From: Bacteroidetes bacterium 43-16
GTDB taxonomy: Bacteria; Bacteroidota; Bacteroidia; Chitinophagales; Chitinophagaceae
Direction of reading: 5' to 3'
Length of the DNA: 64,000 bases
Assembly: GCA_001897525.1 (NCBI GenBank)
Contig: MKTB01000009.1
Location: 1-64,000, forward strand
Position numbers and translations under genes: made by a program. This document shows, piece after piece, positions 1-64,000 of the stretch (position 1 is its first letter; every line of letters starts with the position of its first letter). The notes under the pieces are model-generated. The model had not been told where the DNA came from. It saw only the letters and a program-made list of their open reading frames with translations, and did not search any database.

Positions 1-634
1 TAAAGCGGATCAGGCCATTGCGTTCGGGTCTATCTGCTCTTTGAAATTGTGAGGCAAGGTAGAACTCGCCTTTGTAATATTCCAGATCAGCGATAGCTGC
101 ACTCCCTGTCCATACGGTATCAAGTCCCGGAAAGGCGCTCCAAGTTGTGTCGTTCCATATGGCAACACCACCAATGGCATGGCCTGCAATTTCTGTAAAA
201 GTACCGGTTACATAGAGCTTGTCATTAATGACCCTTAAATTTTTAACCCCGGGCCTATTGAGATTAGTGGTGTAGCTCGTCCAATTGTTACCATCCCAGC
301 TAGCCAGACCATAGTCACCGCCTACATAGAGTTTGTCATGGTAGCGGACAATATCCTGTATGAAGCTGGTAGGGGCATTGGGCAAAAGGTCAAAATCAGT
401 GCCATCGAAGGTGATGATATTAACGGTGTCCCCGTTCACTTTTATAAAATACCCACCTATATAACTCTTGTCGGTTATCGAATCGTAATACATGACATTA
501 ATGTCCCGTGCACCATTTCGGTGAATGCTTACCTGGTTAAAGGTATTCCAGAGTGTACTTTGTGCCCTGATTTGTGCTGTTCCGGCAAGCTGGAGCAGGG
601 TATAGAGCAACAGGTATCTTGTGAAATATTTCAT
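1..634 (-). CDS. Secreted protein with propeller-like repeats, partial (C-terminus off window)
   Basis: The minus-strand frame is open from an ATG at 632-634 to the window edge, giving 211 visible residues. The N-terminus has a basic start, a hydrophobic stretch rich in Leu and Tyr, and a likely cleavage after RAQ around residue 25, so it is exported. The visible part contains recurring short segments of the type SYIGG, LYVGG and LYVTG about 40-60 residues apart, as in beta-propeller proteins of Bacteroidota. The start lies 4 bp after the stop of the upstream secreted protein, so the two are probably cotranscribed. By analogy with its neighbour it may carry a C-terminal sorting domain, but that part is outside the window. 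No enzymatic motif is visible. Confidence 0.75.
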   Translation of the reverse strand, partial: MKYFTRYLLLYTLLQLAGTAQIRAQSTLWNTFNQVSIHRNGARDINVMYYDSITDKSYIGGYFIKVNGDTVNIITFDGTDFDLLPNAPTSFIQDIVRYHDKLYVGGDYGLASWDGNNWTSYTTNLNRPGVKNLRVINDKLYVTGTFTEIAGHAIGGVAIWNDTTWSAFPGLDTVWTGSAAIADLEYYKGEFYLASQFQRADRPERNGLIRF

Positions 635-638
635 CTAT

Positions 639-3443
639 TTACAATTTAGTCATTTTATGGGTAATATGTACATTTTCCCCGGTGATCGTGATATAAAACC
701 GGCCTGCCGGCAATGCAGAGCAGTCCAGGTTAAAGGCATTAAGGCCGGCATGTAATAGTTGAGGTATACTGCGCAGCAGGCGACCATTCTGATCATATAT
801 TTGTATCTGCACAGGCCTGTTTTTGTTGCTGCTAATACCCAGGTGAGTACTGTGCTGCACCGGGTTGGGGTATAAGGTACAGGTTATGTCCCCGCTCTTG
901 CGGCCCTCTTTAATGCCGGTGGGCAGGCCATCTATTTTAAAGCGCGAGATAAAGGCATCATAATTAGCGCTATAAGGCTGCGTACCCATATAATAAGCCT
1001 GGTCGCAATAGGAATTGGGGATCATGCTGCCGGGAATGCAGTAGATATAAGGTGCATTGGTCGAATTGGTCTGGCCGGTGAGGTAGAGATAAGGATACTG
1101 TACACACAGCCCTGTGGGAAAGTCATGTTCGTAATCCATGGTATTGGGCGTGCTGCCGCCTCCGAAATAGGTAGACCAGGTCAATTGCTCATGGGCATCC
1201 AGGCTCATGATATAGCTGTCCCATTGAGTGGTGCCTCCTGCATTAGATGCATTCTGGGCCTGCAGGTAAGCCCCATTTGCCGCTGTTACCGAAAGGTTGA
1301 TGCCTGCTATATGGGTCGTGGTGTAGATCCGGTCCCCGTCCAGGACCAGGTTGGCAGCTCTAAAACTCCTGGAAAAATCGGTTTCCTGGGCGCTTGAGGT
1401 CGTATTGTTAAAGGCTAAAGGGGTACTCCAGAGCAGCCTTCGGTCCGGGGAGAATTTCATCAGGGTATTGGTGCTTGCAGGTGTGGAAGGTAATGCCTGG
1501 AAATAGGAATGGCCATTATTGTACAAGGGGGTTAAGCCCAGGCTGTTGGGCGCTGCACCCTGGGGCGCATACTGGCTGCTGATATTATATGTTCCGAGGC
1601 AGAGCAATTGCCCTTTACTGTTGAAGCTGATGTCCATCAAGCCCTCTACAGAAAAGCCTAAAAGCGTACTCCAGACCAGTTTCCGCTTATCGTTAAATGC
1701 AGCAATGAACATATTTTTATTGTAACTGTTATTGCTGTTCTGGAAAAAACTGCCGTCATTAGGGTTGGATAATGGAAAGGAGCAGGTGCTGTGGGCCGAG
1801 GCCGGTGAGGGTGATTCGTTCAGCCCGCCATTGTTATTCCAGGTTTGCCCGCCTATATATACTATGTCATCTTTGGTCGTTACCGTAACGATATTGTCCT
1901 TGCCGCTGCCGCCAAAGAGGGTGCTCCATACCAGGCTCATGTCCCTCAAGCGGAACTGGGCGATAAAACCATCTTCCCTGTCGACAGCACATTTCTGGTT
2001 TTTAAAATAAAAATTATTGTTTGGCCCGGAGTATAAGGGGAAAGAGCCATTGGTCTGCCCATTGGGGCTGTTGGAAAAATTATTGCTGCCCTTGGTATTG
2101 CCCACCAGGTAGAGGTATTGCTGTTGCTGATCGATGTGCAGATATTTAATGATGTCATCAGATGTGCCACCGAAATAGGTTTTATATTTTAATTTGCCTA
2201 AATTGTCGAAGGAGGCCAGCAGGCCATCAAATTTTGAATGGGGCATCGGGGTGCCGCCCTGCCCGGCATCTTTATCTTGATAAAATTGTGCGTATTGGGG
2301 TAATACAGTGCCCGGTATAAGATCATTAGAACAGGTAATCCCGGCTACCCATACTACCCCGGTATTGGCGCTGCTGCTACCGCCTGCATTGGAGGCTAAA
2401 GCGGCTACCTGGTCGAGCTTGCTGCCCCCGTAATAAGTGCCCCATTGCCGGGCCGTATTATCAAATTGAGAAATATACCAGTCATAATGGGTATTGCCTA
2501 CGGGCAAGGTTACGCCGTTTTGTGCGGCAAAATATCGGTTAGGGTCCCAGTGCGACATGGCATGGTATACCGTAGTGCCCTGCCCGCTGCAGATCCGCGC
2601 TTCACTTTGCAGAAAGTCGGCCCCGTAATATACACTCCAGTCCATATTCGCCACACCCAGGGGCTGGGGTGTTTCACTACCTATAGCAAGGACCAGCGTA
2701 TGAGCGGTATTGTAATTGGCGGTAGCCACAGTCACCGTGCCGCTTCCGTTATGATTCCATGCCGGCAGCCATCCCAGAACATTGGTGTTATTGGCATTGT
2801 CAATTTCATAGGCATATGCCTGGGCGAGGCTTAATTCCCAGTTGTTGAGGAACATTTTCAGGCTACCATTGGCCAGCAGTGCAATACTGTCCTGCCCCTG
2901 GAAGAGCAGAGCTATCTGGTCTGGGTCTCCTCCCGGCTTTACCACAAAATACATTTTCATCGCTACACTATTGCTGTACAGGTGCACATCAATGTCGGGG
3001 TAGGCATTCTCGTAGACGATACGGGCATAACCATTTACATCGGTTACCCCGTTGGGGCAATGGGGCAGGTAGTAGTTTAAATGGTCCTTTGCTTCTTCAT
3101 AGGGAATAAGCTGTGCGCAACTTATTTCTTTTTCACGATCACAGGCAAAGATCATATCTATCCGCAGAGCGGTATCTGGCGCATTAGCCTGCGCGGTGTC
3201 CCCAACCATGGTCCTGGTAAATGCAATACCCTCCTGCATCAGGAATGTTTTGGGAAAACCCTGTTCTGTGTAGTATAAAACATCATTACGCAGGTTACCG
3301 GCATTATCAATGATCTGTCCTTTGTTTTCATAATAGAAATTAGCGTTGGAAGGTGCTTGCGGGTTGGGTTCGGGTAAAGTCGATTGTGCGGTGCAGTAAT
3401 GTGCGGCTGCCAGTAAGAGCAGCAGGATGCAATTCTTTTTCAT
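639..3443 (-). CDS. Large secreted beta-propeller (SBBP-type) protein with type IX sorting domain
   Basis: This 934-residue protein starts with a clear signal peptide (Lys-Lys, then Leu/Ala-rich, cleavage near Cys-Thr-Ala-Gln). Residues about 35-250 contain the N-terminal NKGQ-type module that precedes SBBP propellers in Bacteroidota. At least five repeats follow, each with a pattern like F-x(n)-W-S-T-Y/L-F-G-G, as in WSTLFGG, KTYFGG and WSTYFGG. The last 80 residues, from LYPNP to the final KMTKL, look like a type A sorting domain of the type IX secretion system, so the protein is expected at the cell surface or outside. The ATG at 3443 is the natural start because the signal peptide begins there. 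The ligand and function are unknown. Confidence 0.85.
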   Translation of the reverse strand: MKKNCILLLLLAAAHYCTAQSTLPEPNPQAPSNANFYYENKGQIIDNAGNLRNDVLYYTEQGFPKTFLMQEGIAFTRTMVGDTAQANAPDTALRIDMIFACDREKEISCAQLIPYEEAKDHLNYYLPHCPNGVTDVNGYARIVYENAYPDIDVHLYSNSVAMKMYFVVKPGGDPDQIALLFQGQDSIALLANGSLKMFLNNWELSLAQAYAYEIDNANNTNVLGWLPAWNHNGSGTVTVATANYNTAHTLVLAIGSETPQPLGVANMDWSVYYGADFLQSEARICSGQGTTVYHAMSHWDPNRYFAAQNGVTLPVGNTHYDWYISQFDNTARQWGTYYGGSKLDQVAALASNAGGSSSANTGVVWVAGITCSNDLIPGTVLPQYAQFYQDKDAGQGGTPMPHSKFDGLLASFDNLGKLKYKTYFGGTSDDIIKYLHIDQQQQYLYLVGNTKGSNNFSNSPNGQTNGSFPLYSGPNNNFYFKNQKCAVDREDGFIAQFRLRDMSLVWSTLFGGSGKDNIVTVTTKDDIVYIGGQTWNNNGGLNESPSPASAHSTCSFPLSNPNDGSFFQNSNNSYNKNMFIAAFNDKRKLVWSTLLGFSVEGLMDISFNSKGQLLCLGTYNISSQYAPQGAAPNSLGLTPLYNNGHSYFQALPSTPASTNTLMKFSPDRRLLWSTPLAFNNTTSSAQETDFSRSFRAANLVLDGDRIYTTTHIAGINLSVTAANGAYLQAQNASNAGGTTQWDSYIMSLDAHEQLTWSTYFGGGSTPNTMDYEHDFPTGLCVQYPYLYLTGQTNSTNAPYIYCIPGSMIPNSYCDQAYYMGTQPYSANYDAFISRFKIDGLPTGIKEGRKSGDITCTLYPNPVQHSTHLGISSNKNRPVQIQIYDQNGRLLRSIPQLLHAGLNAFNLDCSALPAGRFYITITGENVHITHKMTKL

Positions 3444-3635
3444 TTGTAGTTTTTTGTAGGTTTAGCATGTAAATGTATAATGAAAAATAATATATTGCAA
3501 GTGTGTAGGGCATAATATTGGCTTAGTATGAACCCGTTTTTTTTAAGTAATTGTGATTGAATAAATTAGCATTAATAATATTTCTTTCCCGGGGAGGGAA
3601 AAGGCGTTAAAGTTCATTTATTGTATCTTTAATGG

Positions 3636-4337
3636 ATGAGTTTACACTTGAACTATGATCATTTGAGTCCTGCCGAAGCGATTGCGATCCAGCAGGAGAT
3701 GCGGGAGCAGGTCAACTTGCAGCCCCTGGATATACAGCCCCGTTATGTAGGAGGTGCCGACATTTCTTTCAATAAATATGAAGATACCGTCTATGCCGGG
3801 ATCATTGTCCTTAAATATCCCGGGATGGAGCAGGTGGGACAAGTGACGATCATCTCCAAAACACAGTTTCCTTATATCTCTGGTCTGCTGGCTTTCCGTG
3901 AGGTTCCTGCATTGCTCCTGGCTTGGGACCAGCTGAAGATAAAGCCTGATGTAATGATCCTGGACGGGCAGGGTATCGCCCACGAGCGGCGCATGGGTAT
4001 TGCAACGCATTTTGGCTTATTGAAAGACGTACCAGCTATTGGTTGCGCTAAAAGCAGGCTTACGGGGACTTATAAAGAACCTGCAAACATTGTTTTCGGG
4101 GAGGAACCGCTGATCCATCAGCAGGAACAGGTCGGGGTAGCCTTAAGAACAAAGCTGAACTGCAAGCCGGTCTTTGTGTCGCCGGGGCATAAGGTAAGCA
4201 TCCGGCAAAGTGTGGAAATCATTAAGCACTGTACCCGTAAATACCGTATTCCAGAACCTACCAGGCTGGCACACCTCCTCGTCAATGATGCCAGGATAAG
4301 GGCAAAAAATAATACGCAGTACAATTTATTTGAATAA
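3636..4337 (+). CDS. nfi: Endonuclease V (deoxyinosine 3' endonuclease)
   Basis: A 233-residue protein of normal length for endonuclease V, which nicks DNA at the second phosphodiester bond 3' to deoxyinosine and so starts repair of deaminated adenine. The catalytic acids fall at D42 (GGADISF), E89 (AFREVPA) and D110 (ILDGQG), almost the numbering of the Thermotoga maritima enzyme. The PYISG segment around Y80 is the strand-separating wedge. The C-terminal part contains the expected VSPGHKVS stretch. An ATG at 3632 is out of frame, and 3636 is the in-frame ATG. It stands alone, divergent from the secreted-protein gene upstream. Confidence 0.95.
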   Translation: MSLHLNYDHLSPAEAIAIQQEMREQVNLQPLDIQPRYVGGADISFNKYEDTVYAGIIVLKYPGMEQVGQVTIISKTQFPYISGLLAFREVPALLLAWDQLKIKPDVMILDGQGIAHERRMGIATHFGLLKDVPAIGCAKSRLTGTYKEPANIVFGEEPLIHQQEQVGVALRTKLNCKPVFVSPGHKVSIRQSVEIIKHCTRKYRIPEPTRLAHLLVNDARIRAKNNTQYNLFE

Positions 4338-4484
4338 GGATCTTCAAAACTTTAAGGCCCAGAATTCTTTTCAACAGGTCTATACATTGATCCTTTTGTG
4401 GCCATCATGTTCATTTAATCGCATTTTTTGTTTAAAATTGCAATTCGTTACATGCTTTACTCAACAAGCAAGCGCTCTATTTTA

Positions 4485-5621
4485 ATGACTATTTTGTACA
4501 CGAAACGATTATACCTGTGCTTTGCAATCTTGTTGTGGGCTCAATCTTTATCTGCACAAACAAATGAGCAATGGGAGGGCGTAGGCATCGAGAGCAATTA
4601 CTTTCATAGCAATATGATGCGTCATAGTAAAAAGATCACAGCTCCCCTGGCCCAAAATACCTCTGCCTTTGAACTAAGCCTGACCAAGAAATTTAAAGGG
4701 ACCAGGGACTGGCAAATTCGCCGGGGATACCCGGAAGCCGGTGTAGGCCTTTTTTATTTGAACTATAACAACAGGAATCTATACGGAGAGGTATTCGCAA
4801 TCGTTCCTCATTTAAGATTGCGCATCATCACCAAAGAACGTTTTACCTGGTCGCTGAGGGCCGGTATGGGCTTTGGGTATGTGACGAAACCGTACCAGAG
4901 AGTGCCTCACAATAACCTGGAAAATGAAACCATTGGCGGAAATGTCAATAATTTTACTCCCCTGCAAACTGACCTTCGGTATATCTTCAATAAACATCTG
5001 GAGTTCCAGGCCGGTGCTCACCTGATCCATGTTTCCAATGCCTCTTTCAGAAGACCCAATTTCGGGATCAATATCTGGGGTGTCCAGGCCGGGGTCCGGT
5101 ACTTCCCGGTGACCAATAAGCCGCAAAGGATAGAAAGACCTTTACCGCAACTGAAAAACAGGATACTGGTATATGCTAAAGGGAGTATTGCCTTTATTGA
5201 AAAGGATATGCCCGACGGCGGACTGAACAGGGTCTATAATGCAGGTGTATTTGCCACCAAAAGATACCTGGGCAAAAATAAAGTGATCCTCGGTGCAGAT
5301 TATACTTACAATACCGCGATGTATGCCAATTTGAAATACAACCAGCGCCATATAGGTGAGGAGAATAAATATTCAAGCCAAAGCTCCGTATTCTTAGGGA
5401 ATGAATTTGAGTTCAATCGCTTTGGGATCGTATTGCAGGCGGGTTATTACCTGACGAAAATTGATCAGCAGACGGAAAAATATTACCAAAAGATCGGTGG
5501 TAATTTTTATTTTTACAAGAGTGAAAAGGGTATCCTGAAAGAAGGGATCTTTTCGCTCTTACTTAAAGCCCATACCAACCGGGCTGAACTTTTAGAACTA
5601 GGCTTGAATTTCGGATTTTAG
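4485..5621 (+). CDS. Acyloxyacyl hydrolase / PagL-type lipid A 3-O-deacylase family protein
   Basis: The frame is open from a TTG at 4428, but the ATG at 4485 is chosen because a signal peptide begins there (cleavage near LSAQ), giving 378 residues. The motif HVSNAS around H182/S184 (numbered from 4485), followed by PNFGIN, matches the His-x-Ser-Asn-Ala catalytic region of PagL outer-membrane lipid A deacylases. Alternating aromatic beta-strand patterns fit an outer-membrane barrel. Classical PagL is about half as long; the C-terminal half here has further barrel-like strands and ends in a Phe (LNFGF). The third catalytic residue (Glu) was not located with certainty. The stop is 6 bp before the next gene, so the two may be cotranscribed. 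Confidence 0.72.
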   Translation: MTILYTKRLYLCFAILLWAQSLSAQTNEQWEGVGIESNYFHSNMMRHSKKITAPLAQNTSAFELSLTKKFKGTRDWQIRRGYPEAGVGLFYLNYNNRNLYGEVFAIVPHLRLRIITKERFTWSLRAGMGFGYVTKPYQRVPHNNLENETIGGNVNNFTPLQTDLRYIFNKHLEFQAGAHLIHVSNASFRRPNFGINIWGVQAGVRYFPVTNKPQRIERPLPQLKNRILVYAKGSIAFIEKDMPDGGLNRVYNAGVFATKRYLGKNKVILGADYTYNTAMYANLKYNQRHIGEENKYSSQSSVFLGNEFEFNRFGIVLQAGYYLTKIDQQTEKYYQKIGGNFYFYKSEKGILKEGIFSLLLKAHTNRAELLELGLNFGF

Positions 5622-5627
5622 TACTTT

Positions 5628-6983
5628 ATGACAAGACCATTACCGCAGAACGTATTTACCACTGCTCCTGATTGGGAAGAAGCCGCTTTTACAGAGGCAC
5701 ATCAATCACCTGTACCCACTTCCATCCGGCTCAATCCTTTTAAACCTGCCGATATTCCATTTGAAAGTAAAGTGCCCTGGAGCACTTATGGCCGCTACCT
5801 GCAGGAGCGTCCACGTTTTACACTCGATCCCTTATTTCATGCAGGGGCCTATTATGTACAGGAGGCCTCCTCTATGCTGATTGAACAGGCATTCCGGCAA
5901 ATAGCAGATACTTCAAAACCCATAAAGGCACTGGACCTCTGTGCAGCACCAGGCGGTAAGAGCACTTTGCTGGCCTCCTTACTCAAAGAGGAAGACCTGC
6001 TGATCTCCAATGAAGTGATCCAGACAAGGGCCGGGATACTGGTAGAAAACATGACAAGGTGGGGACAGCTGAATACCTGGGTGACGAATAATGACCCTAA
6101 AGATTTTCGCAGGCTGGACGGCTTCTTTGACCTGATGCTGGTGGATGCACCTTGTAGTGGCTCGGGATTATGGCGTAAAGACCCTAAAGCTATTGATGAG
6201 TGGAGCCCGGCAAATGTCAATTTATGTAAAGAGCGGCAACAGCGCATTCTGGCAGATGCCTTGCCTGCTTTGAAAAAAGAAGGAATACTCATCTACGCGA
6301 CCTGCTCCTTCTCCCCGGAAGAGAACGAGCAAATGGTAGACTGGCTGGTAAAAGAACAGGGGTTAACAGGTTTAAGCCTGGAATTGGATGCCTCCTGGGG
6401 GGTAACGGAAACAATCGCTGATCAATCGCAGGCAAAAGGCTACCGCTGCTATCCCTGGAAAATGAAAGGAGAAGGCTTTTTTATGGCAGTCTTCAGAAAG
6501 AATGAGGGTAATGTAGCCGAACAGCTATGGACGGGCAGCAGCAAGACTAAAGCAGATGAAAAACAGATGAGGCAACTCACTCAGCTCTTCCAGCCTTTTC
6601 TGAACGTGCCCTTTGCATTGTTGCAGCACCAGGAAATGAACTATGCTTTACACCCGGAGCATAGGCAACATTGGGCAGGTTTAAAAAGTAATCTATACAT
6701 TAAAAAAGCAGGTACTGCTCTAGGCCAATTGCTCAAGGATATTGTGCCCGAACATGACCTGGCCATGAGTATCCATTTAGCAAAGGAGGTACCCAGGGTG
6801 CAGCTCGATCACCAGGAAGCCTTGCACTTTTTGAAAAAGGAAGCGGTACAAACCGATAAAGGATTTAAAGGATGGCAGGTAGCCAGCTATCAGCACCTGG
6901 GACTGGGCTGGGGAAAGTGGATGCCCAACCGGATGAACAATTACCTCCCTAAAAGCCACCGCATCAGGATGGATATAGACTAA
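5628..6983 (+). CDS. rsmF: 16S rRNA m5C methyltransferase, RsmF/NOL1-NOP2-Sun family
   Basis: The 451-residue protein has the NOL1/NOP2/Sun methyltransferase core: the SAM-binding loop CAAPGGK at about 105-111, the motif IV Cys in DAPCSGSG (C176) and the motif VI catalytic Cys in YATCSFSPEENE (C226). Both cysteines needed for C5-cytosine methylation are present. Residues about 300-451 form a C-terminal extension of the RsmF type rather than the N-terminal NusB-like domain of RsmB. It lies 6 bp after the PagL-like gene and overlaps the end of the convergent J-domain gene by 4 bp (6980-6983). The exact target cytosine cannot be read from the sequence. Confidence 0.9.
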   Translation: MTRPLPQNVFTTAPDWEEAAFTEAHQSPVPTSIRLNPFKPADIPFESKVPWSTYGRYLQERPRFTLDPLFHAGAYYVQEASSMLIEQAFRQIADTSKPIKALDLCAAPGGKSTLLASLLKEEDLLISNEVIQTRAGILVENMTRWGQLNTWVTNNDPKDFRRLDGFFDLMLVDAPCSGSGLWRKDPKAIDEWSPANVNLCKERQQRILADALPALKKEGILIYATCSFSPEENEQMVDWLVKEQGLTGLSLELDASWGVTETIADQSQAKGYRCYPWKMKGEGFFMAVFRKNEGNVAEQLWTGSSKTKADEKQMRQLTQLFQPFLNVPFALLQHQEMNYALHPEHRQHWAGLKSNLYIKKAGTALGQLLKDIVPEHDLAMSIHLAKEVPRVQLDHQEALHFLKKEAVQTDKGFKGWQVASYQHLGLGWGKWMPNRMNNYLPKSHRIRMDID

Positions 6984-7636
6984 TGACGGGTTTTGGCATA
7001 GAAATACATCAACAGGCAAATTAATACCCCGATGCACAATAAGAGCCAGAAGATATTTTTCTGATACCAGTCGGCACTGCGCTTTTGCTGCTGAATACTG
7101 GAAATTTTAAGCTCAATATCATTAAGTTGCTGCCCCAGTGTATGGCTCAGCCGGTCGAATACCTCGTCCCGGAAAGGTTTAGGCAGATCTTTGCCTAAAA
7201 AGATAATATAATCTGCAAAAACTTCCTGCTCATTTTCATTTGCCCTGGCCTGGAATAGCGCGCTATTTACCTCATTCATCGCATCCAGCAGGAAAGCCGC
7301 CAGGTGATCTTCCAGTATATGAAATTGTTTCTGAATCATTACCGCTTCTGCAAGCCGCTGCAGCCGCTTGATCATGAGTGCGGGGGTAAGGGCCTGGCCC
7401 TGGTAAAATGTTTTTTTCTGGGAAAGCCATAACTCTGTATCATAAGCTTTCCGGAGTTCCGGATTTGTAAGCGTCTGGTAGGCCTCCTGTATCAGCAGGT
7501 AATGTGCCTGGCTGAAGCTGTTGCCCGTGCTTTTGTCCGGGTGGTATTGCATGGCTAATTTTCTGAACGATTTTTTTATCGTCAGGAGATCAGCATCTGC
7601 CGGGATTTCTAATATTTGATAATAAGTGGCCGCCAA
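6980..7636 (-). CDS. J-domain protein with C-terminal membrane anchor
   Basis: A 218-residue protein with an N-terminal J domain (about 4-68) carrying the HPD motif at H32-D34, needed to stimulate Hsp70 ATPase. There is no Gly/Phe region, zinc-finger domain or CTD substrate-binding domain, so it is not DnaJ itself. Residues about 75-190 are helical and Gln/Leu rich, and residues about 193-213 form one transmembrane helix followed by a short basic tail (KTRH). The likely topology is a J domain in the cytoplasm tethered to the inner membrane, recruiting DnaK there. It is convergent with the RsmF gene, overlapping its end by 4 bp. No partner gene is adjacent. Confidence 0.85.
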   Translation of the reverse strand: MAATYYQILEIPADADLLTIKKSFRKLAMQYHPDKSTGNSFSQAHYLLIQEAYQTLTNPELRKAYDTELWLSQKKTFYQGQALTPALMIKRLQRLAEAVMIQKQFHILEDHLAAFLLDAMNEVNSALFQARANENEQEVFADYIIFLGKDLPKPFRDEVFDRLSHTLGQQLNDIELKISSIQQQKRSADWYQKNIFWLLLCIGVLICLLMYFYAKTRH

Positions 7637-7738
7637 AAAAGGATATTGTCATCATACCTATGATGCACAAAAAATAAAGATAGGCATTCTGCAGCGATAT
7701 GGAATATTTTGGTCCTGAATAAAATTTCCCTTTGCCTT

Positions 7739-7768
7739 TTGATTTCTAATAGCAGAATATTATCTTTG
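7739..7768 (+). promoter_or_regulatory. Bacteroidota-type promoter for the 7798 lipoprotein
   Basis: TTG at 7739-7741 and TATCTTTG at 7761-7768 are separated by 19 bp, matching the Bacteroidota primary sigma consensus (TTG near -33, TAnnTTTG near -7). The gene start at 7798 is about 30 bp downstream. Confidence 0.7.
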
Positions 7769-7797
7769 GTAAAATTTGAGAATAAACTACTATCATT

Positions 7798-8055
7798 ATG
7801 CAGAAGCATTTACTAAGTTTTGGTCTTTCGGCAATTCTATTATCGGGCGCGGTTTTTGGGATGACTTCTTGTGTCAGGAGTTACAGGTGCGAGTGTAAAA
7901 TTGCTTATGAAGGTAAGCCCGGACTTCCTACTTCACCTCCGAGAGAGTATGAAATAAAAGATACCAACAAAAATGCGAAAAGCTTATGCCAGGGAGCCTC
8001 TAAGACTTATACAGATATGGGTATCGTGACCATAGAAACTTGTGATTTGAAATAA
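7798..8055 (+). CDS. Small cysteine-containing lipoprotein, function unknown
   Basis: This 85-residue protein has a lipoprotein-type signal peptide ending in GMTSC, where the Cys would be lipidated. The mature part has four further cysteines (in RCECK, SLCQG and ETCDLK), which could form two disulfides in the periplasm. Its own promoter (7739-7768) and a perfect-stem terminator (8071-8110) bracket it, so it is a single-gene transcript. I do not recognise a family; small lipoproteins of this size are common and poorly characterised in Bacteroidota. Confidence 0.75.
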   Translation: MQKHLLSFGLSAILLSGAVFGMTSCVRSYRCECKIAYEGKPGLPTSPPREYEIKDTNKNAKSLCQGASKTYTDMGIVTIETCDLK

Positions 8056-8070
8056 TTTTAATGATCATAT

Positions 8071-8110
8071 AAAGAAGAAAGACATTCCCGTTGGAATGTC
8101 TTTCTTCTTT
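8071..8110. terminator. Bidirectional terminator, 18-bp perfect stem
   Basis: Positions 8071-8088 are perfectly complementary to 8093-8110 with a 4-nt loop, and the arms start with A-rich and end with T-rich runs. It lies between the lipoprotein gene (+) and thioredoxin (-), so it can stop transcription from both sides. Confidence 0.88.
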
Positions 8111-8131
8111 TATTTTATACCCTGCTTTATT

Positions 8132-8431
8132 TTAAGCAAAAGATTTTAAACGTTTGATCAGCTCAGATCCCGGAGCACCACCGGTATGTCTCCATAATAA
8201 TTCCCCTTTTTTGAAGATCATTAAGGTAGGGATTGATTGTACCTGGTACTGTCCGGCGATTTCCTGGAACTTGTCTACGTCGATCTTTACGATCCTTGCA
8301 GTGTCGCCCATTTCATGTTTTACATTATCCAGCACCGGTGCCATAGCCTGGCAAGGTCCGCACCATGTTGCATAAAAGTCAATTAAAACCGGTTGCTCAC
8401 TATTGATCAATTCCTGGAACTTATCTTGCAT
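8132..8431 (-). CDS. trxA: Thioredoxin
   Basis: A 99-residue thioredoxin fold protein with the redox motif WCGPC (C24, C27), the buried aspartate in LIDFYA, and the cis-proline region SIPTLM. It reduces protein disulfides and can take up sulfane sulfur from persulfide-carrying enzymes. It is the last gene of a three-gene minus-strand operon: its ATG at 8431 is 1 bp after the stop of the methyltransferase gene, which itself overlaps the persulfide dioxygenase gene. This context suggests it works with, or reduces products of, the sulfide-oxidising enzymes, although a general thioredoxin role is equally possible. Confidence 0.93.
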   Translation of the reverse strand: MQDKFQELINSEQPVLIDFYATWCGPCQAMAPVLDNVKHEMGDTARIVKIDVDKFQEIAGQYQVQSIPTLMIFKKGELLWRHTGGAPGSELIKRLKSFA

Positions 8432-8432
8432 A

Positions 8433-9026
8433 CTATTTCTTTTTAAAATTTATAAATACTTCAGCTTCTTTTCTGGGAGCAATGCTGTTGTAGCAGGCTT
8501 CCATCTTTTTAATTTCAAAAAGTGTGCCAAAATAGTCTTTATACTCTTCTGCGGTACCACCAAATGGAGGTCCTGCCTGTTCAAATGTCCTGTTGAATAA
8601 AACACCTGCAATTTGTCCGTTCTCCTTTAATAAAGATGCCGTTTTAGCTGCATAGGCCTGCCTTAATGCCGGGTTCAGGGCGCAAAAAAAGGTTTGCTCA
8701 ATGATGAGGTCATATTGTGCTTCATGGCTGAAAAAATCTCCCTGCAATACGTTTATTGCTGTGCAATCCCGGTATTTCTCCTCCAGTTGATGTACTAAAG
8801 TCTCAGAAATGTCGAGTAAAGTAATATTACTGAATCCCAGTTGTACCAGGGTTTCAGCTTCATAAGCATTGCCACATCCGGGAATTAAGATCTTAATGTC
8901 TTTATCCTTTACAGTCTGCATATATTCCACGATGGCAGGAGCTGCATGGCCTATATCCCAGCCGGTTGCTGCCTCTTGCCAGCGTTTGTCCCAATAGTTT
9001 CCGTCTACCAGCTTTGCTGTTTCCAT
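8433..9026 (-). CDS. TPMT-like SAM-dependent methyltransferase in sulfur operon
   Basis: The 197-residue protein resembles the thiopurine S-methyltransferase family: an N-terminal YWDKRWQ segment, TGWDIG, then the SAM-binding motif ILIPGCGNAYEA (about 48-58) and an acidic end of beta 2 (LLDIS). The motif IV region (DLIIEQTFFCALNP) fits bacterial TPMT-like enzymes, which methylate thiols, selenols or tellurite-derived species. Its ATG overlaps the stop of the persulfide dioxygenase gene by one base (9026) and it is followed 1 bp later by thioredoxin, so coupling is tight. A sulfur nucleophile from sulfide metabolism is therefore a plausible acceptor (inference). The true substrate cannot be read from sequence. 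Confidence 0.82.
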   Translation of the reverse strand: METAKLVDGNYWDKRWQEAATGWDIGHAAPAIVEYMQTVKDKDIKILIPGCGNAYEAETLVQLGFSNITLLDISETLVHQLEEKYRDCTAINVLQGDFFSHEAQYDLIIEQTFFCALNPALRQAYAAKTASLLKENGQIAGVLFNRTFEQAGPPFGGTAEEYKDYFGTLFEIKKMEACYNSIAPRKEAEVFINFKKK

Positions 9027-10429
9027 TACAGTACTTTAGATTGGCAGATAAAATCAGATACCGGAACGGTGGTGTTTTTGATAGCATTAAAGCCACCATC
9101 TACTTCAGTGAAATTTCTGATGCCGCGGGCTTGCAATATACTCGCTGCGATCATGCTCCGGTAACCCCCGGCGCAGTGCAGGAAGAAATGCTCTTGTGGC
9201 AGGTCTGCTGCCCATTCATTGATCGCGGCCAAAGGTCTTAAGTAAGCTTCATGCACATGCGAAGCCTCATATTCACCCTCTTTACGTACATCTATAACCG
9301 TATTGCCTTCCTCGAAGCGTGCTGCAAATGTTGCTGCATCGATGCGGTCCACAGTATCAGTTTCTTTTCCGCTGTTTTGCCAGGCTTCAAATCCGCCCTG
9401 CAGGTAACCCGCTACCTGGTCGAAACCTACACGGCTCAGGCGGGTAATCACTTCCTCCTCCATGCCTTCATCGGTAACCAGCAACAGGGGTTGTTGTACA
9501 TCTACGATCATAGCGCCTACCCAGGGGGCAAAGTCGCCTTTAATGCCTATATTAATGGAATTAGGTATAAATCCTTTGGAAAAAACACCACTGTTACGGG
9601 TATCCAGTACCAGGGCTCCTGTGTTCTCTACTGCTGCTTCGAAAGCATCAGGGTCCAGCGGTGTTTTAGCCTTGTTCAATACGGTTTCAAAATTTTCGTA
9701 GCCCAGTTTGTTCATCGCTACATTCATGCCAAAATATCCCGGAGGCGGTAAAAGCCCCTCGGTTACGGCTTTTACAAAACTTTCCTTATCCGCCTGGTTC
9801 AGGGCATAGTTGGTTTTTTTCTGGTTGCCCAGGGTATCCACCGTTTCTTTCTGCATATTTTTACCACAGGCAGAACCTGCACCATGTGCCGGGTAGACCG
9901 TCACATCGTCTGCTAAAGGCATTATTTTGGCCTGCAGGCTTTCATATAACATACCTGCAAGGTCTTCCATCGTCAGGTCAGCTGCTTTCTGGGCCAGGTC
10001 CGGGCGGCCCACATCTCCGAGGAATAAAGTGTCGCCGCTGAACAGGGCAACGTCTATACCGTTTTCATCTTTCAGTAAGTAACAGGTACTTTCTAAAGTA
10101 TGGCCGGGTGTATGTAAGGCAGTGATGGTGATATTGCCGATTTTGAAGGTCTGGTTGTCTGCTGCAATGAGTGCATCAAAGGCCGGTTGTGCGGTAGGGC
10201 CGTATACCACAGGTGCGCCGGTAGCTTTGCTCAGGTCCAGGTGACCCGATACAAAATCAGCATGAAAGTGTGTTTCGAAAATATATTTTAAACTGACCTG
10301 GTCTTTCTTTAAGCGCTCCAGGTAAGGTTTGGTTTCTCTCAGGGGATCAATAATAGCTGCTTCGCCGTTGGAGACAATATAGTAGGCACCTTGTGCCAGG
10401 CAGCCGGTGTAAATTTGTTCTATTTTCAT
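9026..10429 (-). CDS. Persulfide dioxygenase (MBL fold) fused to two rhodanese domains
   Basis: A 467-residue protein: metallo-beta-lactamase fold of the ETHE1/Blh type (about 1-240), with THFHADFVSGH replacing the common HxHxDH and a second ligand HTPGHTLES, then two rhodanese domains (about 255-345 and 360-460). The first rhodanese has LLVTDEG where the active-site Cys loop should be and so is probably inactive; the second has LHCAGGYRS with the catalytic Cys. The family oxidises glutathione- or other low-molecular-weight persulfides to sulfite, and the rhodanese moves the sulfane sulfur. It heads the minus-strand operon with the methyltransferase and thioredoxin. The preceding gene is insulated by a terminator at 10543-10572. 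Confidence 0.88.
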   Translation of the reverse strand: MKIEQIYTGCLAQGAYYIVSNGEAAIIDPLRETKPYLERLKKDQVSLKYIFETHFHADFVSGHLDLSKATGAPVVYGPTAQPAFDALIAADNQTFKIGNITITALHTPGHTLESTCYLLKDENGIDVALFSGDTLFLGDVGRPDLAQKAADLTMEDLAGMLYESLQAKIMPLADDVTVYPAHGAGSACGKNMQKETVDTLGNQKKTNYALNQADKESFVKAVTEGLLPPPGYFGMNVAMNKLGYENFETVLNKAKTPLDPDAFEAAVENTGALVLDTRNSGVFSKGFIPNSINIGIKGDFAPWVGAMIVDVQQPLLLVTDEGMEEEVITRLSRVGFDQVAGYLQGGFEAWQNSGKETDTVDRIDAATFAARFEEGNTVIDVRKEGEYEASHVHEAYLRPLAAINEWAADLPQEHFFLHCAGGYRSMIAASILQARGIRNFTEVDGGFNAIKNTTVPVSDFICQSKVL

Positions 10430-10542
10430 TTTTCTTTTTTTATATGGTTAGCTACAGCAAAATCTGTGCCTTGTATATTCTATCAAAGTTCGGAAAATAC
10501 TGCGGTAATTGAAAAGCTCAATTTGATTTTTAACGTATTAAA

Positions 10543-10572
10543 ATAGTCCTGCCCTAATTGGAGCAGGACTAT
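10543..10572 (-). terminator. Terminator after the DUF3109 gene
   Basis: A 10-bp perfect stem (10543-10552 with 10563-10572) lies 19 bp after the stop of the minus-strand gene at 10592 and is followed in that direction by a short T run. It separates this gene from the sulfur operon. Confidence 0.75.
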
Positions 10573-10591
10573 GAGGGAATATCGACTAAGC

Positions 10592-11182
10592 TTATGCTTT
10601 TTTTCCTTTATTTTTAAAATATTCTTCTGCCGTGAGTTCCAGGTCTTCATAAAAGTCTTCCCCGTATTTACGGATGAGTGGTTCTTTTAAGAATTGATAT
10701 ACAGGAACTTGTAGCTTTTCTCCTAAACTGCAGGCCGGGCTGCAGATGCTCATATTAGGTTCGTAATTGAGCGCATGGAAATTTTCATTTTCTACTACCC
10801 TGATCGGGAATAAATGGCAACTGATGGGCTTTTTATAGTCGGTTTTGCCTTCGTAATAAGCTTTTTCTATAGCGCATTTGATAAAACCTTGTTCGTCATA
10901 ATAACCATAGACACATATGCCCTCATCAATGGTGGGTGTAACAATGTCATGTTCCTCATCAAAAGTATAAGCGCCTTCTGCTTCAATGATCTTCCTGGCC
11001 CTGGGCAGCAGGTCGTTTTTTATGATCGGGTAGAGGTCTTCGATGATATTGGCTTCTTCCATCGTAATGGGCGCTCCGCAATCGCCTACCTCACAACAGG
11101 CCCCTTTACACCTGTTGAGGTCACAAACAAATTTGTTGTCAAATATTTCGTCGCTGATTAAGATATCTTCTATTGCCACCAC
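10592..11182 (-). CDS. DUF3109 family cysteine-rich protein
   Basis: A 196-residue member of the DUF3109 family, widespread in Bacteroidota. Clustered cysteines suggest metal binding: CDLNRCKGACC near residues 20-30, DCGAP shortly after, then ICVYGY, IKCAIE, ISCHLFP and CSPACSLG. No catalytic mechanism is established that I can name. The acidic Glu-rich helices between the clusters are typical of the family. It is transcribed alone, with a terminator at 10543-10572. A zinc- or iron-binding role is inferred only from the cysteine spacing. Confidence 0.85.
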   Translation of the reverse strand: MVAIEDILISDEIFDNKFVCDLNRCKGACCEVGDCGAPITMEEANIIEDLYPIIKNDLLPRARKIIEAEGAYTFDEEHDIVTPTIDEGICVYGYYDEQGFIKCAIEKAYYEGKTDYKKPISCHLFPIRVVENENFHALNYEPNMSICSPACSLGEKLQVPVYQFLKEPLIRKYGEDFYEDLELTAEEYFKNKGKKA

Positions 11183-11335
11183 GGGTGTTTTAATTTTTTA
11201 CAAAATTAAGACAAAAATATATCTTGTAGCTTGTTGAAGTATTCGAGGGAAGGGTATCGACTATATTTACTTTGCAGCTATTGCTCCTGCAGGCTTGCCG
11301 ATTTTAATTACATTTGATGGAATAAAAATAAGATT

Positions 11336-12235
11336 ATGCCAAAAGTTCATGTTTTAGATGTGGTATTTCAAGGCCAGGAAGAAGCCATAGCAGCTTATTT
11401 GATCGAGACCTCCGCAGGCCCGGTATTGATAGAGGCCGGTCCGGAAAGTACCTTTCCGGCACTGGAGCAGGCGATCCTGGATAAAGGGTTTCAGCTTGCA
11501 GCTATTCAGCATGTCTTCTTAACACATATTCACTTCGATCATGCAGGGGCAGCCTGGAAATTTGCGGAGCATGGTGCAAAGATCTATGTGCATCCTGCAG
11601 GACTGCCTCATCTGAATGCACCGGAAAAACTCTGGTCTTCGGCGAAGCAGATCTATGGTGAGCAGATGGAAGCGCTTTGGGGCGATATGCAGCCTATTCC
11701 TTTGGAACAATTGGTGGCAGCAGATGACCAGGATGTATTTGAGATCGGGGACCTGAGCCTGAAAGTGATCTATACACCGGGACATGCGGTGCATCATAAT
11801 GCGTATAAAATGGGGGATGATATTTTTACCGGTGATGTTGGTGGTGTTAAGATCGAAAACGGCCCTGTAGTGCCACCTTGTCCGCCGCCGGATATTAATA
11901 TTGCTTTATGGAAGGCTTCTATCGCTAAGCTGAGAGCAGAGCAGCCCAAAGGGCTCTACCTGACTCATTTTGATTACCATACCGACCCGGACACGCATTT
12001 TGATGCCCTGGAAAAAGTGCTGGACGAGTGGGCAGGTTTCATTAAACCATTCTATGAGCAGCAAATACCTTCCGAGGAGATCGTTCCCCGGTTTATGGCT
12101 TATATCAAACAAAGTTATGAAGCTGCCGGGCTATCAGAAAGCCTGCAAAAGATCTATGAATATGCCAATCCCAGCTGGATGTCGGTAAACGGCCTGTTGC
12201 GTTACTGGAAACTTAAAGAGCAGGGAAGGATTTAG
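11336..12235 (+). CDS. MBL-fold metallohydrolase
   Basis: A 299-residue metallo-beta-lactamase-fold hydrolase with the complete metal motif HIHFDH (H64, H66, D68, H69), a later TPGHAVHHN loop and TGDVGG. Residues about 200-299 are a C-terminal helical extension. The family includes hydrolases of many thioesters, lactones and phosphodiesters, and nothing in the sequence or neighbours fixes the substrate. The gene stands alone and its 3' end faces aspA across the palindromic repeat at 12252-12368. Confidence 0.85.
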   Translation: MPKVHVLDVVFQGQEEAIAAYLIETSAGPVLIEAGPESTFPALEQAILDKGFQLAAIQHVFLTHIHFDHAGAAWKFAEHGAKIYVHPAGLPHLNAPEKLWSSAKQIYGEQMEALWGDMQPIPLEQLVAADDQDVFEIGDLSLKVIYTPGHAVHHNAYKMGDDIFTGDVGGVKIENGPVVPPCPPPDINIALWKASIAKLRAEQPKGLYLTHFDYHTDPDTHFDALEKVLDEWAGFIKPFYEQQIPSEEIVPRFMAYIKQSYEAAGLSESLQKIYEYANPSWMSVNGLLRYWKLKEQGRI

Positions 12236-12251
12236 ATTGTTTTTCTTGGGT

Positions 12252-12368
12252 CGTCATTTCGACTGGAGCGTAGCGAAATGGAGAAATCTCCTGAATATTT
12301 TTATAATAGAGATTTCTCCACTCCATAAATTCCTTCGTTCCTCGAAATTTCTTCCGGTCGAAATGACG
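12252..12368. repeat. Intergenic palindromic repeat (nested inverted repeats)
   Basis: The outer arms CGTCATTTCGAC (12252-12263) and GTCGAAATGACG (12357-12368) are perfectly complementary over 12 bp. An inner pair, 12279-12290 and 12309-12320, is also perfect over 12 bp. The sequence style (GTCATTTCGAC...GGAGAAATCTC) is that of short intergenic repeats seen many times over in Bacteroidota genomes, which I recall from general knowledge. It sits between two convergent genes and may also end transcription. Only one copy was noticed in this window. Confidence 0.82.
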
Positions 12369-12394
12369 CCTTTTGGACAGATTATTCTATTTCT

Positions 12395-13798
12395 TTAGTT
12401 GATCGCCTGGTGAGGTGCCAGCATATTTTTGGGATCGAGGATCTCGTCCAGCTTTTCCTGGGAAAGCAGTTGATGCTCAAGTACGAGGTCGTACACACTT
12501 TTTCCTGTTTCCAGGGCTTCTTTGGCGATCTTGGTGGAATTTTTATAACCAATATATGGATTCAGCGCAGTAACAATACCGATGCTGTTTTTGACCATAT
12601 TCAGGCAAACTTCTTTATTGGCGGTAATGCCTACAACACATTTTTCTACCAGGGTGACTAAAGCATTACCCAGGAAGTTGATGTTCTCCATAATAGAGTG
12701 ACACAATACCGGCTCCATCACATTGAGTTGCAACTGGCCTGCTTCGGCAGCAAAGGTTACGGTAAGATCATTACCGATCACTTTATAGCAGACCTGGTTC
12801 ACCACTTCGGGGATCACCGGGTTCACTTTGCCGGGCATAATAGAAGAGCCGGGTTGCATAGGCGGCAGATTGATCTCATACAGGCCTGCGCGCGGACCGG
12901 AAGACAGTAAACGCAGATCGTTACAGATCTTGGAAAGCTTCACTGCCATACGCTTCATGGCAGAAGAGTAGATCACATAAGACCCGGTATCTGGTGTGGC
13001 CTCTATAAGGTTAGGTGCAGCAATAAAGGGTATGCCCGATATGTCGGCCAGGTTTTGGGCACATAGTTTTGAGTAGCCGATGGGTGCATTGATACCCGTC
13101 CCGATAGCCGTAGCACCCATATTGATCTCTACGAATAGCAGGGCATTATTGTTCAGTTTTGAAATATCTTCTTCCAGGGTCGCAGCAAAAGCCTCAAACT
13201 CCTGTCCTAAGGTCATCGGTACGGCATCCTGCAACTGCGTTCTCCCCATTTTCAGGATATCAGAAAATTCCAGTCCTTTAGCCCGGAAAGCGCTTACGGC
13301 ATTTTCCAGTTTTTCGACCAGCTTTTCATTCATGAGGTATAAGGCCAGCTTAATTGCTGTAGGGTAGGCATCATTAGTAGACTGAGAAAGATTGACATGA
13401 TCGTTGGGGGAGCAATACTGGTAAGCCCCTTTGGGATGGCCCAGTATTTCCAATGCCCGGTTGGCGATGACTTCATTGGCATTCATGTTGACCGAAGTGC
13501 CTGCACCGCCCTGTATCATATCTATGGGGAATTCCTGGTCAAACTTACCGTTGATGACCTCATCACAGGCCTGGTCTATAGCGGTATAGATATCCTGCGG
13601 AAGCTCGCCCAGCGTGAAATTGGTCAATGCCGCAGCTTTCTTTACCAGTCCGAGTGCTTTTATAAATTCCGGGTAGGAAGACAGGTGTTGGTTAGAGATT
13701 TTGAAATTATTGATGGCCCTTTGTGTCTGAACCCCGTAATACGCATCTTTAGGGACATTTAATTCGCCCAACAGATCGGATTCTTGTCTAAATTCCAT
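12395..13798 (-). CDS. aspA: Aspartate ammonia-lyase
   Basis: A 467-residue enzyme of the aspartase/fumarase superfamily that converts aspartate to fumarate and ammonia. The signature loop [11 protein letters not shown] followed by VIPEVVNQV is the aspartase type rather than the class II fumarase type, where TQCEA usually follows. N-terminal YYGVQTQRA and the TxGQE-like [10 protein letters not shown] segment complete the active site shared between subunits. Length is normal. It is monocistronic, divergent from lepA, and its 3' end faces the palindromic repeat. Confidence 0.92.
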
Positions 13799-13982
13799 GA
13801 TATATTTTTAAGAAATTTGAATAAAGAAATTGGTGGCCAAAGCTAGCCAAAATTTGAGTCACCAAAAGGTAATTTAGTTTTAATTAAGGATTGGTAAAAG
13901 GAACGGTAAGATTTTATTTTCGCTTTAAAATCAATATAAATATCTCCTATAAATGCCGTAACTTTGCATCCTTGTTTTTTAT

Positions 13983-15779
13983 ATGAAGAATATTCGTAAT
14001 TTCTGTATTATTGCCCACATCGACCATGGGAAGTCTACCCTGGCCGATCGTTTATTGGAACATACCAAAACTATCTCTGAACGTGAGATGCAAAATCAGG
14101 TTTTGGATGATATGGACCTGGAACGGGAGAAGGGCATCACTATTAAGTCTAAAGCCATCCAGGTAAAATATATCAAAGATGGTGAAGAATATATTTTGAA
14201 CCTGATCGATACCCCCGGTCACGTGGACTTCTCTTATGAAGTATCCCGTGCCCTGGCGGCTTGTGAAGGAGCTCTGTTGCTGGTAGATGCCTCCCAGGGT
14301 ATCCAGGCGCAAACCATTTCCAACCTGTACCTGGCCATTGGTAATGACCTGGAGATCATCCCGGTGATCAATAAAGTGGATATGGATGGTGCAATGATCC
14401 CTGAGGTGACCGACCAGATCGTAGACCTGATCGGTTGCAAGCCAGAAGATATTATCCTGGCGAGCGGTAAGAGCGGTATTGGTATTGAAGATATCTTGCA
14501 TGCTGTAGTGAACCGTATCCCGGCCCCTAAGGGCGAGCCAGAAGCACCGCTGCAGGCTTTGATCTTTGACTCTGTGTTTAACCCATTCAGGGGAATTATC
14601 GTGTATTACCGTGTATTGAACGGATCGATCAAAAAAGGAGATAAAATTAAATTTATCAATACCGGTAAAGATTATGAGGCGGATGAGGTAGGTACTTTAG
14701 GTTTGGGATTGATCCCTAAACCGGAAGTGAAAACCGGTGATGTAGGTTATATCATTACAGGTATCAAGAATGCAAGGGAAGTAAAAGTCGGGGATACCAT
14801 CACTACCTTAGTTAACCCGAGTACGGATTCTATCCAGGGATTTGAAGATGTGAAACCAATGGTATTTGCGGGGATCTTCCCGGTAAATACAGATGAGTTT
14901 GAAGAGCTGCGCGACTGTATGGAAAAGTTACAGTTGAACGATGCTTCGCTTACCTTTGAGCCGGAGACTTCACAGGCTCTGGGCTTTGGTTTCCGATGCG
15001 GATTCTTAGGTATGCTGCACATGGAGATCATCCAGGAGCGCCTGGAACGCGAGTTTAACCAAACGGTGATCACTACGGTTCCCAACGTAAGCTTTTATGC
15101 CTATACCACCCGTGAGCCGGAAAAGAGAATTATCGTTAATAACCCGACAGAGATGCCGGACCCGAGCAAGCTGGCCAGGGTAGAGGAGCCGTTTATCCGT
15201 GCGCAGATCATTACCTCGCCTGAGTATATCGGTAATATTATGTCTTTATGCCTGGGCAAGCGTGGCTACCTGATCAACCAGAATTACCTGACTCCGACCC
15301 GTGTGGAATTGATTTTTGATATTCCCCTGGCAGAGATCGTATTTGACTTCTACGATAAATTAAAATCGAATACACGCGGATATGCTTCTTTCGATTACCA
15401 GCCTTTGGATTACCGCGAAAGTGATATTGCCAAGATGGATATCTTATTGAACGGAGAAAAAGTGGATGCTTTAAGTGCCCTGATTCACAGGGACCGCGCA
15501 CATGATTTTGGCCGGAAATTATGTTCCAAACTGAAAGAATTGCTGACCCGTCACCAGTTCATGATCGCGATACAGGCAGCCATTGGCGCTAAGATCGTAG
15601 CCCGTGAAACTATTTCTGCAATGCGTAAGGATGTAACTGCTAAATGTTATGGTGGTGATATCTCCCGTAAACGTAAATTACTGGAAAAACAGAAAGAAGG
15701 TAAAAAACGTATGCGCCAGATCGGTAATGTAGAGGTGCCGCAAGAGGCCTTCTTAGCCGTATTGAAACTGGATGATTAA
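13983..15779 (+). CDS. lepA: Elongation factor 4 (ribosome back-translocase)
   Basis: The 598-residue GTPase has G1 AHIDHGKST (11-19), G3 DTPGHVDF and G4 NKVDMDGA, followed by the EF-G-like domains and the LepA-specific C-terminal domain with the Lys/Arg-rich [16 protein letters not shown] segment. It acts on stalled or mis-translocated ribosomes. A -7-like TAACTTTG lies at 13959-13966, 17 bp before the ATG, with no clear TTG upstream. A short hairpin terminator follows at 15803. Confidence 0.97.
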
Positions 15780-15802
15780 AAGATTGTTTTATAGCATAAT
15801 AT

Positions 15803-15833
15803 AAGCAGGCCTGAAAAGAGCCTGCTTTTTTAT
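15803..15833 (+). terminator. lepA terminator
   Basis: An 8-bp stem, AAGCAGGC (15803-15810) with GCCTGCTT (15820-15827), is followed by a run of T. It lies 24 bp after the lepA stop. Confidence 0.85.
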
Positions 15834-15854
15834 TGGGGATATATAACAAAATAT

Positions 15855-15885
15855 TTGGTGAATAGCTGTTGTTGGCTTACTTTCG
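15855..15885 (+). promoter_or_regulatory. Promoter of the methionine operon
   Basis: TTG at 15855-15857 and TACTTTCG at 15878-15885 are 20 bp apart, close to the Bacteroidota consensus with one change (TTCG for TTTG). Transcription would begin just ahead of the SAM riboswitch at 15916. Confidence 0.6.
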
Positions 15886-15915
15886 CAACGATTAGTTCTT
15901 ATAAATCAACGAAAA

Positions 15916-16015
15916 TGTTATCAAGAAAGGTGGAGGGATTAGACCCTGTGAAACCTTAGCAACCCTTTGTCCTGCAAAGAAGGTGCTACATTCTAGCCAT
16001 TATGGATAGATAACA
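15916..16015 (+). ncRNA. SAM-I (S-box) riboswitch
   Basis: The conserved S-box elements occur in order: AAGAAAGGTGGAGGGA, GACCCTGTGAAACC, TTAGCAACC and AAGGTGCTA. Helix P1 closes the aptamer, TGTTATC (15916-15922) pairing with GATAACA (16009-16015). It precedes the split methionine synthase and metF genes, the expected targets when SAM is abundant. The downstream CTTTCTTTTTT (16031-16041) could pair with AAGAAAG inside the aptamer (15923-15929), suggesting an alternative fold, but the exact switch is not certain. Confidence 0.92.
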
Positions 16016-16208
16016 ACAGACTTAACTCTACTTTCTTTTTTCCATTTTCCGGTTTAAACAACATTATCCACGCTAAGGGCTTAACCTCCTTAGGAGATCA
16101 TTTGCGTCTGTTACTCATAGAGCAACAATCAACGTACTGTATCTGTCGTGGACTGGTGTAAGTGCTATTCATACGGATACCACAGCTATAGCTGTTAAAA
16201 ATGAAAAA
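16016..16208 (+). promoter_or_regulatory. Long leader between SAM riboswitch and metH
   Basis: About 190 nt separate the aptamer from the start codon. A T-rich run follows the aptamer directly, then a 6-bp hairpin CTAAGG/CCTTAG (16073-16078 with 16088-16093) and an imperfect hairpin GTTACTC-ATA-GAGCAAC just after it. No coding frame of useful length is seen. The region probably contains the expression platform, but its extra length is unexplained. Confidence 0.45.
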
Positions 16209-17216
16209 ATGAAAAAGGATATAAAAGAATTACTAAAGGAACGTATCGTTATTCTGGACGGGGCCATGGGCACCATGCTGCAGCAATATACATTTGATGA
16301 AGCGGCCTTCCGCGGGGAGCGCTTCAAAGACTGGCATATGCCGGTAAAAGGGAATAATGACCTGCTGTCTCTTACCCAGCCCGATGCCATTCGTACCATT
16401 CACAAGAAATATTTTGATGCCGGTGCTGATATTGTAGAGACGAATACGTTTTCTTCTACTACGGTTGCCATGGCAGATTATGATATGCAGGAACTGGTCT
16501 ATGAGCTCAATAAGGTGTCTGCAGAACTGGCACAGGAGGCCGCAAAACTATATATGGAGGAGCATCCCGGCTCCAGCAAGTATGTGGCAGGAGCTATGGG
16601 ACCAACGAACAAAACGACAAGTATGTCTCCTGATATCAATAACCCGGCCTTCAGAGCGATTTCTTTTAACGAGTTGAAGGAAGCATACATCGGGCAGGTA
16701 AATGGTTTGCTGGACGGAGGTGTTGACCTGCTGTTGGTAGAAACTATTTTCGATACCCTAAATGCAAAAGCAGCCTTGTTCGCGATTGAAGAGGTAAAGG
16801 AAAGCCGTGGTATTGACATTCCTGTAATGGTGAGTGGGACTATTACGGATAATTCGGGCAGAACACTTTCCGGGCAAACGCCGGAGGCCTTCCTGATTTC
16901 TCTGGAGCATTTCCCTATTTTAAGTATCGGTTTTAACTGCGCATTGGGGGCAAAGCAACTGGAACCTTACCTGGAAGTATTGTCTAATAATACAAATATC
17001 GCCATATCAGCTTATCCGAATGCAGGTCTCCCGAATGCCTTTGGTCTTTACGATGAGACACCTGATCTGATGGGTGAGCAGATTGAAGCTTATTTAGAAA
17101 AAGGATTAATTAATATTATAGGAGGTTGTTGCGGCACTACGCCGGAGCACATCAGCGCGATTGCTGAGTTGGCCAAAAAATTTGCTCCCAGGGCATTAAA
17201 CACAAAGCTGGTTTAA
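16209..17216 (+). CDS. metH: Methionine synthase, homocysteine-binding half (split MetH)
   Basis: A 335-residue protein corresponding to the N-terminal homocysteine S-methyltransferase domain of cobalamin-dependent methionine synthase. The zinc ligands that bind homocysteine are present: C244 (FNCALG) and C307/C308 (GGCCGTTP). The DGAMGTMLQ start of the barrel is intact. An ATG at 16201 reads only three codons, so 16209 is the start. The stop is 7 bp before the second half. It can only work together with the cobalamin-binding protein encoded next, as methyl groups move from folate through cobalamin to homocysteine. Confidence 0.93.
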
Positions 17217-17223
17217 GCACTAT

Positions 17224-19881
17224 ATGAAACAATTAAGATTAAGCGGACTGGAAGCCTTATTGGTGACTCCCCAGAGCAATTTTATAAATGTGGGGGAGCG
17301 AACCAATGTGGCCGGTTCCAAGAAATTCCTGAGACTGATTAAAGAAGGCAATTATGCCGAAGCATTAGACATCGCCCGTGACCAGGTAGAAGGCGGGGCA
17401 CAGGTGCTCGATGTGAATATGGACGATGGTTTACTGGATGGTAAAGAAGCGATGGTCAACTTTTTGAACCTGATCGCCTCAGAGCCTGATATAGCCCGTA
17501 TCCCGGTCATGGTGGACAGTTCTAAATGGGAAATATTAGAGGCCGGTCTGCAGGTCTTGCAGGGCAAGGGGATAGTGAATTCCATCAGCCTGAAAGGTGG
17601 TGAGGAAGAATTTATCCGCCAGGCAAAGCTGGTGAAAAGGTATGGGGCGGCCGTGATCGTCATGGCCTTTGATGAAGACGGGCAGGCAGATAATTACCAG
17701 AGGAGGATCGAGATCGTAAAACGCTCTTATGATATCCTCACGCAGGTAGTACAGTTTAAGGAAGAAGACATCATTTTTGACCTCAATATTTTCCCGGTGG
17801 CTACCGGCCTGGACGAGCACCGCAGGAATGCCCTGGACTTTTTTGAGGCGACGGCCTGGGTGAAGAAAAATTACCCGGCCACACACGTGAGTGGCGGTGT
17901 AAGTAATGTGTCTTTCTCCTTCCGGGGTAATGATGCGATAAGAGAGGCCATGCACGCCGTATTCTTATATCATGGCATCCGGGCGGGTATGGAGATGGGT
18001 ATTGTGAACCCGAGCTTACTCACGGTGTACGATGAGGTGCCTAAGGACTTGCTGGTCCTGATTGAAGATGTGATGCTGGACCGTAATGAAGAGTCTACGG
18101 AAAAGCTGATCCAGTATGCGGAGCAGCATAAGGGAGGTAAAAAAGAGAAAGTTGAAAACCTGGCCTGGCGCGACTTGGCAGTACAGGAGCGTATTACACA
18201 TTCCCTGGTTAACGGGATTGATAAATTTGTGGATGAAGATGCCGAGGCTGCAAGACTCCTGGTGAGTAAGCCTCTTGAAGTGATCGAGGTTTTCCTGATG
18301 AATGGTATGAATGTAGTGGGAGACCTGTTTGGTTCCGGGAAAATGTTTTTACCCCAGGTGGTGAAGTCGGCACGTGTGATGAAGAAGGCGGTAGCTTACC
18401 TGCAGCCCTTTATCGAGGCAGAAAAAGACAAAGCCAGGCCGAGCGCCGGGAAAGTGTTGATGGCTACGGTAAAAGGAGATGTGCATGATATTGGTAAGAA
18501 TATTGTAAGTGTGGTACTGGCTTGTAATAATTACGAGATCGTGGACCTGGGTATTATGGTGCCTGCGGATAAGATACTGGAAAGAGCAATCGCAGAGCAA
18601 GCCGATATCATTGGCCTGAGCGGACTCATCACCCCCAGCCTGGATGAGATGGTGCATGTGGCGGCTGAAATGGAGCGCCTGAATTTAAATATTCCCCTGA
18701 TGATAGGTGGTGCTACTACTTCTAAAGTGCATACAGCGGTAAAGATCGATGCCAGGTACTCTGAGCTGGTGGTGCATGTCAATGATGCTTCCAGGGCTGT
18801 AGCGGTGGTGAGCAATATATTAAGCAAAGAGAATGGCGGAGCTTTTAAACTGAGTGTGAAAGAGGATAATGCCCATGTGCGGTCCGTGTTCCTGAGGAAT
18901 GTGAACCAGAAAGAATACCTGGGACTGGAACAGGCCCGTGCCAATGCGCTCCGGTTAGAGTTTAATGAAAATAATATTGTACGCCCGAGACAATTGGGCA
19001 TACAGGTATTCCAGGAGCAGGACCTGGGGGTACTGGCGACCAATATTGACTGGGCACCATTCTTCAGAAGCTGGGACCTGCACGGTAAGTTTCCTGATAT
19101 TTTGGAAGATGAGGTGGTAGGCAAGCAGGCTAAAGAACTTTATGCAGATGCTTTACACTTACTGGATAAGATCATCCGGGAGAAATGGTTTACGGCCAAG
19201 GCCGTATTTGGCTTGTTCCCGGTAAATGCTGTGGGCGATGATATCGAGGTGTATGATGAAGCGGGAGCAACAGAAGCGGTGTTCTTAACGCTGAGACAGC
19301 AGTCTAAAAAAGCAAGTAAGATCCCGAACATTGCCTTATCTGATTTTATTGCGCCTAAGTCTGCAGGTATATTGGATTATATGGGTTGCTTCTGTGTGAC
19401 CGCAGGTTTTGGTGCCGATGAAAAGGCTAAGGAATTTGCAGATGCTCATGATGATTACAATGCGATCATGGTAAAGGCGCTGGCAGACCGTTTTGCAGAA
19501 GCCTATGCAGAGTTTCTACACACCGAAATACGTAAAAAATACTGGGGCTATGCAATGGATGAAAGCCTGGAGCTGGAAGCCATCATAAAAGAGCAATACA
19601 AGGGCATCCGGCCTGCCCCGGGCTATCCCGCCTGCCCGGACCACCTGGAGAAAAGTACGATTTGGAAACTCTTATCGGTAAACGAACATATAGGGGTGGA
19701 GCTGACGGAGAGCCTGGCCATGTGGCCTGCTGCAAGCGTAAGCGGTTATTATTTTGCTCACCCGGACAGTAAATATTTCGGACTGGGCCGGATCACGGAA
19801 GAGCAGGTGGAAGATTATGCCCAAAGAAGAGGTATATCAAAAGAGCTGGCCATGCAATGGCTGGCCCCCAATCTTGCCTGA
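17224..19881 (+). CDS. metH: Methionine synthase, folate/cobalamin/reactivation half (split MetH)
   Basis: The 885-residue protein has the remaining MetH modules in order: methyltetrahydrofolate-binding TIM barrel (about 15-290, with [11 protein letters not shown]), cobalamin cap and Rossmann domains (about 300-560, with DVHDIGK: D419, H421, G424) and the SAM-dependent reactivation domain (about 600-885, with [12 protein letters not shown] and a [12 protein letters not shown] segment). All key motifs are intact, so the split is a genuine gene arrangement, not decay. It is 7 bp from the homocysteine half and followed by metF after a 117-bp gap. The SAM-I riboswitch at 15916-16015 probably governs it. 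Confidence 0.95.
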
Positions 19882-19998
19882 TCATTAATAATTGATCAGG
19901 GACAGATGATCTGCGTTTTGAAAAATAAGGTAACCATACCGGCTTGTACTATTTAGCATTTTCACATCAGCACATTTGCAAATTCACAAATTTATAAA

Positions 19999-20955
19999 AT
20001 GAAAGTAACAGAACATATAACTAAAGCGCAGGGCAGCACCTTGTTTTCTTTTGAGATCTTACCACCGCTGAAAGGAGAAACGGTACAGCATATTTACAAT
20101 ACGATAGATACGCTGATCGATTATAACCCGGCATTTATCGATGTGACTTATCACCGCGAAGAGTACGTATTCCTGGAAAGGGAAAACGGCTTGCTGGAAA
20201 AGAAAGTTGTGCGTAAGCGACCCGGTACGGTGGGGATATGTGCCGCTATTCAGAATAAATATAAGGTAGATGCGGTACCGCATATCTTATGCGGTGGCTT
20301 TGACCAGGAAGATACAGAGAATTTCCTGATCGATCTTGACTTCCTGGGGATTGACAATGTGCTGGCTTTGCGCGGAGATGCAATCAAAAGCGAAATATAT
20401 TTTAAGTCGGAGCGTAACGGGCACCAATATGCCAATGAACTGGTGACCCAGATCAAGGGCCTGAATAAGGGTACTTACCTGGATGACTACCTGGAGAATA
20501 ATAACCCGACCAATTTTTGTGTAGGCGTTGCTGCTTACCCGGAGAAACATATGGAGGCCGCCAGTCTGCGCCAGGATATTGTTTACCTGAAACAAAAAAT
20601 AGATGCCGGAGCCGACTATATCGTCACGCAAATGTTTTTTAATAATGAGGCTTATTTTGACTTTGTGGACAAATGCAGGGCAGCGGGCATCACAGTGCCT
20701 ATTATTCCCGGGTTGAAACCTATTGCCACAAAAGGACAATTGAGCATGATTCCCCACCGCTTTAAGGTAGACCTGCCGGATGACCTGGTGATGGAGGTAT
20801 TAAAGTGTAAAGATAACAAGGAAGTGAAGCAGGTTGGGGTAGAGTGGTGCATCGCTCAATGCCGGGAGCTGAAGGCTAAAGGAGTACCTGTATTGCACTT
20901 TTACTCCATGGGTAAGAGTGAAAATATAAAGACGATTGTGAACGAAGTGCTCTGA
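19999..20955 (+). CDS. metF: Methylenetetrahydrofolate reductase
   Basis: A 318-residue flavoprotein TIM barrel that makes 5-methyltetrahydrofolate, the methyl donor for the methionine synthase encoded upstream. The N-terminal FSFEILPPLKG, the VTYHRE active-site segment, LALRGD and the substrate loop TQMFFNNEAYFDF are all recognisable, and GLKPI near the C-terminus is family-typical. Position and direction suggest it is the third gene of the SAM-controlled operon, although the 117-bp gap could hold its own promoter. Confidence 0.95.
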   Translation: MKVTEHITKAQGSTLFSFEILPPLKGETVQHIYNTIDTLIDYNPAFIDVTYHREEYVFLERENGLLEKKVVRKRPGTVGICAAIQNKYKVDAVPHILCGGFDQEDTENFLIDLDFLGIDNVLALRGDAIKSEIYFKSERNGHQYANELVTQIKGLNKGTYLDDYLENNNPTNFCVGVAAYPEKHMEAASLRQDIVYLKQKIDAGADYIVTQMFFNNEAYFDFVDKCRAAGITVPIIPGLKPIATKGQLSMIPHRFKVDLPDDLVMEVLKCKDNKEVKQVGVEWCIAQCRELKAKGVPVLHFYSMGKSENIKTIVNEVL

Positions 20956-21079
20956 TGCATCAATTATCAATTGTCAGAATAATTTTACAAAATAGGGAAT
21001 AATCATCCTTGAAGCTTTGGAATCGGCCTTTCCGGAGGAAATCCTAAGTATTTTTGTTTGCGAAAAATAAAATTCAAAC

Positions 21080-21634
21080 ATGATGATATCAGAACAATTA
21101 AAAAGTCAAACCAAAGAACTGCACGATAAAGTAGAGGCAAGTTTAAACTCCAACAGGATCTTTGATCAAACTTATACTATTGATGATTATAAAAATCTTT
21201 TGAAGCAGAACGCTTTGCTGATCGCAAAATATGAGCAGGCTGCTATCGAAGTATTGAATGGTGAGTTAGGAACACCGCTTGAACTGGAAAAACGCGTGAA
21301 AGCGGAGGTCATGCAATCTGAACTGGAAAACCTGGGCCTGCAATATGATCCTTCTGTAAAGCAGGATACTGAGGGTATCAGCGCAGCCAAGGCTTTAGGT
21401 ATTTTATATGTTATCGAAGGGTCTACTTTGGGCGGTAATGTGATCGCAAGAGCATTGTCTAAGAACGAGGCTTTCAAAGATGTAACGTTTAACTATTTCT
21501 CTTTCTATAAAGATCAGACCGGGCCGATGTGGACCAAGTTTAAAACGGTACTGGATGAGTATGTAACTTCAGAGGAAGCAAAGCAGGAATGTATCGACGG
21601 GGCTAACCTGGCTTATGGTACTTTGCTGAACTAA
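21080..21634 (+). CDS. Biliverdin-producing heme oxygenase
   Basis: A 184-residue all-helical protein of the heme oxygenase family. The proximal histidine is expected in KELHDKVE (H16), and the distal-helix motif YVIEGSTLGG around residue 118 is highly characteristic. The enzyme opens heme to biliverdin, iron and CO. No bacteriophytochrome or heme-uptake gene lies next to it here, so its role (iron release or chromophore supply) is unclear. Two ATG codons overlap at 21080 and 21083; the first is listed. A -7-like TATTTTTG occurs at 21049-21056. A perfect-stem terminator follows at 21659. Confidence 0.85.
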   Translation: MMISEQLKSQTKELHDKVEASLNSNRIFDQTYTIDDYKNLLKQNALLIAKYEQAAIEVLNGELGTPLELEKRVKAEVMQSELENLGLQYDPSVKQDTEGISAAKALGILYVIEGSTLGGNVIARALSKNEAFKDVTFNYFSFYKDQTGPMWTKFKTVLDEYVTSEEAKQECIDGANLAYGTLLN

Positions 21635-21658
21635 TCCCGGCTGAAAGGCTTATAAAAT

Positions 21659-21689
21659 AAGGGTGTCTGCAAGATCTGCAGACACCCTT
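21659..21689. terminator. Bidirectional terminator, 13-bp perfect stem
   Basis: Positions 21659-21671 are complementary to 21677-21689 around a short loop. It lies between the convergent heme oxygenase (+) and M13 peptidase (-) genes. Confidence 0.85.
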
Positions 21690-21714
21690 ATCGCTTTTAT
21701 TGTTTTACCAGTTC

Positions 21715-23742
21715 CTACCAGATAACAATACGGGAAGCTTCATCAAGGTATAAAGCATCGCCGGGCTTGGTCTGCCAGGCCTCCTGGAATTCTTTTAAAT
21801 GAGGCATAGGGCCATTGATCCTTTCCTTTGCAGGACTATGCGGATCGGTCAATACCTGCTGGCGCAGGGCTTTCTCGGTAATGTTGGTATGCCATACCTG
21901 TGCCCAGCCCAGGAAAAATCTTTGCTGCCAGGTGAAGCCATCAATAGGAGCCGGAGCGCCGTTTTTATCAATAGATTTTTTTAAAGCATAATAAGCAAGT
22001 GTCAATCCGCCAAGGTCTGCAATGTTCTCGCCAATGGTCAGCTTACCGTTGATATTAAGCCCGGGAAGTACTTCTTTATGATCGAAGTATTCAATGTATT
22101 TATTGGCCAGTGCATCAAAGGCGGTACGGTCGTCTTCAGTCCACCAGTTAGACAGGTTGCCTTCTGCATTGTATTTAGATCCTTTATCATCAAAACCGTG
22201 GCTGAATTCATGGCCGATAACGGCTATGATGCCGCCATAGTTGATCGCATCATCTGCATCGGGGTTAAAGAAGGGTGGTTGCAGGATGCCAGCCGGGAAT
22301 ACGATTTCATTATTCATAGGGCTATAGTAGGCATTCACCGTCTGCGGCGACATACCCCATTCTGTTTTGTCCACTTCTTTGCCTATTTTATTCCGCGCTT
22401 CGTTCACGCGCCATTGTCTTGCCGCGATAATATTAGCTACCAGGGCATTTGGTTTGATCTCTATCGTGGAGTAATCTTTCCAGGTGTCAGGATAGCCGAT
22501 CTTATAAGTGAATTCAGCCAGCTTTTTACGTGCTTCTATTTTTGTATTGGCGCTCATCCAGCTCAGTCCGTCAATTCTTTCTCCAAATACCGTGCGCACA
22601 TTTTCGATCATTTCAGCTACTTTTTTCTTAGAACTTTCCGGGAAGTATTTTGCAGCGAAGAGTTTACCCAAAGGCATGCCCAGTATATTATTGGTGGCTT
22701 CGATGGCCCTGTCTTCAAGCGGTTTTCTTTCTTTAACACCTTTCAAAACAGTATTGTTGAAGCGGAAGCTTTCCTGTTGGAACTTGTTGGGGAGGGCAGT
22801 GGCAAAGGAATTTAAGAGCAGCCAGCGCTGGTAGGTTTTTAAGGTCTCCAGGTTTTGAGTGGCTAAAAATTTATTAAGATTTTTGATATAATCCGGATGC
22901 TGTACGATCACTTCATCAAAATTATAGGCAATAATTTTAAGGTAATTGGTCAGGTCGAGGTTGGTCTGCAGGCTGGCCAGGTCATTTTTCCCGATCTTGT
23001 TATATGTTTTTTCCGGATCTCTCAGTTCAACATTGCTCAACTGGAACCCGGCAACTTCCGTTTCAAATTTCAGGATCGCTGCTCCCGGGCTTTTATCTTT
23101 CCAGCCGGCCAGGCGGAACATCTCATCGATATGCTGTACCATCTCTTTCCTGATCGCAAGGGAGCTGGAGTCTGTTTTGGTATAAAAGCCTTTTTCTCCT
23201 AGTGTGAGGCCACTCTGGTAGAGGTAAACGGCATTCAGTTTACTGTTCTTCCTGTCGGCATTAACGCCAAAACCGAAAACACTGAATATGCCGATATTCG
23301 CCAGGTGGGCATTTGTGCTGTTCCACTCTTTGATGTTTTTTGCTTTTGCAATGATGTCTAAATAGGGCTTGATCGGTTGTGTGCCCAGCTTTTCGATCAG
23401 TTCTGTGTCCATGTAGGAGCGGTAAAAGTCGGCTATTTGCTGGGATTCAGATCCGGGTTTATTTTTCGGGGTGTTCAATAATTCGCTGATGATATTTTTC
23501 AGCCGTACCTCACGGTTTTCCTTGTCCAGGATGCCGAAAGCGCCCCACCGGCTTTCTGTTCCGGGGATGGGATTAGCGGCTTTCCAGCCACCATTGGCAA
23601 ACTGGTCAAAGTCCACATTAGGATTGGCAGACCGGTCCAGGTCGGTAGCCGGGAATGCAGGCACCTGTGCCATAGCTACATTGGATGAAGCACTGATTAA
23701 GGCCAGTGAAAATATCCAGTTTTTAGGTTTTAAAATACTCAT
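21715..23742 (-). CDS. M13 family zinc metallopeptidase (PepO/neprilysin-like), exported
   Basis: A 675-residue protein with an N-terminal signal peptide (cleavage near AMAQV). The zinc motif HEFSH in VIGHEFSHGFDD, the third ligand Glu in GENIADLGG and the substrate-binding NAYYSP are the hallmarks of M13 peptidases, which cut oligopeptides in the periplasm or outside. Length is normal for the family, and it ends in a Trp (RIVIW), as many M13 members do. It is a single-gene transcript on the minus strand; a TATTTTTG element lies about 40 bp upstream of the start. Confidence 0.93.
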   Translation of the reverse strand: MSILKPKNWIFSLALISASSNVAMAQVPAFPATDLDRSANPNVDFDQFANGGWKAANPIPGTESRWGAFGILDKENREVRLKNIISELLNTPKNKPGSESQQIADFYRSYMDTELIEKLGTQPIKPYLDIIAKAKNIKEWNSTNAHLANIGIFSVFGFGVNADRKNSKLNAVYLYQSGLTLGEKGFYTKTDSSSLAIRKEMVQHIDEMFRLAGWKDKSPGAAILKFETEVAGFQLSNVELRDPEKTYNKIGKNDLASLQTNLDLTNYLKIIAYNFDEVIVQHPDYIKNLNKFLATQNLETLKTYQRWLLLNSFATALPNKFQQESFRFNNTVLKGVKERKPLEDRAIEATNNILGMPLGKLFAAKYFPESSKKKVAEMIENVRTVFGERIDGLSWMSANTKIEARKKLAEFTYKIGYPDTWKDYSTIEIKPNALVANIIAARQWRVNEARNKIGKEVDKTEWGMSPQTVNAYYSPMNNEIVFPAGILQPPFFNPDADDAINYGGIIAVIGHEFSHGFDDKGSKYNAEGNLSNWWTEDDRTAFDALANKYIEYFDHKEVLPGLNINGKLTIGENIADLGGLTLAYYALKKSIDKNGAPAPIDGFTWQQRFFLGWAQVWHTNITEKALRQQVLTDPHSPAKERINGPMPHLKEFQEAWQTKPGDALYLDEASRIVIW

Positions 23743-23907
23743 GAACAGATTTTTATGTTTAGGTAAGCGCCGCCAAAAATATAAAAAGATTTTTTAAGCG
23801 GAAGCGGCTCTGTTTATTTCACAGGTCATTAGCTAAATATATATGTGTGTTTTTGTTTTTTTTAATTAATTTCGTAGGATTATATTTTATTCTAAACACA
23901 AATTTTT

Positions 23908-24021
23908 ATGAAGAAGTTGTTAGCTGTTATCTGTATCATATTGGCTACGGTTTTGGTTTGTTCTACATTGCAGAGCTGTGCAGGTGGAAAGCGTGGTAAA
24001 TATGATTGCCCTAAGATCTAG
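23908..24021 (+). CDS. Tiny lipoprotein (37 residues)
   Basis: ATG at 23908 opens a 37-codon frame ending TAG at 24019-24021. Its product has a Lys-Lys start, a long Ile/Leu/Val core and the lipobox LQSC at about residue 24, then a short basic tail ending KYDCPKI. It is far below usual gene-calling limits. A TAATTTCG element (23867-23874) fits a -7 box, and a hairpin (24047-24071: GCGTT/AACGC outer arms, GTCTC/GAGAC inner arms) follows the stop. The architecture of signal peptide, lipobox and short Cys-Pro tail is like other very small Bacteroidota lipoproteins. Function unknown. Confidence 0.6.
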   Translation: MKKLLAVICIILATVLVCSTLQSCAGGKRGKYDCPKI

Positions 24022-24091
24022 GAGCGCAGGTAGATAAGCCAATGTGGCGTTGGTCTCTGAGACTTTAACGCACGATTAACCGGACAATATG

Positions 24092-24121
24092 TTCAAATGC
24101 TAAACTTCATGGTTAACTTTG
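24092..24121 (+). promoter_or_regulatory. Probable promoter of the DUF1573 pair
   Basis: TTC at 24092-24094 and TAACTTTG at 24114-24121 are 19 bp apart. The -7 box is perfect and the -33 box has one mismatch. The leader to the ATG at 24247 is about 120 nt, and nothing further was recognised in it. Confidence 0.5.
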
Positions 24122-24246
24122 TCATCAAATAGAGTAAATCAGATGCGGGTATTGGACAATTGAAATGTGACTCGATTAAACTATTGATTTTCTATCCTAT
24201 CAAAACTACCATTAAAATAAATTTCCAGGTAACAAAAAAAGTTCAA

Positions 24247-24735
24247 ATGAAAAAGCCACTATTATCACTTGTTGTTCTTTTGACTATGGGTACTTCTGTA
24301 GTATTTGCACAAGAGAACAGAAAATCTTTAAAAAAGCAAGAAAAAACAGAAGCTGCAGTAGCTGCTGTTGCAGCAGACCCTGCTGATGTGATGAAATTCA
24401 AAAGTGAAGTTCATGATTTCGGAAATGTTAAAGAAGGGGACAAAGCTGAATACGAATTTACTTTTGTCAACAAAAGTAAAAAACCAATCAGCATCCAGAA
24501 CGTAAGTTCTACCTGCGGATGTACCAGTCCTAACTGGTCTAAAGAGCCTGTAGCTCCGGGTAAAAAAGGAACCGTTACTGTTTCTTACTCTACTCCTGGC
24601 CGTGTAGGTCCTATCAACAGGCAAGTTACGGTGATGACCGATGCGGGTAATAAAGTGTTGAAAATTACCGGTACTGTAGTCGCTAAGCCAGCTGCATCTG
24701 TTCCTCAGAACAATTCAGCTATTAAAGCGAATTAA
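24247..24735 (+). CDS. DUF1573 domain exported protein (first of a tandem pair)
   Basis: The frame is open from 24160, but the ATG at 24247 starts a clear signal peptide (cleavage near VFAQ), giving 162 residues. After an Ala/Glu-rich linker the DUF1573 immunoglobulin-like domain (about 45-145) shows FGNVKEGD, the hallmark STCGCTSP and RVGPINR. A 20-residue polar tail follows. The family is abundant in Bacteroidota and is thought to be periplasmic or surface, with no known enzyme activity. The second gene (24778) has the same domain, so this is a tandem duplication, probably cotranscribed (42 bp gap). Confidence 0.85.
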   Translation: MKKPLLSLVVLLTMGTSVVFAQENRKSLKKQEKTEAAVAAVAADPADVMKFKSEVHDFGNVKEGDKAEYEFTFVNKSKKPISIQNVSSTCGCTSPNWSKEPVAPGKKGTVTVSYSTPGRVGPINRQVTVMTDAGNKVLKITGTVVAKPAASVPQNNSAIKAN

Positions 24736-24777
24736 TCTATATTTTTTCAGGAAGCAAAAAGGTTTATAATTTTAGAT

Positions 24778-25158
24778 ATGAAAAAGTTATTGTCTGTTTT
24801 ACTTTTGTTCTGTGTTGTGACAGTTTTTGCACAGGGTAATGGACCGGCTTTCAAGTTCAAGGAAGCTAATAATACGCACAATTTTGGTACTGTAAAAGAA
24901 GGGCAGGATGCTGTGTACTCTTTTGAATTTACCAATGTAGGCCAACAGCCTATTTTAATTCAGGAAGCTACCTCCACTTGTGGATGCACCACACCCGACT
25001 GGCCTAAAGCCCCGGTATTGCCGGGTAAGACAGGTAAGATCACTGTTAAATATCAAACAAAAGATAGAGTAGGTCCGATTGATCGTACCGTCTTTATTAA
25101 ATCAAATGCAAGCCGGACTCCTATTGAATTAAAAATTACCGGTAACGTGGTGAAATAA
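24778..25158 (+). CDS. DUF1573 domain exported protein (second of a tandem pair)
   Basis: A 126-residue protein with a signal peptide (cleavage near VFAQ) and one DUF1573 domain showing FGTVKEGQ, STCGCTTP and RVGPIDR. It matches the first copy motif for motif but lacks the Ala-rich linker and polar tail. Gene order and spacing suggest cotranscription with the first copy, ending at the terminator at 25186. Function unknown. Confidence 0.85.
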   Translation: MKKLLSVLLLFCVVTVFAQGNGPAFKFKEANNTHNFGTVKEGQDAVYSFEFTNVGQQPILIQEATSTCGCTTPDWPKAPVLPGKTGKITVKYQTKDRVGPIDRTVFIKSNASRTPIELKITGNVVK

Positions 25159-25185
25159 TCAATACAGCGTATTGATCTTACATAT

Positions 25186-25218
25186 AAAAGCTGCTTCTCT
25201 GAACGGGAAGCAGCTTTT
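25186..25218 (+). terminator. Terminator after the DUF1573 pair
   Basis: A 12-bp perfect stem, 25186-25197 with 25207-25218, opens with an A run and closes with a T run. Confidence 0.87.
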
Positions 25219-25272
25219 AAGTTTTAAAGACTATTAAACTATTGGTTTATATTTGCTGTTTACTTCAATTAC

Positions 25273-25914
25273 ATGCCTTTAATATTATTTATTGATACGG
25301 CTTATACGCATACGCATATAGCATTGGGAAATGAATCAGGTATCCTGGCGGAGCGCCTGCACGAGCCTGCAAATGAACAGGCAGCTGTTTTGAATACCCT
25401 GATAGCGGAACTATTGCTGCAGGAAGGTATCGCTATAAAAGATATAGATGCTGTTGCAGCAGACGGTGGCCCCGGCAGCTATACCGGCCTCAGGGTGGGT
25501 ATAGGCGTGGCAAAAGGCCTGTGTTTTGCGCTGGATAAACCCCTTATGCTCTTTAATAAACTGACATTGCTGGAAAGCGGGGAGCAGCGTTTTTTGCTGG
25601 TCCTGAAGGCAAGGGCGGGAGAGGGTTTCGCTTTTGCCCGGCAGGATGGCACAGAGTTGATGCCGCCACAGCATATTTTTTATGAACAATTTGAATGGCA
25701 GCAATTCGAAGGCTTTAAACTGATCACAGATGATGTTGCTGTACTGGAGACACATTCCCAAGCGGAGGCTTTAAAAAGCCATGTCTTAGCTATAAGCTAC
25801 TGGAACAGCCAGGCACAGGAAAGATATGTCCGGGCTGCATTTGATGATGTTGCCTATGCCGAACCTTTTTATTTAAAAAGTGCTTTTACGACAAGTCCTA
25901 AAAAGAAATTTTAA
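25273..25914 (+). CDS. tsaB: tRNA t6A biosynthesis protein TsaB
   Basis: A 213-residue protein of the TsaB/YeaZ family, the partner that binds TsaD for N6-threonylcarbamoyl modification of A37 in ANN-decoding tRNAs. The ASKHA-fold start LFIDTAYTHTHIAL and the GPGSYTGLRVG segment are typical. TsaB lacks the metal-binding histidines of TsaD, and none are seen here. A TATATTTG -7 element lies at 25248-25255. It heads a tight cluster with a thioesterase (5 bp gap) and folA (2 bp gap). Confidence 0.92.
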   Translation: MPLILFIDTAYTHTHIALGNESGILAERLHEPANEQAAVLNTLIAELLLQEGIAIKDIDAVAADGGPGSYTGLRVGIGVAKGLCFALDKPLMLFNKLTLLESGEQRFLLVLKARAGEGFAFARQDGTELMPPQHIFYEQFEWQQFEGFKLITDDVAVLETHSQAEALKSHVLAISYWNSQAQERYVRAAFDDVAYAEPFYLKSAFTTSPKKKF

Positions 25915-25919
25915 TATAC

Positions 25920-26450
25920 ATGCTTAAGCCTCAAAAGAAAGTTTCCGAATCACATACCATTATGAGCGAGATCGTATTGCCCAATGATACGAATACGCTG
26001 CAAAACCTGATGGGCGGAAGATTGCTGCACTGGATGGATATCACCGCGGCAATAGTAGCGCAAAAACATTGTAATAAGCCCTGTGTGACCGTATCTGTAG
26101 ATAATGTACATTTCCACAACCCGATCCAGCTGGGCAATATCGTAACCATAGAGGGTAAAGTGACCCGTTCTTTTAATTCTTCTTTGGAGATCTACCTGAG
26201 TGTGTATGGCGAAAGCCCCATCAAGCAGGAGCGCTACCTGTCCAATGAAGCTTATTTCAATTTTGTGGCATTGGACAGTTTAGGCAAGCCTACGCAGGTG
26301 CCGGAAGTATTGCCGGAAACCGCAAAGGAGCATGAAATGTATGAAGATGCTTTGCGCAGAAGACAATTAAGGCTGTTGCTTGCCGGTAAGTTGAAAATGG
26401 AAGATGAGCTGGCGCTGAAAGATATTCTTTTTCCAAAAACCAAGTCTTAA
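25920..26450 (+). CDS. Acyl-CoA thioesterase (hotdog fold)
   Basis: A 176-residue single hotdog-fold thioesterase of the acyl-CoA hydrolase/BFIT type. The N-terminal LMGGRLLHWMDITAA carries the catalytic Asp-containing motif, and VDNVHFHNPIQLGNIV is the conserved second stretch. It cleaves acyl-CoA esters; chain-length preference cannot be told. It sits 5 bp after tsaB and 2 bp before folA, so it is part of that operon, although the functions do not obviously link. Confidence 0.88.
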   Translation: MLKPQKKVSESHTIMSEIVLPNDTNTLQNLMGGRLLHWMDITAAIVAQKHCNKPCVTVSVDNVHFHNPIQLGNIVTIEGKVTRSFNSSLEIYLSVYGESPIKQERYLSNEAYFNFVALDSLGKPTQVPEVLPETAKEHEMYEDALRRRQLRLLLAGKLKMEDELALKDILFPKTKS

Positions 26451-26452
26451 AT

Positions 26453-26959
26453 ATGAAGTTGATCAGTGTAGTGGCCGCCTCTGCAAATAATGTCATTGGT
26501 ATTGATAACAAGATGCCCTGGCACTTACCGGATGACCTGAAGTTTTTTAAGCAAACAACCTCGGGCTTCCCGATCATTATGGGTAAGAATACCTGGTTGT
26601 CCCTGGGGCAGAAACCTTTGCCGAACAGGGCCAATGTAGTTATTTCCAATAGCCTGGAAGCCGCTGCAGGCGCTATCGTGGTAAAAGACATAGAGCAAGC
26701 TATCAGCCTGCTGGAAACGAGCCATCCGGGGCTGGAAAAGGCCTTTGTGATCGGTGGCGGGCAGATCTATAAGGCGACTATGGACATTATGGATGAAATG
26801 TATGTTACCCGTATACATACGGTTATTGATAATGGTATGGTCTTTTTCCCGGAATTCGCGGAAAGTGATTGGGAAAAGGTCTGGAGTGAGTTTCATGATA
26901 AGGATGAAAAGCATTTGTTCTCCTTTACCTTTGAGCATTGGATCAGGAAAAATAAATAG
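26453..26959 (+). CDS. folA: Dihydrofolate reductase
   Basis: A 168-residue DHFR of standard length. The N-terminal ISVVAASANNVIGIDNKMPWHLPDDLKFFK includes the MPWHLPDD loop with the catalytic acidic residue, then MGKNTW, the NADPH-binding region, and VIGGGQIYKA. It regenerates tetrahydrofolate. Its GTG-started neighbour follows after 9 bp. Confidence 0.95.
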   Translation: MKLISVVAASANNVIGIDNKMPWHLPDDLKFFKQTTSGFPIIMGKNTWLSLGQKPLPNRANVVISNSLEAAAGAIVVKDIEQAISLLETSHPGLEKAFVIGGGQIYKATMDIMDEMYVTRIHTVIDNGMVFFPEFAESDWEKVWSEFHDKDEKHLFSFTFEHWIRKNK

Positions 26960-26968
26960 AGACTGTTC

Positions 26969-27499
26969 GTGAATTTTTTGAATTATTTATTGAAGGCCAA
27001 AGGCCGCCATGGAACACATTCTCCATACATTTATAAGTTCGTAGAGGAGGTGCTGCATGAGGGGAAAGGTGTGTGGGATTATCCGCAGGAAATTTCCGGG
27101 GATACGAAGGAGCATAAGAAAGCACGTACTTTGTTCCGGGTTTTGGCTCACCTGAGTGATAGACAACAATTAGTTGTAGCTCCTTCTTTGATCCATACGT
27201 ATAATTGGTTATCCTATTTTAAACCGCTTATAGCAGAACCTGCTGCACTTGCTATGGAACAACATGCAGTCTGTGTATTGCCAATTAACGAGGCAGAGCA
27301 GTATGCTGATACGTTTTTTGAGGCATTGGCAGGCCGCAATATCACAGTATTATTAGTGCATCCGCAAAACCGGCAATATCACTTGCTTGCAGCACGTTTT
27401 GAACAGGAATCTTTCAATTGCACAGTATTTGCCTGGGACTTTTCTATTTTAATGAATAGGGCAGACTTTAAACGGAAACAACATTTTATCTTAAGATAG
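26969..27499 (+). CDS. Methyltransferase-family-like protein lacking a clear SAM motif
   Basis: The frame begins with GTG at 26969 and codes for 176 residues. The N-terminal segment LKAKGRHGTHSPYIYKFVEEVL closely resembles the start of a Bacteroidota class I methyltransferase-like family, and the C-terminal end (WDFSILMNR...QHFILR) also fits. The usual SAM-binding stretch (E-x-G-x-x-x-G) is not seen and the protein is shorter than the family norm, so it may be a degenerate, non-catalytic relative. The GTG start is supported because no in-frame ATG precedes the conserved segment. It follows folA by 9 bp and overlaps the convergent O-antigen ligase gene by 9 bp. Confidence 0.6.
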   Translation: MNFLNYLLKAKGRHGTHSPYIYKFVEEVLHEGKGVWDYPQEISGDTKEHKKARTLFRVLAHLSDRQQLVVAPSLIHTYNWLSYFKPLIAEPAALAMEQHAVCVLPINEAEQYADTFFEALAGRNITVLLVHPQNRQYHLLAARFEQESFNCTVFAWDFSILMNRADFKRKQHFILR

Positions 27500-28948
27500 T
27501 TGCTCCTGTTTGTTTTCTTTTTTGATCTGGTTGCCCACCCAGTAGAGCAGTACCGTTGCCAGGTAAAAAATAGCTCCTATCTTATAGGTCTGCAGCAATT
27601 CAGAGAAGAGGTTGTTGATGAAAAATGCAGCGATTACCATTGCGGCCACCAGTGTCATTCTCCGGTAAAGTACATTCCTCGTCTTGTGATACAATTTTTG
27701 TGCCTGGTAAAACAAGGCCCAGATGAAGATACCATAGAGTATCATGGCCGGCCAGCCTTGCTCCACGAGCATGAAGATAAAGTAATTGTGGGTAGTTGAT
27801 TTTTCTTCGTTCCGGCTTACATAGGTGCGGAACATCTGTATGGCATGAGGTTTGTAGAAATCGTAAAAGTTATTAGGTCCTACGCCCGTCATCGGCTTTT
27901 CCATACTCATTCTTGCCGAGGCGATCCACCGGTAAAAGCGTTCCATAGAGGACATATCTCCACCCATGAAGGTAGCTTTTAAGAGATCATCAAAGGAATG
28001 CCTGGAATAAGTTTGCTCGTAATTGGGTTTGAAATTTTTATAATTATCGTCTACCACCAGGTAGGCCACAATACTGAATGCGCAAATAAAGAACAGGGTC
28101 ATTAACCAGTTGACCAGTTTTTTCCTGATGGCATAAATAATAACGAATGCGAAGGCTACTGCGAGTATAGCGGCCCTGGCAAAGGTCAGGTAGGTACACA
28201 CAATGAAGAAAACCAGCAAGAGTAAGTAAAATCTCCGGGTCCATACTTTAGACTTGTCTGTATGCTTCCAGAGCATATAGGGTATAGGTACCAGCATGGA
28301 TAGGATACAGCCATGATCAACGTGGTTGTAAAAGAAAGGTTTTACGGCAACATTGGTATATAGATAAGTAAAGTTTTTCAAGGCATGCCTGATGAGTACA
28401 TAGGTAGCCACAAGCGTGAAGCTGATCATGAGTATCTTACACAGCTTCATCCAGTCGGCCTCTTTCTTTAAAACCATCATGGGTAATATCAGGAAAGAAA
28501 GTAGCTGAATGGTATTAACGCCTAAATATTTAATGGAAGGTAGCGGTATTTCGGAGAAGATCACAGAGATCATCAGCCAGAAGAATTGCAGGAAGATGAT
28601 CAGGGTTAAGGGATGCCTGTAAAAGTTATCATAAACCAGTTTCCTGTTGTATAGCAGTAAGGCCAGGGCCAGCAAAGCCGAAATGATGCTGAGCGGCATC
28701 AGGGGCAGGTACATAGTACCCGTTCCTACTTTGACAATACCTGTAGTGGCTATGGCGAAGATAAAAAACCAATAATAGCTTTTCCAGTTCAGGACGAGCC
28801 AGGCAACAAAAAGTAAAGCAAAGGGCAGGGTAATGGCAATATAGAACTGTGTTGCTGAAAACACCGCAATAGAGGCCAATAGTATGAGTATGGCTACAAG
28901 GTTGAGCCAGTTCGGGATTGCTTTCTTATGTTGAAGGGCAGCCTGCAC
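27491..28948 (-). CDS. O-antigen ligase/polymerase family membrane protein
   Basis: A 485-residue polytopic protein with about 12 hydrophobic segments. The periplasmic loop GVGPNNFYDFY ... STTHNYFIFMLVEQGWPA (about residues 345-400) is the Wzy_C-type region of O-antigen ligases and polymerases, with the conserved His in THNYF. It either joins polysaccharide to a carrier lipid or polymerises repeat units; WaaL and Wzy types cannot be told apart by eye. Its ATG overlaps the stop of the Wzz-like gene, indicating translational coupling in a surface polysaccharide unit. Confidence 0.82.
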   Translation of the reverse strand: MQAALQHKKAIPNWLNLVAILILLASIAVFSATQFYIAITLPFALLFVAWLVLNWKSYYWFFIFAIATTGIVKVGTGTMYLPLMPLSIISALLALALLLYNRKLVYDNFYRHPLTLIIFLQFFWLMISVIFSEIPLPSIKYLGVNTIQLLSFLILPMMVLKKEADWMKLCKILMISFTLVATYVLIRHALKNFTYLYTNVAVKPFFYNHVDHGCILSMLVPIPYMLWKHTDKSKVWTRRFYLLLLVFFIVCTYLTFARAAILAVAFAFVIIYAIRKKLVNWLMTLFFICAFSIVAYLVVDDNYKNFKPNYEQTYSRHSFDDLLKATFMGGDMSSMERFYRWIASARMSMEKPMTGVGPNNFYDFYKPHAIQMFRTYVSRNEEKSTTHNYFIFMLVEQGWPAMILYGIFIWALFYQAQKLYHKTRNVLYRRMTLVAAMVIAAFFINNLFSELLQTYKIGAIFYLATVLLYWVGNQIKKENKQEQLS

Positions 28949-29901
28949 TATGATTGGGCTTTTGTTCTTTTATTCATCGCATTGGTCAGTAAAACCCAGA
29001 AGCAGGAAAACAGGAATGCTGCAACGGCACTACCCAGAACAATAAATATTGCTTTAGGGTTTGAAGGGATTGTTGGTTTGTACGGTCCGCTGACTTTATA
29101 GAAAATACGCATTTTATTTTCGTTCAGGAAACTGTTGTACTGGGATTTAAGACTGGCAAGTTTAGCGTTCTCTTCGTCCAGCTTGTCTTTGATCTGGACC
29201 AGGGATTTTAATTGCTCTATACCTTCTGTATTGCTTTCTGTAACAGGACTTGCACCACTATTGCCTGCAGTACCTCTTACCGGACCTAATGCATTGTAGA
29301 TATTGTAGGCTTTCCTTACCGCAGCAATTTGTGTACCGATAGCCTGGAGGGAATCGGCCAGTAACTGGCGTTTAAAATCTATTTCTTTGGTGATGTCTTT
29401 ATTGTATTCCTCGAAGTAGCTTACATATAAGTCTTCGGCTTTGTATAAGGCCGACTGTAAGGCTTTAAGGGCCAGGTCCGGGTCCTGGTCGGTGAATTTG
29501 ATTTCCAGGTCCGAATTGTCGGTACGCTTTACGGTGTAGTTGGCTTTGATGGCATCAAACAAGTCTTTTTCACGGATCTTTTTAACCTCCTGGTATTTGG
29601 TTTCCTGGTTGATGAAAGAGATCACGTCACTGTTCCCGAGGATCGTCATTGCTTTGTCGATCTCATTCTCTTTGGCAAAGGCATCTTTGATGTAGAAGGC
29701 TTCTTCACTGAACATCTGGTTGCGGTCAAAGTTCATGTAGCTCTTTACGATCACGTTTGCTTCAGCTGTATATACATCTGTCCGGATCATAACAAAGATC
29801 ACGGAAGCGATGATACCGAGTACCGTAATAATAAGCAGGGTTTTAAACTTGCTTTTCAGCAAGACAAGGATATCTATTAAATCGAATCTATTATCTTCCA
29901 T
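28948..29901 (-). CDS. Wzz/GumC-type polysaccharide chain-length or co-polymerase protein
   Basis: A 317-residue protein with transmembrane helices near both ends (about 19-37 and 285-305) and a long helical periplasmic region between them, the layout of polysaccharide co-polymerases. There is no C-terminal tyrosine kinase domain. The N-terminal segment DLIDILVLLKSKFKTLL and the later SGPYKPTIPSNPKA proline-rich stretch before the second helix are family hallmarks. It precedes and overlaps the O-antigen ligase gene by one base, and follows prfA after 48 bp on the same strand. Confidence 0.85.
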   Translation of the reverse strand: MEDNRFDLIDILVLLKSKFKTLLIITVLGIIASVIFVMIRTDVYTAEANVIVKSYMNFDRNQMFSEEAFYIKDAFAKENEIDKAMTILGNSDVISFINQETKYQEVKKIREKDLFDAIKANYTVKRTDNSDLEIKFTDQDPDLALKALQSALYKAEDLYVSYFEEYNKDITKEIDFKRQLLADSLQAIGTQIAAVRKAYNIYNALGPVRGTAGNSGASPVTESNTEGIEQLKSLVQIKDKLDEENAKLASLKSQYNSFLNENKMRIFYKVSGPYKPTIPSNPKAIFIVLGSAVAAFLFSCFWVLLTNAMNKRTKAQS

Positions 29902-29949
29902 TTAGATTGCGTTATTTGTTTCTTGTAGGGTTACAAAAAAAGTTAGGGT

Positions 29950-31023
29950 TTAAATACTTTCTCCGGCTTTCATTTTTTCGGCGTTCTCTGCGGTTTGCAG
30001 GGCGGTCAGCATTTCGTCAATATCACCGTTCATAAACTCATCCAGGTTATAATTGGTCATATTGATGCGGTGATCGGTGATCCTGCCCTGGGGATAGTTA
30101 TAGGTACGGATCTTTGCAGAACGGTCGCCGGTAGTGACAATACTTTTCCTCCTGTGGGCAATAGCTTCTTCATGCTTACGCACTTCTTCTTCATATAATT
30201 TGGTACGCAACATGGTCATTGCTTTTTCCCTGTTGCCAAGCTGGGTACGCTCTGTCTGGCAGATCACTACCGTGCCGGTAGGGATGTGGGTCAGCATAAC
30301 TTTGGTTTCTACCTTATTTACGTTCTGACCACCGGAACCGCCACTTCGTGCCGTTTCCATCTTCACATCACTTTCTCTCAGTTCAAAATCGATTTCATCT
30401 GCTTCCGGCATTACCTGTACAGTAGCTGCCGAAGTGTGTACACGTCCGCTGGCCTCTGTAGCGGGTACGCGTTGTACACGGTGCACACCACTTTCAAACT
30501 TTAATGTACCGTATACATCATTCCCGGTAACTTCCAGTTGAATGTCTTTATAGCCGCCTACAGTTCCTTCTGCTTCGTAGATCAGGCTCGCTTTCCAGCC
30601 TCGTTTATCGATGTATTTCATATACATTCTCAGCAGGTCACCGGCAAAAATACTGGCTTCATCGCCACCACTTCCCGCTCTGATCTCCAGTACCGCGTTT
30701 TTGTCATCGGTAGGGTCTTTCGGGATCATCAGCTGGCGGATCTCTTCCTCCAGTCTTATCTTCTCTTCTTCCTGGATCACCAGTTCCTCTTTGGCCATTT
30801 CTTTCAGTTCTGCATCACTTTCGTTAGCCAGTACATCTTTGCCAAATTCAATACCTTCCAGTACATTCCTGTATTTAAGATAGGATTGCACCAGGGGTTC
30901 CAGTTTTTTATATTCTTTAGAGACCTGGGTGAATTTTTTATTGTCACTCACGATCTCCGGGTTGGTTAACGCAATACCCAAGTCGATGAACTTGGCATTT
31001 AATGCTTCTAATTTATCTAACAT
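29950..31023 (-). CDS. prfA: Peptide chain release factor 1
   Basis: A 357-residue class I release factor. The codon-recognition tripeptide PAT (187-189, in [10 protein letters not shown]) identifies RF1, which reads UAA and UAG, and GGQ (231-233, in SGGQNVNK) is the peptidyl-tRNA hydrolysis motif. Length is normal. It may be transcribed together with the polysaccharide genes downstream, as no terminator is seen in the 48-bp gap. Confidence 0.97.
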
Positions 31024-31191
31024 TAATTTTTAAAGGAAATAAACTCTTTTTTAAATAAAAATGTAGGCCATTTCGAAACAAAATTGATTAAAATCTCATT
31101 TTCTCTGAACCTACTAAAAATCCGCGGCGAATTTACAAAGATTAATCGAAACGAATTCCTTTTAATTTTAACGCAAATATGGCCCTGAAAT

Positions 31192-31236
31192 TGTTCTGAA
31201 CAATAGCTATTTTATATACTTATTCACTTTCAGGGC
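31192..31236. terminator. Possible terminator between dipeptidyl peptidase and prfA
   Basis: GCCCTGAAA (31192-31200) and TTTCAGGGC (31228-31236) form a 9-bp inverted repeat around a long loop that itself contains TTGTTC/GAACAA. It lies 18 bp after the stop of the dipeptidyl peptidase (minus strand), but no strong T run follows. Confidence 0.4.
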
Positions 31237-31253
31237 GTATCTGCGGGATTGCT

Positions 31254-33443
31254 CTATAAATTGTTGAGGAGGAACTCGGTCATTTTTATGTACAGATTAT
31301 AACGGGTATAGCCTCCGTAAATGCTGTGGTTTTTATTTGTATAATAAAATGCATCAAAGTTTTTATTGGCATCTACCAATGCTTTAGACAACTCTGTCGC
31401 ATTTTGCAGGTGTACATTGTCATCGGCCATTCCGTGGATCAGCAGGTATTTGCCTTCCAGGTTTTTGGCCATCTGGAGGGGAGCATTGTCATCATATCCT
31501 TGTGCGTTTTCTGAAGGCTTACGCATAAATCTTTCAGTGTATACATTGTCATAAAGCCGCCAGTTGGTTACCGGTGCCACTGCAATGGCAGCTTTGAAGG
31601 TTTTCGGTGCTTTAAGTACGCAGATGGTACTCATAAAGCCGCCAAAACTCCAGCCCCATATCCCTATTCTTCCGGCATCTACATAAGATTGTTTACCTAA
31701 ATAATTGGCCACATCTATCTGGTCATCACTTTCCAGTTTGCCCAGCTGCAGGTAAGTTTTCTTTTTGAAGGCTTCTCCGCGCCCGCCTGTTCCGGTGCCA
31801 TCGGCTACGACTACAATATATCCTTTCTGGCTCAGCATCTGGTGCCACCAGTAATTGTCCAGCGGGAATTTATTTAAAACCTGTTGTGAGCCAGGTCCTG
31901 AATATTGGTACAGTAAGACGGGGTATTTTTTATTGGGATCAAAATTGGCCGGTTTGATCATATAGGCATTCAAGGCAACACCTTCCCGGTTGGGGATCTT
32001 GATAAACTCTGTTGCGCCCAGCTCATACTCCTTCAGGCGCTCCTGTAATCGTTTATTTTCTTCTAATACCCTGACTACTTTCCCTTTGGCATCAATGAGC
32101 TTGAAGGTAGGCACCTGCTTGTCTGATGAATAGCGGTCTACAAAATAGCTGAAGCCATTGCATGGACTTATTGCATGGGTGCCTTTTTGTGTGCTCAGTA
32201 ATTTGGGGATTCCTTTTTTAATATCGATTACATAAAAGGCGGTGTTCAATACATCTTCTGTGATGGTGTAGAAAATCTGTCCGTTACGGGTCTGTACCCC
32301 TAAAACGTCTTTTACTTCATTCACACCGCGGGTCAGTTGGGTCATTTCTTTTTTGATCCAGTTCCAGCGATAGAGGTGGTTGTACCCGTCTTGTTCCGAG
32401 GTGATCACGAAAGACTGGTTATCGGGTAAGAAGGTCAGGTTATCAGTAATGTCTACATAGTATTTGTTCTTTTCTTCGTAGATCACCTGGCTGTTGCCGC
32501 TATTTGCAGTTACTAAAAGGAGTTCCAGGTGATTTTGATGCCTGTTTAATCTTGTAACAGCGAGTTCATTATCCTTATTGGTCCATTTGATGCGGGGTAT
32601 ATACTGGTCCTTTTCCGGGCCTATGTCTGCAGTTGTATTATTTTTACTGTTCAGATCAAAAATGTGGATGCTGACAATAGAGTTGTCTTCCCCGGCTTTC
32701 GGGTATTTATACCGGTATTCGGTAGGATACTCTTTTCCTTCATCAAAAAACATAGTGTATTCTTTCACCTGGCTTTCGTCAAATTTGTAATAAGCAATGA
32801 AGTTGCCTTTCGGAGACCATTGGTAGGCCTGGGTGAAGCTGAATTCTTCTTCATATACCCAATCGCAATTACCATTGATGATCTTGTTTTTAAGACCATC
32901 ATTGGTCACTGTCTGCACTTGATCTGTAGGCAGGTCTTTGATGTATAGATTATTCTCTTTTACGAAAGCGACTTTTTGTGCATCTGGCGAAAAGCTGGCA
33001 TGTAATACTTTTGCCGGGTCTAAGAGGCGCAGCTGTTTACTGGCAATATCATATACATAGACTACGTACAGGGTAGAATGCCGGTATATAGGTTGCGGCT
33101 CGGTAAGGAGTAATAATTTCTTTTCATCACTGCTGAAGCTGAAATCTGCTAACTGTATCTGTTTGCCTTCATATACCAGGTCGCTTGCCTTCAGCAGAGT
33201 GCCTGCTTCTTTATTGGTATTGAGTGCATATATTTTTATATCCCCGTTGTTTTCTGTTTTTACATAACGTTTACCATCATTCATTACATTGAATCCGGGT
33301 ACGGAGGCTGCCGCAAATGTGCCGTTAAGCCAAATGTCTTCTAAAGTGATTTGTTTGGATTGTGCTACGGATTTTGCCGGTGTTAAAAAAACTAAGCTAA
33401 GGCATAGCATAGCGGAAAGAATACGGAATGTATAACTGAACAT
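31254..33443 (-). CDS. Dipeptidyl peptidase IV (S9B), exported
   Basis: A 729-residue exported serine peptidase (signal peptide to about residue 27). The N-terminal propeller contains the Glu pair in DWVYEEEFSF that binds the free N-terminus of substrates, a DPP-IV hallmark. The C-terminal alpha/beta-hydrolase domain has the triad S599 (GWSFGG), D674 (GMADDNVH) and H706 (NKNHSIYGG). It removes Xaa-Pro/Ala dipeptides in the periplasm. It is a single gene with DUF502 upstream on the same strand (31 bp gap). Confidence 0.94.
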   Translation of the reverse strand: MFSYTFRILSAMLCLSLVFLTPAKSVAQSKQITLEDIWLNGTFAAASVPGFNVMNDGKRYVKTENNGDIKIYALNTNKEAGTLLKASDLVYEGKQIQLADFSFSSDEKKLLLLTEPQPIYRHSTLYVVYVYDIASKQLRLLDPAKVLHASFSPDAQKVAFVKENNLYIKDLPTDQVQTVTNDGLKNKIINGNCDWVYEEEFSFTQAYQWSPKGNFIAYYKFDESQVKEYTMFFDEGKEYPTEYRYKYPKAGEDNSIVSIHIFDLNSKNNTTADIGPEKDQYIPRIKWTNKDNELAVTRLNRHQNHLELLLVTANSGNSQVIYEEKNKYYVDITDNLTFLPDNQSFVITSEQDGYNHLYRWNWIKKEMTQLTRGVNEVKDVLGVQTRNGQIFYTITEDVLNTAFYVIDIKKGIPKLLSTQKGTHAISPCNGFSYFVDRYSSDKQVPTFKLIDAKGKVVRVLEENKRLQERLKEYELGATEFIKIPNREGVALNAYMIKPANFDPNKKYPVLLYQYSGPGSQQVLNKFPLDNYWWHQMLSQKGYIVVVADGTGTGGRGEAFKKKTYLQLGKLESDDQIDVANYLGKQSYVDAGRIGIWGWSFGGFMSTICVLKAPKTFKAAIAVAPVTNWRLYDNVYTERFMRKPSENAQGYDDNAPLQMAKNLEGKYLLIHGMADDNVHLQNATELSKALVDANKNFDAFYYTNKNHSIYGGYTRYNLYIKMTEFLLNNL

Positions 33444-33474
33444 ATGGATACTGATTGATGTTTGTTTTTTTGAT

Positions 33475-34077
33475 TTATTTATTTTCGGGAGTGCCTGCTA
33501 TACCCGTGATACCACCGCTTACGGCAAACTTCATGGCTTCTGCAGCATTCATGCCTACCACAGGTTTTACGTTTTGGGCCTCTGTAACGATCACCCAGCC
33601 GGATATGGCGTAGGAGTGGGGCAGGTAAACGGAAACTTTTTCATGAAAGCCTTCAAAGCTCATGTCGGGTTGGGTCAGGAAGCCAATGCGCCATACCTCA
33701 GGATCGTTATGGGTCCTGACCCACACGGGATGGTTAAATTTCTTTTTATCGCCTACAAAAGAGACGAGTACTTCTTTGATGGAGGTGTAGATGAACTTTA
33801 TACCGGGTGTCTTCTCCAGGATATATTCCAGCAGGTCTACAATGAACCTGCCGATAAAGAAGCGCGTGCCTATAATGCCGATGAGTGTCGTAAATACGAT
33901 CAACAGGATGAAGGCAAGGCCGGGTATTTTTTCCGATAAACTCGGGATCAGGCTGTCGATACTGCTAAATACGTAGTAGATGACTGCTACGGTAACACTT
34001 ACAGGTCCCAGTATCACCAGGCCTTGCAAAAATGCTTTTAACAGGTATTTTCCTAAATTTCCTTTTTCTTCCGGCAT
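33475..34077 (-). CDS. DUF502 membrane protein
   Basis: A 200-residue protein, with two transmembrane helices (about 10-33 and 53-73) and a soluble domain with the HPVWVRTHNDPEVWRIGF and SVYLPHSYAISGW stretches typical of DUF502. The frame extends upstream to a TTG at 34104, but that TTG is the end of a TATCTTTG -7 element (34102-34109), so the ATG at 34077 is the better start. Function is unknown. The gene upstream (36459-34237) is closed off by a strong terminator. Confidence 0.82.
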   Translation of the reverse strand: MPEEKGNLGKYLLKAFLQGLVILGPVSVTVAVIYYVFSSIDSLIPSLSEKIPGLAFILLIVFTTLIGIIGTRFFIGRFIVDLLEYILEKTPGIKFIYTSIKEVLVSFVGDKKKFNHPVWVRTHNDPEVWRIGFLTQPDMSFEGFHEKVSVYLPHSYAISGWVIVTEAQNVKPVVGMNAAEAMKFAVSGGITGIAGTPENK

Positions 34078-34180
34078 TTGTTTGCTGTATATAATAAGGT
34101 TCAAAGATAAGTAAACAAGCAGTATGCACCATGCTCCGGGCTTGTAAATATTCCACGGGAATAATGGGCCGGTTTAAGTG

Positions 34181-34215
34181 AAAAGAGGAACAGTTACGAT
34201 AACTGTTCCTCTTTT
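34181..34215. terminator. Terminator, 16-bp perfect stem
   Basis: Positions 34181-34196 pair with 34200-34215 around a 3-nt loop, starting AAAAG and ending CTTTT. It follows the stop of the large secreted protein at 34237. Confidence 0.88.
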
Positions 34216-34236
34216 ATTTATATGTTCTATGTAAGA

Positions 34237-36459
34237 CTACCTGATGAGTGTTACATCTCCTTTATAAGTAACTACTTCTTTATTGGGTAATTCTGCAACC
34301 ACGATGTACATATATACGCCTTGCTCTACAGGTTGGCCTTTAAGTGTACCGTCCCAGCCTTTCTGAGGATCGATGGTGTTGAACATCTCCTGACCCCAAC
34401 GGTTAAAGATCTGGAACTTGGTGAGTTTGATAAACTTATTGCCCGGGATCTTGAACTCATCATTTTTACCATCACCATTTGGTGTAAAGGCATTCGGCAT
34501 GATTGGTTTTTCAGGGAAAATAACATTGATCGCGATGGATGCGGTGTCTTTACAACCAAATCTATCGGTACCTACTACTTTATAAGTGGTATTTTCATGC
34601 GCTTTGATTGTATTGTCCTGGATGAAGGGATCTACAAACAGGTGGCTGGGCTCCCAGGTATAGAATTGGAAGTTTCCGGCTACTTTAAAATAGATCGTTT
34701 CATCATATTTGTAAGTGCTGCCTGATGGAGGTAATACCGTGGTGAATTTTTCAGGTAATACTGCAGTCAGGGTTAAATTTTTCTCACTGGAACAGCCTGC
34801 AACCGGGGTGGTTACCTTAAGGGTGTAATTATATACGCCCGGAGGAGCATAAAAGAAATTGGTACCGATGTTACCGGCTCTTAATCCTGTAGCCGGAGTC
34901 CAGCTATAGAGGTAGTTTAAAGAGTCGGGGCTGATGCTCACCGGTAAAGGCACAGAGTCAGACAGGCAGATGGTTGTATCTGTAGACATATGGATGATAG
35001 GGATCTGCTCTACGGTAGCCAGGTAGCGCCTGTATGCCGGCGGACAGGTTGCCGGGGCATTAGGTTGTGTCACTTTAAGGGTAAAGATTCTGGAAGTCAG
35101 CATATTGGGGGTGATGGTGAGGTTACCTGTATTATAAACTACAGGGTCCCAGCTGAAATCATTGCCCGGAGCGACTTCTCCCTGGATGGTAATGGTAGTG
35201 TTAGGGCAGACGGTGGTCTCCGGCGTAGCAATATTTGCATAAAGAGAATCGTAGATATAAACGGTATCTCTTTGAATAATAGGAATAATTGCCGCATTTA
35301 CTAATACAGAATCCGGGTGCTTAACGCCGATCACTACATATTTTTCACCAGAATAAGGGCCTAAAAGACCTTTTACCTGGATGGTACCGGTAGACTGGCC
35401 CGGAGGAATCGGTAGTGTATTAGGTATGGTTTCATAGTGAACGCCCGGAATTGCGGTTCCCCCGATCTCTAAATGAAAACTGAAAGGCAACATGGTATCA
35501 CAATCTGTTCTTTTGTATTTGATCTCGGCAGGGGTACAGCCTCTTACAGTATGCAGTTTGCTGGTGTTGGCACCCAGGCCGGAAGTGGGTTGCGTAGCTA
35601 CTGCAGTACTGGTTAAGCTACCGGCTTTAAAGAAAATGCCGGAATCGTAGATCCCATCGGAAACGTTGGCAATAGCCAGTTTTAAACGGTAAGTTTCGCA
35701 GGGAATAACTTTAGCTTCAGCAGTCAGCACAGTGGTGAAGCCATCGAATACAACTGTTTGTCCCGTAACATTATCTACATAATACTGGGCAAAAGGAGCG
35801 TTAGCATCGATGCTGGTACAATTGGAAAGTGTACCATAAATACCCGGACCATTGGCAATGGTATTGATCATGATTGGTGTATTGGTTCCCGGTACTAATG
35901 CCACATTTCTTTTGGTAGGCATAGGTGTATTGCTGACAATACCTGGCCCTGAAATTAATAAGGCGAACACATCATTAACTGTAGCACAGGCATACTCAGG
36001 ATATTCTTCTGAACCAAAAACATAATTGAACTTAACCGTATCTCCTTTAGGGATAAAGTCAAATTCTAATACACAGGCATCGTAGGTGCTGGCCATACCA
36101 TAGTTGGCGGATATGGCGTTCAGATCTGCATCGCCCGGAGTATTGGTGATGGTGGTCATCTGTAAATTTGCAGGAGAACCAATACCATATACACCCGAAG
36201 CATTATCAATTCTCCCGGTACAGAGTACGATACCGCTATCAATCCCTAAATTGCTGGGACCGGAAAACTTTCCGCTACCATTATCATTACAGATAAGGGT
36301 AGCATTGGAGGTAGATACTCCGGGCCCGACCAGGATATCCACTAATTGCTGGGCTGCAAGATTTGGTGTGCCTACAAGCTGTGCATCAACCTGGGTTGAG
36401 CCTAATAGCAGGAAACAAAAACTCTTAATCAGTGCTTTTTGTAAAAATTTAAATTTCAT
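34237..36459 (-). CDS. Large surface protein: choice-of-anchor L domain and gliding-type C-terminal domain
   Basis: A 740-residue secreted protein with a signal peptide (cleavage near VDAQ). Residues about 30-290 form a choice-of-anchor L module with FNYVFGSEEYPEYA, a very typical signature. A middle region of Ig-like beta repeats follows, and residues about 650-740 are the gliding-motility-associated C-terminal domain (PNAFTPNGDGKNDEF, FNRWGQEMF, GVYMYIV), a sorting signal for type IX secretion of the CHU_C type. It probably acts outside the outer membrane. It has its own promoter (36501-36531) and terminator (34181). Confidence 0.9.
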   Translation of the reverse strand: MKFKFLQKALIKSFCFLLLGSTQVDAQLVGTPNLAAQQLVDILVGPGVSTSNATLICNDNGSGKFSGPSNLGIDSGIVLCTGRIDNASGVYGIGSPANLQMTTITNTPGDADLNAISANYGMASTYDACVLEFDFIPKGDTVKFNYVFGSEEYPEYACATVNDVFALLISGPGIVSNTPMPTKRNVALVPGTNTPIMINTIANGPGIYGTLSNCTSIDANAPFAQYYVDNVTGQTVVFDGFTTVLTAEAKVIPCETYRLKLAIANVSDGIYDSGIFFKAGSLTSTAVATQPTSGLGANTSKLHTVRGCTPAEIKYKRTDCDTMLPFSFHLEIGGTAIPGVHYETIPNTLPIPPGQSTGTIQVKGLLGPYSGEKYVVIGVKHPDSVLVNAAIIPIIQRDTVYIYDSLYANIATPETTVCPNTTITIQGEVAPGNDFSWDPVVYNTGNLTITPNMLTSRIFTLKVTQPNAPATCPPAYRRYLATVEQIPIIHMSTDTTICLSDSVPLPVSISPDSLNYLYSWTPATGLRAGNIGTNFFYAPPGVYNYTLKVTTPVAGCSSEKNLTLTAVLPEKFTTVLPPSGSTYKYDETIYFKVAGNFQFYTWEPSHLFVDPFIQDNTIKAHENTTYKVVGTDRFGCKDTASIAINVIFPEKPIMPNAFTPNGDGKNDEFKIPGNKFIKLTKFQIFNRWGQEMFNTIDPQKGWDGTLKGQPVEQGVYMYIVVAELPNKEVVTYKGDVTLIR

Positions 36460-36500
36460 GGATGGAATATTACAATGAAATAATGGTGAAAATGTTATAT

Positions 36501-36531
36501 CAAATTTAAGTTAATTTTTTCTTTTCTTCAA
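36501..36531 (-). promoter_or_regulatory. Promoter of the large secreted protein
   Basis: On the minus strand, TTG (36531-36529) and TAAATTTG (36508-36501) are 20 bp apart, a full match to the Bacteroidota consensus. The start codon is 42 bp downstream at 36459. Confidence 0.75.
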
Positions 36532-36702
36532 TTTTTTTCAATTTTTAGAAAATTTATTTGCTAAAATTAGTATTTAATAACTATTTTTCTTTTTCTGGGA
36601 CATGATCCTGAGCGGTATTTTTGTTTTAACAATATTTATGTATTTTTTATTGAGCAATATGAATGTTTTAGTATTAAAATGGTCGTCTTTTTATTATATT
36701 AT

Positions 36703-36732
36703 AAAAAAGGCAACCCGAAGAATCGGGTCGCC
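36703..36732 (-). terminator. Terminator of the RND efflux operon
   Basis: On the minus strand a 10-bp stem (36723-36732 with 36709-36718, one G-U pair) is followed directly by a run of six T. It lies about 80 bp after the last efflux gene, after another inverted repeat at 36752-36792. Confidence 0.8.
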
Positions 36733-36809
36733 CTATTTTAAACCTAAAAACATGCACTATTTGGATGAATAGTTTCTATTTATATAGTGCATCTGAGATT
36801 ATTTAATGA

Positions 36810-38240
36810 TTATTGCCAGCCTCCGCCAAGCCCTTTGTAGATATAGACCACAGCACTCATGCGCGCTTTCTGGGTTTCTATCAATTCCATTTTGGCTTCC
36901 AGGGCATCTCTTTGGGTCATCAATACTTCCAGGTAATCTGCTTTTGCATAGCGGAATAGATCATTGGAAATAGAAATAGACTGATTCAAGGCATCTACCT
37001 GTTTTACCTTCAATTTATAGTTATCATTTAAGTTTTCAATACCTGCCATCTGATTGGCTACTTCCAGGTAAGCACTGATAACGGTTTTCTCATACTCATA
37101 CAAAGCCTGCAATTGTCGGGCATTTGCCATATTGAACTCCGCTTTGATCGCACTCCGGTTGATGATGGGCCCAACAAGGTCGCCCACTAAGGAGTAAGCC
37201 ATGGATTCCGGGATCTTGGCCAGGTACCCGGGTTTGAAAGCCTGCAGGCCTATAAAAGAGGATATCTCAAGGGTAGGGTAAAACTCTGCCCGGGCTGCTT
37301 TTACATCCAGTTTAGCCGCTTCCATTTCCAGTTCTGCCTGTTTGATGTCCGGCCGGTTTTGCATCAGTTGTGCAGGTATGCCGGTAGCAATCACTCTCGG
37401 CACATCATTCAGGTAAGTGGGACTGCTGCGTAGAATAGGTTGCGGAAACCTGCTCAGCAGCATATTGATCCGGTTTTCGGTCTCTGTGATGTTTTGCCGG
37501 ATCTCATATTTCATGCTTTCGGTCTTATAGACCTCGGCCTGGAATTTTTGAACGGCCAGCTCTGTAGTACGCGTGGCTTCTTTCTGCACCTTTACTATTT
37601 CAAGGGCATCTTTTTGCAGCTTGATGTTTTGGGTGACAATTTCCAGTTGGTTATCCAGTGCCATCAATTCATAGTAATTGTCGGCGATCTCGGCCACTAA
37701 GCTGGTAATAAGGAAATTTTTGCCCTCTACACTGCCCAGGTAACGTTTGGCCGCGGCTTCTTTGGCATTGCGCAGCTTTTTCCAGATATCTACTTCCCAG
37801 GTGACAAAAGCACCGATATTGAAATCGGTCATAGGATCGGGCATCGCTTTACCCGGCTCGATCTCTGTGGTGGCATCGCCGGCACCGGCACTGGTGTACC
37901 TGCCGGGCTTGTCTACACCCAGTCCGCCCCTAACACCACCTACAGGCAGTATTTTCCCTTTCTTCAGCCTGACTTCGTTCTGTGCAATTTCGATCTCTTT
38001 TAAAGTGATCATCAGCTCCCTGTTGTTGACCAGGGCCGTATCGATCAGGTTTTGAAGATATGGGTCCGTAAAATAATCACGCCATTTTACCGCAGCTACA
38101 CTATTGGTGTCGCTATTCTTGTTATATTTTTCAGGAACTTTTACCGTAGGGTCCACTGTTGTCAGCGCAGGTATTTTACAACTGCTCAGGTATAGTGTGC
38201 CCAGGAGAGAAAGGCCGATGAGATATTTTGAATTAAACAT
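36810..38240 (-). CDS. Outer-membrane efflux channel lipoprotein (TolC/OprM type)
   Basis: The frame is open from 38315, but the ATG at 38240 is used because it starts a lipoprotein signal peptide with lipobox LSSC at about residue 21, giving 476 residues. Two repeats of the outer-membrane efflux domain with long coiled-coil helices fill most of the protein, with the LxxxLxYYELMALD pattern typical of NodT-type channels. It forms the exit duct of the pump encoded upstream. The start overlaps the last 8 bp of the RND permease gene (38233-38240), so translation is coupled. The downstream end has a double hairpin. Confidence 0.9.
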   Translation of the reverse strand: MFNSKYLIGLSLLGTLYLSSCKIPALTTVDPTVKVPEKYNKNSDTNSVAAVKWRDYFTDPYLQNLIDTALVNNRELMITLKEIEIAQNEVRLKKGKILPVGGVRGGLGVDKPGRYTSAGAGDATTEIEPGKAMPDPMTDFNIGAFVTWEVDIWKKLRNAKEAAAKRYLGSVEGKNFLITSLVAEIADNYYELMALDNQLEIVTQNIKLQKDALEIVKVQKEATRTTELAVQKFQAEVYKTESMKYEIRQNITETENRINMLLSRFPQPILRSSPTYLNDVPRVIATGIPAQLMQNRPDIKQAELEMEAAKLDVKAARAEFYPTLEISSFIGLQAFKPGYLAKIPESMAYSLVGDLVGPIINRSAIKAEFNMANARQLQALYEYEKTVISAYLEVANQMAGIENLNDNYKLKVKQVDALNQSISISNDLFRYAKADYLEVLMTQRDALEAKMELIETQKARMSAVVYIYKGLGGGWQ

Positions 38241-41200
38241 ATTTTTCAGGATTATCGAGTTCTTCTGTAATAGGATTTTCTGTTTCATGTTTGGCCAGCT
38301 TGTTGCGGAAGGCAAAGGTTCCGAATATAAAATACAGGCCGGGTATAATGATCACCCCGAAGAGTGTACCGAACAACATACCTCCGAGCGCTGCTGTACC
38401 GATGGTCCTGTTGCCAAGTGCGCCCGGACCGGTAGCTACTGCCAGTGGCAACAAGCCTGCAATAAAGGCAAAGGAAGTCATCAGGATAGGCCGGAACCTC
38501 GCTTTAGCCCCTTCTATGGCAGATTTATACACCGATGCACCTTCAGCATGTCGCTGTATCGCAAACTCTACGATCAGTACTGCATTTTTACCCAGGAGAC
38601 CGATCAGCATCACTAAAGAGATCTGCGCATAGATATTGTTTTCCATACCCATGAGCTTGAGCAGGAAGAAGGCCCCGAAAAGCCCTGCTGGTAAGGATAG
38701 CAGTACCGGGAAGGGTAAAATGAAACTTTCATATTGGGCTGCTAATACCAGGTACACGAATCCTAAACAGATCAGGAAAATGTAAATGGCCTCATTACCC
38801 CTGGAGGTTTCATCTTTTGAAATACCCGCCCAGTCAATACCATAACCTCTGGGCAATGTTTTTGCCGCAACTTCACTGATCACTTTAATGGCCTCACCAC
38901 TACTGAATCCCTGGTTAGGCGCACCGCTGATCTGGGAAGAGAAATACATATTATGCCGGGTGATCTCTGAAAGGCCATAGACTTTATCCATCGTCATAAA
39001 GGCAGAGAAGGGCACCATTTCTCCCTGGTCATTTTTTACATACAGCTTCAGGATATCCTCCGGTAAAGCCCTGTATTGTGGTAATGACTGAACGATTACC
39101 TTATACTGCCGCCCAAATTTAATGAAACTGGTCTCGTAGTTACTACCGATCAAGGTGGATAGGGTAGACATCGCATTGTCAATACTCACACCTTTTTGCT
39201 GGGCAATGTCATTGTTCACATTGAGCATATATTGCGGGAAACTCGCACTGTAAAAAGAGAAAACAGAAGCCAGTTCTTTCCTTTTTTTGAGCTCAGCCAC
39301 AAAGTTGTTGTTCACCTCTTCAAATTTCTTATAATCCCCCGAACCTGTTTTGTCCAGCAAGCGCAGTTCAAAACCACCGGCAGCACCATAACCCGGTACA
39401 GCCGGGGGCTGGAAGAATTCGATCACCGCACCCGGGATACTTTTGGATTCTTTTTCCAGCTCTTCGATAATTTCACGGGCTGACTGTTTGCGTTCACTCC
39501 AGTCTTTCAGGTTGATGAGACAAGTTCCTGAGTTAGCACCGGTACCTTCTGTGAGGATCTCATAACCCGCCAGGGAAGACACGGATTGTACCCCTTCTAC
39601 ATGCTCTGCCAGTTGTTGCAGTTTTTCAGAAGCTTCATTGGTACGCTCTAAGGTAGACCCGGGAGGCGTTTGCACGATCCCGTAGATCATACCCTGGTCT
39701 TCATTGGGAATGAAACCGCTGGGTACAGATACACTGAATGCCCAGGTGCCGATACAGAATGCGATCAGCAGTCCGAAGGTGATCAGTCGCCTGTTCACGA
39801 TTTTCTTTAAGATACGTTCATAGCGGTCATTCAATAAATTGAACCGCCTGTTGAAGCCATCCAGGAAACGATTGATCGGGCTTTTCTTGCGTTGTTTACT
39901 ATTATGAGGTTTCAGGATAATGGCACAAAGCGCAGGCGTTAAAGTCAAGGCGACCACACCGGACAGGATGATACTGGTAGCCATAGTGATGGAGAACTGG
40001 CGGTAGAAGATACCTACAGGTCCTGACATGAACGCTACGGGAATGAATACAGAGGCCATCAGGAAGGTAATCGCTATGATCGCCCCGGAGATCTCGCCCA
40101 TGGCCTTTTTCGTCGCTTCCAGCGGGTTGAGGTGCTCTTCTTCCATCTTGGCATGCACCGCCTCGATGACGACAATGGCATCATCCACTACCACACCGAT
40201 GGCGAGTACAAGCGCAAAGAGCGTGATCAGGTTGAGCGTAATACCAAATAGTTGCATAAAGGCAAAAGAACCGATCAGGGAAACCGGTACGGCAATCGTT
40301 GGGATCAAGGTAGAGCGCCAGTCACCTAAAAAGATAAAGACAACAATACCCACCAGGATAAAGGCTTCTACCAAAGTATGAACTACTTTTTCCATAGAGG
40401 CATCCAGGAAGCGGGATACGTCATAACTGATCTCATAATCGATGCCTTTTGGAAAGTCTTTTTCCAGTTCTTTCATCTTGGCTTTTACATCTGCAATTAC
40501 TTTAGTAGCATTACTTCCGTAGGACTGCTTTAATACAATAGCCGCTGAAGACTTATTGTTCAGGTTAGAATAGATATCATACATGGAACTTCCAAACTCA
40601 ATATCTGCAACATCTTTCAGGCGCAGTAATTCGCCGTCCGGATTGGATTTAACCACGATATTTTCATACTCTTCTTTTGTATTATAGCGACCGGGATATT
40701 TTAATACATATTCGAAAGCCTGTGATTTTTTACCGGAACTTTCCCCGGCTTTACCAGGAGAAGCTTCAAGACTTTGCTCATTAATGGCTTCCATCACCTC
40801 TTCGGTAGAGATCTTGTAGGCCAGCATACGGTCGGGTTTCAGCCAGATACGCATTGCATACTCGCGGTTACCGAGGATGTCGGCAAAACCCACACCATCT
40901 ATCCTTTTCAGCTCAGGAAGGATATTTATATCAGAATAGTTAAACAGGAATTTTTGGTCGAGGTCTTTTTCTTTGCTGTACAGGTTGATGTACATCAACA
41001 TATTGGACTCCACCCTGGATATTTTCACCCCTTCACGAATCACCAATGGCGGCAATTTGTTGGTAACAGAGGCTACGCGGTTTTGCACGTTTAAGGAAGC
41101 CTGGTTAGGGTCGGTACCCAGGTTGAACACGATCTGCAAGGAGGCTTCACCATCATTACCGGCATCTGCGGTCATATACTTCATGCCGGGTACACCGTTT

Positions 41201-41406
41201 ACCGCTCTTTCCAAAGGTATTAATACGGCTTTGGTCAGCAGTTCATTATTGGCACCGGGATATTCTGCAGAGATGGTAACTTTAGGTGGTGAAATAGAAG
41301 GAAACTGGGTAACGGGAATTGAGCTTAAACTTAACAAGCCTAAGAATACAATAACCAATGATATTACGATCGAAAGGACTGGCCTTTGAATGAATTTACT
41401 AAACAT
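38233..41406 (-). CDS. RND efflux permease (HAE1/AcrB type)
   Basis: A 1057-residue inner-membrane antiporter of the hydrophobe/amphiphile efflux family, with 12 transmembrane helices in two halves and two large periplasmic domains. The proton-relay aspartate pair is present in VVVDDAIVVIE (helix 4). Motifs near the start (RPVLSIVISL) and repeated architecture are as in AcrB, MexB and their Bacteroidota homologues. It exports drugs, dyes or bile-like compounds rather than metals, but the substrate range cannot be read. It lies between the channel and adaptor genes. Confidence 0.95.
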   Translation of the reverse strand: MFSKFIQRPVLSIVISLVIVFLGLLSLSSIPVTQFPSISPPKVTISAEYPGANNELLTKAVLIPLERAVNGVPGMKYMTADAGNDGEASLQIVFNLGTDPNQASLNVQNRVASVTNKLPPLVIREGVKISRVESNMLMYINLYSKEKDLDQKFLFNYSDINILPELKRIDGVGFADILGNREYAMRIWLKPDRMLAYKISTEEVMEAINEQSLEASPGKAGESSGKKSQAFEYVLKYPGRYNTKEEYENIVVKSNPDGELLRLKDVADIEFGSSMYDIYSNLNNKSSAAIVLKQSYGSNATKVIADVKAKMKELEKDFPKGIDYEISYDVSRFLDASMEKVVHTLVEAFILVGIVVFIFLGDWRSTLIPTIAVPVSLIGSFAFMQLFGITLNLITLFALVLAIGVVVDDAIVVIEAVHAKMEEEHLNPLEATKKAMGEISGAIIAITFLMASVFIPVAFMSGPVGIFYRQFSITMATSIILSGVVALTLTPALCAIILKPHNSKQRKKSPINRFLDGFNRRFNLLNDRYERILKKIVNRRLITFGLLIAFCIGTWAFSVSVPSGFIPNEDQGMIYGIVQTPPGSTLERTNEASEKLQQLAEHVEGVQSVSSLAGYEILTEGTGANSGTCLINLKDWSERKQSAREIIEELEKESKSIPGAVIEFFQPPAVPGYGAAGGFELRLLDKTGSGDYKKFEEVNNNFVAELKKRKELASVFSFYSASFPQYMLNVNNDIAQQKGVSIDNAMSTLSTLIGSNYETSFIKFGRQYKVIVQSLPQYRALPEDILKLYVKNDQGEMVPFSAFMTMDKVYGLSEITRHNMYFSSQISGAPNQGFSSGEAIKVISEVAAKTLPRGYGIDWAGISKDETSRGNEAIYIFLICLGFVYLVLAAQYESFILPFPVLLSLPAGLFGAFFLLKLMGMENNIYAQISLVMLIGLLGKNAVLIVEFAIQRHAEGASVYKSAIEGAKARFRPILMTSFAFIAGLLPLAVATGPGALGNRTIGTAALGGMLFGTLFGVIIIPGLYFIFGTFAFRNKLAKHETENPITEELDNPEKYV

Positions 41407-41436
41407 AAAATCGTCTGAAATGATTGTGATTTATTC

Positions 41437-42519
41437 TTATTCTGCTTTAAGCGCCAGTTTGGCAATAGCTTCTTTCGGCTGGATAAAGGTGAATTTTATT
41501 TTTTCGTTCTCTTTGATGGTCTGTACACCTTCCAGTAATATTTTATCATTTACAGAAAGATCTCCGGCGATCACATAAAGGTTAGGCAGCTCTGCAATCA
41601 CTTTTACATTTTTAGATACAGCTTTGCCATCATTGCCAACTACGAAAACATATTTCTTATCCTGTATTTCGTAAGTCGCTTTTTGCGGGATCACAATCGC
41701 ATTAACCAATGGAGTGGTCATCATTATTTTCCCGGTCTCCCCGTTTTTCAGGATGCGGTCTGCATTAGGGAACTTCGCTCTGAAGGCGATATTACCGGTT
41801 TCGGGATTGAATTCACCTTCTACTGTTTCCACGAAACCCTTAGCCGGGAATTCCTGGTTATTGGCCATCATCAGGCGCACTTCCTTAAACTGATCATTGT
41901 CTTTATGGAGCATATAGTTTAAGTATTCCGGTTCAGATACATTGAAGTAAACAAACATCTGGCTGTTGTCTGAAAGGCTGGTGAGCAGCTCTCCTTCGTC
42001 GATCAGGCTACCCAGTTTTTTAGGGATCCTGTTTAGTATGCCGTCAAATGGCGCACGGATGTCTGTAAAGCCCAGGTGCGTATTGGCCAGATTTAAACCG
42101 GCACGTGCCTGCTGTAGCTTAGCTTTAGCTACGGCTAATTCATTTTTTGAAACAATATTTTTATCGGCCAGCATTTGTGTGTTCTGTAATTCCACTTCTG
42201 CGGCTTTTACTTCTGCTCTTGCTTTGTCTGCTTCCGCTTCTGTCAGGTTGGGCATGATCTTGAACAGGAGTTGTCCTTTCTTGACTGCCTGCCCCTCATC
42301 TACAAACATTTTTTGCAGGTAACCTTTTTCCTGGGCCCTGATTTCGATGTTTTGAATAGAGCGGATCTGGGCTACGTATTCCTTAGTGACAGAAGTGTCC
42401 ATAGTGATCGGACTGGTAACTTCATACTTGATGTGTTCTTCGTGTTCTTCTTTGTGAGAGGTACAGCTACTGTATGTAAGCAAGGCGATCGCGCTTACCC
42501 ACAAAATTGACTTTTGCAT
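41437..42519 (-). CDS. RND periplasmic adaptor (membrane fusion protein)
   Basis: A 360-residue adaptor with a lipoprotein-like N-terminus (lipobox SSC at about residue 19). The lipoyl-type hairpin region (IEIRAQEKGYLQKMFVDEGQAVKKGQLLF), coiled-coil region (about 95-135) and beta-barrel domain follow in the usual order. It bridges the RND permease and outer-membrane channel. It is first in the three-gene operon, with a 30-bp gap to the permease. No TetR or other regulator gene is next to the operon. Confidence 0.93.
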   Translation of the reverse strand: MQKSILWVSAIALLTYSSCTSHKEEHEEHIKYEVTSPITMDTSVTKEYVAQIRSIQNIEIRAQEKGYLQKMFVDEGQAVKKGQLLFKIMPNLTEAEADKARAEVKAAEVELQNTQMLADKNIVSKNELAVAKAKLQQARAGLNLANTHLGFTDIRAPFDGILNRIPKKLGSLIDEGELLTSLSDNSQMFVYFNVSEPEYLNYMLHKDNDQFKEVRLMMANNQEFPAKGFVETVEGEFNPETGNIAFRAKFPNADRILKNGETGKIMMTTPLVNAIVIPQKATYEIQDKKYVFVVGNDGKAVSKNVKVIAELPNLYVIAGDLSVNDKILLEGVQTIKENEKIKFTFIQPKEAIAKLALKAE

Positions 42520-42724
42520 AGAATATTAAGTGAAAAATGAATGGGAAAGGTCCTGGCCGGTAAACTATTTACAGGCCGGGTAAATATTGTGCGGAAGACA
42601 TACCAGATACTCAATAGAATACTTGTAGCCCCGGTTTATTTTGATTGAATTTGAAAATAGAAAATGATACAAGGATCCGGAACGGCATGAGGCCGTGGAT
42701 CTGCAGTTCTTTGGAAAAAAAGTA

Positions 42725-43114
42725 TTAAATCCTGAAAACCTGGTTCAGGATATAGATGGGGGCCGGAGTCGTAGCTACCGGGTCAAAAGCAAAATGAGTG
42801 GCCTGTTGCGCTTCTTCAGATTGAAGAACAGACAGCAGGAAATTAAGGTAATTGCTTAGCCAGTTTAAGTTGATGGCTTCCGCATTAAACGCAACATCAT
42901 CATGGAGCTCCAGGTCACCAAGATCATCAAAACCTTCAAGAAGGCCAAAATCATAGGTTTGCTCTGCTTTAGCACCTGCATGTTGCCCGGATGTATTGCT
43001 TTTAGGCATACTGAAATGACCATGTTGTAAGGCATAGGTATGCGCGTGCTGGATGGCTCCAACATTCTTGCAGAAGAAAAGCGATATATACACTATGAAA
43101 AATACGATCCTCAT
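42725..43114 (-). CDS. Small exported protein of unknown function upstream of the RND operon
   Basis: The frame is open from a GTG at 43123, but the ATG at 43114 starts a signal peptide (Arg then Ile/Val/Phe-rich, cleavage around residue 20), giving 129 residues. The mature part begins with a His-rich stretch (QHAHTYALQHGHF), followed by an acidic cluster around LEGFDDLGDLELHDD and a final Pro-containing segment. I recognise no family. The His/Asp richness could bind metal, but that is inference. It is 205 bp upstream of the adaptor gene on the same strand. Confidence 0.55.
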   Translation of the reverse strand: MRIVFFIVYISLFFCKNVGAIQHAHTYALQHGHFSMPKSNTSGQHAGAKAEQTYDFGLLEGFDDLGDLELHDDVAFNAEAINLNWLSNYLNFLLSVLQSEEAQQATHFAFDPVATTPAPIYILNQVFRI

Positions 43115-43363
43115 TTCGAGCACAAAGGAAACAATATTTTTGACACGATGAAAATTATTTTTTTTGGATTGGCTAAATGTTAAGTTAAAAGTTCAGAGAA
43201 GATGGCCTGAACTACCGGTTGAGGCAATGGAATGATAGATAAATTGCTCATTCTAAATATGATCTAAGCTTTTCTTATACCATAGATGTATTTAAATTCG
43301 TAAGCGTCAACGATCGCTAAAGGATGGGAAATAAAGGTGTAGTTTTTGGCTTTTATGCCAATG

Positions 43364-43912
43364 CTATTGTTGCTTAAAAGGAAAAGTATTGATGATATCA
43401 TATTGACCCTTGTCGAGGTTTAATCGTCTCAATACAAGTTTGTCGAGCAAAAATTCAATACTAGCCTCTTGGATCAATGCCTTTGCAATGTTCATCTGCT
43501 CCACATTTAATTTGCGGCCAATTGTGAGGTGGGGACGTTGCGATTTTTTGACCGGGCCTTTAGGGCGATTATTGTTGAAGCTTCTCATCATCTCCTTTAA
43601 CTCCGTATCTGTTTGCTCATTTGCCAATAAAACAAAAGAGCCATTACTAAAGCCCTGGGGTCTGTCAAAGCTTACAGGCATTGCCAGTTGAGAATTTGAA
43701 AAGCTGGCGAGATAATTTTCCCAGGTAGCAATGTTGGACCATCTTGAGCGGAACACATTGAAAGTGATATGTGCTAAAGAATGAACACTGTGATACCAGC
43801 CGATCTTATCTTCCAGGCGCTGCTTAAGCCGGGCGACCGCATCTATCGCCTCATCAGGCGGGTGTATCACAACAGAATAGATGGCTAATGGATCTTCAGG
43901 GGAGGTTTTCAT
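43364..43912 (-). CDS. 2H phosphoesterase / 2'-5' RNA ligase family protein
   Basis: A 182-residue protein with two HxT motifs, H48-T50 (AHITF) and H128-T130 (PHLTIGR), spaced as in the 2H phosphoesterase superfamily (LigT/ThpR, 2',3'-cyclic phosphodiesterases). Members act on 2',3'-cyclic phosphates or 2'-5' linkages in RNA or nucleotides. Its ATG overlaps the stop of the PIN toxin gene by four bases (43909-43912, ATGA), an arrangement of strongly coupled genes. A functional link with the toxin is suggested only by this arrangement. Confidence 0.85.
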   Translation of the reverse strand: MKTSPEDPLAIYSVVIHPPDEAIDAVARLKQRLEDKIGWYHSVHSLAHITFNVFRSRWSNIATWENYLASFSNSQLAMPVSFDRPQGFSNGSFVLLANEQTDTELKEMMRSFNNNRPKGPVKKSQRPHLTIGRKLNVEQMNIAKALIQEASIEFLLDKLVLRRLNLDKGQYDIINTFPFKQQ

Positions 43913-44325
43913 GAACCAAAATATCGATTAATAAAATTTTCGGCATCAAATACCTCAATCTCTGAAAAATAAAAATCGTTCAGGTCCTGTGTGATAATAC
44001 AATCACATTTAGCACGCAGTGCAGAATAGTATTCCATACCATCTTCAAAATCCTGGATGGCTTTATTGTTCTTTATGCGCCTTACTATCTTTTCATCGAT
44101 AGTAGTGATAGATAAATGCTCGATTAATAAGTCCAGCTTTTGACGGGCAGTGCTCTTGCATTTCTTTTCTGCGAAATAATAGGCTATTCCCAGGCATAAA
44201 GGTGAGGTAAATACTTTGTATTTACGATGGCTGGCCAAACTTAAAATACGTGAAGTGTAGGTGAACAAAGGATATTCTTTGTTCAACACAGAAACTAAAA
44301 TATTAGCGTCTACAAAAATATTCAT
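43909..44325 (-). CDS. PIN-domain toxin
   Basis: A 138-residue PIN-domain protein. Acidic residues of the nuclease core are visible as D6 (FVDANIL), D92/E94/D95 (QDFEDGMEYY) and D114 (ITQDLNDF). The PIN fold generally cleaves RNA in VapC-type modules. It is flanked by an antitoxin-like gene upstream (four-base ATGA overlap, 44322-44325) and by the 2H phosphoesterase downstream (four-base overlap). The second acidic position normally found near residue 40-45 is not obvious, so activity is not guaranteed. Confidence 0.85.
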   Translation of the reverse strand: MNIFVDANILVSVLNKEYPLFTYTSRILSLASHRKYKVFTSPLCLGIAYYFAEKKCKSTARQKLDLLIEHLSITTIDEKIVRRIKNNKAIQDFEDGMEYYSALRAKCDCIITQDLNDFYFSEIEVFDAENFINRYFGS

Positions 44326-44579
44326 TTCTTGGAGGAATAATAATCATTCTTTAAATCCTTTCTGCTCTTTGGTTTTGTTTGGTATTCAGTAGTGCCTTCC
44401 GAAACCATATTTACCCAGTCTGCTATAGGAATCTCCTCAAGTGATTGGTAATCTCCTGATGTGGTTTGTTTTAATAGAAACTCTACCAGCCTTGAAAGGC
44501 TGATGTTATTTTGTTCTGCATATGTTTTGGCTTTCTCAATGATGGATTGGTTAAAGCTCAAGGTTACTTTAGCGTCCAT
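44322..44579 (-). CDS. Antitoxin, ribbon-helix-helix-like (DUF6364-type)
   Basis: An 85-residue protein with an N-terminal segment (about 3-42: VTLSFNQSIIEKAKTYAEQNNISLSRLVEFLL) of the short strand plus two-helix type seen in DUF6364 antitoxins. The C-terminal part is charged and presumably binds the toxin. Its start lies just after the motif pair at 44590-44621, which includes the predicted -7 element. Immediate overlap with the PIN gene supports an antitoxin role. Confidence 0.85.
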   Translation of the reverse strand: MDAKVTLSFNQSIIEKAKTYAEQNNISLSRLVEFLLKQTTSGDYQSLEEIPIADWVNMVSEGTTEYQTKPKSRKDLKNDYYSSKK

Positions 44580-44589
44580 AATATTATCA

Positions 44590-44621
44590 TTTTATACGTC
44601 AAAAATAATATTTTTATACGT
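44590..44621 (-). promoter_or_regulatory. Promoter and likely operator of the toxin-antitoxin operon
   Basis: TTTTATACGT occurs at 44590-44599 and again at 44612-44621, 22 bp apart (about two helical turns). Between them on the minus strand is TATTTTTG (44607-44600), a -7 box. The antitoxin start is at 44579. The repeats fit binding of a dimeric ribbon-helix-helix repressor, so the operon is probably self-repressed (inference). No TTG was found at the expected -33 distance. Confidence 0.6.
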
Positions 44622-44675
44622 ATTATTAAATTTTTTCTTTAAATTTCCCCCACTTTTATATAAGCTATTGATTGT

Positions 44676-44713
44676 AAAAGAGATGCCAATCCGCAAGGAT
44701 TGGCTTCTCTTTT
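44676..44713 (-). terminator. Terminator after the isobutyryl-CoA mutase gene
   Basis: Positions 44676-44692 pair with 44697-44713 with one mismatch, ending in A/T-rich runs on both sides. It lies about 50 bp beyond the mutase stop at 44765 and ahead of the toxin-antitoxin promoter. Confidence 0.8.
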
Positions 44714-44760
44714 CTCTTTTCACTTTTCTCTTTTCACTATTCTCTTTTCACTATTCACTA
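44714..44760. repeat. Short tandem repeat (14-bp period, pyrimidine-rich)
   Basis: CTCTTTTCACT occurs three times, starting at 44714, 44728 and 44742, each 14 bp apart, followed by shorter degenerate copies (CACTATT). It lies between the mutase stop codon and its terminator. Confidence 0.8.
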
Positions 44761-44764
44761 TTCT

Positions 44765-47700
44765 TTACATATTCCTTCTATACTGTCCGCCTACTTCAAA
44801 TAAGGCCTTAGTGATTTGTCCTAAAGAACAATATTTTACAGTATTCATCAGCTCTTCAAAGATATTGCCGTTTTTGATGGCAACTTCCTGTAGTCTTTTT
44901 AAGGCTTGTTCACCTTTGTCGCCACTACGTTCCCAAAGATTGTTGATGTTTTGGATCTGGAATTCTTTTTCCTCTGTAGTAGAACGGATCACTTCTGCCG
45001 GAACTACTGTTTTAGAACCCGTAGAACTTAAGAAAGTATTCACCCCGATGATCGGGAACTCCCCGGTATGTTTCAGCGTTTCATAATACAAAGATTCTTC
45101 CTGGATCTTACCACGTTGATACATGGTTTCCATAGCACCCAGTACGCCACCACGTTCCGTGATCTTGTCAAATTCGGCATATACCGCTTCTTCTACCAGG
45201 TCCGTCAGCTCTTCGATGATGAATGAGCCCTGTAAAGGATTCTCATTCTTAGCGAGGCCCAATTCACGGTTAATGATCAGCTGTATGGCCATAGCACGGC
45301 GCACAGATTCTTCTGTAGGCGTGGTAATCGCTTCATCATAAGCATTTGTATGCAGGGAATTACAGTTGTCATAGATCGCATATAAAGCCTGCAGGGTAGT
45401 GCGGATATCATTAAAATCGATCTCTTGTGCGTGCAATGAACGGCCTGAGGTCTGGATGTGGTATTTCAACATTTGAGAGCGCTCATTACCGCCATATTTT
45501 AGTTTCATAGCCTTAGACCATATTCTCCTGGCTACGCGACCGATCACAGAATACTCCGGATCGATACCATTAGAGAAGAAGAACGATAAGTTAGGTGCAA
45601 ATTCATCAATATGCATACCACGGCTCAGGTAGTATTCTACAAAAGTGAAGCCATTAGAAATCGTAAAGGCCAATTGAGAAATAGGGTTTGCACCTGCTTC
45701 TGCAATGTGATAACCAGAAATAGAAACAGAGTAAAAGTTACGTACTCCTTCATCAATAAAATACTGCTGCACATCACCCATTACCCTCAACGAAAATTCA
45801 GTAGAGAAAATACAGGTATTTTGTGCCTGGTCTTCTTTCAGGATATCTGCCTGAACAGTACCACGAACAGATTTTAAAGTTCTTTCCTTAATGGCTGCAT
45901 ATACATCAGCCGGTAATACCTGGTCGCCTGTAACGCCTAAAAGCATTAAACCCAAACCGTCATTACCTTCCGGTAAGTCGCTCTGTTGGCCTTCCGCCGC
46001 TTTACCCACACCTACATTTGAGGAGTAATAGGGGCGTGGCACACCTTTATCTTTATAGATCGCATCGATCTTTGCATTCACTTCCTCTTCCAGCCCGTTT
46101 TCTTTGATGTACAATTCACATTGCTGATCAATGGCCGCATTCATAAAGAAAGCCGTAATCGTAGGGGCCGGACCGTTAATCGTCATAGAGACAGAGGTCG
46201 TAGGCGCAGCTAAATTAAATCCTGAATATAATTTCTTGGCATCATCCAGCGTAGGAACACTAACACCGGAATTACCGATCTTACCATAAATATCCGGGCG
46301 ATGATCAGGATCCTGGCCATATAGAGTCACCGAGTCAAATGCCGTACTCAGGCGCGCAGCCGGTAAGCCTTTAGATACATAGTGGAAACGTTTGTTGGTC
46401 CTTTCCGGTCCGCCTTCTCCGGCAAACATACGTGTAGGGTCTTCACCTTCACGCTTGAAGGGGTAGATACCTGCTGCGTAAGGGAATTCTCCCGGGAAGT
46501 TTTCCAGTAAAGACCACTTCAGGATCTCGCCCCAGGCTTCAAACTGTGGTACCGCCACTTTCGGGATCTGAGAGTGGGAAAGCGATTCGGTATGTGTTTT
46601 TATTTTTAAAACCTTATCACGTACTTTGAATTCGAAGAATTCATTTTGATAGTTGGCTTTTTTAGCATCCCAGGATTTGAGTAATTCTAAATTCTTAGGA
46701 TCAATGTCCAGGCTCACTTTTTGATACACCTCCTGCAATTCCTTGATCAAACGATCTTTGTCTTCAATATTAGAACGCTGTAAAGTGTCAATAGTTTTAT
46801 GAATACCGAAAAGGCGTTGAGCCACATCAGCCTGCTCTTTGGAGCGTTTGTCATAACCCCTGTTATTCTCGGCGATCTCTGCCAGGTAGCGTGTACGAGA
46901 TGGCGGGATGATAAATATTTTTTCACTCAGCTCATCTGAAGCTTTGAATTCTGATTTTAAATTCGTTTCAGTTTTCTCTGCGATCAGGTCCATTAAAGCA
47001 CGGTACATCGTATTGGTTCCCGGGTCATTAAATTGAGAGGCAATAGTGCCGTAAACCGGCATATCGTCTATATTCTGATCAAAGAACTTATGGTTGCGTT
47101 GGTATTGTTTTTTTACATCACGCAAGGCATCAGCAGCACCGCGTTTGTCAAATTTATTCACCACAACAATGTCTGCAAAGTCAAGCATGTCGATCTTCTC
47201 CAACTGAGTTGCCGCACCATATTCAGGGGTCATGATGTACATATTCACATCACCATAATCCGTGATTTGTGTATCGCTCTGACCGATACCCGAAGTTTCG
47301 AGCACGATAAGGTCAAACTTTGCGGCCTTAAGGATATTCACAGCATCTGCAATATATTTAGATACCGCCAGGTTGCTCTGACGGGTAGCCATAGAGCGCA
47401 TATACACCCTGTCATTGCGGATAGCATTCATGCGGATCCTGTCACCCAGTAAGGCACCGCCTGTTTTTCTTTTAGAAGGGTCAACAGAGATGATACCGAT
47501 CGTTTTTTCAGGGAAGTCCATTAAGAACCTTCTTACGATCTCATCTACAGAAGAAGACTTACCCGAACCACCGGTACCGGTGATCCCCAAAACAGGAGTT
47601 TTGCTTTCTTTAGCTAATTCAGCTACTTTTTGCAGCATAGCCTGCGTTTCCGGCAATTCACTGTAATTCTCAGCAGCAGAGATCAGGCGACCCACATCTT

Positions 47701-48178
47701 TAGGATTTTTATCCGTAATGTGACCTATTTCCCCGTTCAGCTGGTTGCCGGTAGGGAAGTCCGATTTAGACATTAAGTCAATGATCATGCCTTCCAGTCC
47801 CATGGCACGGCCATCATCCGGAGAGTAGATCTTGTCTACACCATAATCTTCCAGTTCTTTGATCTCTTCAGGTAGAATAACGCCACCACCACCGGCAAAT
47901 ATTTTGATATGTCCTGCTCCTTTTTCGCGCAGCAGGTCATACATATACTTTAAGTATTCCACGTGACCTCCCTGGTAGGAAGTCATCGCAATCGCATTGG
48001 CATCTTCCTGGATCGCACAATCCACGACTTCCTGAACAGACCTGTCGTGTCCCAGGTGAATCACTTCGGTACCGTTCGCCTGCATCACACGGCGCATAAT
48101 GTTGATAGAGGCATCATGACCATCAAATAGTGAAGCTGCGGTGACAATCCTGATCTTGTTCTTAGGTTGATATGACAT
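44765..48178 (-). CDS. icmF: Fused isobutyryl-CoA mutase (IcmF)
   Basis: A 1137-residue fusion of three modules: cobalamin-binding domain (about 8-140, DGHDAS with H21), a MeaB-like GTPase chaperone (about 195-420, P-loop GTGGSGKS 201-208) and the mutase TIM barrel (about 530-1137). The substrate-loop [16 protein letters not shown] carries Phe where methylmalonyl-CoA mutase has Tyr, indicating isobutyryl/n-butyryl-CoA as substrate. It interconverts branched and straight C4-CoA esters using adenosylcobalamin, with the GTPase guarding the cofactor. It is monocistronic, divergent from the SIMPL gene. Confidence 0.93.
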
Positions 48179-48319
48179 ATTATTTTTATTATCTCTGATA
48201 TTATTCCTGTAAAATTTACCTGCCCTTTCTATAAAGAATTTGCGTAAAAACAGGCTACAAACATACGAAATTATAGGCTAATGCTGTAATATTTCAGATC
48301 GGGAATAAGGAAAATACAG

Positions 48320-48352
48320 TTGCGGATGAAACAAAAAATGGGCTTATTTTTG
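48320..48352 (+). promoter_or_regulatory. Promoter of the SIMPL-domain gene
   Basis: TTG at 48320-48322 and TATTTTTG at 48345-48352 are 22 bp apart, matching the Bacteroidota consensus. This also shows that the TTG at 48320 is not a start codon. Confidence 0.65.
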
Positions 48353-48370
48353 ATCATAAATACAATAATT

Positions 48371-49129
48371 ATGGAAAAACGTTCAATTATAACTACCCTG
48401 GTCCTGGGACTGGCGATCATCATTACCGCCCTCATTTTGGGTAAAGCATTGAAAAACAGGAACGCCCATGGAGATACCATACAAGTAATAGGATTGGGTA
48501 CCAAAGATTTTCTTTCCGACGAAATGTTGTGGAAGGGCAGCTTCAGCGCCAAGTCAATGGATGCCAAAGAAGCTTATGGAAAAGTGCTTTCCGATAAAGA
48601 TAAAGTAAAGCAGTTCTTCATCGCCAAAGGCTTTAAAGAAACAGAATTTTCCTTCGGAGGTATACAAATAGAGAAGCGCTTCCGGACGGTGCAGATAGAA
48701 GGGGCGAATCATGAGTATCGTTCAGAATCAGTATTTGATGGCTATGAGGCCACTCAAGGCATTGTATTCAACAGAGTTAAAGATGAGGGTTTGATGAAGC
48801 GCATAGAAGAAGTGGCCGATCAGACGGCAGAGCTGATCAATTCAGGAATAGAATTCAGCGGGCAGGAAATACAATATACCTACTCAGACCTGGCGAGCCT
48901 GAAACACAACCTGATTGAAAATGCCACAAAAGATGCCCGGGAGAGAGCAGAGAAAATTGTAAAAACCGGGAAAGGCGACCTGGGCAAACTTAAAACAGCC
49001 ACTATGGGTGTATTCCAGATAACCGGTAAAGGCAGCGTGGAAGAAGATACTTACGGCGGCATCCTGGATACAAAGAGTAAATGGAAGACAGCAAGGATTA
49101 CCGTAAGGTTGACTTATGTACTGGACTAG
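48371..49129 (+). CDS. SIMPL domain (DUF541) membrane-anchored protein
   Basis: A 252-residue protein using the ATG at 48371, because the promoter at 48320-48352 rules out the longer frame. It starts with a membrane anchor (about 6-25, MEKRSIITTLVLG...) and continues with a SIMPL domain (about 38-250) with the VIGLGTKDF start. Family members sit in the periplasm and form ring oligomers; no enzyme activity is known. It has no operon partner. Confidence 0.85.
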   Translation: MEKRSIITTLVLGLAIIITALILGKALKNRNAHGDTIQVIGLGTKDFLSDEMLWKGSFSAKSMDAKEAYGKVLSDKDKVKQFFIAKGFKETEFSFGGIQIEKRFRTVQIEGANHEYRSESVFDGYEATQGIVFNRVKDEGLMKRIEEVADQTAELINSGIEFSGQEIQYTYSDLASLKHNLIENATKDARERAEKIVKTGKGDLGKLKTATMGVFQITGKGSVEEDTYGGILDTKSKWKTARITVRLTYVLD

Positions 49130-49242
49130 TACTGAATCCGGTAAGGTTGATTAAATAAAAATAATGTTAAAATAATGATTGTCATATCTTTCTGATATAA
49201 CTTCGCGCCAATTTAAATTTTATTAATATTCAATTATATATT

Positions 49243-49935
49243 ATGAAAAAAGTAATCTTAGCAATTGGTGCCTTGACAATGACTGTTATTGCGAATGCAC
49301 AAGAGTTCGCATCTTTCAAACCTTACGAAGGTAATGTAACTTCAGAAATGGGCTTGACAGGTGGTATTTTTAACTCTGATATCAAATTGGCAGAAGGCGC
49401 TCTTTTAAGAGGTCGTTATTTCCTGACTGAAACTTCAGCGATCCGTGTTGGATTGAACGTTACTTCTACCGGTACAAAAGAAAACTTCTGGAAAGACAGC
49501 ACTACTACTAAAGGTGTTTTAAATCAAAGAACTTCTAATGTAATGATCAACCTGGGTTATGAGAAACATTTCAAAGGTACTAACCGTTTGTCTCCTTATG
49601 TTGGTGGTGATGTATTATTAGGTTTCGGTAGCCAAAAAGAAAAAGGCAGCGAAACTGATGGTAACACTTACTTTGCTAACTACAACTATGACGTTAAAAC
49701 AAGTAATTTCTCTTGGGGAGTTCGTGGCGTAGTAGGTGCAGACTATTATTTTGCTAAAAACGTTTACTTAGGCGTTGAAGCAGGATTAGGTTTCATCAAT
49801 TCAGTTGAAGGAAAAACTAAGATCTCTACCCAGATCGGTTCTTCTTCCAGCAATACAGAGATCAAATCTCCTGGTTCCAGTTTCGACTTTAATCCAAGCA
49901 TCGTAACTGGTGTTAGATTAGGTTTTGTACTTTAA
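49243..49935 (+). CDS. Outer-membrane beta-barrel protein
   Basis: A 230-residue protein with a signal peptide (cleavage near ANAQ) and an alternating pattern of polar and aromatic residues ending in Leu (GVRLGFVL), the usual layout of an eight-stranded outer-membrane barrel. Segments like SPYVGGDVLLGF and VYLGVEAGLGF are typical. No OmpA-like peptidoglycan-binding domain follows. Function unknown; may be a small porin or adhesin. A TAACTTCG -7-like element lies at 49198-49205. The gene is followed by a strong terminator. Confidence 0.82.
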   Translation: MKKVILAIGALTMTVIANAQEFASFKPYEGNVTSEMGLTGGIFNSDIKLAEGALLRGRYFLTETSAIRVGLNVTSTGTKENFWKDSTTTKGVLNQRTSNVMINLGYEKHFKGTNRLSPYVGGDVLLGFGSQKEKGSETDGNTYFANYNYDVKTSNFSWGVRGVVGADYYFAKNVYLGVEAGLGFINSVEGKTKISTQIGSSSSNTEIKSPGSSFDFNPSIVTGVRLGFVL

Positions 49936-49954
49936 TCAGTTTAGAAATACAAAT

Positions 49955-49990
49955 AAAAAGCCGGCTACTAATTTTAGTAGCCGGCTTTTT
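49955..49990. terminator. Bidirectional terminator, 16-bp perfect stem
   Basis: Positions 49955-49970 pair with 49975-49990, beginning AAAAAG and ending CTTTTT. It separates the barrel gene (+) from the convergent membrane-protein gene (-). Confidence 0.9.
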
Positions 49991-49998
49991 TGTATGGA

Positions 49999-50979
49999 TC
50001 AGTTCTTGAAAAACCAGTTGATATAAATGATCGCTCCGATCAATAAGAGATTCAATAATTCAGGCAGCCACCTGGGTTTGGAAATAAGCCATGCCCTGGC
50101 GATGAACAAAGCTGCAGGCACCATACAGACCAGCCATATCTCGGCACCTTGCTGGTATAAGCCTGATGTTGACAGCACTGCAAATATGAAAAACAGGATA
50201 TTGACCCACCATATTTTCTTGATCTGGAATAGCATACGGCCCATTTGTTTACTCAGCACCAGGATGCCTGTGAGGGAAAGCAGCAAAACCACTCCGAGTG
50301 CCAGGATGCTGTGATGATTTAAATGGAAATTCATCCGGAAGCTGGTGGAGAATAACTTTGAAATTAAAAACAAACTATCCGTCAGGTAAGCGATCCCTAC
50401 AAAGAGATAGAAGGGTGTAAATGTGCCCAATAAAGTGACCATCCATTCTGCTGGCTTATAGGCCCTTAAAATGGCAATGGCAAAGGCAATAAAGATCAAA
50501 AACCAGAAATTAGGGAAGTTGAGCAATACCAGCAGGCCAAAGGTGAAACCTATATTGAACAATACTTTTCGGGTATTGAGGTCTGTATAAGTCTGGTAAA
50601 TAAGGCGCAACAAGATTAAAAACAACCAGTTGTTGATCAGCTCCACGCCCAGCTGGCTCCATTGAGGCAGCAGGCTGGTGATCAGGATATAGGTATAAGC
50701 AGGTAAATAGCTCCTTTTATTGAACAGGTGATAATTGCTCACAACATAGTTCAGGTATAGTCCCTGCAGCCAGGTACAGACTATGGCCAGGAAAGCATAA
50801 AAATATACGCTGGTGCCAAACAGGTGAAACATCTTTTTCAATAAGATGCCCCAGAGCACCTGGTGTTGCTCCGCTTGCGGAATGTCGGTACCCATCAATA
50901 AAGGTATTTTTATAATCAGTGCGATTACAAATAATAAAATGACGGTATACGGATTCTGGTTCTTAAATAATCTGAGCAC
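49999..50979 (-). CDS. Multi-pass membrane protein (DUF6427-like)
   Basis: A 326-residue protein with about nine hydrophobic helices and the start LFKNQNPYTVILLF, which resembles DUF6427 membrane proteins of Bacteroidota. No catalytic motif is seen. It has no close operon partner and starts 113 bp from the divergent panD gene. Some databases give related proteins misleading names from distant similarity; I see no support for an enzyme function. Confidence 0.65.
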   Translation of the reverse strand: MLRLFKNQNPYTVILLFVIALIIKIPLLMGTDIPQAEQHQVLWGILLKKMFHLFGTSVYFYAFLAIVCTWLQGLYLNYVVSNYHLFNKRSYLPAYTYILITSLLPQWSQLGVELINNWLFLILLRLIYQTYTDLNTRKVLFNIGFTFGLLVLLNFPNFWFLIFIAFAIAILRAYKPAEWMVTLLGTFTPFYLFVGIAYLTDSLFLISKLFSTSFRMNFHLNHHSILALGVVLLLSLTGILVLSKQMGRMLFQIKKIWWVNILFFIFAVLSTSGLYQQGAEIWLVCMVPAALFIARAWLISKPRWLPELLNLLLIGAIIYINWFFKN

Positions 50980-51091
50980 TGAAATATAATTTAACCTGCT
51001 TTAGTTTTATTAATATGCGAATATCGTAAATCTATTTAAAAACTTTTTTTGTCATTTATATTTATCTTTTATTACTAACTTTGCGCGCGTT

Positions 51092-51436
51092 ATGCAAATT
51101 CAGTTATTAAAGTCCAAGATTCATCGCGTTACCGTTACAGAAGCGAATCTTAATTATATAGGAAGCATTACCATTGATGAAGACTTAATGGAGGCTTCAA
51201 ATATTATTGAGCATGAAAAAGTACAGATCGTAAATATTAATAATGGCGAGCGCCTGGAAACTTATGTGATCAAAGGCCTCAGGGGCAGCGGACAGATCTG
51301 CCTGAACGGTCCTGCCGCCCGTAAGGTGACTCCCGGTGATATGATCATCATCATCTCCTATTGTTCTATGGACTTCGAAGACGCTAAGAAATTCGAACCT
51401 ACCATTATCTTCCCCAAAGAAAATAATACTTTATAA
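51092..51436 (+). CDS. panD: Aspartate 1-decarboxylase
   Basis: A 114-residue proenzyme that cleaves itself at G24-S25 (YIGSITID) to form the pyruvoyl cofactor, then makes beta-alanine for coenzyme A. The catalytic Tyr22 and the Lys in SKIHRVTV are present, as is the LNGPAARK active-site segment. A promoter-like TTG (51049) and TAACTTTG (51076-51083) lie just upstream. It is separated from radA by a terminator at 51461, so it is transcribed alone. Confidence 0.95.
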
Positions 51437-51460
51437 AATTCTTAAAAATTATATTTATTT

Positions 51461-51492
51461 AAAAAATGCAGCAATTCAAGGCTGCATTTTTT
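51461..51492 (+). terminator. panD terminator
   Basis: A 12-bp perfect stem, AAAAAATGCAGC (51461-51472) with GCTGCATTTTTT (51481-51492), lies just after panD. Confidence 0.88.
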
Positions 51493-51524
51493 ATTGTCCT
51501 TTTTAATTGTTGTAACATTGTATC

Positions 51525-52901
51525 ATGAAGCAGAAAACGGCATTTTTTTGCCAGAATTGTGGTTATGAATCCAGCAAATGGGCCGGTAAATGTCCCAACT
51601 GCGGGGAGTGGAATACTTTTGTAGAGGAGATCAAGGAAAAACCTGCTGCAAAGTCAGATGTAAGCCAGCTTTGGGCAGAAACACCCCAAGTGAAGGAAAA
51701 TAGCAAGGCCCAGGTGATCACGGAAATTGTTGCCGGGGATGAGATCCGTTTCCGCTTGCCCGATGAAGAACTGAACCGGGTGTTGGGTGGCGGATTGGTA
51801 CAGGGCTCCGTAACCTTGGTTGCCGGAGACCCGGGTATCGGTAAGTCCACCTTGTTTTTACAAACGGCATTGGAAGCCAATCAACTGAAAGTATTATATG
51901 TTTCCGGTGAGGAAAGCGTGCACCAGATAAAAATGCGTGCCGACCGCATCGGTATTCATGCGCCGCATGTGTTTTTGCTCACAGCCACCAATACACAAAC
52001 CATTTTCAACGAAATTAAGAAAGTACAACCCAACTGGGTTATTATAGATTCCATACAGACCCTGGAATCCCCTTTGATCGACAGTGCTGCCGGGAGTGTG
52101 GCCCAGGTGCGTGCTACAGCAGGGGAGTTGCAGAAGTTTGCCAAGCAGACCCAGGTGCCGGTGACCATTATCGGTCATATCACCAAAGACGGCGGTATCG
52201 CCGGGCCCAAGGTCCTGGAGCATATGGTAGATACCGTATTGCAATTTGAAGGAGACCGCCATTATGCTTACCGCATCTTGCGTACCCTTAAAAACCGCTT
52301 CGGTTCTACCTCAGAACTGGGCATTTATGAAATGGTACAAAGCGGCCTGCGTGGGGTGAGCAATCCCTCCGAGATCCTGCTGAGCCAGCATGAGGAGCTG
52401 TTGAGCGGTATTGCCAAGGCTGTCACCATAGAAGGCATGCGCCCGTTAATGATCGAGACTCAGGCATTGGTTTCACAGGCCGTGTATGGTACGCCACAGC
52501 GCACCTCCAATGGTTTTGACCTGCGCAGGCTGCAGCTATTGCTGGCCGTACTGGAAAAGCGCGGTGGTTTTCATTTCGGGATGAAAGATGTTTTCCTGAA
52601 TATTGCCGGGGGCTTACGACTGGAAGACCCTTCTATAGACCTGGCGGTAGTAGGCGCATTATTATCTTCCTATGAAGATACCCCTTTGCCCGACCAGGCT
52701 TGTTTCGTGGGCGAGGTGGGCTTGTCTGGGGAGATCAGGGCGGTGAGCCGTATAGATCAGCGGATAGCCGAGGCACAGAAGATGGGCATGGAGCGTGTTT
52801 TTATCCCTAAATCCAACCTGAAAGGCCTCGATAATAATACTTTTACAATAGAAATTATTGGTCTGAACAAAGTGTCAGATATGTATCAAATGCTGTTTTA
52901 A
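51525..52901 (+). CDS. radA: DNA repair protein RadA
   Basis: A 458-residue RecA-like helicase with an N-terminal C4 zinc finger (C9, C12, C23, C26), Walker A GDPGIGKST (101-109), the RadA-specific KNRFGS motif (about residue 253) and a C-terminal Lon-like domain. It processes branched recombination intermediates. Its last base is shared with the ATG of the next gene (TAATG, 52899-52903), so the pair is translationally coupled. Confidence 0.96.
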   Translation: MKQKTAFFCQNCGYESSKWAGKCPNCGEWNTFVEEIKEKPAAKSDVSQLWAETPQVKENSKAQVITEIVAGDEIRFRLPDEELNRVLGGGLVQGSVTLVAGDPGIGKSTLFLQTALEANQLKVLYVSGEESVHQIKMRADRIGIHAPHVFLLTATNTQTIFNEIKKVQPNWVIIDSIQTLESPLIDSAAGSVAQVRATAGELQKFAKQTQVPVTIIGHITKDGGIAGPKVLEHMVDTVLQFEGDRHYAYRILRTLKNRFGSTSELGIYEMVQSGLRGVSNPSEILLSQHEELLSGIAKAVTIEGMRPLMIETQALVSQAVYGTPQRTSNGFDLRRLQLLLAVLEKRGGFHFGMKDVFLNIAGGLRLEDPSIDLAVVGALLSSYEDTPLPDQACFVGEVGLSGEIRAVSRIDQRIAEAQKMGMERVFIPKSNLKGLDNNTFTIEIIGLNKVSDMYQMLF

Positions 52902-53551
52902 TGAAATTGAACCGTATAATAAACAAGATCTGTTTGTGCCTGTTTTTGATGATCCTATATCCCCTGGTATCATCGGCTGTTGACAGGCAAAGCTTAAAAA
53001 ACGGGGATATTATTTTCCAGGACCTGGATTGCGGGCCTATGTGCGATGCGATTGAAGCCGTAACCAATGGTTATGAAGGGCTTGACTTTTCTCATATGGG
53101 CATGGTCTATCTCAGGAATGATTCTGTTTTGATCATTGAAAGTATCGGGAAAGGCGTTATCCTCACCCCGCTGGATCAATTTTTGAAGCGAACGGCAAAC
53201 AAGCACCTGGTCGCCCGTTTAAAGCCAAAATATACCTCCTTGATCCCCCAGGCTTTAGGGTACTCACTCCTGTGTATGGGTATGCCTTATGATGATGATT
53301 TCCTGTATGATAATGGTAAATACTATTGTTCAGAGCTGATCTACGATGCCTTTAAACATGCCAATGGAGGCAAGCCGTTTTTTAAACTTTACCCGATGAC
53401 TTATAAAGAACCCGGTACCGGTAATTTTTACCCGGTTTGGGAAAATCACTTTAAAAAATTACAGATGGACATTCCCGAAGGATTGCCGGGCTGTAATCCC
53501 GGGGGAATGTCACAATCAGATAAGATCAGAGTCTTGGGTTATTTGATGTGA
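52901..53551 (+). CDS. YiiX-like permuted NlpC/P60 cysteine hydrolase, exported
   Basis: A 216-residue protein with a signal peptide (cleavage near SSAV). The permuted papain-like fold has its His in DFSHMGMVY (early) and the Cys in YYCSELIYDAF (late), as in YiiX/YebB-type enzymes. It may cleave peptidoglycan peptides or lipid-linked amides. It overlaps the end of radA by one base, an unusual pairing since the product acts outside the cytoplasm. Confidence 0.83.
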   Translation: MKLNRIINKICLCLFLMILYPLVSSAVDRQSLKNGDIIFQDLDCGPMCDAIEAVTNGYEGLDFSHMGMVYLRNDSVLIIESIGKGVILTPLDQFLKRTANKHLVARLKPKYTSLIPQALGYSLLCMGMPYDDDFLYDNGKYYCSELIYDAFKHANGGKPFFKLYPMTYKEPGTGNFYPVWENHFKKLQMDIPEGLPGCNPGGMSQSDKIRVLGYLM

Positions 53552-53752
53552 TGAAATAGACCAGATTACAAAAACACTTGTGCACTCGTTATTGGGTTAA
53601 TTGTTTAAATCATTCTGATTGCCCAAGAGCTCCGGAATAGTTTCCAAGATCAAAAAAGCAGCTAAAGATGCCCTCCAAAAAAGCGTACTAATTTTTGTAA
53701 CTTTGGCGCTTAAAATCTCCAAGCAATTTATTAAGATTTTCTATATTTACAC

Positions 53753-56485
53753 ATGCCCAAAGAAAAGACAACCAAAGAACCTTCAAAAGTCCGAAAGAAT
53801 ACCGTGCCAAAGCCTGAAGATTCCGCTGCAATTGCCCAACGTAAGAAAAATATACGCCTGACCATTGGATTTATCATCACATTGATCGGGGCGGTAGGTA
53901 CCCTATCCATTATCAGCTATTGTTTTAACTGGAAACAGGACCAGAACAATCTTATCTCCAATTTATCCTATTCAGATTTCCTGTTTGTGGACAAAACCCC
54001 GGTGATCAACTGGGGCGGGCGTTTTGGCGCTGCCATATCCCATTTCCTGGTCTACCGTACTGTGGGTATTGTAGCCATTATCTTCACTTTATGGGTGATG
54101 GCAAAAGGGATTAATATGCTCTATGGCAGTACCTATATCAAAACCTCGAGATGGCTGCGCTGGATGGCCCTGGCCTTCTTGTTTGTCAGTCCTTTACTGG
54201 CCTTTGTGTTTGCAGATAGTCCTTTCCCTTTCGGGGGTGCTTTAGGTACTTCGGTCGTGGAATGGACCCAGGGTTTTGCGGGTAAGATCGGGACACTATT
54301 TGTTTTGCTTACCGTAGCAGGGATCTTTGCATTCATCGTGTTTAATTTAGACATCAAACCTTTCTTGAAAAAAGCGAAAACCATTGCCCGGCAGTCTATG
54401 GAGTCGCCCGATAAAGAAAATGATGCTTTACTGAATGAGCAGGAACCAGAATCAGAGCCGGAACCCTATATATTTCAGCGTACCGTTGCCACACATCCGG
54501 ATGAAGAAGATGTACCCTTATCCACCGGAGGAGAATATCAGCCCAATATATTAGCCAAGGAAGCTGCTCCGAAAAAGATCGAGGACCCGATGACCTTAAA
54601 TTTAAATGATGTGCTTGGGATGAAACTGGTAGAAATGGAAGAGGAGGATGCTTATCTCGAAGAAGATGAAACGGATGATATGCTCTTGGACGGACCGGAT
54701 GAAATAGACCTGGAGTTCCCTGATCATGTCATCATTGCCCCTATTCCCAACCAGACGGTAAGTACACCGCTTGCAAACGGAGCATTGCACCTGGAACTGC
54801 CGGAAACAGAGCCGGAGCCGGCTGTTCCGGAAACAAAAGCATATGATCCTACGGCACTGGAGATTATCCAGGTGAGTGGAGAAGCTCCTGTCGAGGAAGA
54901 TGATTTTGTCATCAATACCGTAAGCGAGGAAGTAAAAGCCAGCGGTGCTGATGTTACCGTAAATGGTACCATGGAGCCTTATGATCCTTCCCTGGAACTG
55001 AGCCGCTATAAATACCCGACTTTAGATCTTTTGGAGCATTTTGCCCAAAATGATATATCCTTTGACCGTGAAGAACTGGAGCGCAATAAAAACCAGATCA
55101 TTGCTACACTCAGGAGCTTTGGTATCGAGATCCAGCGAATTTCTGCTACCGTAGGTCCTACCGTAACCCTTTACGAGATCGTGCCTGCAGAAGGGGTGCG
55201 GATCTCCAAGATCAGGAACCTGGAAGATGATATCGCCTTGAGCCTTGCGGCTTTAGGCATCCGGATGATTGCCCCTATCCCCGGTAAAGGAACCATCGGT
55301 ATAGAGGTGCCGAATGCCAATAAACAGATCGTATCTATGCGGGCCTTACTGGAAAGTGAGAAATTTGTCAACAGCAAAATGAGCCTGCCCATAGCCCTGG
55401 GTAAAAAGATCGATAATGAAAACTATATTGTAGACCTGGCGACTATGCCCCACTTATTGATGGCAGGGGCCACAGGACAGGGTAAATCTGTAGGGATCAA
55501 TGCCATCCTGGTATCCTTGCTGTACAAAAAGCACCCTTCCCAATTGAAGTTTGTTATGGTCGATCCGAAGAAAGTAGAGCTTTCTATTTATAAGCTGATC
55601 GAAAAACACTTCCTGGCCAAATTGCCCAATGAAGAAGAAGCCATTATTACCGATACCAAAAAAGTGATCAACACGCTGAATGCGCTGTGTATCGAGATGG
55701 ACAACCGTTATGAATTGCTGAAAGATGCCGGTGCCAGGAATATTAAAGAGTATAATGATAAATTCATCCGGCGTAAACTGAACCCACAGGACGGGCATAA
55801 ATTTTTGCCGTTTATCGTGCTGGTGATCGATGAGTTTGCCGACCTGATCATGACCGCGGGTAAAGAAGTAGAAATGCCTATTGCAAGGCTGGCACAATTG
55901 GCTCGTGCGATCGGTATTCACCTGATCGTGGCTACCCAGCGTCCATCTGTAAACGTGATCACGGGTATCATCAAAGCCAACTTCCCGGCGCGTATGGCCT
56001 TCCGCGTGTCTTCCAAAATAGACAGCAGGACCATCCTCGATGCCGGTGGTGCCGATCAGTTGATTGGTCGCGGTGATATGCTGGTCTCCCATGGCAGTGA
56101 AATGATCCGTTTGCAATGTGCTTTTGTGGATACACCGGAGGTAGAAAGGATCGTAGAATTCATCGGTACACAGCAGGGTTATCCTACCGCATTTGAGCTA
56201 CCTGAATATGAAGGAGCAGAGAATGAAGGGATAGAAGAGAAGAATATTGACTTATCCCGCAGGGATAAAATGTTTGAAGAGTGCGCCTATATGATCGTCA
56301 ATTCACAAAGCGGCTCTACTTCCATGCTACAGCGTAAGTTTAACCTCGGCTATAACCGTGCCGGTCGTATTATGGACCAGATGGAAGCTGCAGGTATCGT
56401 AGGCGCTGCCCAGGGCAGCAAGCCCAGAGATGTGCTGGTGAAGACCGAGTACGAGCTTAAAGGTATCCTGGAAAGCCTTTTGTAG
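53753..56485 (+). CDS. ftsK: DNA translocase FtsK
   Basis: A 910-residue protein: N-terminal membrane part with about four helices (residues 35-205), a long acidic linker (about 210-420), a RecA-like motor with Walker A GATGQGKS (G572-S579) and Walker B LVIDEFADLI, and a C-terminal winged-helix gamma domain (about 845-910) reading KOPS sites. It pumps and sorts chromosome ends at the septum. The ATG at 53753 is preceded by TAACTTTG (53698-53705), a -7 element, with no clear TTG upstream. Confidence 0.95.
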   Translation: MPKEKTTKEPSKVRKNTVPKPEDSAAIAQRKKNIRLTIGFIITLIGAVGTLSIISYCFNWKQDQNNLISNLSYSDFLFVDKTPVINWGGRFGAAISHFLVYRTVGIVAIIFTLWVMAKGINMLYGSTYIKTSRWLRWMALAFLFVSPLLAFVFADSPFPFGGALGTSVVEWTQGFAGKIGTLFVLLTVAGIFAFIVFNLDIKPFLKKAKTIARQSMESPDKENDALLNEQEPESEPEPYIFQRTVATHPDEEDVPLSTGGEYQPNILAKEAAPKKIEDPMTLNLNDVLGMKLVEMEEEDAYLEEDETDDMLLDGPDEIDLEFPDHVIIAPIPNQTVSTPLANGALHLELPETEPEPAVPETKAYDPTALEIIQVSGEAPVEEDDFVINTVSEEVKASGADVTVNGTMEPYDPSLELSRYKYPTLDLLEHFAQNDISFDREELERNKNQIIATLRSFGIEIQRISATVGPTVTLYEIVPAEGVRISKIRNLEDDIALSLAALGIRMIAPIPGKGTIGIEVPNANKQIVSMRALLESEKFVNSKMSLPIALGKKIDNENYIVDLATMPHLLMAGATGQGKSVGINAILVSLLYKKHPSQLKFVMVDPKKVELSIYKLIEKHFLAKLPNEEEAIITDTKKVINTLNALCIEMDNRYELLKDAGARNIKEYNDKFIRRKLNPQDGHKFLPFIVLVIDEFADLIMTAGKEVEMPIARLAQLARAIGIHLIVATQRPSVNVITGIIKANFPARMAFRVSSKIDSRTILDAGGADQLIGRGDMLVSHGSEMIRLQCAFVDTPEVERIVEFIGTQQGYPTAFELPEYEGAENEGIEEKNIDLSRRDKMFEECAYMIVNSQSGSTSMLQRKFNLGYNRAGRIMDQMEAAGIVGAAQGSKPRDVLVKTEYELKGILESLL

Positions 56486-56551
56486 TATTAGGGTCTGGTT
56501 TTGTCACTATTTTGTAAGTATTTGTTTTTGTAGCGTTTATTGCTTGTGCTA

Positions 56552-56582
56552 TTGTTTTTTAGATGAAAAAATGTTATATTTG
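56552..56582 (+). promoter_or_regulatory. Promoter of the 56604 lipoprotein gene
   Basis: TTG at 56552-56554 and TATATTTG at 56575-56582 are 20 bp apart, a full consensus match. It fixes the start of the next gene at 56604 rather than at an earlier codon. Confidence 0.78.
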
Positions 56583-56603
56583 AACAAACAAAAACAAAAA
56601 AAT

Positions 56604-57548
56604 ATGCCAAAAAGACTCCTTAAACTCCATGACTGGGGACTCCGGTTTATAGGGCCACTTTTATTATTTATGCTCGCTTTCTCTTCCTGTGATAAGAAGA
56701 ACGGGGAGGACGGTAATATCCCGACCAGTCCTGAAAAATTCAGGCAGTTAACCGAAGCCGGGTTCAGAAGCCTGATCCAGACCACTGATTTCGATGCTGC
56801 AGATACTGCTTTTGTATTTATATCGCCGAATGGTACCCGAGTGAAGATCAATGGCAGCTGCCTGCGTAAAAATGACCAGGCAGTAAGCGGAACGGTAACA
56901 CTGGAGTTTTATGATGCCTTTTTGACCAGGGATATGTTGCTGGCCAATAAAGCAACTATGGGCAGAAATAGCAGCGGAGAACTGGAACCCATGAAAACGG
57001 GAGGGCAATTTTATATTAATGTAAAGCAGAACGGAGAGGCATTAAGTATTACCTGCCCGGTCAAAGTAGCCTCCAACACCTTACTTACGGGTAATTATGA
57101 CCCGCAAATGACCGCCTGGGATGGCTTCTTTACCAATGGCAACCTGGTTTGGGAACCAGCCACCAGCTGGACCATAGCCATGGGAGAGCAGGGCCGTACC
57201 TATCAAATGGAATTCCCGGGATTTGGCTGGTTTAATTGTGATAAATTATATGCCGACCCAAGGCCAAAAACTCCTTTAACCATACAGGTGCCCACAGCCT
57301 ATGCAGATGCCAGTATTGTCTATGCCATTATTAAAGACGAACCTCATTCCCTTGGACTGGCCGCTTATGGCGTATGGCCGGTAGGTATTGAACTCTACCT
57401 GGTTTTCGTTACAGAAGAAAATGGCCAGTACAAATGGCTGAGCAGGGAAGTAACCGTGACGAATGGCCATACAGAATCTTTTGATCCGAGCCAGGCCACG
57501 ATCGGCAGTAAGGAGCAATTGACTACTTTCTTAAATAGTTTAGATTAA
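56604..57548 (+). CDS. Lipoprotein of unknown function
   Basis: A 314-residue protein from the ATG at 56604 (the longer frame to 56544 crosses the promoter). A signal with lipobox FSSC ends at about residue 29. The mature protein has a central region GTVTLEFYDAFLTRDMLL and a WFNCDKLY segment seen in some Bacteroidota surface lipoproteins. No enzyme motif. It is monocistronic, ending at a 22-bp-stem terminator. Confidence 0.75.
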   Translation: MPKRLLKLHDWGLRFIGPLLLFMLAFSSCDKKNGEDGNIPTSPEKFRQLTEAGFRSLIQTTDFDAADTAFVFISPNGTRVKINGSCLRKNDQAVSGTVTLEFYDAFLTRDMLLANKATMGRNSSGELEPMKTGGQFYINVKQNGEALSITCPVKVASNTLLTGNYDPQMTAWDGFFTNGNLVWEPATSWTIAMGEQGRTYQMEFPGFGWFNCDKLYADPRPKTPLTIQVPTAYADASIVYAIIKDEPHSLGLAAYGVWPVGIELYLVFVTEENGQYKWLSREVTVTNGHTESFDPSQATIGSKEQLTTFLNSLD

Positions 57549-57563
57549 ATTTTTATTTTATTC

Positions 57564-57610
57564 ATAATTAATAAGGCTTGCTGCAGGATGCAGCAAGCCT
57601 TATTAATTAT
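57564..57610. terminator. Bidirectional terminator, 22-bp perfect stem
   Basis: Positions 57564-57585 are fully complementary to 57589-57610 around a 3-nt loop. It lies between the lipoprotein (+) and the convergent exported protein (-). Confidence 0.9.
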
Positions 57611-57636
57611 GCATCTATGCTAAAACGGCAGGGGTT

Positions 57637-58113
57637 TTAAAACCCTTTTTTAGCGACTCTTTTCCTGGTGTTCAGGTTCAGGTAAAGGCCTGCACTCGTG
57701 ATCCGGCTCTTACTGTCATAAGTGGGAAAATTGCTGCTTAACAAAATGCCCCCATGATTGAATACAGAAAAACCAACAGATGGTTGCAGGATCCAATCAT
57801 TGTCCAGGTAGAAAATGGCCATTTTGGCATCTATAAAATAATAGTTGAACTCGTAGGCAAATTTAAAGGTAGGGTTAAACTTACCGTTATAGATAAAACC
57901 TCCCATATTGAAAGAGGGACCATGAGAAAAGTAGCGGTTGTCAAACATATGGTAGTAACCGATCTCGGGCATATGGGCACTTTTTTCGCTGGAAACAAAG
58001 AAAATGCTGTGGCCTAACTTTACATTGGGAATGATCTTTGTCGTTTTACCTTGTGCCAGTGCAATGCCGCTAAGACCAACAGCTACCAGGGCGGTCAATA
58101 AAAATTTGTTCAC
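57637..58113 (-). CDS. Small exported protein, possibly a beta-barrel
   Basis: A 158-residue protein with a signal peptide (cleavage near ALAQG). The mature part is rich in Tyr, Phe and Asn with alternating strands (NVKLGHSIFFV, HGPSFNMGGFIYNG), which fits a small beta-rich or barrel fold. The last residues (KRVAKKGF) are basic and end in Phe. I recognise no family. It is divergent from the MFS gene, 232 bp apart. Confidence 0.6.
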   Translation of the reverse strand: MNKFLLTALVAVGLSGIALAQGKTTKIIPNVKLGHSIFFVSSEKSAHMPEIGYYHMFDNRYFSHGPSFNMGGFIYNGKFNPTFKFAYEFNYYFIDAKMAIFYLDNDWILQPSVGFSVFNHGGILLSSNFPTYDSKSRITSAGLYLNLNTRKRVAKKGF

Positions 58114-58290
58114 GGGAAATGATTTATGTGTTTAAATAATATACGTGTTTGCCTCAACCGGTTAAGACTGCAAAGAAATGTATTTTGGATTAATTTCTGC
58201 TCAGGAAATAAACATAAAGTGATGTGGGTTTATCTTCACTGTAATGCTATAAATGGCTTGTTTTTTATGACTGTACTGGCATCAATGCTT

Positions 58291-58320
58291 TTGGTGCTTC
58301 ATTAAAAAAGCAGAACTTTG
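58291..58320 (+). promoter_or_regulatory. Probable promoter of the MFS gene
   Basis: TTG at 58291-58293 and GAACTTTG at 58313-58320 are 19 bp apart; the -7 box has one mismatch from TAnnTTTG. It lies 25 bp before the TTG start at 58346. Confidence 0.45.
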
Positions 58321-58345
58321 CGGCTCTTAAAAATAAGCTATTACG

Positions 58346-59557
58346 TTGAAGCCTCTATTGAGTACTTCTTTTTTCAAAAGTTTCCTGCTTGGGCTGTCCC
58401 AGATCTTTCTCTGGGGCGGTTCTTATTTTTTGTTGCCCATTTTATCTGCGCCCATCATCAGCGAGTTCAACTGGTCCAATAAGTTCCTGTCTGCCTGCCT
58501 GTCCATGTCCTTGTTGATCTCCGGGCTCATCGCTCCCAGGGTAGGGAAGCTGATCGGGCAATACGAGAAGAACTATATCCTACTCTTTTCCGGTATCGTG
58601 ATGGCCGCGGGCCTGCTGCTCTTATATGCAACCAGCGGTCAGCTTAGCTTTATTGCGGCCTGGGTAGTATTGGGGATCGCTATGGGTATGGGTTTATATG
58701 ATGCCTTATTTGCTTCTATCGGTAAAATGTTTGGAAGGGTATCAGGTAAGTTTATTGTGCAGATCACCCTGGTGTCCGGCTTTACCACTACTGTAGTCTG
58801 GCCATTGCTTTCCTTCCTCTTGCACCAGTACGGCTGGCGCATAACTTGCCTTATCTATGCCGGGCTGGTTTTATTGATCTCTTTGCCGGTACATTTCTTT
58901 ACCTTGTTTAAGCGCACCGCAAAAGAACCTGAACTTCCTGTTAAAAAGACTCCTAAAATAGTCCGGATCAATAAAGACAGCGTTTATTATCTGCTGGTCT
59001 GTAATTTTTCCCTGGGCTCTGTGGTGATGACTTCGGTGTACCTGTACCTGATCTCCTTTTTTATAAAGAACAGCATCAGCATGGAGCAAGCCGTTTTTAT
59101 GGCCGCTTTTTTAGGTCCCGGCCAGGTCTCTGTGCGCTTGATGGACAGCCTGGTGCGGCAAAAGCCTCCTGTGATCAAAGCGATCTTTTCTGCGCTCCTG
59201 ATCCTGTCCGGGCTTGTACTGTTGAGGTGCTTGCCACAGTATGGCTATATAGGAGTGTTCCTTTTTGGTTTCGGGAACGGGCTGCGCTCTATTTTGAGAG
59301 GGGCACTGCCTTTAAAATATTACCGCAAGGAGGCTTACCCGGTAGCTATAGGCAGCCTTGCACGGCTGCCCCTGATCGCACAGGCTTTAACGCCTTTGCT
59401 GGCGGGTATTTTTATCTACTATTCCGATATCAATGCCTTTATGGTCTTCAATATCCTGCTGGCTCTGCTGAATATTTTGCCACCTTTCGTGTTGCTGTAC
59501 TGGAAGACGCATCCCGATAAGATCAAGTCTGCCGAACGCTGGTTTGTAGAAAACTAA
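58346..59557 (+). CDS. Major facilitator superfamily transporter
   Basis: A 403-residue protein with about 12 hydrophobic helices in two six-helix halves separated by a basic loop (FKRTAKEPELPVKKTPK). The frame starts with TTG at 58346, and no ATG precedes the first helix. Short motifs such as APRVGKLIG resemble the loop 2-3 signature. The substrate is unknown. Its 3' end faces the thioesterase gene, 9 bp away, with no evident hairpin between them. Confidence 0.85.
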   Translation: MKPLLSTSFFKSFLLGLSQIFLWGGSYFLLPILSAPIISEFNWSNKFLSACLSMSLLISGLIAPRVGKLIGQYEKNYILLFSGIVMAAGLLLLYATSGQLSFIAAWVVLGIAMGMGLYDALFASIGKMFGRVSGKFIVQITLVSGFTTTVVWPLLSFLLHQYGWRITCLIYAGLVLLISLPVHFFTLFKRTAKEPELPVKKTPKIVRINKDSVYYLLVCNFSLGSVVMTSVYLYLISFFIKNSISMEQAVFMAAFLGPGQVSVRLMDSLVRQKPPVIKAIFSALLILSGLVLLRCLPQYGYIGVFLFGFGNGLRSILRGALPLKYYRKEAYPVAIGSLARLPLIAQALTPLLAGIFIYYSDINAFMVFNILLALLNILPPFVLLYWKTHPDKIKSAERWFVEN

Positions 59558-59566
59558 AGGGGTAAT

Positions 59567-60001
59567 TTAAGGAGTGTCCGGTCGCTTTACTACCGCCATA
59601 GTCAGCCTGCTGATGCAGACCAGTTTTTCCCTTTCGTCCACGATTTTTATTTCCCATACCTGGGTGCTTGCCCCTACGTGGAAAGGTCTTGCCGTGGCCG
59701 TCACCCAACCGGTTTTCTTGCCGCGGATATGGTTACAATTGATCTCTATGCCCACGCAGGCCTGCTTTTCGGGGTTGATGCATAACCATCCTGCCACGCT
59801 GCCTACCGTCTCTGCAAGGGCTGCAGATGCGCCTCCGTGCAGGAGGCCGAAAGGCTGGTGTGTGGTGTTGTTGACCGGCATACTGGCGCTCACAAAATCT
59901 GCTCCCACTGCTACAAATTCCATATTTAAATGTTCTGCTAATGTATTTACAGACATTTTATTTAAATCTTTCAATTCCGGAATCCCATTATACCAAATCA
60001 T
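59567..60001 (-). CDS. PaaI-like hotdog thioesterase
   Basis: A 144-residue single hotdog domain with LLHGGASAALAETVGSVAG, the conserved stretch of PaaI and hydroxybenzoyl-CoA-type thioesterases, with the catalytic acid in ALAET. It hydrolyses aromatic or acyl-CoA esters; a menaquinone-pathway role (1,4-dihydroxy-2-naphthoyl-CoA) is possible but not shown. It is divergent from the saccharopine-dehydrogenase-like gene. Confidence 0.88.
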   Translation of the reverse strand: MIWYNGIPELKDLNKMSVNTLAEHLNMEFVAVGADFVSASMPVNNTTHQPFGLLHGGASAALAETVGSVAGWLCINPEKQACVGIEINCNHIRGKKTGWVTATARPFHVGASTQVWEIKIVDEREKLVCISRLTMAVVKRPDTP

Positions 60002-60118
60002 ATGCTATTTTATACTTTTAGTTTAATACATTTGCTATTAGAAATAGTTGTTGTGTAATAAAAGTCTTGTTCAAAATTACATGCTTTACAATTATTTAGA
60101 TAAAAATATCGGACAAAA

Positions 60119-61450
60119 ATGAAAAATATTCTTGTTGCAGGAGCTGGTAAATCCTCTTCCTATCTTATTGATTATTTGCTCAAAAATTCCAAGTCAGACT
60201 GGAGGGTTATCGTTATGGATGCCTCTGCTGATGCGATTGCAGAGAAGCTGAAAAATCATCCCAGGGGCATTCCTGCGGTCATTGATGTTACAAAAGATGA
60301 GGAAAGAGAGCAGTTGGTGGCAAAAGCAGATATCGTATTGTCTATCTTACCGCCCAGCTTACATTACCTCCTGGCAAAAGACTGTCTTAAGTATAAAAAA
60401 CACCTGATCACCTCTTCCTATGTCTCTCCTGAAATCAAGGCATTGGATGCAGAGGTTAAGGAAGCCGGTTTATTATTCATGTGCGAGATGGGCCTCGATC
60501 CGGGTATCGACCATATGTCTGCCATGTCCATTATTCACAGCATTCAAAAGATAGCCGGGAACATCACCAGTTTTAAAAGTTTCTGTGGTGGCGTGATAGC
60601 TCCGGAGAGTGATGATAATCCCTGGCACTATAAAATCAGCTGGAACCCGAGGAATATCGTTCTGGCCGGTCAGGCGGGTGCCGAGTGGATAGAGAACGGG
60701 AAAGTACAGAAGATGGATTATGAGCAGCTGTACAATAACTGCAAAAAAATAAAAGTGGACGGACTGGGTTCTTTCAGCTATTACCCCAACAGGGACTCGC
60801 TGAAATACCTTGACCTGTATGATGTGAGCGATATACAAACCTTTATGAGGGCGACCCTGCGTTACCCGGCCTTTACCAAAGCCTGGAATTTCGTGGTTAA
60901 AATGGGATTGACCAAAGATAATGACCAGGTGAATACTGAAGGCCTGAGCTATGGGGAGTGGATCGCACAGAAATCGGGTGTTGCTATTGCAGACAATTGG
61001 GTACTTACCCTCGCAGAGCAATATGCCATTGATGATAAAAGCCTCAAAATGATGGAATGGCTCGAACTGTTTGATACCAAAAAGCAGATCAAGCGCCAGG
61101 GTGTTTACTCCTCTGCTGATATCATCCAGGATGTGCTGGAAGAGAAATGGAAATTAAATATTGTGGATAAGGATATGGTCGTGATGCAGCACCAGGTGGC
61201 TTATGAGCGTAAGGGCGTGAGCTCTTTCCTCACCTCTAATTTAGTGGTGAAAGGGGAGAACAGCCTGTATAGCGCCATGGCCAAGACTGTAGGTCTTCCG
61301 ATGGCTATCCTGGCCCGCAAGATCCTGAATGACGGCTTGCCTTCCAAGTACCTTACAGGGGTAAGAATTCCTGTAATGCCGGAAGTATATGTGCATGTAT
61401 TGAAAGAGCTTAAAAAGTCAGGGGTTGAATTTATAGATATCATTCATTAG
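60119..61450 (+). CDS. Saccharopine dehydrogenase family protein
   Basis: A 443-residue enzyme with an N-terminal Rossmann fold (VAGAGKSSSYLID instead of the canonical GxGxxG), the VLSILPPSLH segment and the GLDPGIDHMSAM motif of saccharopine reductase/dehydrogenase. The family interconverts saccharopine in lysine metabolism. No lysine genes are next to it, so the substrate is inferred. The 3' end has a very long perfect inverted repeat. Confidence 0.85.
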   Translation: MKNILVAGAGKSSSYLIDYLLKNSKSDWRVIVMDASADAIAEKLKNHPRGIPAVIDVTKDEEREQLVAKADIVLSILPPSLHYLLAKDCLKYKKHLITSSYVSPEIKALDAEVKEAGLLFMCEMGLDPGIDHMSAMSIIHSIQKIAGNITSFKSFCGGVIAPESDDNPWHYKISWNPRNIVLAGQAGAEWIENGKVQKMDYEQLYNNCKKIKVDGLGSFSYYPNRDSLKYLDLYDVSDIQTFMRATLRYPAFTKAWNFVVKMGLTKDNDQVNTEGLSYGEWIAQKSGVAIADNWVLTLAEQYAIDDKSLKMMEWLELFDTKKQIKRQGVYSSADIIQDVLEEKWKLNIVDKDMVVMQHQVAYERKGVSSFLTSNLVVKGENSLYSAMAKTVGLPMAILARKILNDGLPSKYLTGVRIPVMPEVYVHVLKELKKSGVEFIDIIH

Positions 61451-61472
61451 TACATTACCTGATTAAAGCAAT

Positions 61473-61519
61473 ATAAAAGAGAGGGCCGGATCGTTTAACG
61501 ATCCGGCCCTCTCTTTTAT
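61473..61519. terminator. Bidirectional terminator, 23-bp perfect inverted repeat
   Basis: Positions 61473-61495 are fully complementary to 61497-61519. It lies between the saccharopine-dehydrogenase-like gene (+) and ilvE (-). Confidence 0.9.
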
Positions 61520-61535
61520 GCTGGTAAGTGTTTGA

Positions 61536-62609
61536 TTAGATCAGTACACTTTGTTTTACTTTTAATAACCAGTTCTGTTTATCTTCTATTCTTCCGTAGC
61601 GGATATCGTCCAGTTGTGTTTTGATCTTATTCGCAATAGTATATTCAGTAGTTGGTTTTAAGGTTAATTTCTCCTCGTTGTAAGTCAGATCCTGGATAAA
61701 GGACATTGAAGCTGCAGTTCCTGTACCGAAGGCTTCTTCCAGTTTGCCTGCTTTGTGTGCCTCTACCAGTTCATCAATGCTGATCGGGCGCTCTTCTACC
61801 GGAACACCGTTTTCTTTCAGCAGTGCGATCACGCTGTCACGGGTTACCCCTGCAAGGATCGTACCTGCATTCAGGTCCGGAGTAACGGCTTTACCGTCGA
61901 TGATGAAGAAAACATTCATCGTACCGATTTCCTGAACATATTTGTGCTCAAATGCATCTGTCCAAAGGATCTGGTCATAGCCCATTTTCCTTACTTCAGC
62001 AGTAGGGTACATAGAAGCGCCATAGTTACCGGCAGCTTTAGTGAAACCGATACCACCTTGTACTGCTCTTACAAAACTGCTCTGTACATAGATACTTACC
62101 GGCTTGTTGTAGTAAGGACCAGCAGGGCTGTTGATGATCATAAATTTGTAGGTAAATGAACTTCTTACCCCTAAGAATTCATCCGTTGCAAACATGAACG
62201 GGCGAATGTACAATGAGGTGTCTGCTTCATTAGGGATCCATGCGTCATCAATATTGATCAGTTCACGCATACCATCGAGGAAGATCTCAGAGGATATTTC
62301 AGGCATGCCCAGGCGTTGCGCAGACTTGTTGAATCTTTCCCAGTTTTTCTCAGGACGAAAAATAGCAGAGCCTCCGTTAGGTTGACGATATGCTTTTACT
62401 CCTTCAAAAATAGATTGCCCGTAATGCAATGCAGATAAAGAAGGACAGATACTGATATTACCAAAAGGTACGATCTCGGGAGCACCCCATTGACCGTCTT
62501 TGTAATCACAAACCAACATATGATCCGCATACTCCTGCCCAAACACTATCTCATCTCTTTTTAATTCATGCACGCGGCTGTTGTCTGTTCTTGAAATTTT
62601 AATCTCCAT
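61536..62609 (-). CDS. ilvE: Branched-chain amino acid aminotransferase
   Basis: A 357-residue PLP enzyme of fold type IV. The catalytic lysine is K191 in TKAAGNYGAS, and LNAGTILAGVTRDS is the conserved substrate-binding loop. It performs the last step of Val, Leu and Ile synthesis or the first of their breakdown. The length and motifs fit the eukaryote-like class (about 350 residues) rather than E. coli IlvE (about 310). It is monocistronic. Confidence 0.94.
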   Translation of the reverse strand: MEIKISRTDNSRVHELKRDEIVFGQEYADHMLVCDYKDGQWGAPEIVPFGNISICPSLSALHYGQSIFEGVKAYRQPNGGSAIFRPEKNWERFNKSAQRLGMPEISSEIFLDGMRELINIDDAWIPNEADTSLYIRPFMFATDEFLGVRSSFTYKFMIINSPAGPYYNKPVSIYVQSSFVRAVQGGIGFTKAAGNYGASMYPTAEVRKMGYDQILWTDAFEHKYVQEIGTMNVFFIIDGKAVTPDLNAGTILAGVTRDSVIALLKENGVPVEERPISIDELVEAHKAGKLEEAFGTGTAASMSFIQDLTYNEEKLTLKPTTEYTIANKIKTQLDDIRYGRIEDKQNWLLKVKQSVLI

Positions 62610-62749
62610 ATTAATCTTGTTTTATTTATGCCAGGGCATAACAGTTTGTTAATAAGTCGCGGCAAAGCTAAGGTTTTTAGCGCGAAAACGAAAAAAGGGA
62701 TGTTATCTATTTGATAAAATTTACCTTTGCCTCACAATACGGACAATAA

Positions 62750-63190
62750 ATGGAGACACAATTCCCTTTTAATTTATTCGAGCATAATGATATAATACAA
62801 GTATCTGATAATCAGAAGATTTCGGCTAATATTTGCCAGGGAAAACGTATCCTTGCATTAGTGCTTCCTTATCATGATATACAGGAGGTGAGCCAGCAAT
62901 TATTTAAGATATTTTCTGCCTGTAATATTGCCCCGGAACAGGTCCTGGTGAGCAATCAGCTTATGGATTGGGGCCAGATAGAGCAGCAGGAAGACCTGAA
63001 AGAGGTCTTTTTATTTGGCATTAAACCCGTTTCTATCGGGATTCATTATAACTTATTCCCTTATCGTTTTCTGGGCCTTGGCGAGAAAAAAGTGCTTTTA
63101 GCCGATCCCATAGACCTGATCTTAAGCCAGGGCCAGTTGAAGGCAGACTTCTGGCATAAAACACTGAAACCTTATTTTATTGGTGCATAA
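62750..63190 (+). CDS. Small protein, possible distant DNA polymerase III psi subunit
   Basis: A 146-residue protein with no signal peptide or membrane segment. It reads as alternating strands and helices: ILALVLPYHD, a helix ending in CNIAPEQVLVSNQ, EVFLFGIKPVSIG, KVLLADPIDLIL and a last helix DFWHKTLKPYF. This order and spacing recalls psi (HolD), where a similar pattern ends in SPALxxL...LWQQI. The similarity is by eye only. A TACCTTTG -7 element lies at 62722-62729. It is followed by rdgB after 12 bp, so the two are probably cotranscribed. Confidence 0.5.
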   Translation: METQFPFNLFEHNDIIQVSDNQKISANICQGKRILALVLPYHDIQEVSQQLFKIFSACNIAPEQVLVSNQLMDWGQIEQQEDLKEVFLFGIKPVSIGIHYNLFPYRFLGLGEKKVLLADPIDLILSQGQLKADFWHKTLKPYFIGA

Positions 63191-63202
63191 AAATACTTAA
63201 AC

Positions 63203-63778
63203 ATGGATATGATACTGGCCTCAAATAATGCAGGTAAGATTAAAGAAATAAATGAGTTGCTGGAGGGAAGATATAAGATCATTTCATTGAAAGAAGCGGG
63301 TATCGAAGAAGAGATCCCCGAGCCCTTTTTCACCTTTGAAGAGAATGCGCTGGCAAAAGCAAAATATGCCTATGATAGAACGGGGATTGTCACCTTTGCA
63401 GAAGACAGCGGGCTGGTAGTGCCTGCTTTAAATGGTGAGCCGGGAGTCTTCAGCGCGCGCTATGCCGGTGAACCCAAGAGTGACCTGGCCAACACAGAAA
63501 AGCTTTTAAAAGAGTTGGAAGGGCATACCGACCGGGCTGCCTATTACACAACTATAATTTGCCTGGCAGGGCTGGGGGGGCTGCACTACTTCTCCGGTAA
63601 ATGTGAGGGGCATATTGCCACGGAAATGCGCGGTGAGGGCGGTTTTGGTTATGACCCGGTATTTATACCTGCGGGTTATGATCAGACATTCGGTGAATTA
63701 CCCGCTGCTGTAAAATCGGCAGTGAGCCACAGGGCAAAAGCCATGAAAGATTTTATCGCTTTCCTGGCCCAATTATAA
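63203..63778 (+). CDS. rdgB: Non-canonical purine NTP pyrophosphatase (RdgB/HAM1)
   Basis: A 191-residue enzyme that removes dITP, XTP and similar nucleotides from the pool. The SNNAGKIKE start, FAEDSGLVV metal-binding region, GEGGFGYDPVF and SHRAKA C-terminal motif are all present. It complements endonuclease V, encoded elsewhere in the window, which repairs inosine already in DNA. It follows the psi-like gene by 12 bp. Confidence 0.95.
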   Translation: MDMILASNNAGKIKEINELLEGRYKIISLKEAGIEEEIPEPFFTFEENALAKAKYAYDRTGIVTFAEDSGLVVPALNGEPGVFSARYAGEPKSDLANTEKLLKELEGHTDRAAYYTTIICLAGLGGLHYFSGKCEGHIATEMRGEGGFGYDPVFIPAGYDQTFGELPAAVKSAVSHRAKAMKDFIAFLAQL

Positions 63779-63798
63779 TTGCTGCTTAAATCATAAGT

Positions 63799-64000
63799 TT
63801 ATTCCGTGTCCGGCATCTGGTCTTTTTCAACCGGTACCGTACCTCTTTGCTGGAATACCCTGATCCAGCTCAGGTCTTTATTTGCTTCCAGTCCGGTACC
63901 GTAGGATACAGAGCCGCCCCTGATGATCTGTACGGGTACTTCTGAGAAGAATCTTTGCAGTTTATTGTTCCACACTAATTGCTGTGTCTTAAGCGTATCA
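63799..64000 (-). CDS. lptC: LPS export ABC transporter periplasmic protein LptC, partial (C-terminus only)
   Basis: A minus-strand frame runs from the window edge to a TAA at 63799-63801, giving 67 residues. The segment DTLKTQQLVWNNKLQRFF ... YGTGLEANKDLSWIRV matches the end of LptC-like (OstA-related) proteins, whose beta-jellyroll strands shuttle lipopolysaccharide from the inner membrane complex to LptA. The N-terminal anchor is outside the window. Identity rests on this short segment only. Confidence 0.65.
   Translation of the reverse strand, partial: DTLKTQQLVWNNKLQRFFSEVPVQIIRGGSVSYGTGLEANKDLSWIRVFQQRGTVPVEKDQMPDTE

Follow-up and report, generated by a model that had tools for sequence, protein, structure and literature searches.

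Results

A conserved gene between ilvE and rdgB

Does a small open reading frame of Bacteroidetes bacterium 43-16 encode a relative of psi (HolD), the DNA polymerase III subunit, and what would such a protein do? The gene starts at position 62750 of the window, by which we mean the whole stretch of 64,000 nucleotides that was analysed. Its surroundings are as follows.

61536..62609, minus strand: ilvE-type aminotransferase (PF01063), upstream of and divergent from the psi-like gene; conserved neighbour
62722..62729, plus strand: TACCTTTG, just before the start codon of the psi-like gene; presumably a match to the TAnnTTTG -7 promoter element of Bacteroidota
62750..63190, plus strand: putative psi-superfamily (HolD-like) gene, ATG at 62750, 146 amino acids, stop codon included
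63203..63778, plus strand: rdgB/Ham1 (PF01725), 12 bp 3' of the psi-like gene; conserved neighbour

The psi-like gene and rdgB/Ham1 are probably part of one operon. Elsewhere in the window, the proteins at 642-3443 and 34240-36459 (both minus strand) carry sorting domains of type IX secretion, of types A and B, in keeping with a Bacteroidota origin.

The sequence-only reading had treated the 146-residue frame as a gene, and its distribution and stable neighbours show that it is a real one. Searched with the window protein as a single sequence, 34 of 195 genomes from its own family contained relatives, and none of the 34 matches listed had an internal stop. Of 247 class genomes, 42 were matched by a first family profile and 63 by a widened one (E<=0.01), the latter including 62 of the 216 genomes of good quality; the weakest few of these 63, such as a match that contains an internal stop, may be due to chance. 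Roughly one in four of the class genomes sampled has the gene, in a stable neighbourhood, and three quarters of the sampled class had no match to the family profile. In a phylum-wide profile search 47 of 392 genomes were matched, two of them from another class (G725 and G805, the match in G725 resembling uracil-DNA-glycosylase, UDG), and the large family f55 gave no match among the genomes listed.

Neighbours were counted at 84 non-redundant loci out of 131, redundancy being judged on the last 100 residues; these loci were picked by match and not at random, and include the UDG-like locus L221 described below. Flanks of at least 900 bp were available upstream at all 84 and downstream at 83. An ilvE-type cluster lay upstream and divergent at 62 of the 84 loci, and at 48 the gene was followed, in the same orientation, by an rdgB cluster. 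At 15 of the 84 a DEAD-type helicase, which we read as recQ, stood downstream on the same strand where others have rdgB (for example L009:1922-3352, plus strand, and L018:1764-3362, plus strand). The conserved order of neighbours across the 84 loci argues for vertical inheritance of the psi-like gene. Three scans of viral contigs showed no relative, nor did one phage and one plasmid search with L034; a phage search with L221 returned one weak record.

Matches to curated psi models

Taken alone, the window protein left the Pfam psi family (DNA_III_psi, PF03603) silent at E<=10, and zero NCBIfam models matched it at the same threshold. Its weak Pfam match to the Soc capsid protein (PF16855, E 0.24) concerned this one member only and was rejected. 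When 52 family members were scanned one by one against Pfam, DNA_III_psi matched 26 of them and every other family at most one. With 65 members the count rose to 31, with a best E of 9.3e-8, the other families matching one member each among the 25 of 31 families listed in order of members matched. The only NCBIfam models to match more than one of the 65 members were three psi models (5, 2 and 2 members), and two more psi models matched one member each; the model with the most matches (5 of 65) is NF004764, which we take to be the Pseudomonas-type psi model. A better match to another family was thus not found, psi being the sole recurrent Pfam or NCBIfam match among members.

A few relatives scored above the PF03603 gathering score of 22.2 as translated open reading frames, namely L211 (32.8 bits), L212 (25.7) and L204 (24.2), the last of which belongs to a genome in the same family as the window; L210 fell just short, at 21.6 bits. 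In a direct genome search the cut-off was exceeded in 3 of the 74 genomes that bear the gene; G289, above it in that search, came just under it (21.6) as a translated frame. Public protein databases may already have labelled as psi, by automatic annotation, those few members that exceed the Pfam cut-off. At E<=10, PF03603 found 44 places in 38 of the 74 genomes. The psi-like gene accounted for 28 of the 44, including all ten top places, and the 16 others lay away from it, among them both of the weak places found in the window's own genome. PF03603 is itself of limited sensitivity: in the order to which a Kluyvera genome (G437) belongs it matches no more than 65 of 119 genomes, and in the class of that genome 7 of 143. 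Because it misses so many genomes there, its miss of the window protein says little.

Profile comparison with gammaproteobacterial HolD

The HolD set was drawn from E. coli K-12 and gammaproteobacterial genomes, 35 sequences being aligned. Its rows L142 and L149-L177 are the best 30 places of one search, to which L143-L148 were added, and from which L157 and L160 were omitted (wrong frames); alignment A6 draws 28 rows from the 81 HolD sequences available. The family alignment A2 leaves out L001, L032 and L033 (repeat genomes), L003, L008, L022 and L025 (near other rows), and L045 and L056 (uncertain frame or start). Alignment A5 further omits L030, L044, L047 and L053, and takes in 7 of 30 loci from the phylum search and 10 of 12 from another set (not L220 or L221).

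The remote homology to psi that had been guessed from the appearance of the protein was borne out by profile-profile comparison, in agreement with the curated models. Aligned with hhalign, the 52-member family and the 35-member HolD alignment gave a probability of 97.96 over 96 columns, with an E-value of 2.8e-13 that, like all those from hhalign here, refers to one comparison and not to a database search. The result held with the 31 core HolD rows (97.37, E 1.5e-11). It also held when the psi-like side was cut down to the window's own family (26 rows; 96.89, E 1.7e-10) or to 31 rows lying outside it (97.36). Column-shuffled HolD controls, 100 for each of two family sets, reached maxima of 0.78% and 1.43%, reversed sequences 0.33% and 0.18%, and eight decoy families at most 1.46%; the decoys are clusters of neighbouring open reading frames, some of which may be antisense shadows. 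The probability decreased to 70% with three members of the genus, and to only 15% with the window protein alone, the next of the 295 window frames being at 8%. The tie of the window protein to psi, as read from sequence, passes through its family and not through the single sequence.

An HMM built from HolD only ranked the window frame first of 295, at E 0.027 against 0.66 for the next frame. The HMM from the 31 rows outside the window's family also placed it at the top of the 295, at E 1.2e-14 (next 2.1). At 42 loci selected because the gene is there, which comprise 733 open reading frames, the HolD HMM matched the psi-like gene in all 42 cases with E<=1. The top 39 frames were all psi-like genes, and the three remaining copies (E 0.28-0.49) ranked below two unrelated frames (0.13 and 0.20). 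In the reverse direction, the psi-like family profile had zero matches in four enterobacterial genomes, and PDB profile searches with the family left the E. coli psi chains unmatched at E<=10.

Parts of the protein, and chance likeness

Three parts of the protein are considered.

62750..62839, plus strand: N-terminal segment, residues 1-30, at the position of psi's clamp-loader-binding peptide
62840..63175, plus strand: core domain aligning with gammaproteobacterial HolD, about residues 31-142 (hhalign from residue 29 or 32 to 137 or 141)
63131..63175, plus strand: C-terminal conserved element GQLKADFWHKTLKPY, residues 128-142, aligned with ARAALWQQI of E. coli psi

The C-terminal Leu/Trp element, already pointed out in the sequence-only reading, turned out to be the best-conserved part of the protein, with W135 invariant and K131 at 90% or more in the 65-row alignment. 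At the other end, comparison of the N-terminal segments with the psi peptide that enters the DnaX collar showed no profile similarity (0.07% and 0.09%, with 4 of the 65 rows omitted); as the segments are short, this negative result weighs little. A regular-expression motif for this region matched 42 of 65 rows, the pattern being too loose to be informative. Many relatives of the window protein carry long N-terminal extensions. AlphaFold2 models had a mean pLDDT of 40.4 from the single sequence and of 48.7 from the window protein with HolD rows (circular by design), both too low to read a fold or to bear out the strand-helix order given in the sequence-only reading.

Part of these observations could also come from a conserved alpha/beta protein that is unrelated to psi and mimics it by chance in the C-terminal K-x-x-L-W helix. 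The single window protein has no significant Pfam or NCBIfam match, conservation is strongest in precisely this helix, and neither structure model lends support from the fold. Against this, the HolD match persisted at 87% (E 3.6e-6) when the C-terminal helix was removed, it stood above the shuffled, reversed and decoy controls, and the independently built psi models of Pfam and NCBIfam concur. We consider chance likeness very improbable, and the core domain almost certainly homologous to psi.

Search for chi

A psi in this phylum had been hoped to link the clamp loader to chi and SSB. This hope was not supported, as a chi gene (HolC, PF04364) was detected in none of the 216 good-quality class genomes, the positive controls E. 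coli and Caulobacter being matched, and PF04364 exceeded its cut-off in none of the 74 genomes bearing the psi-like gene. Its sole match in the 247 class genomes (L178/L179, G327:C58) consists of two adjoining pieces in a 69%-complete genome, and could be contamination or a broken gene. At E<=10, 26 scattered weak places were found in 22 of the 74 gene-bearing genomes. The idea that these represent a diverged chi was rejected, no consistent chi-like family being seen among the central frames extracted from nine of the 26 places; scans of two of these identified L288 as a DUF4011/AAA_11 protein, which L281, L284 and L291 resemble by size and eye only, and L298 as a histidine kinase. A chi as diverged as the psi-like protein could escape detection. 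Since chi was not found, the psi-like protein probably works with something other than chi.

A possible link to uracil-DNA-glycosylases

The failure to detect chi in the 216 genomes also counts in favour of another reading, in which the protein shares psi's ancestry through the UDG fold and does another job instead of serving the clamp loader; it might, for example, be a UDG relative that has lost catalysis and acts in DNA repair beside rdgB or a helicase. The rdgB and DEAD-type helicase neighbours fit DNA or nucleotide maintenance, and the UDG superfamily profile PF03167 weakly matched one relative (1 of 65 members, E 0.019). L221 (1498-2217, minus strand) comes from another class of the phylum. 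This UDG-like protein scores 24.5 bits with PF03167 (cut-off 24.3) and matches the Thermus UDG 1ui0, which we take to be of UDG family 4, at E 2.4e-7; it also matches the psi-like family, at E 2.8e-5 and with an hhalign probability of 95%. Two UDG clusters compared directly with the psi-like family gave at most 0.67% in hhalign, against 98% for HolD, and were rejected as relatives; they comprised 28 sequences from 30 picks, of the UNG type and another type, and one pick, L266, looks like a wrong-frame open reading frame. UDG active-site motifs were not seen by eye in the family. We regard a role outside the clamp loader as unlikely. Because L221 matches both the UDG superfamily and the psi-like family, it hints that psi descended from a UDG-fold protein and may be a bridge between psi and UDG family 4, which we take as a lead only.

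Discussion

The reading that we prefer is that this gene encodes a protein of the psi (HolD) superfamily, quite likely a chi-less accessory subunit of the clamp loader that would bind the DnaX complex. The clamp-loader role, considered for itself, is reasonably probable. The protein is classed as a psi-superfamily homologue rather than as a proven psi subunit because its chi partner was undetected and similarity to the collar peptide was not seen.

By this reading the psi-like protein would bind the DnaX (tau/gamma) complex and steady or stimulate clamp loading. As no chi gene is detectable, the face with which E. coli psi binds chi would here be free, or taken by another partner, perhaps SSB or DNA directly. 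Direct contact with nucleic acid is possible by analogy, because the N-terminus of Pseudomonas psi binds ssDNA (PMC3197488), and many relatives of the window protein have long N-terminal extensions.

More tentatively, psi could be an ancient and widespread component of the clamp loader, derived from the UDG fold and older than its pairing with chi. In a good part of the class a chi-less psi would then connect the loader with SSB, with DNA or with some unknown partner, and the psi-chi pair of gamma-proteobacteria would have come later; we hold this broader scenario to be doubtful, if worth stating. If the clamp-loader reading is true, an unannotated gene family gains a role in replication, the clamp-loader function of psi becomes separable from its role as a tether for chi, and the composition of the clamp loader in the phylum becomes directly testable.

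How does this family compare with known psi proteins? The statements from the literature that follow rest on extracts of the papers cited. A review from 2012 assigns psi to gamma-proteobacteria (PMC3290774; one passage ends after "gamma"), and a mention of psi or HolD in Bacteroidota was not found in the extracts of open-licence literature, which is no proof of absence. In a screen for proteins that gut taxa lack, or have only in a weakly similar form, HolD is treated as a target in E. coli (PMC8229198). The N-terminus of E. coli psi inserts into the clamp-loader collar, where it contacts the three tau/gamma subunits; it strengthens the complex and increases its affinity for DNA about 20-fold, and chi binds SSB (PMC11253446, PMC3290774). 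In Pseudomonas, loss of HolD is reported to lead to slow growth and SOS induction (PMC8879598). What the present family conserves is the globular core.

Compared with HolD (PF03603, TIGR00664, NF004764; E. coli structures 1EM8/3SXU), the psi-like family is alike in a core of 91-98 columns, in the C-terminal K/R-x-x-L-W helix and in its similar length, whereas identity is only about 12-14% and psi's N-terminal clamp-loader peptide is not recognisable. The gene context differs too, the psi-like gene lying beside ilvE and rdgB or a helicase, and E. coli holD beside rimI. The likeness to UDG family 4 (Thermus 1ui0) passes through the bridging sequence L221, the UDG clusters tested being unmatched. 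As to the partner, chi went undetected for the psi-like family in 216 of 216 good class genomes, whereas Pseudomonas psi pairs with chi (PMC3197488). In its divergence, on the other hand, the psi of Pseudomonas resembles the present family, being likewise too far diverged for ordinary homology search (PMC8879598).
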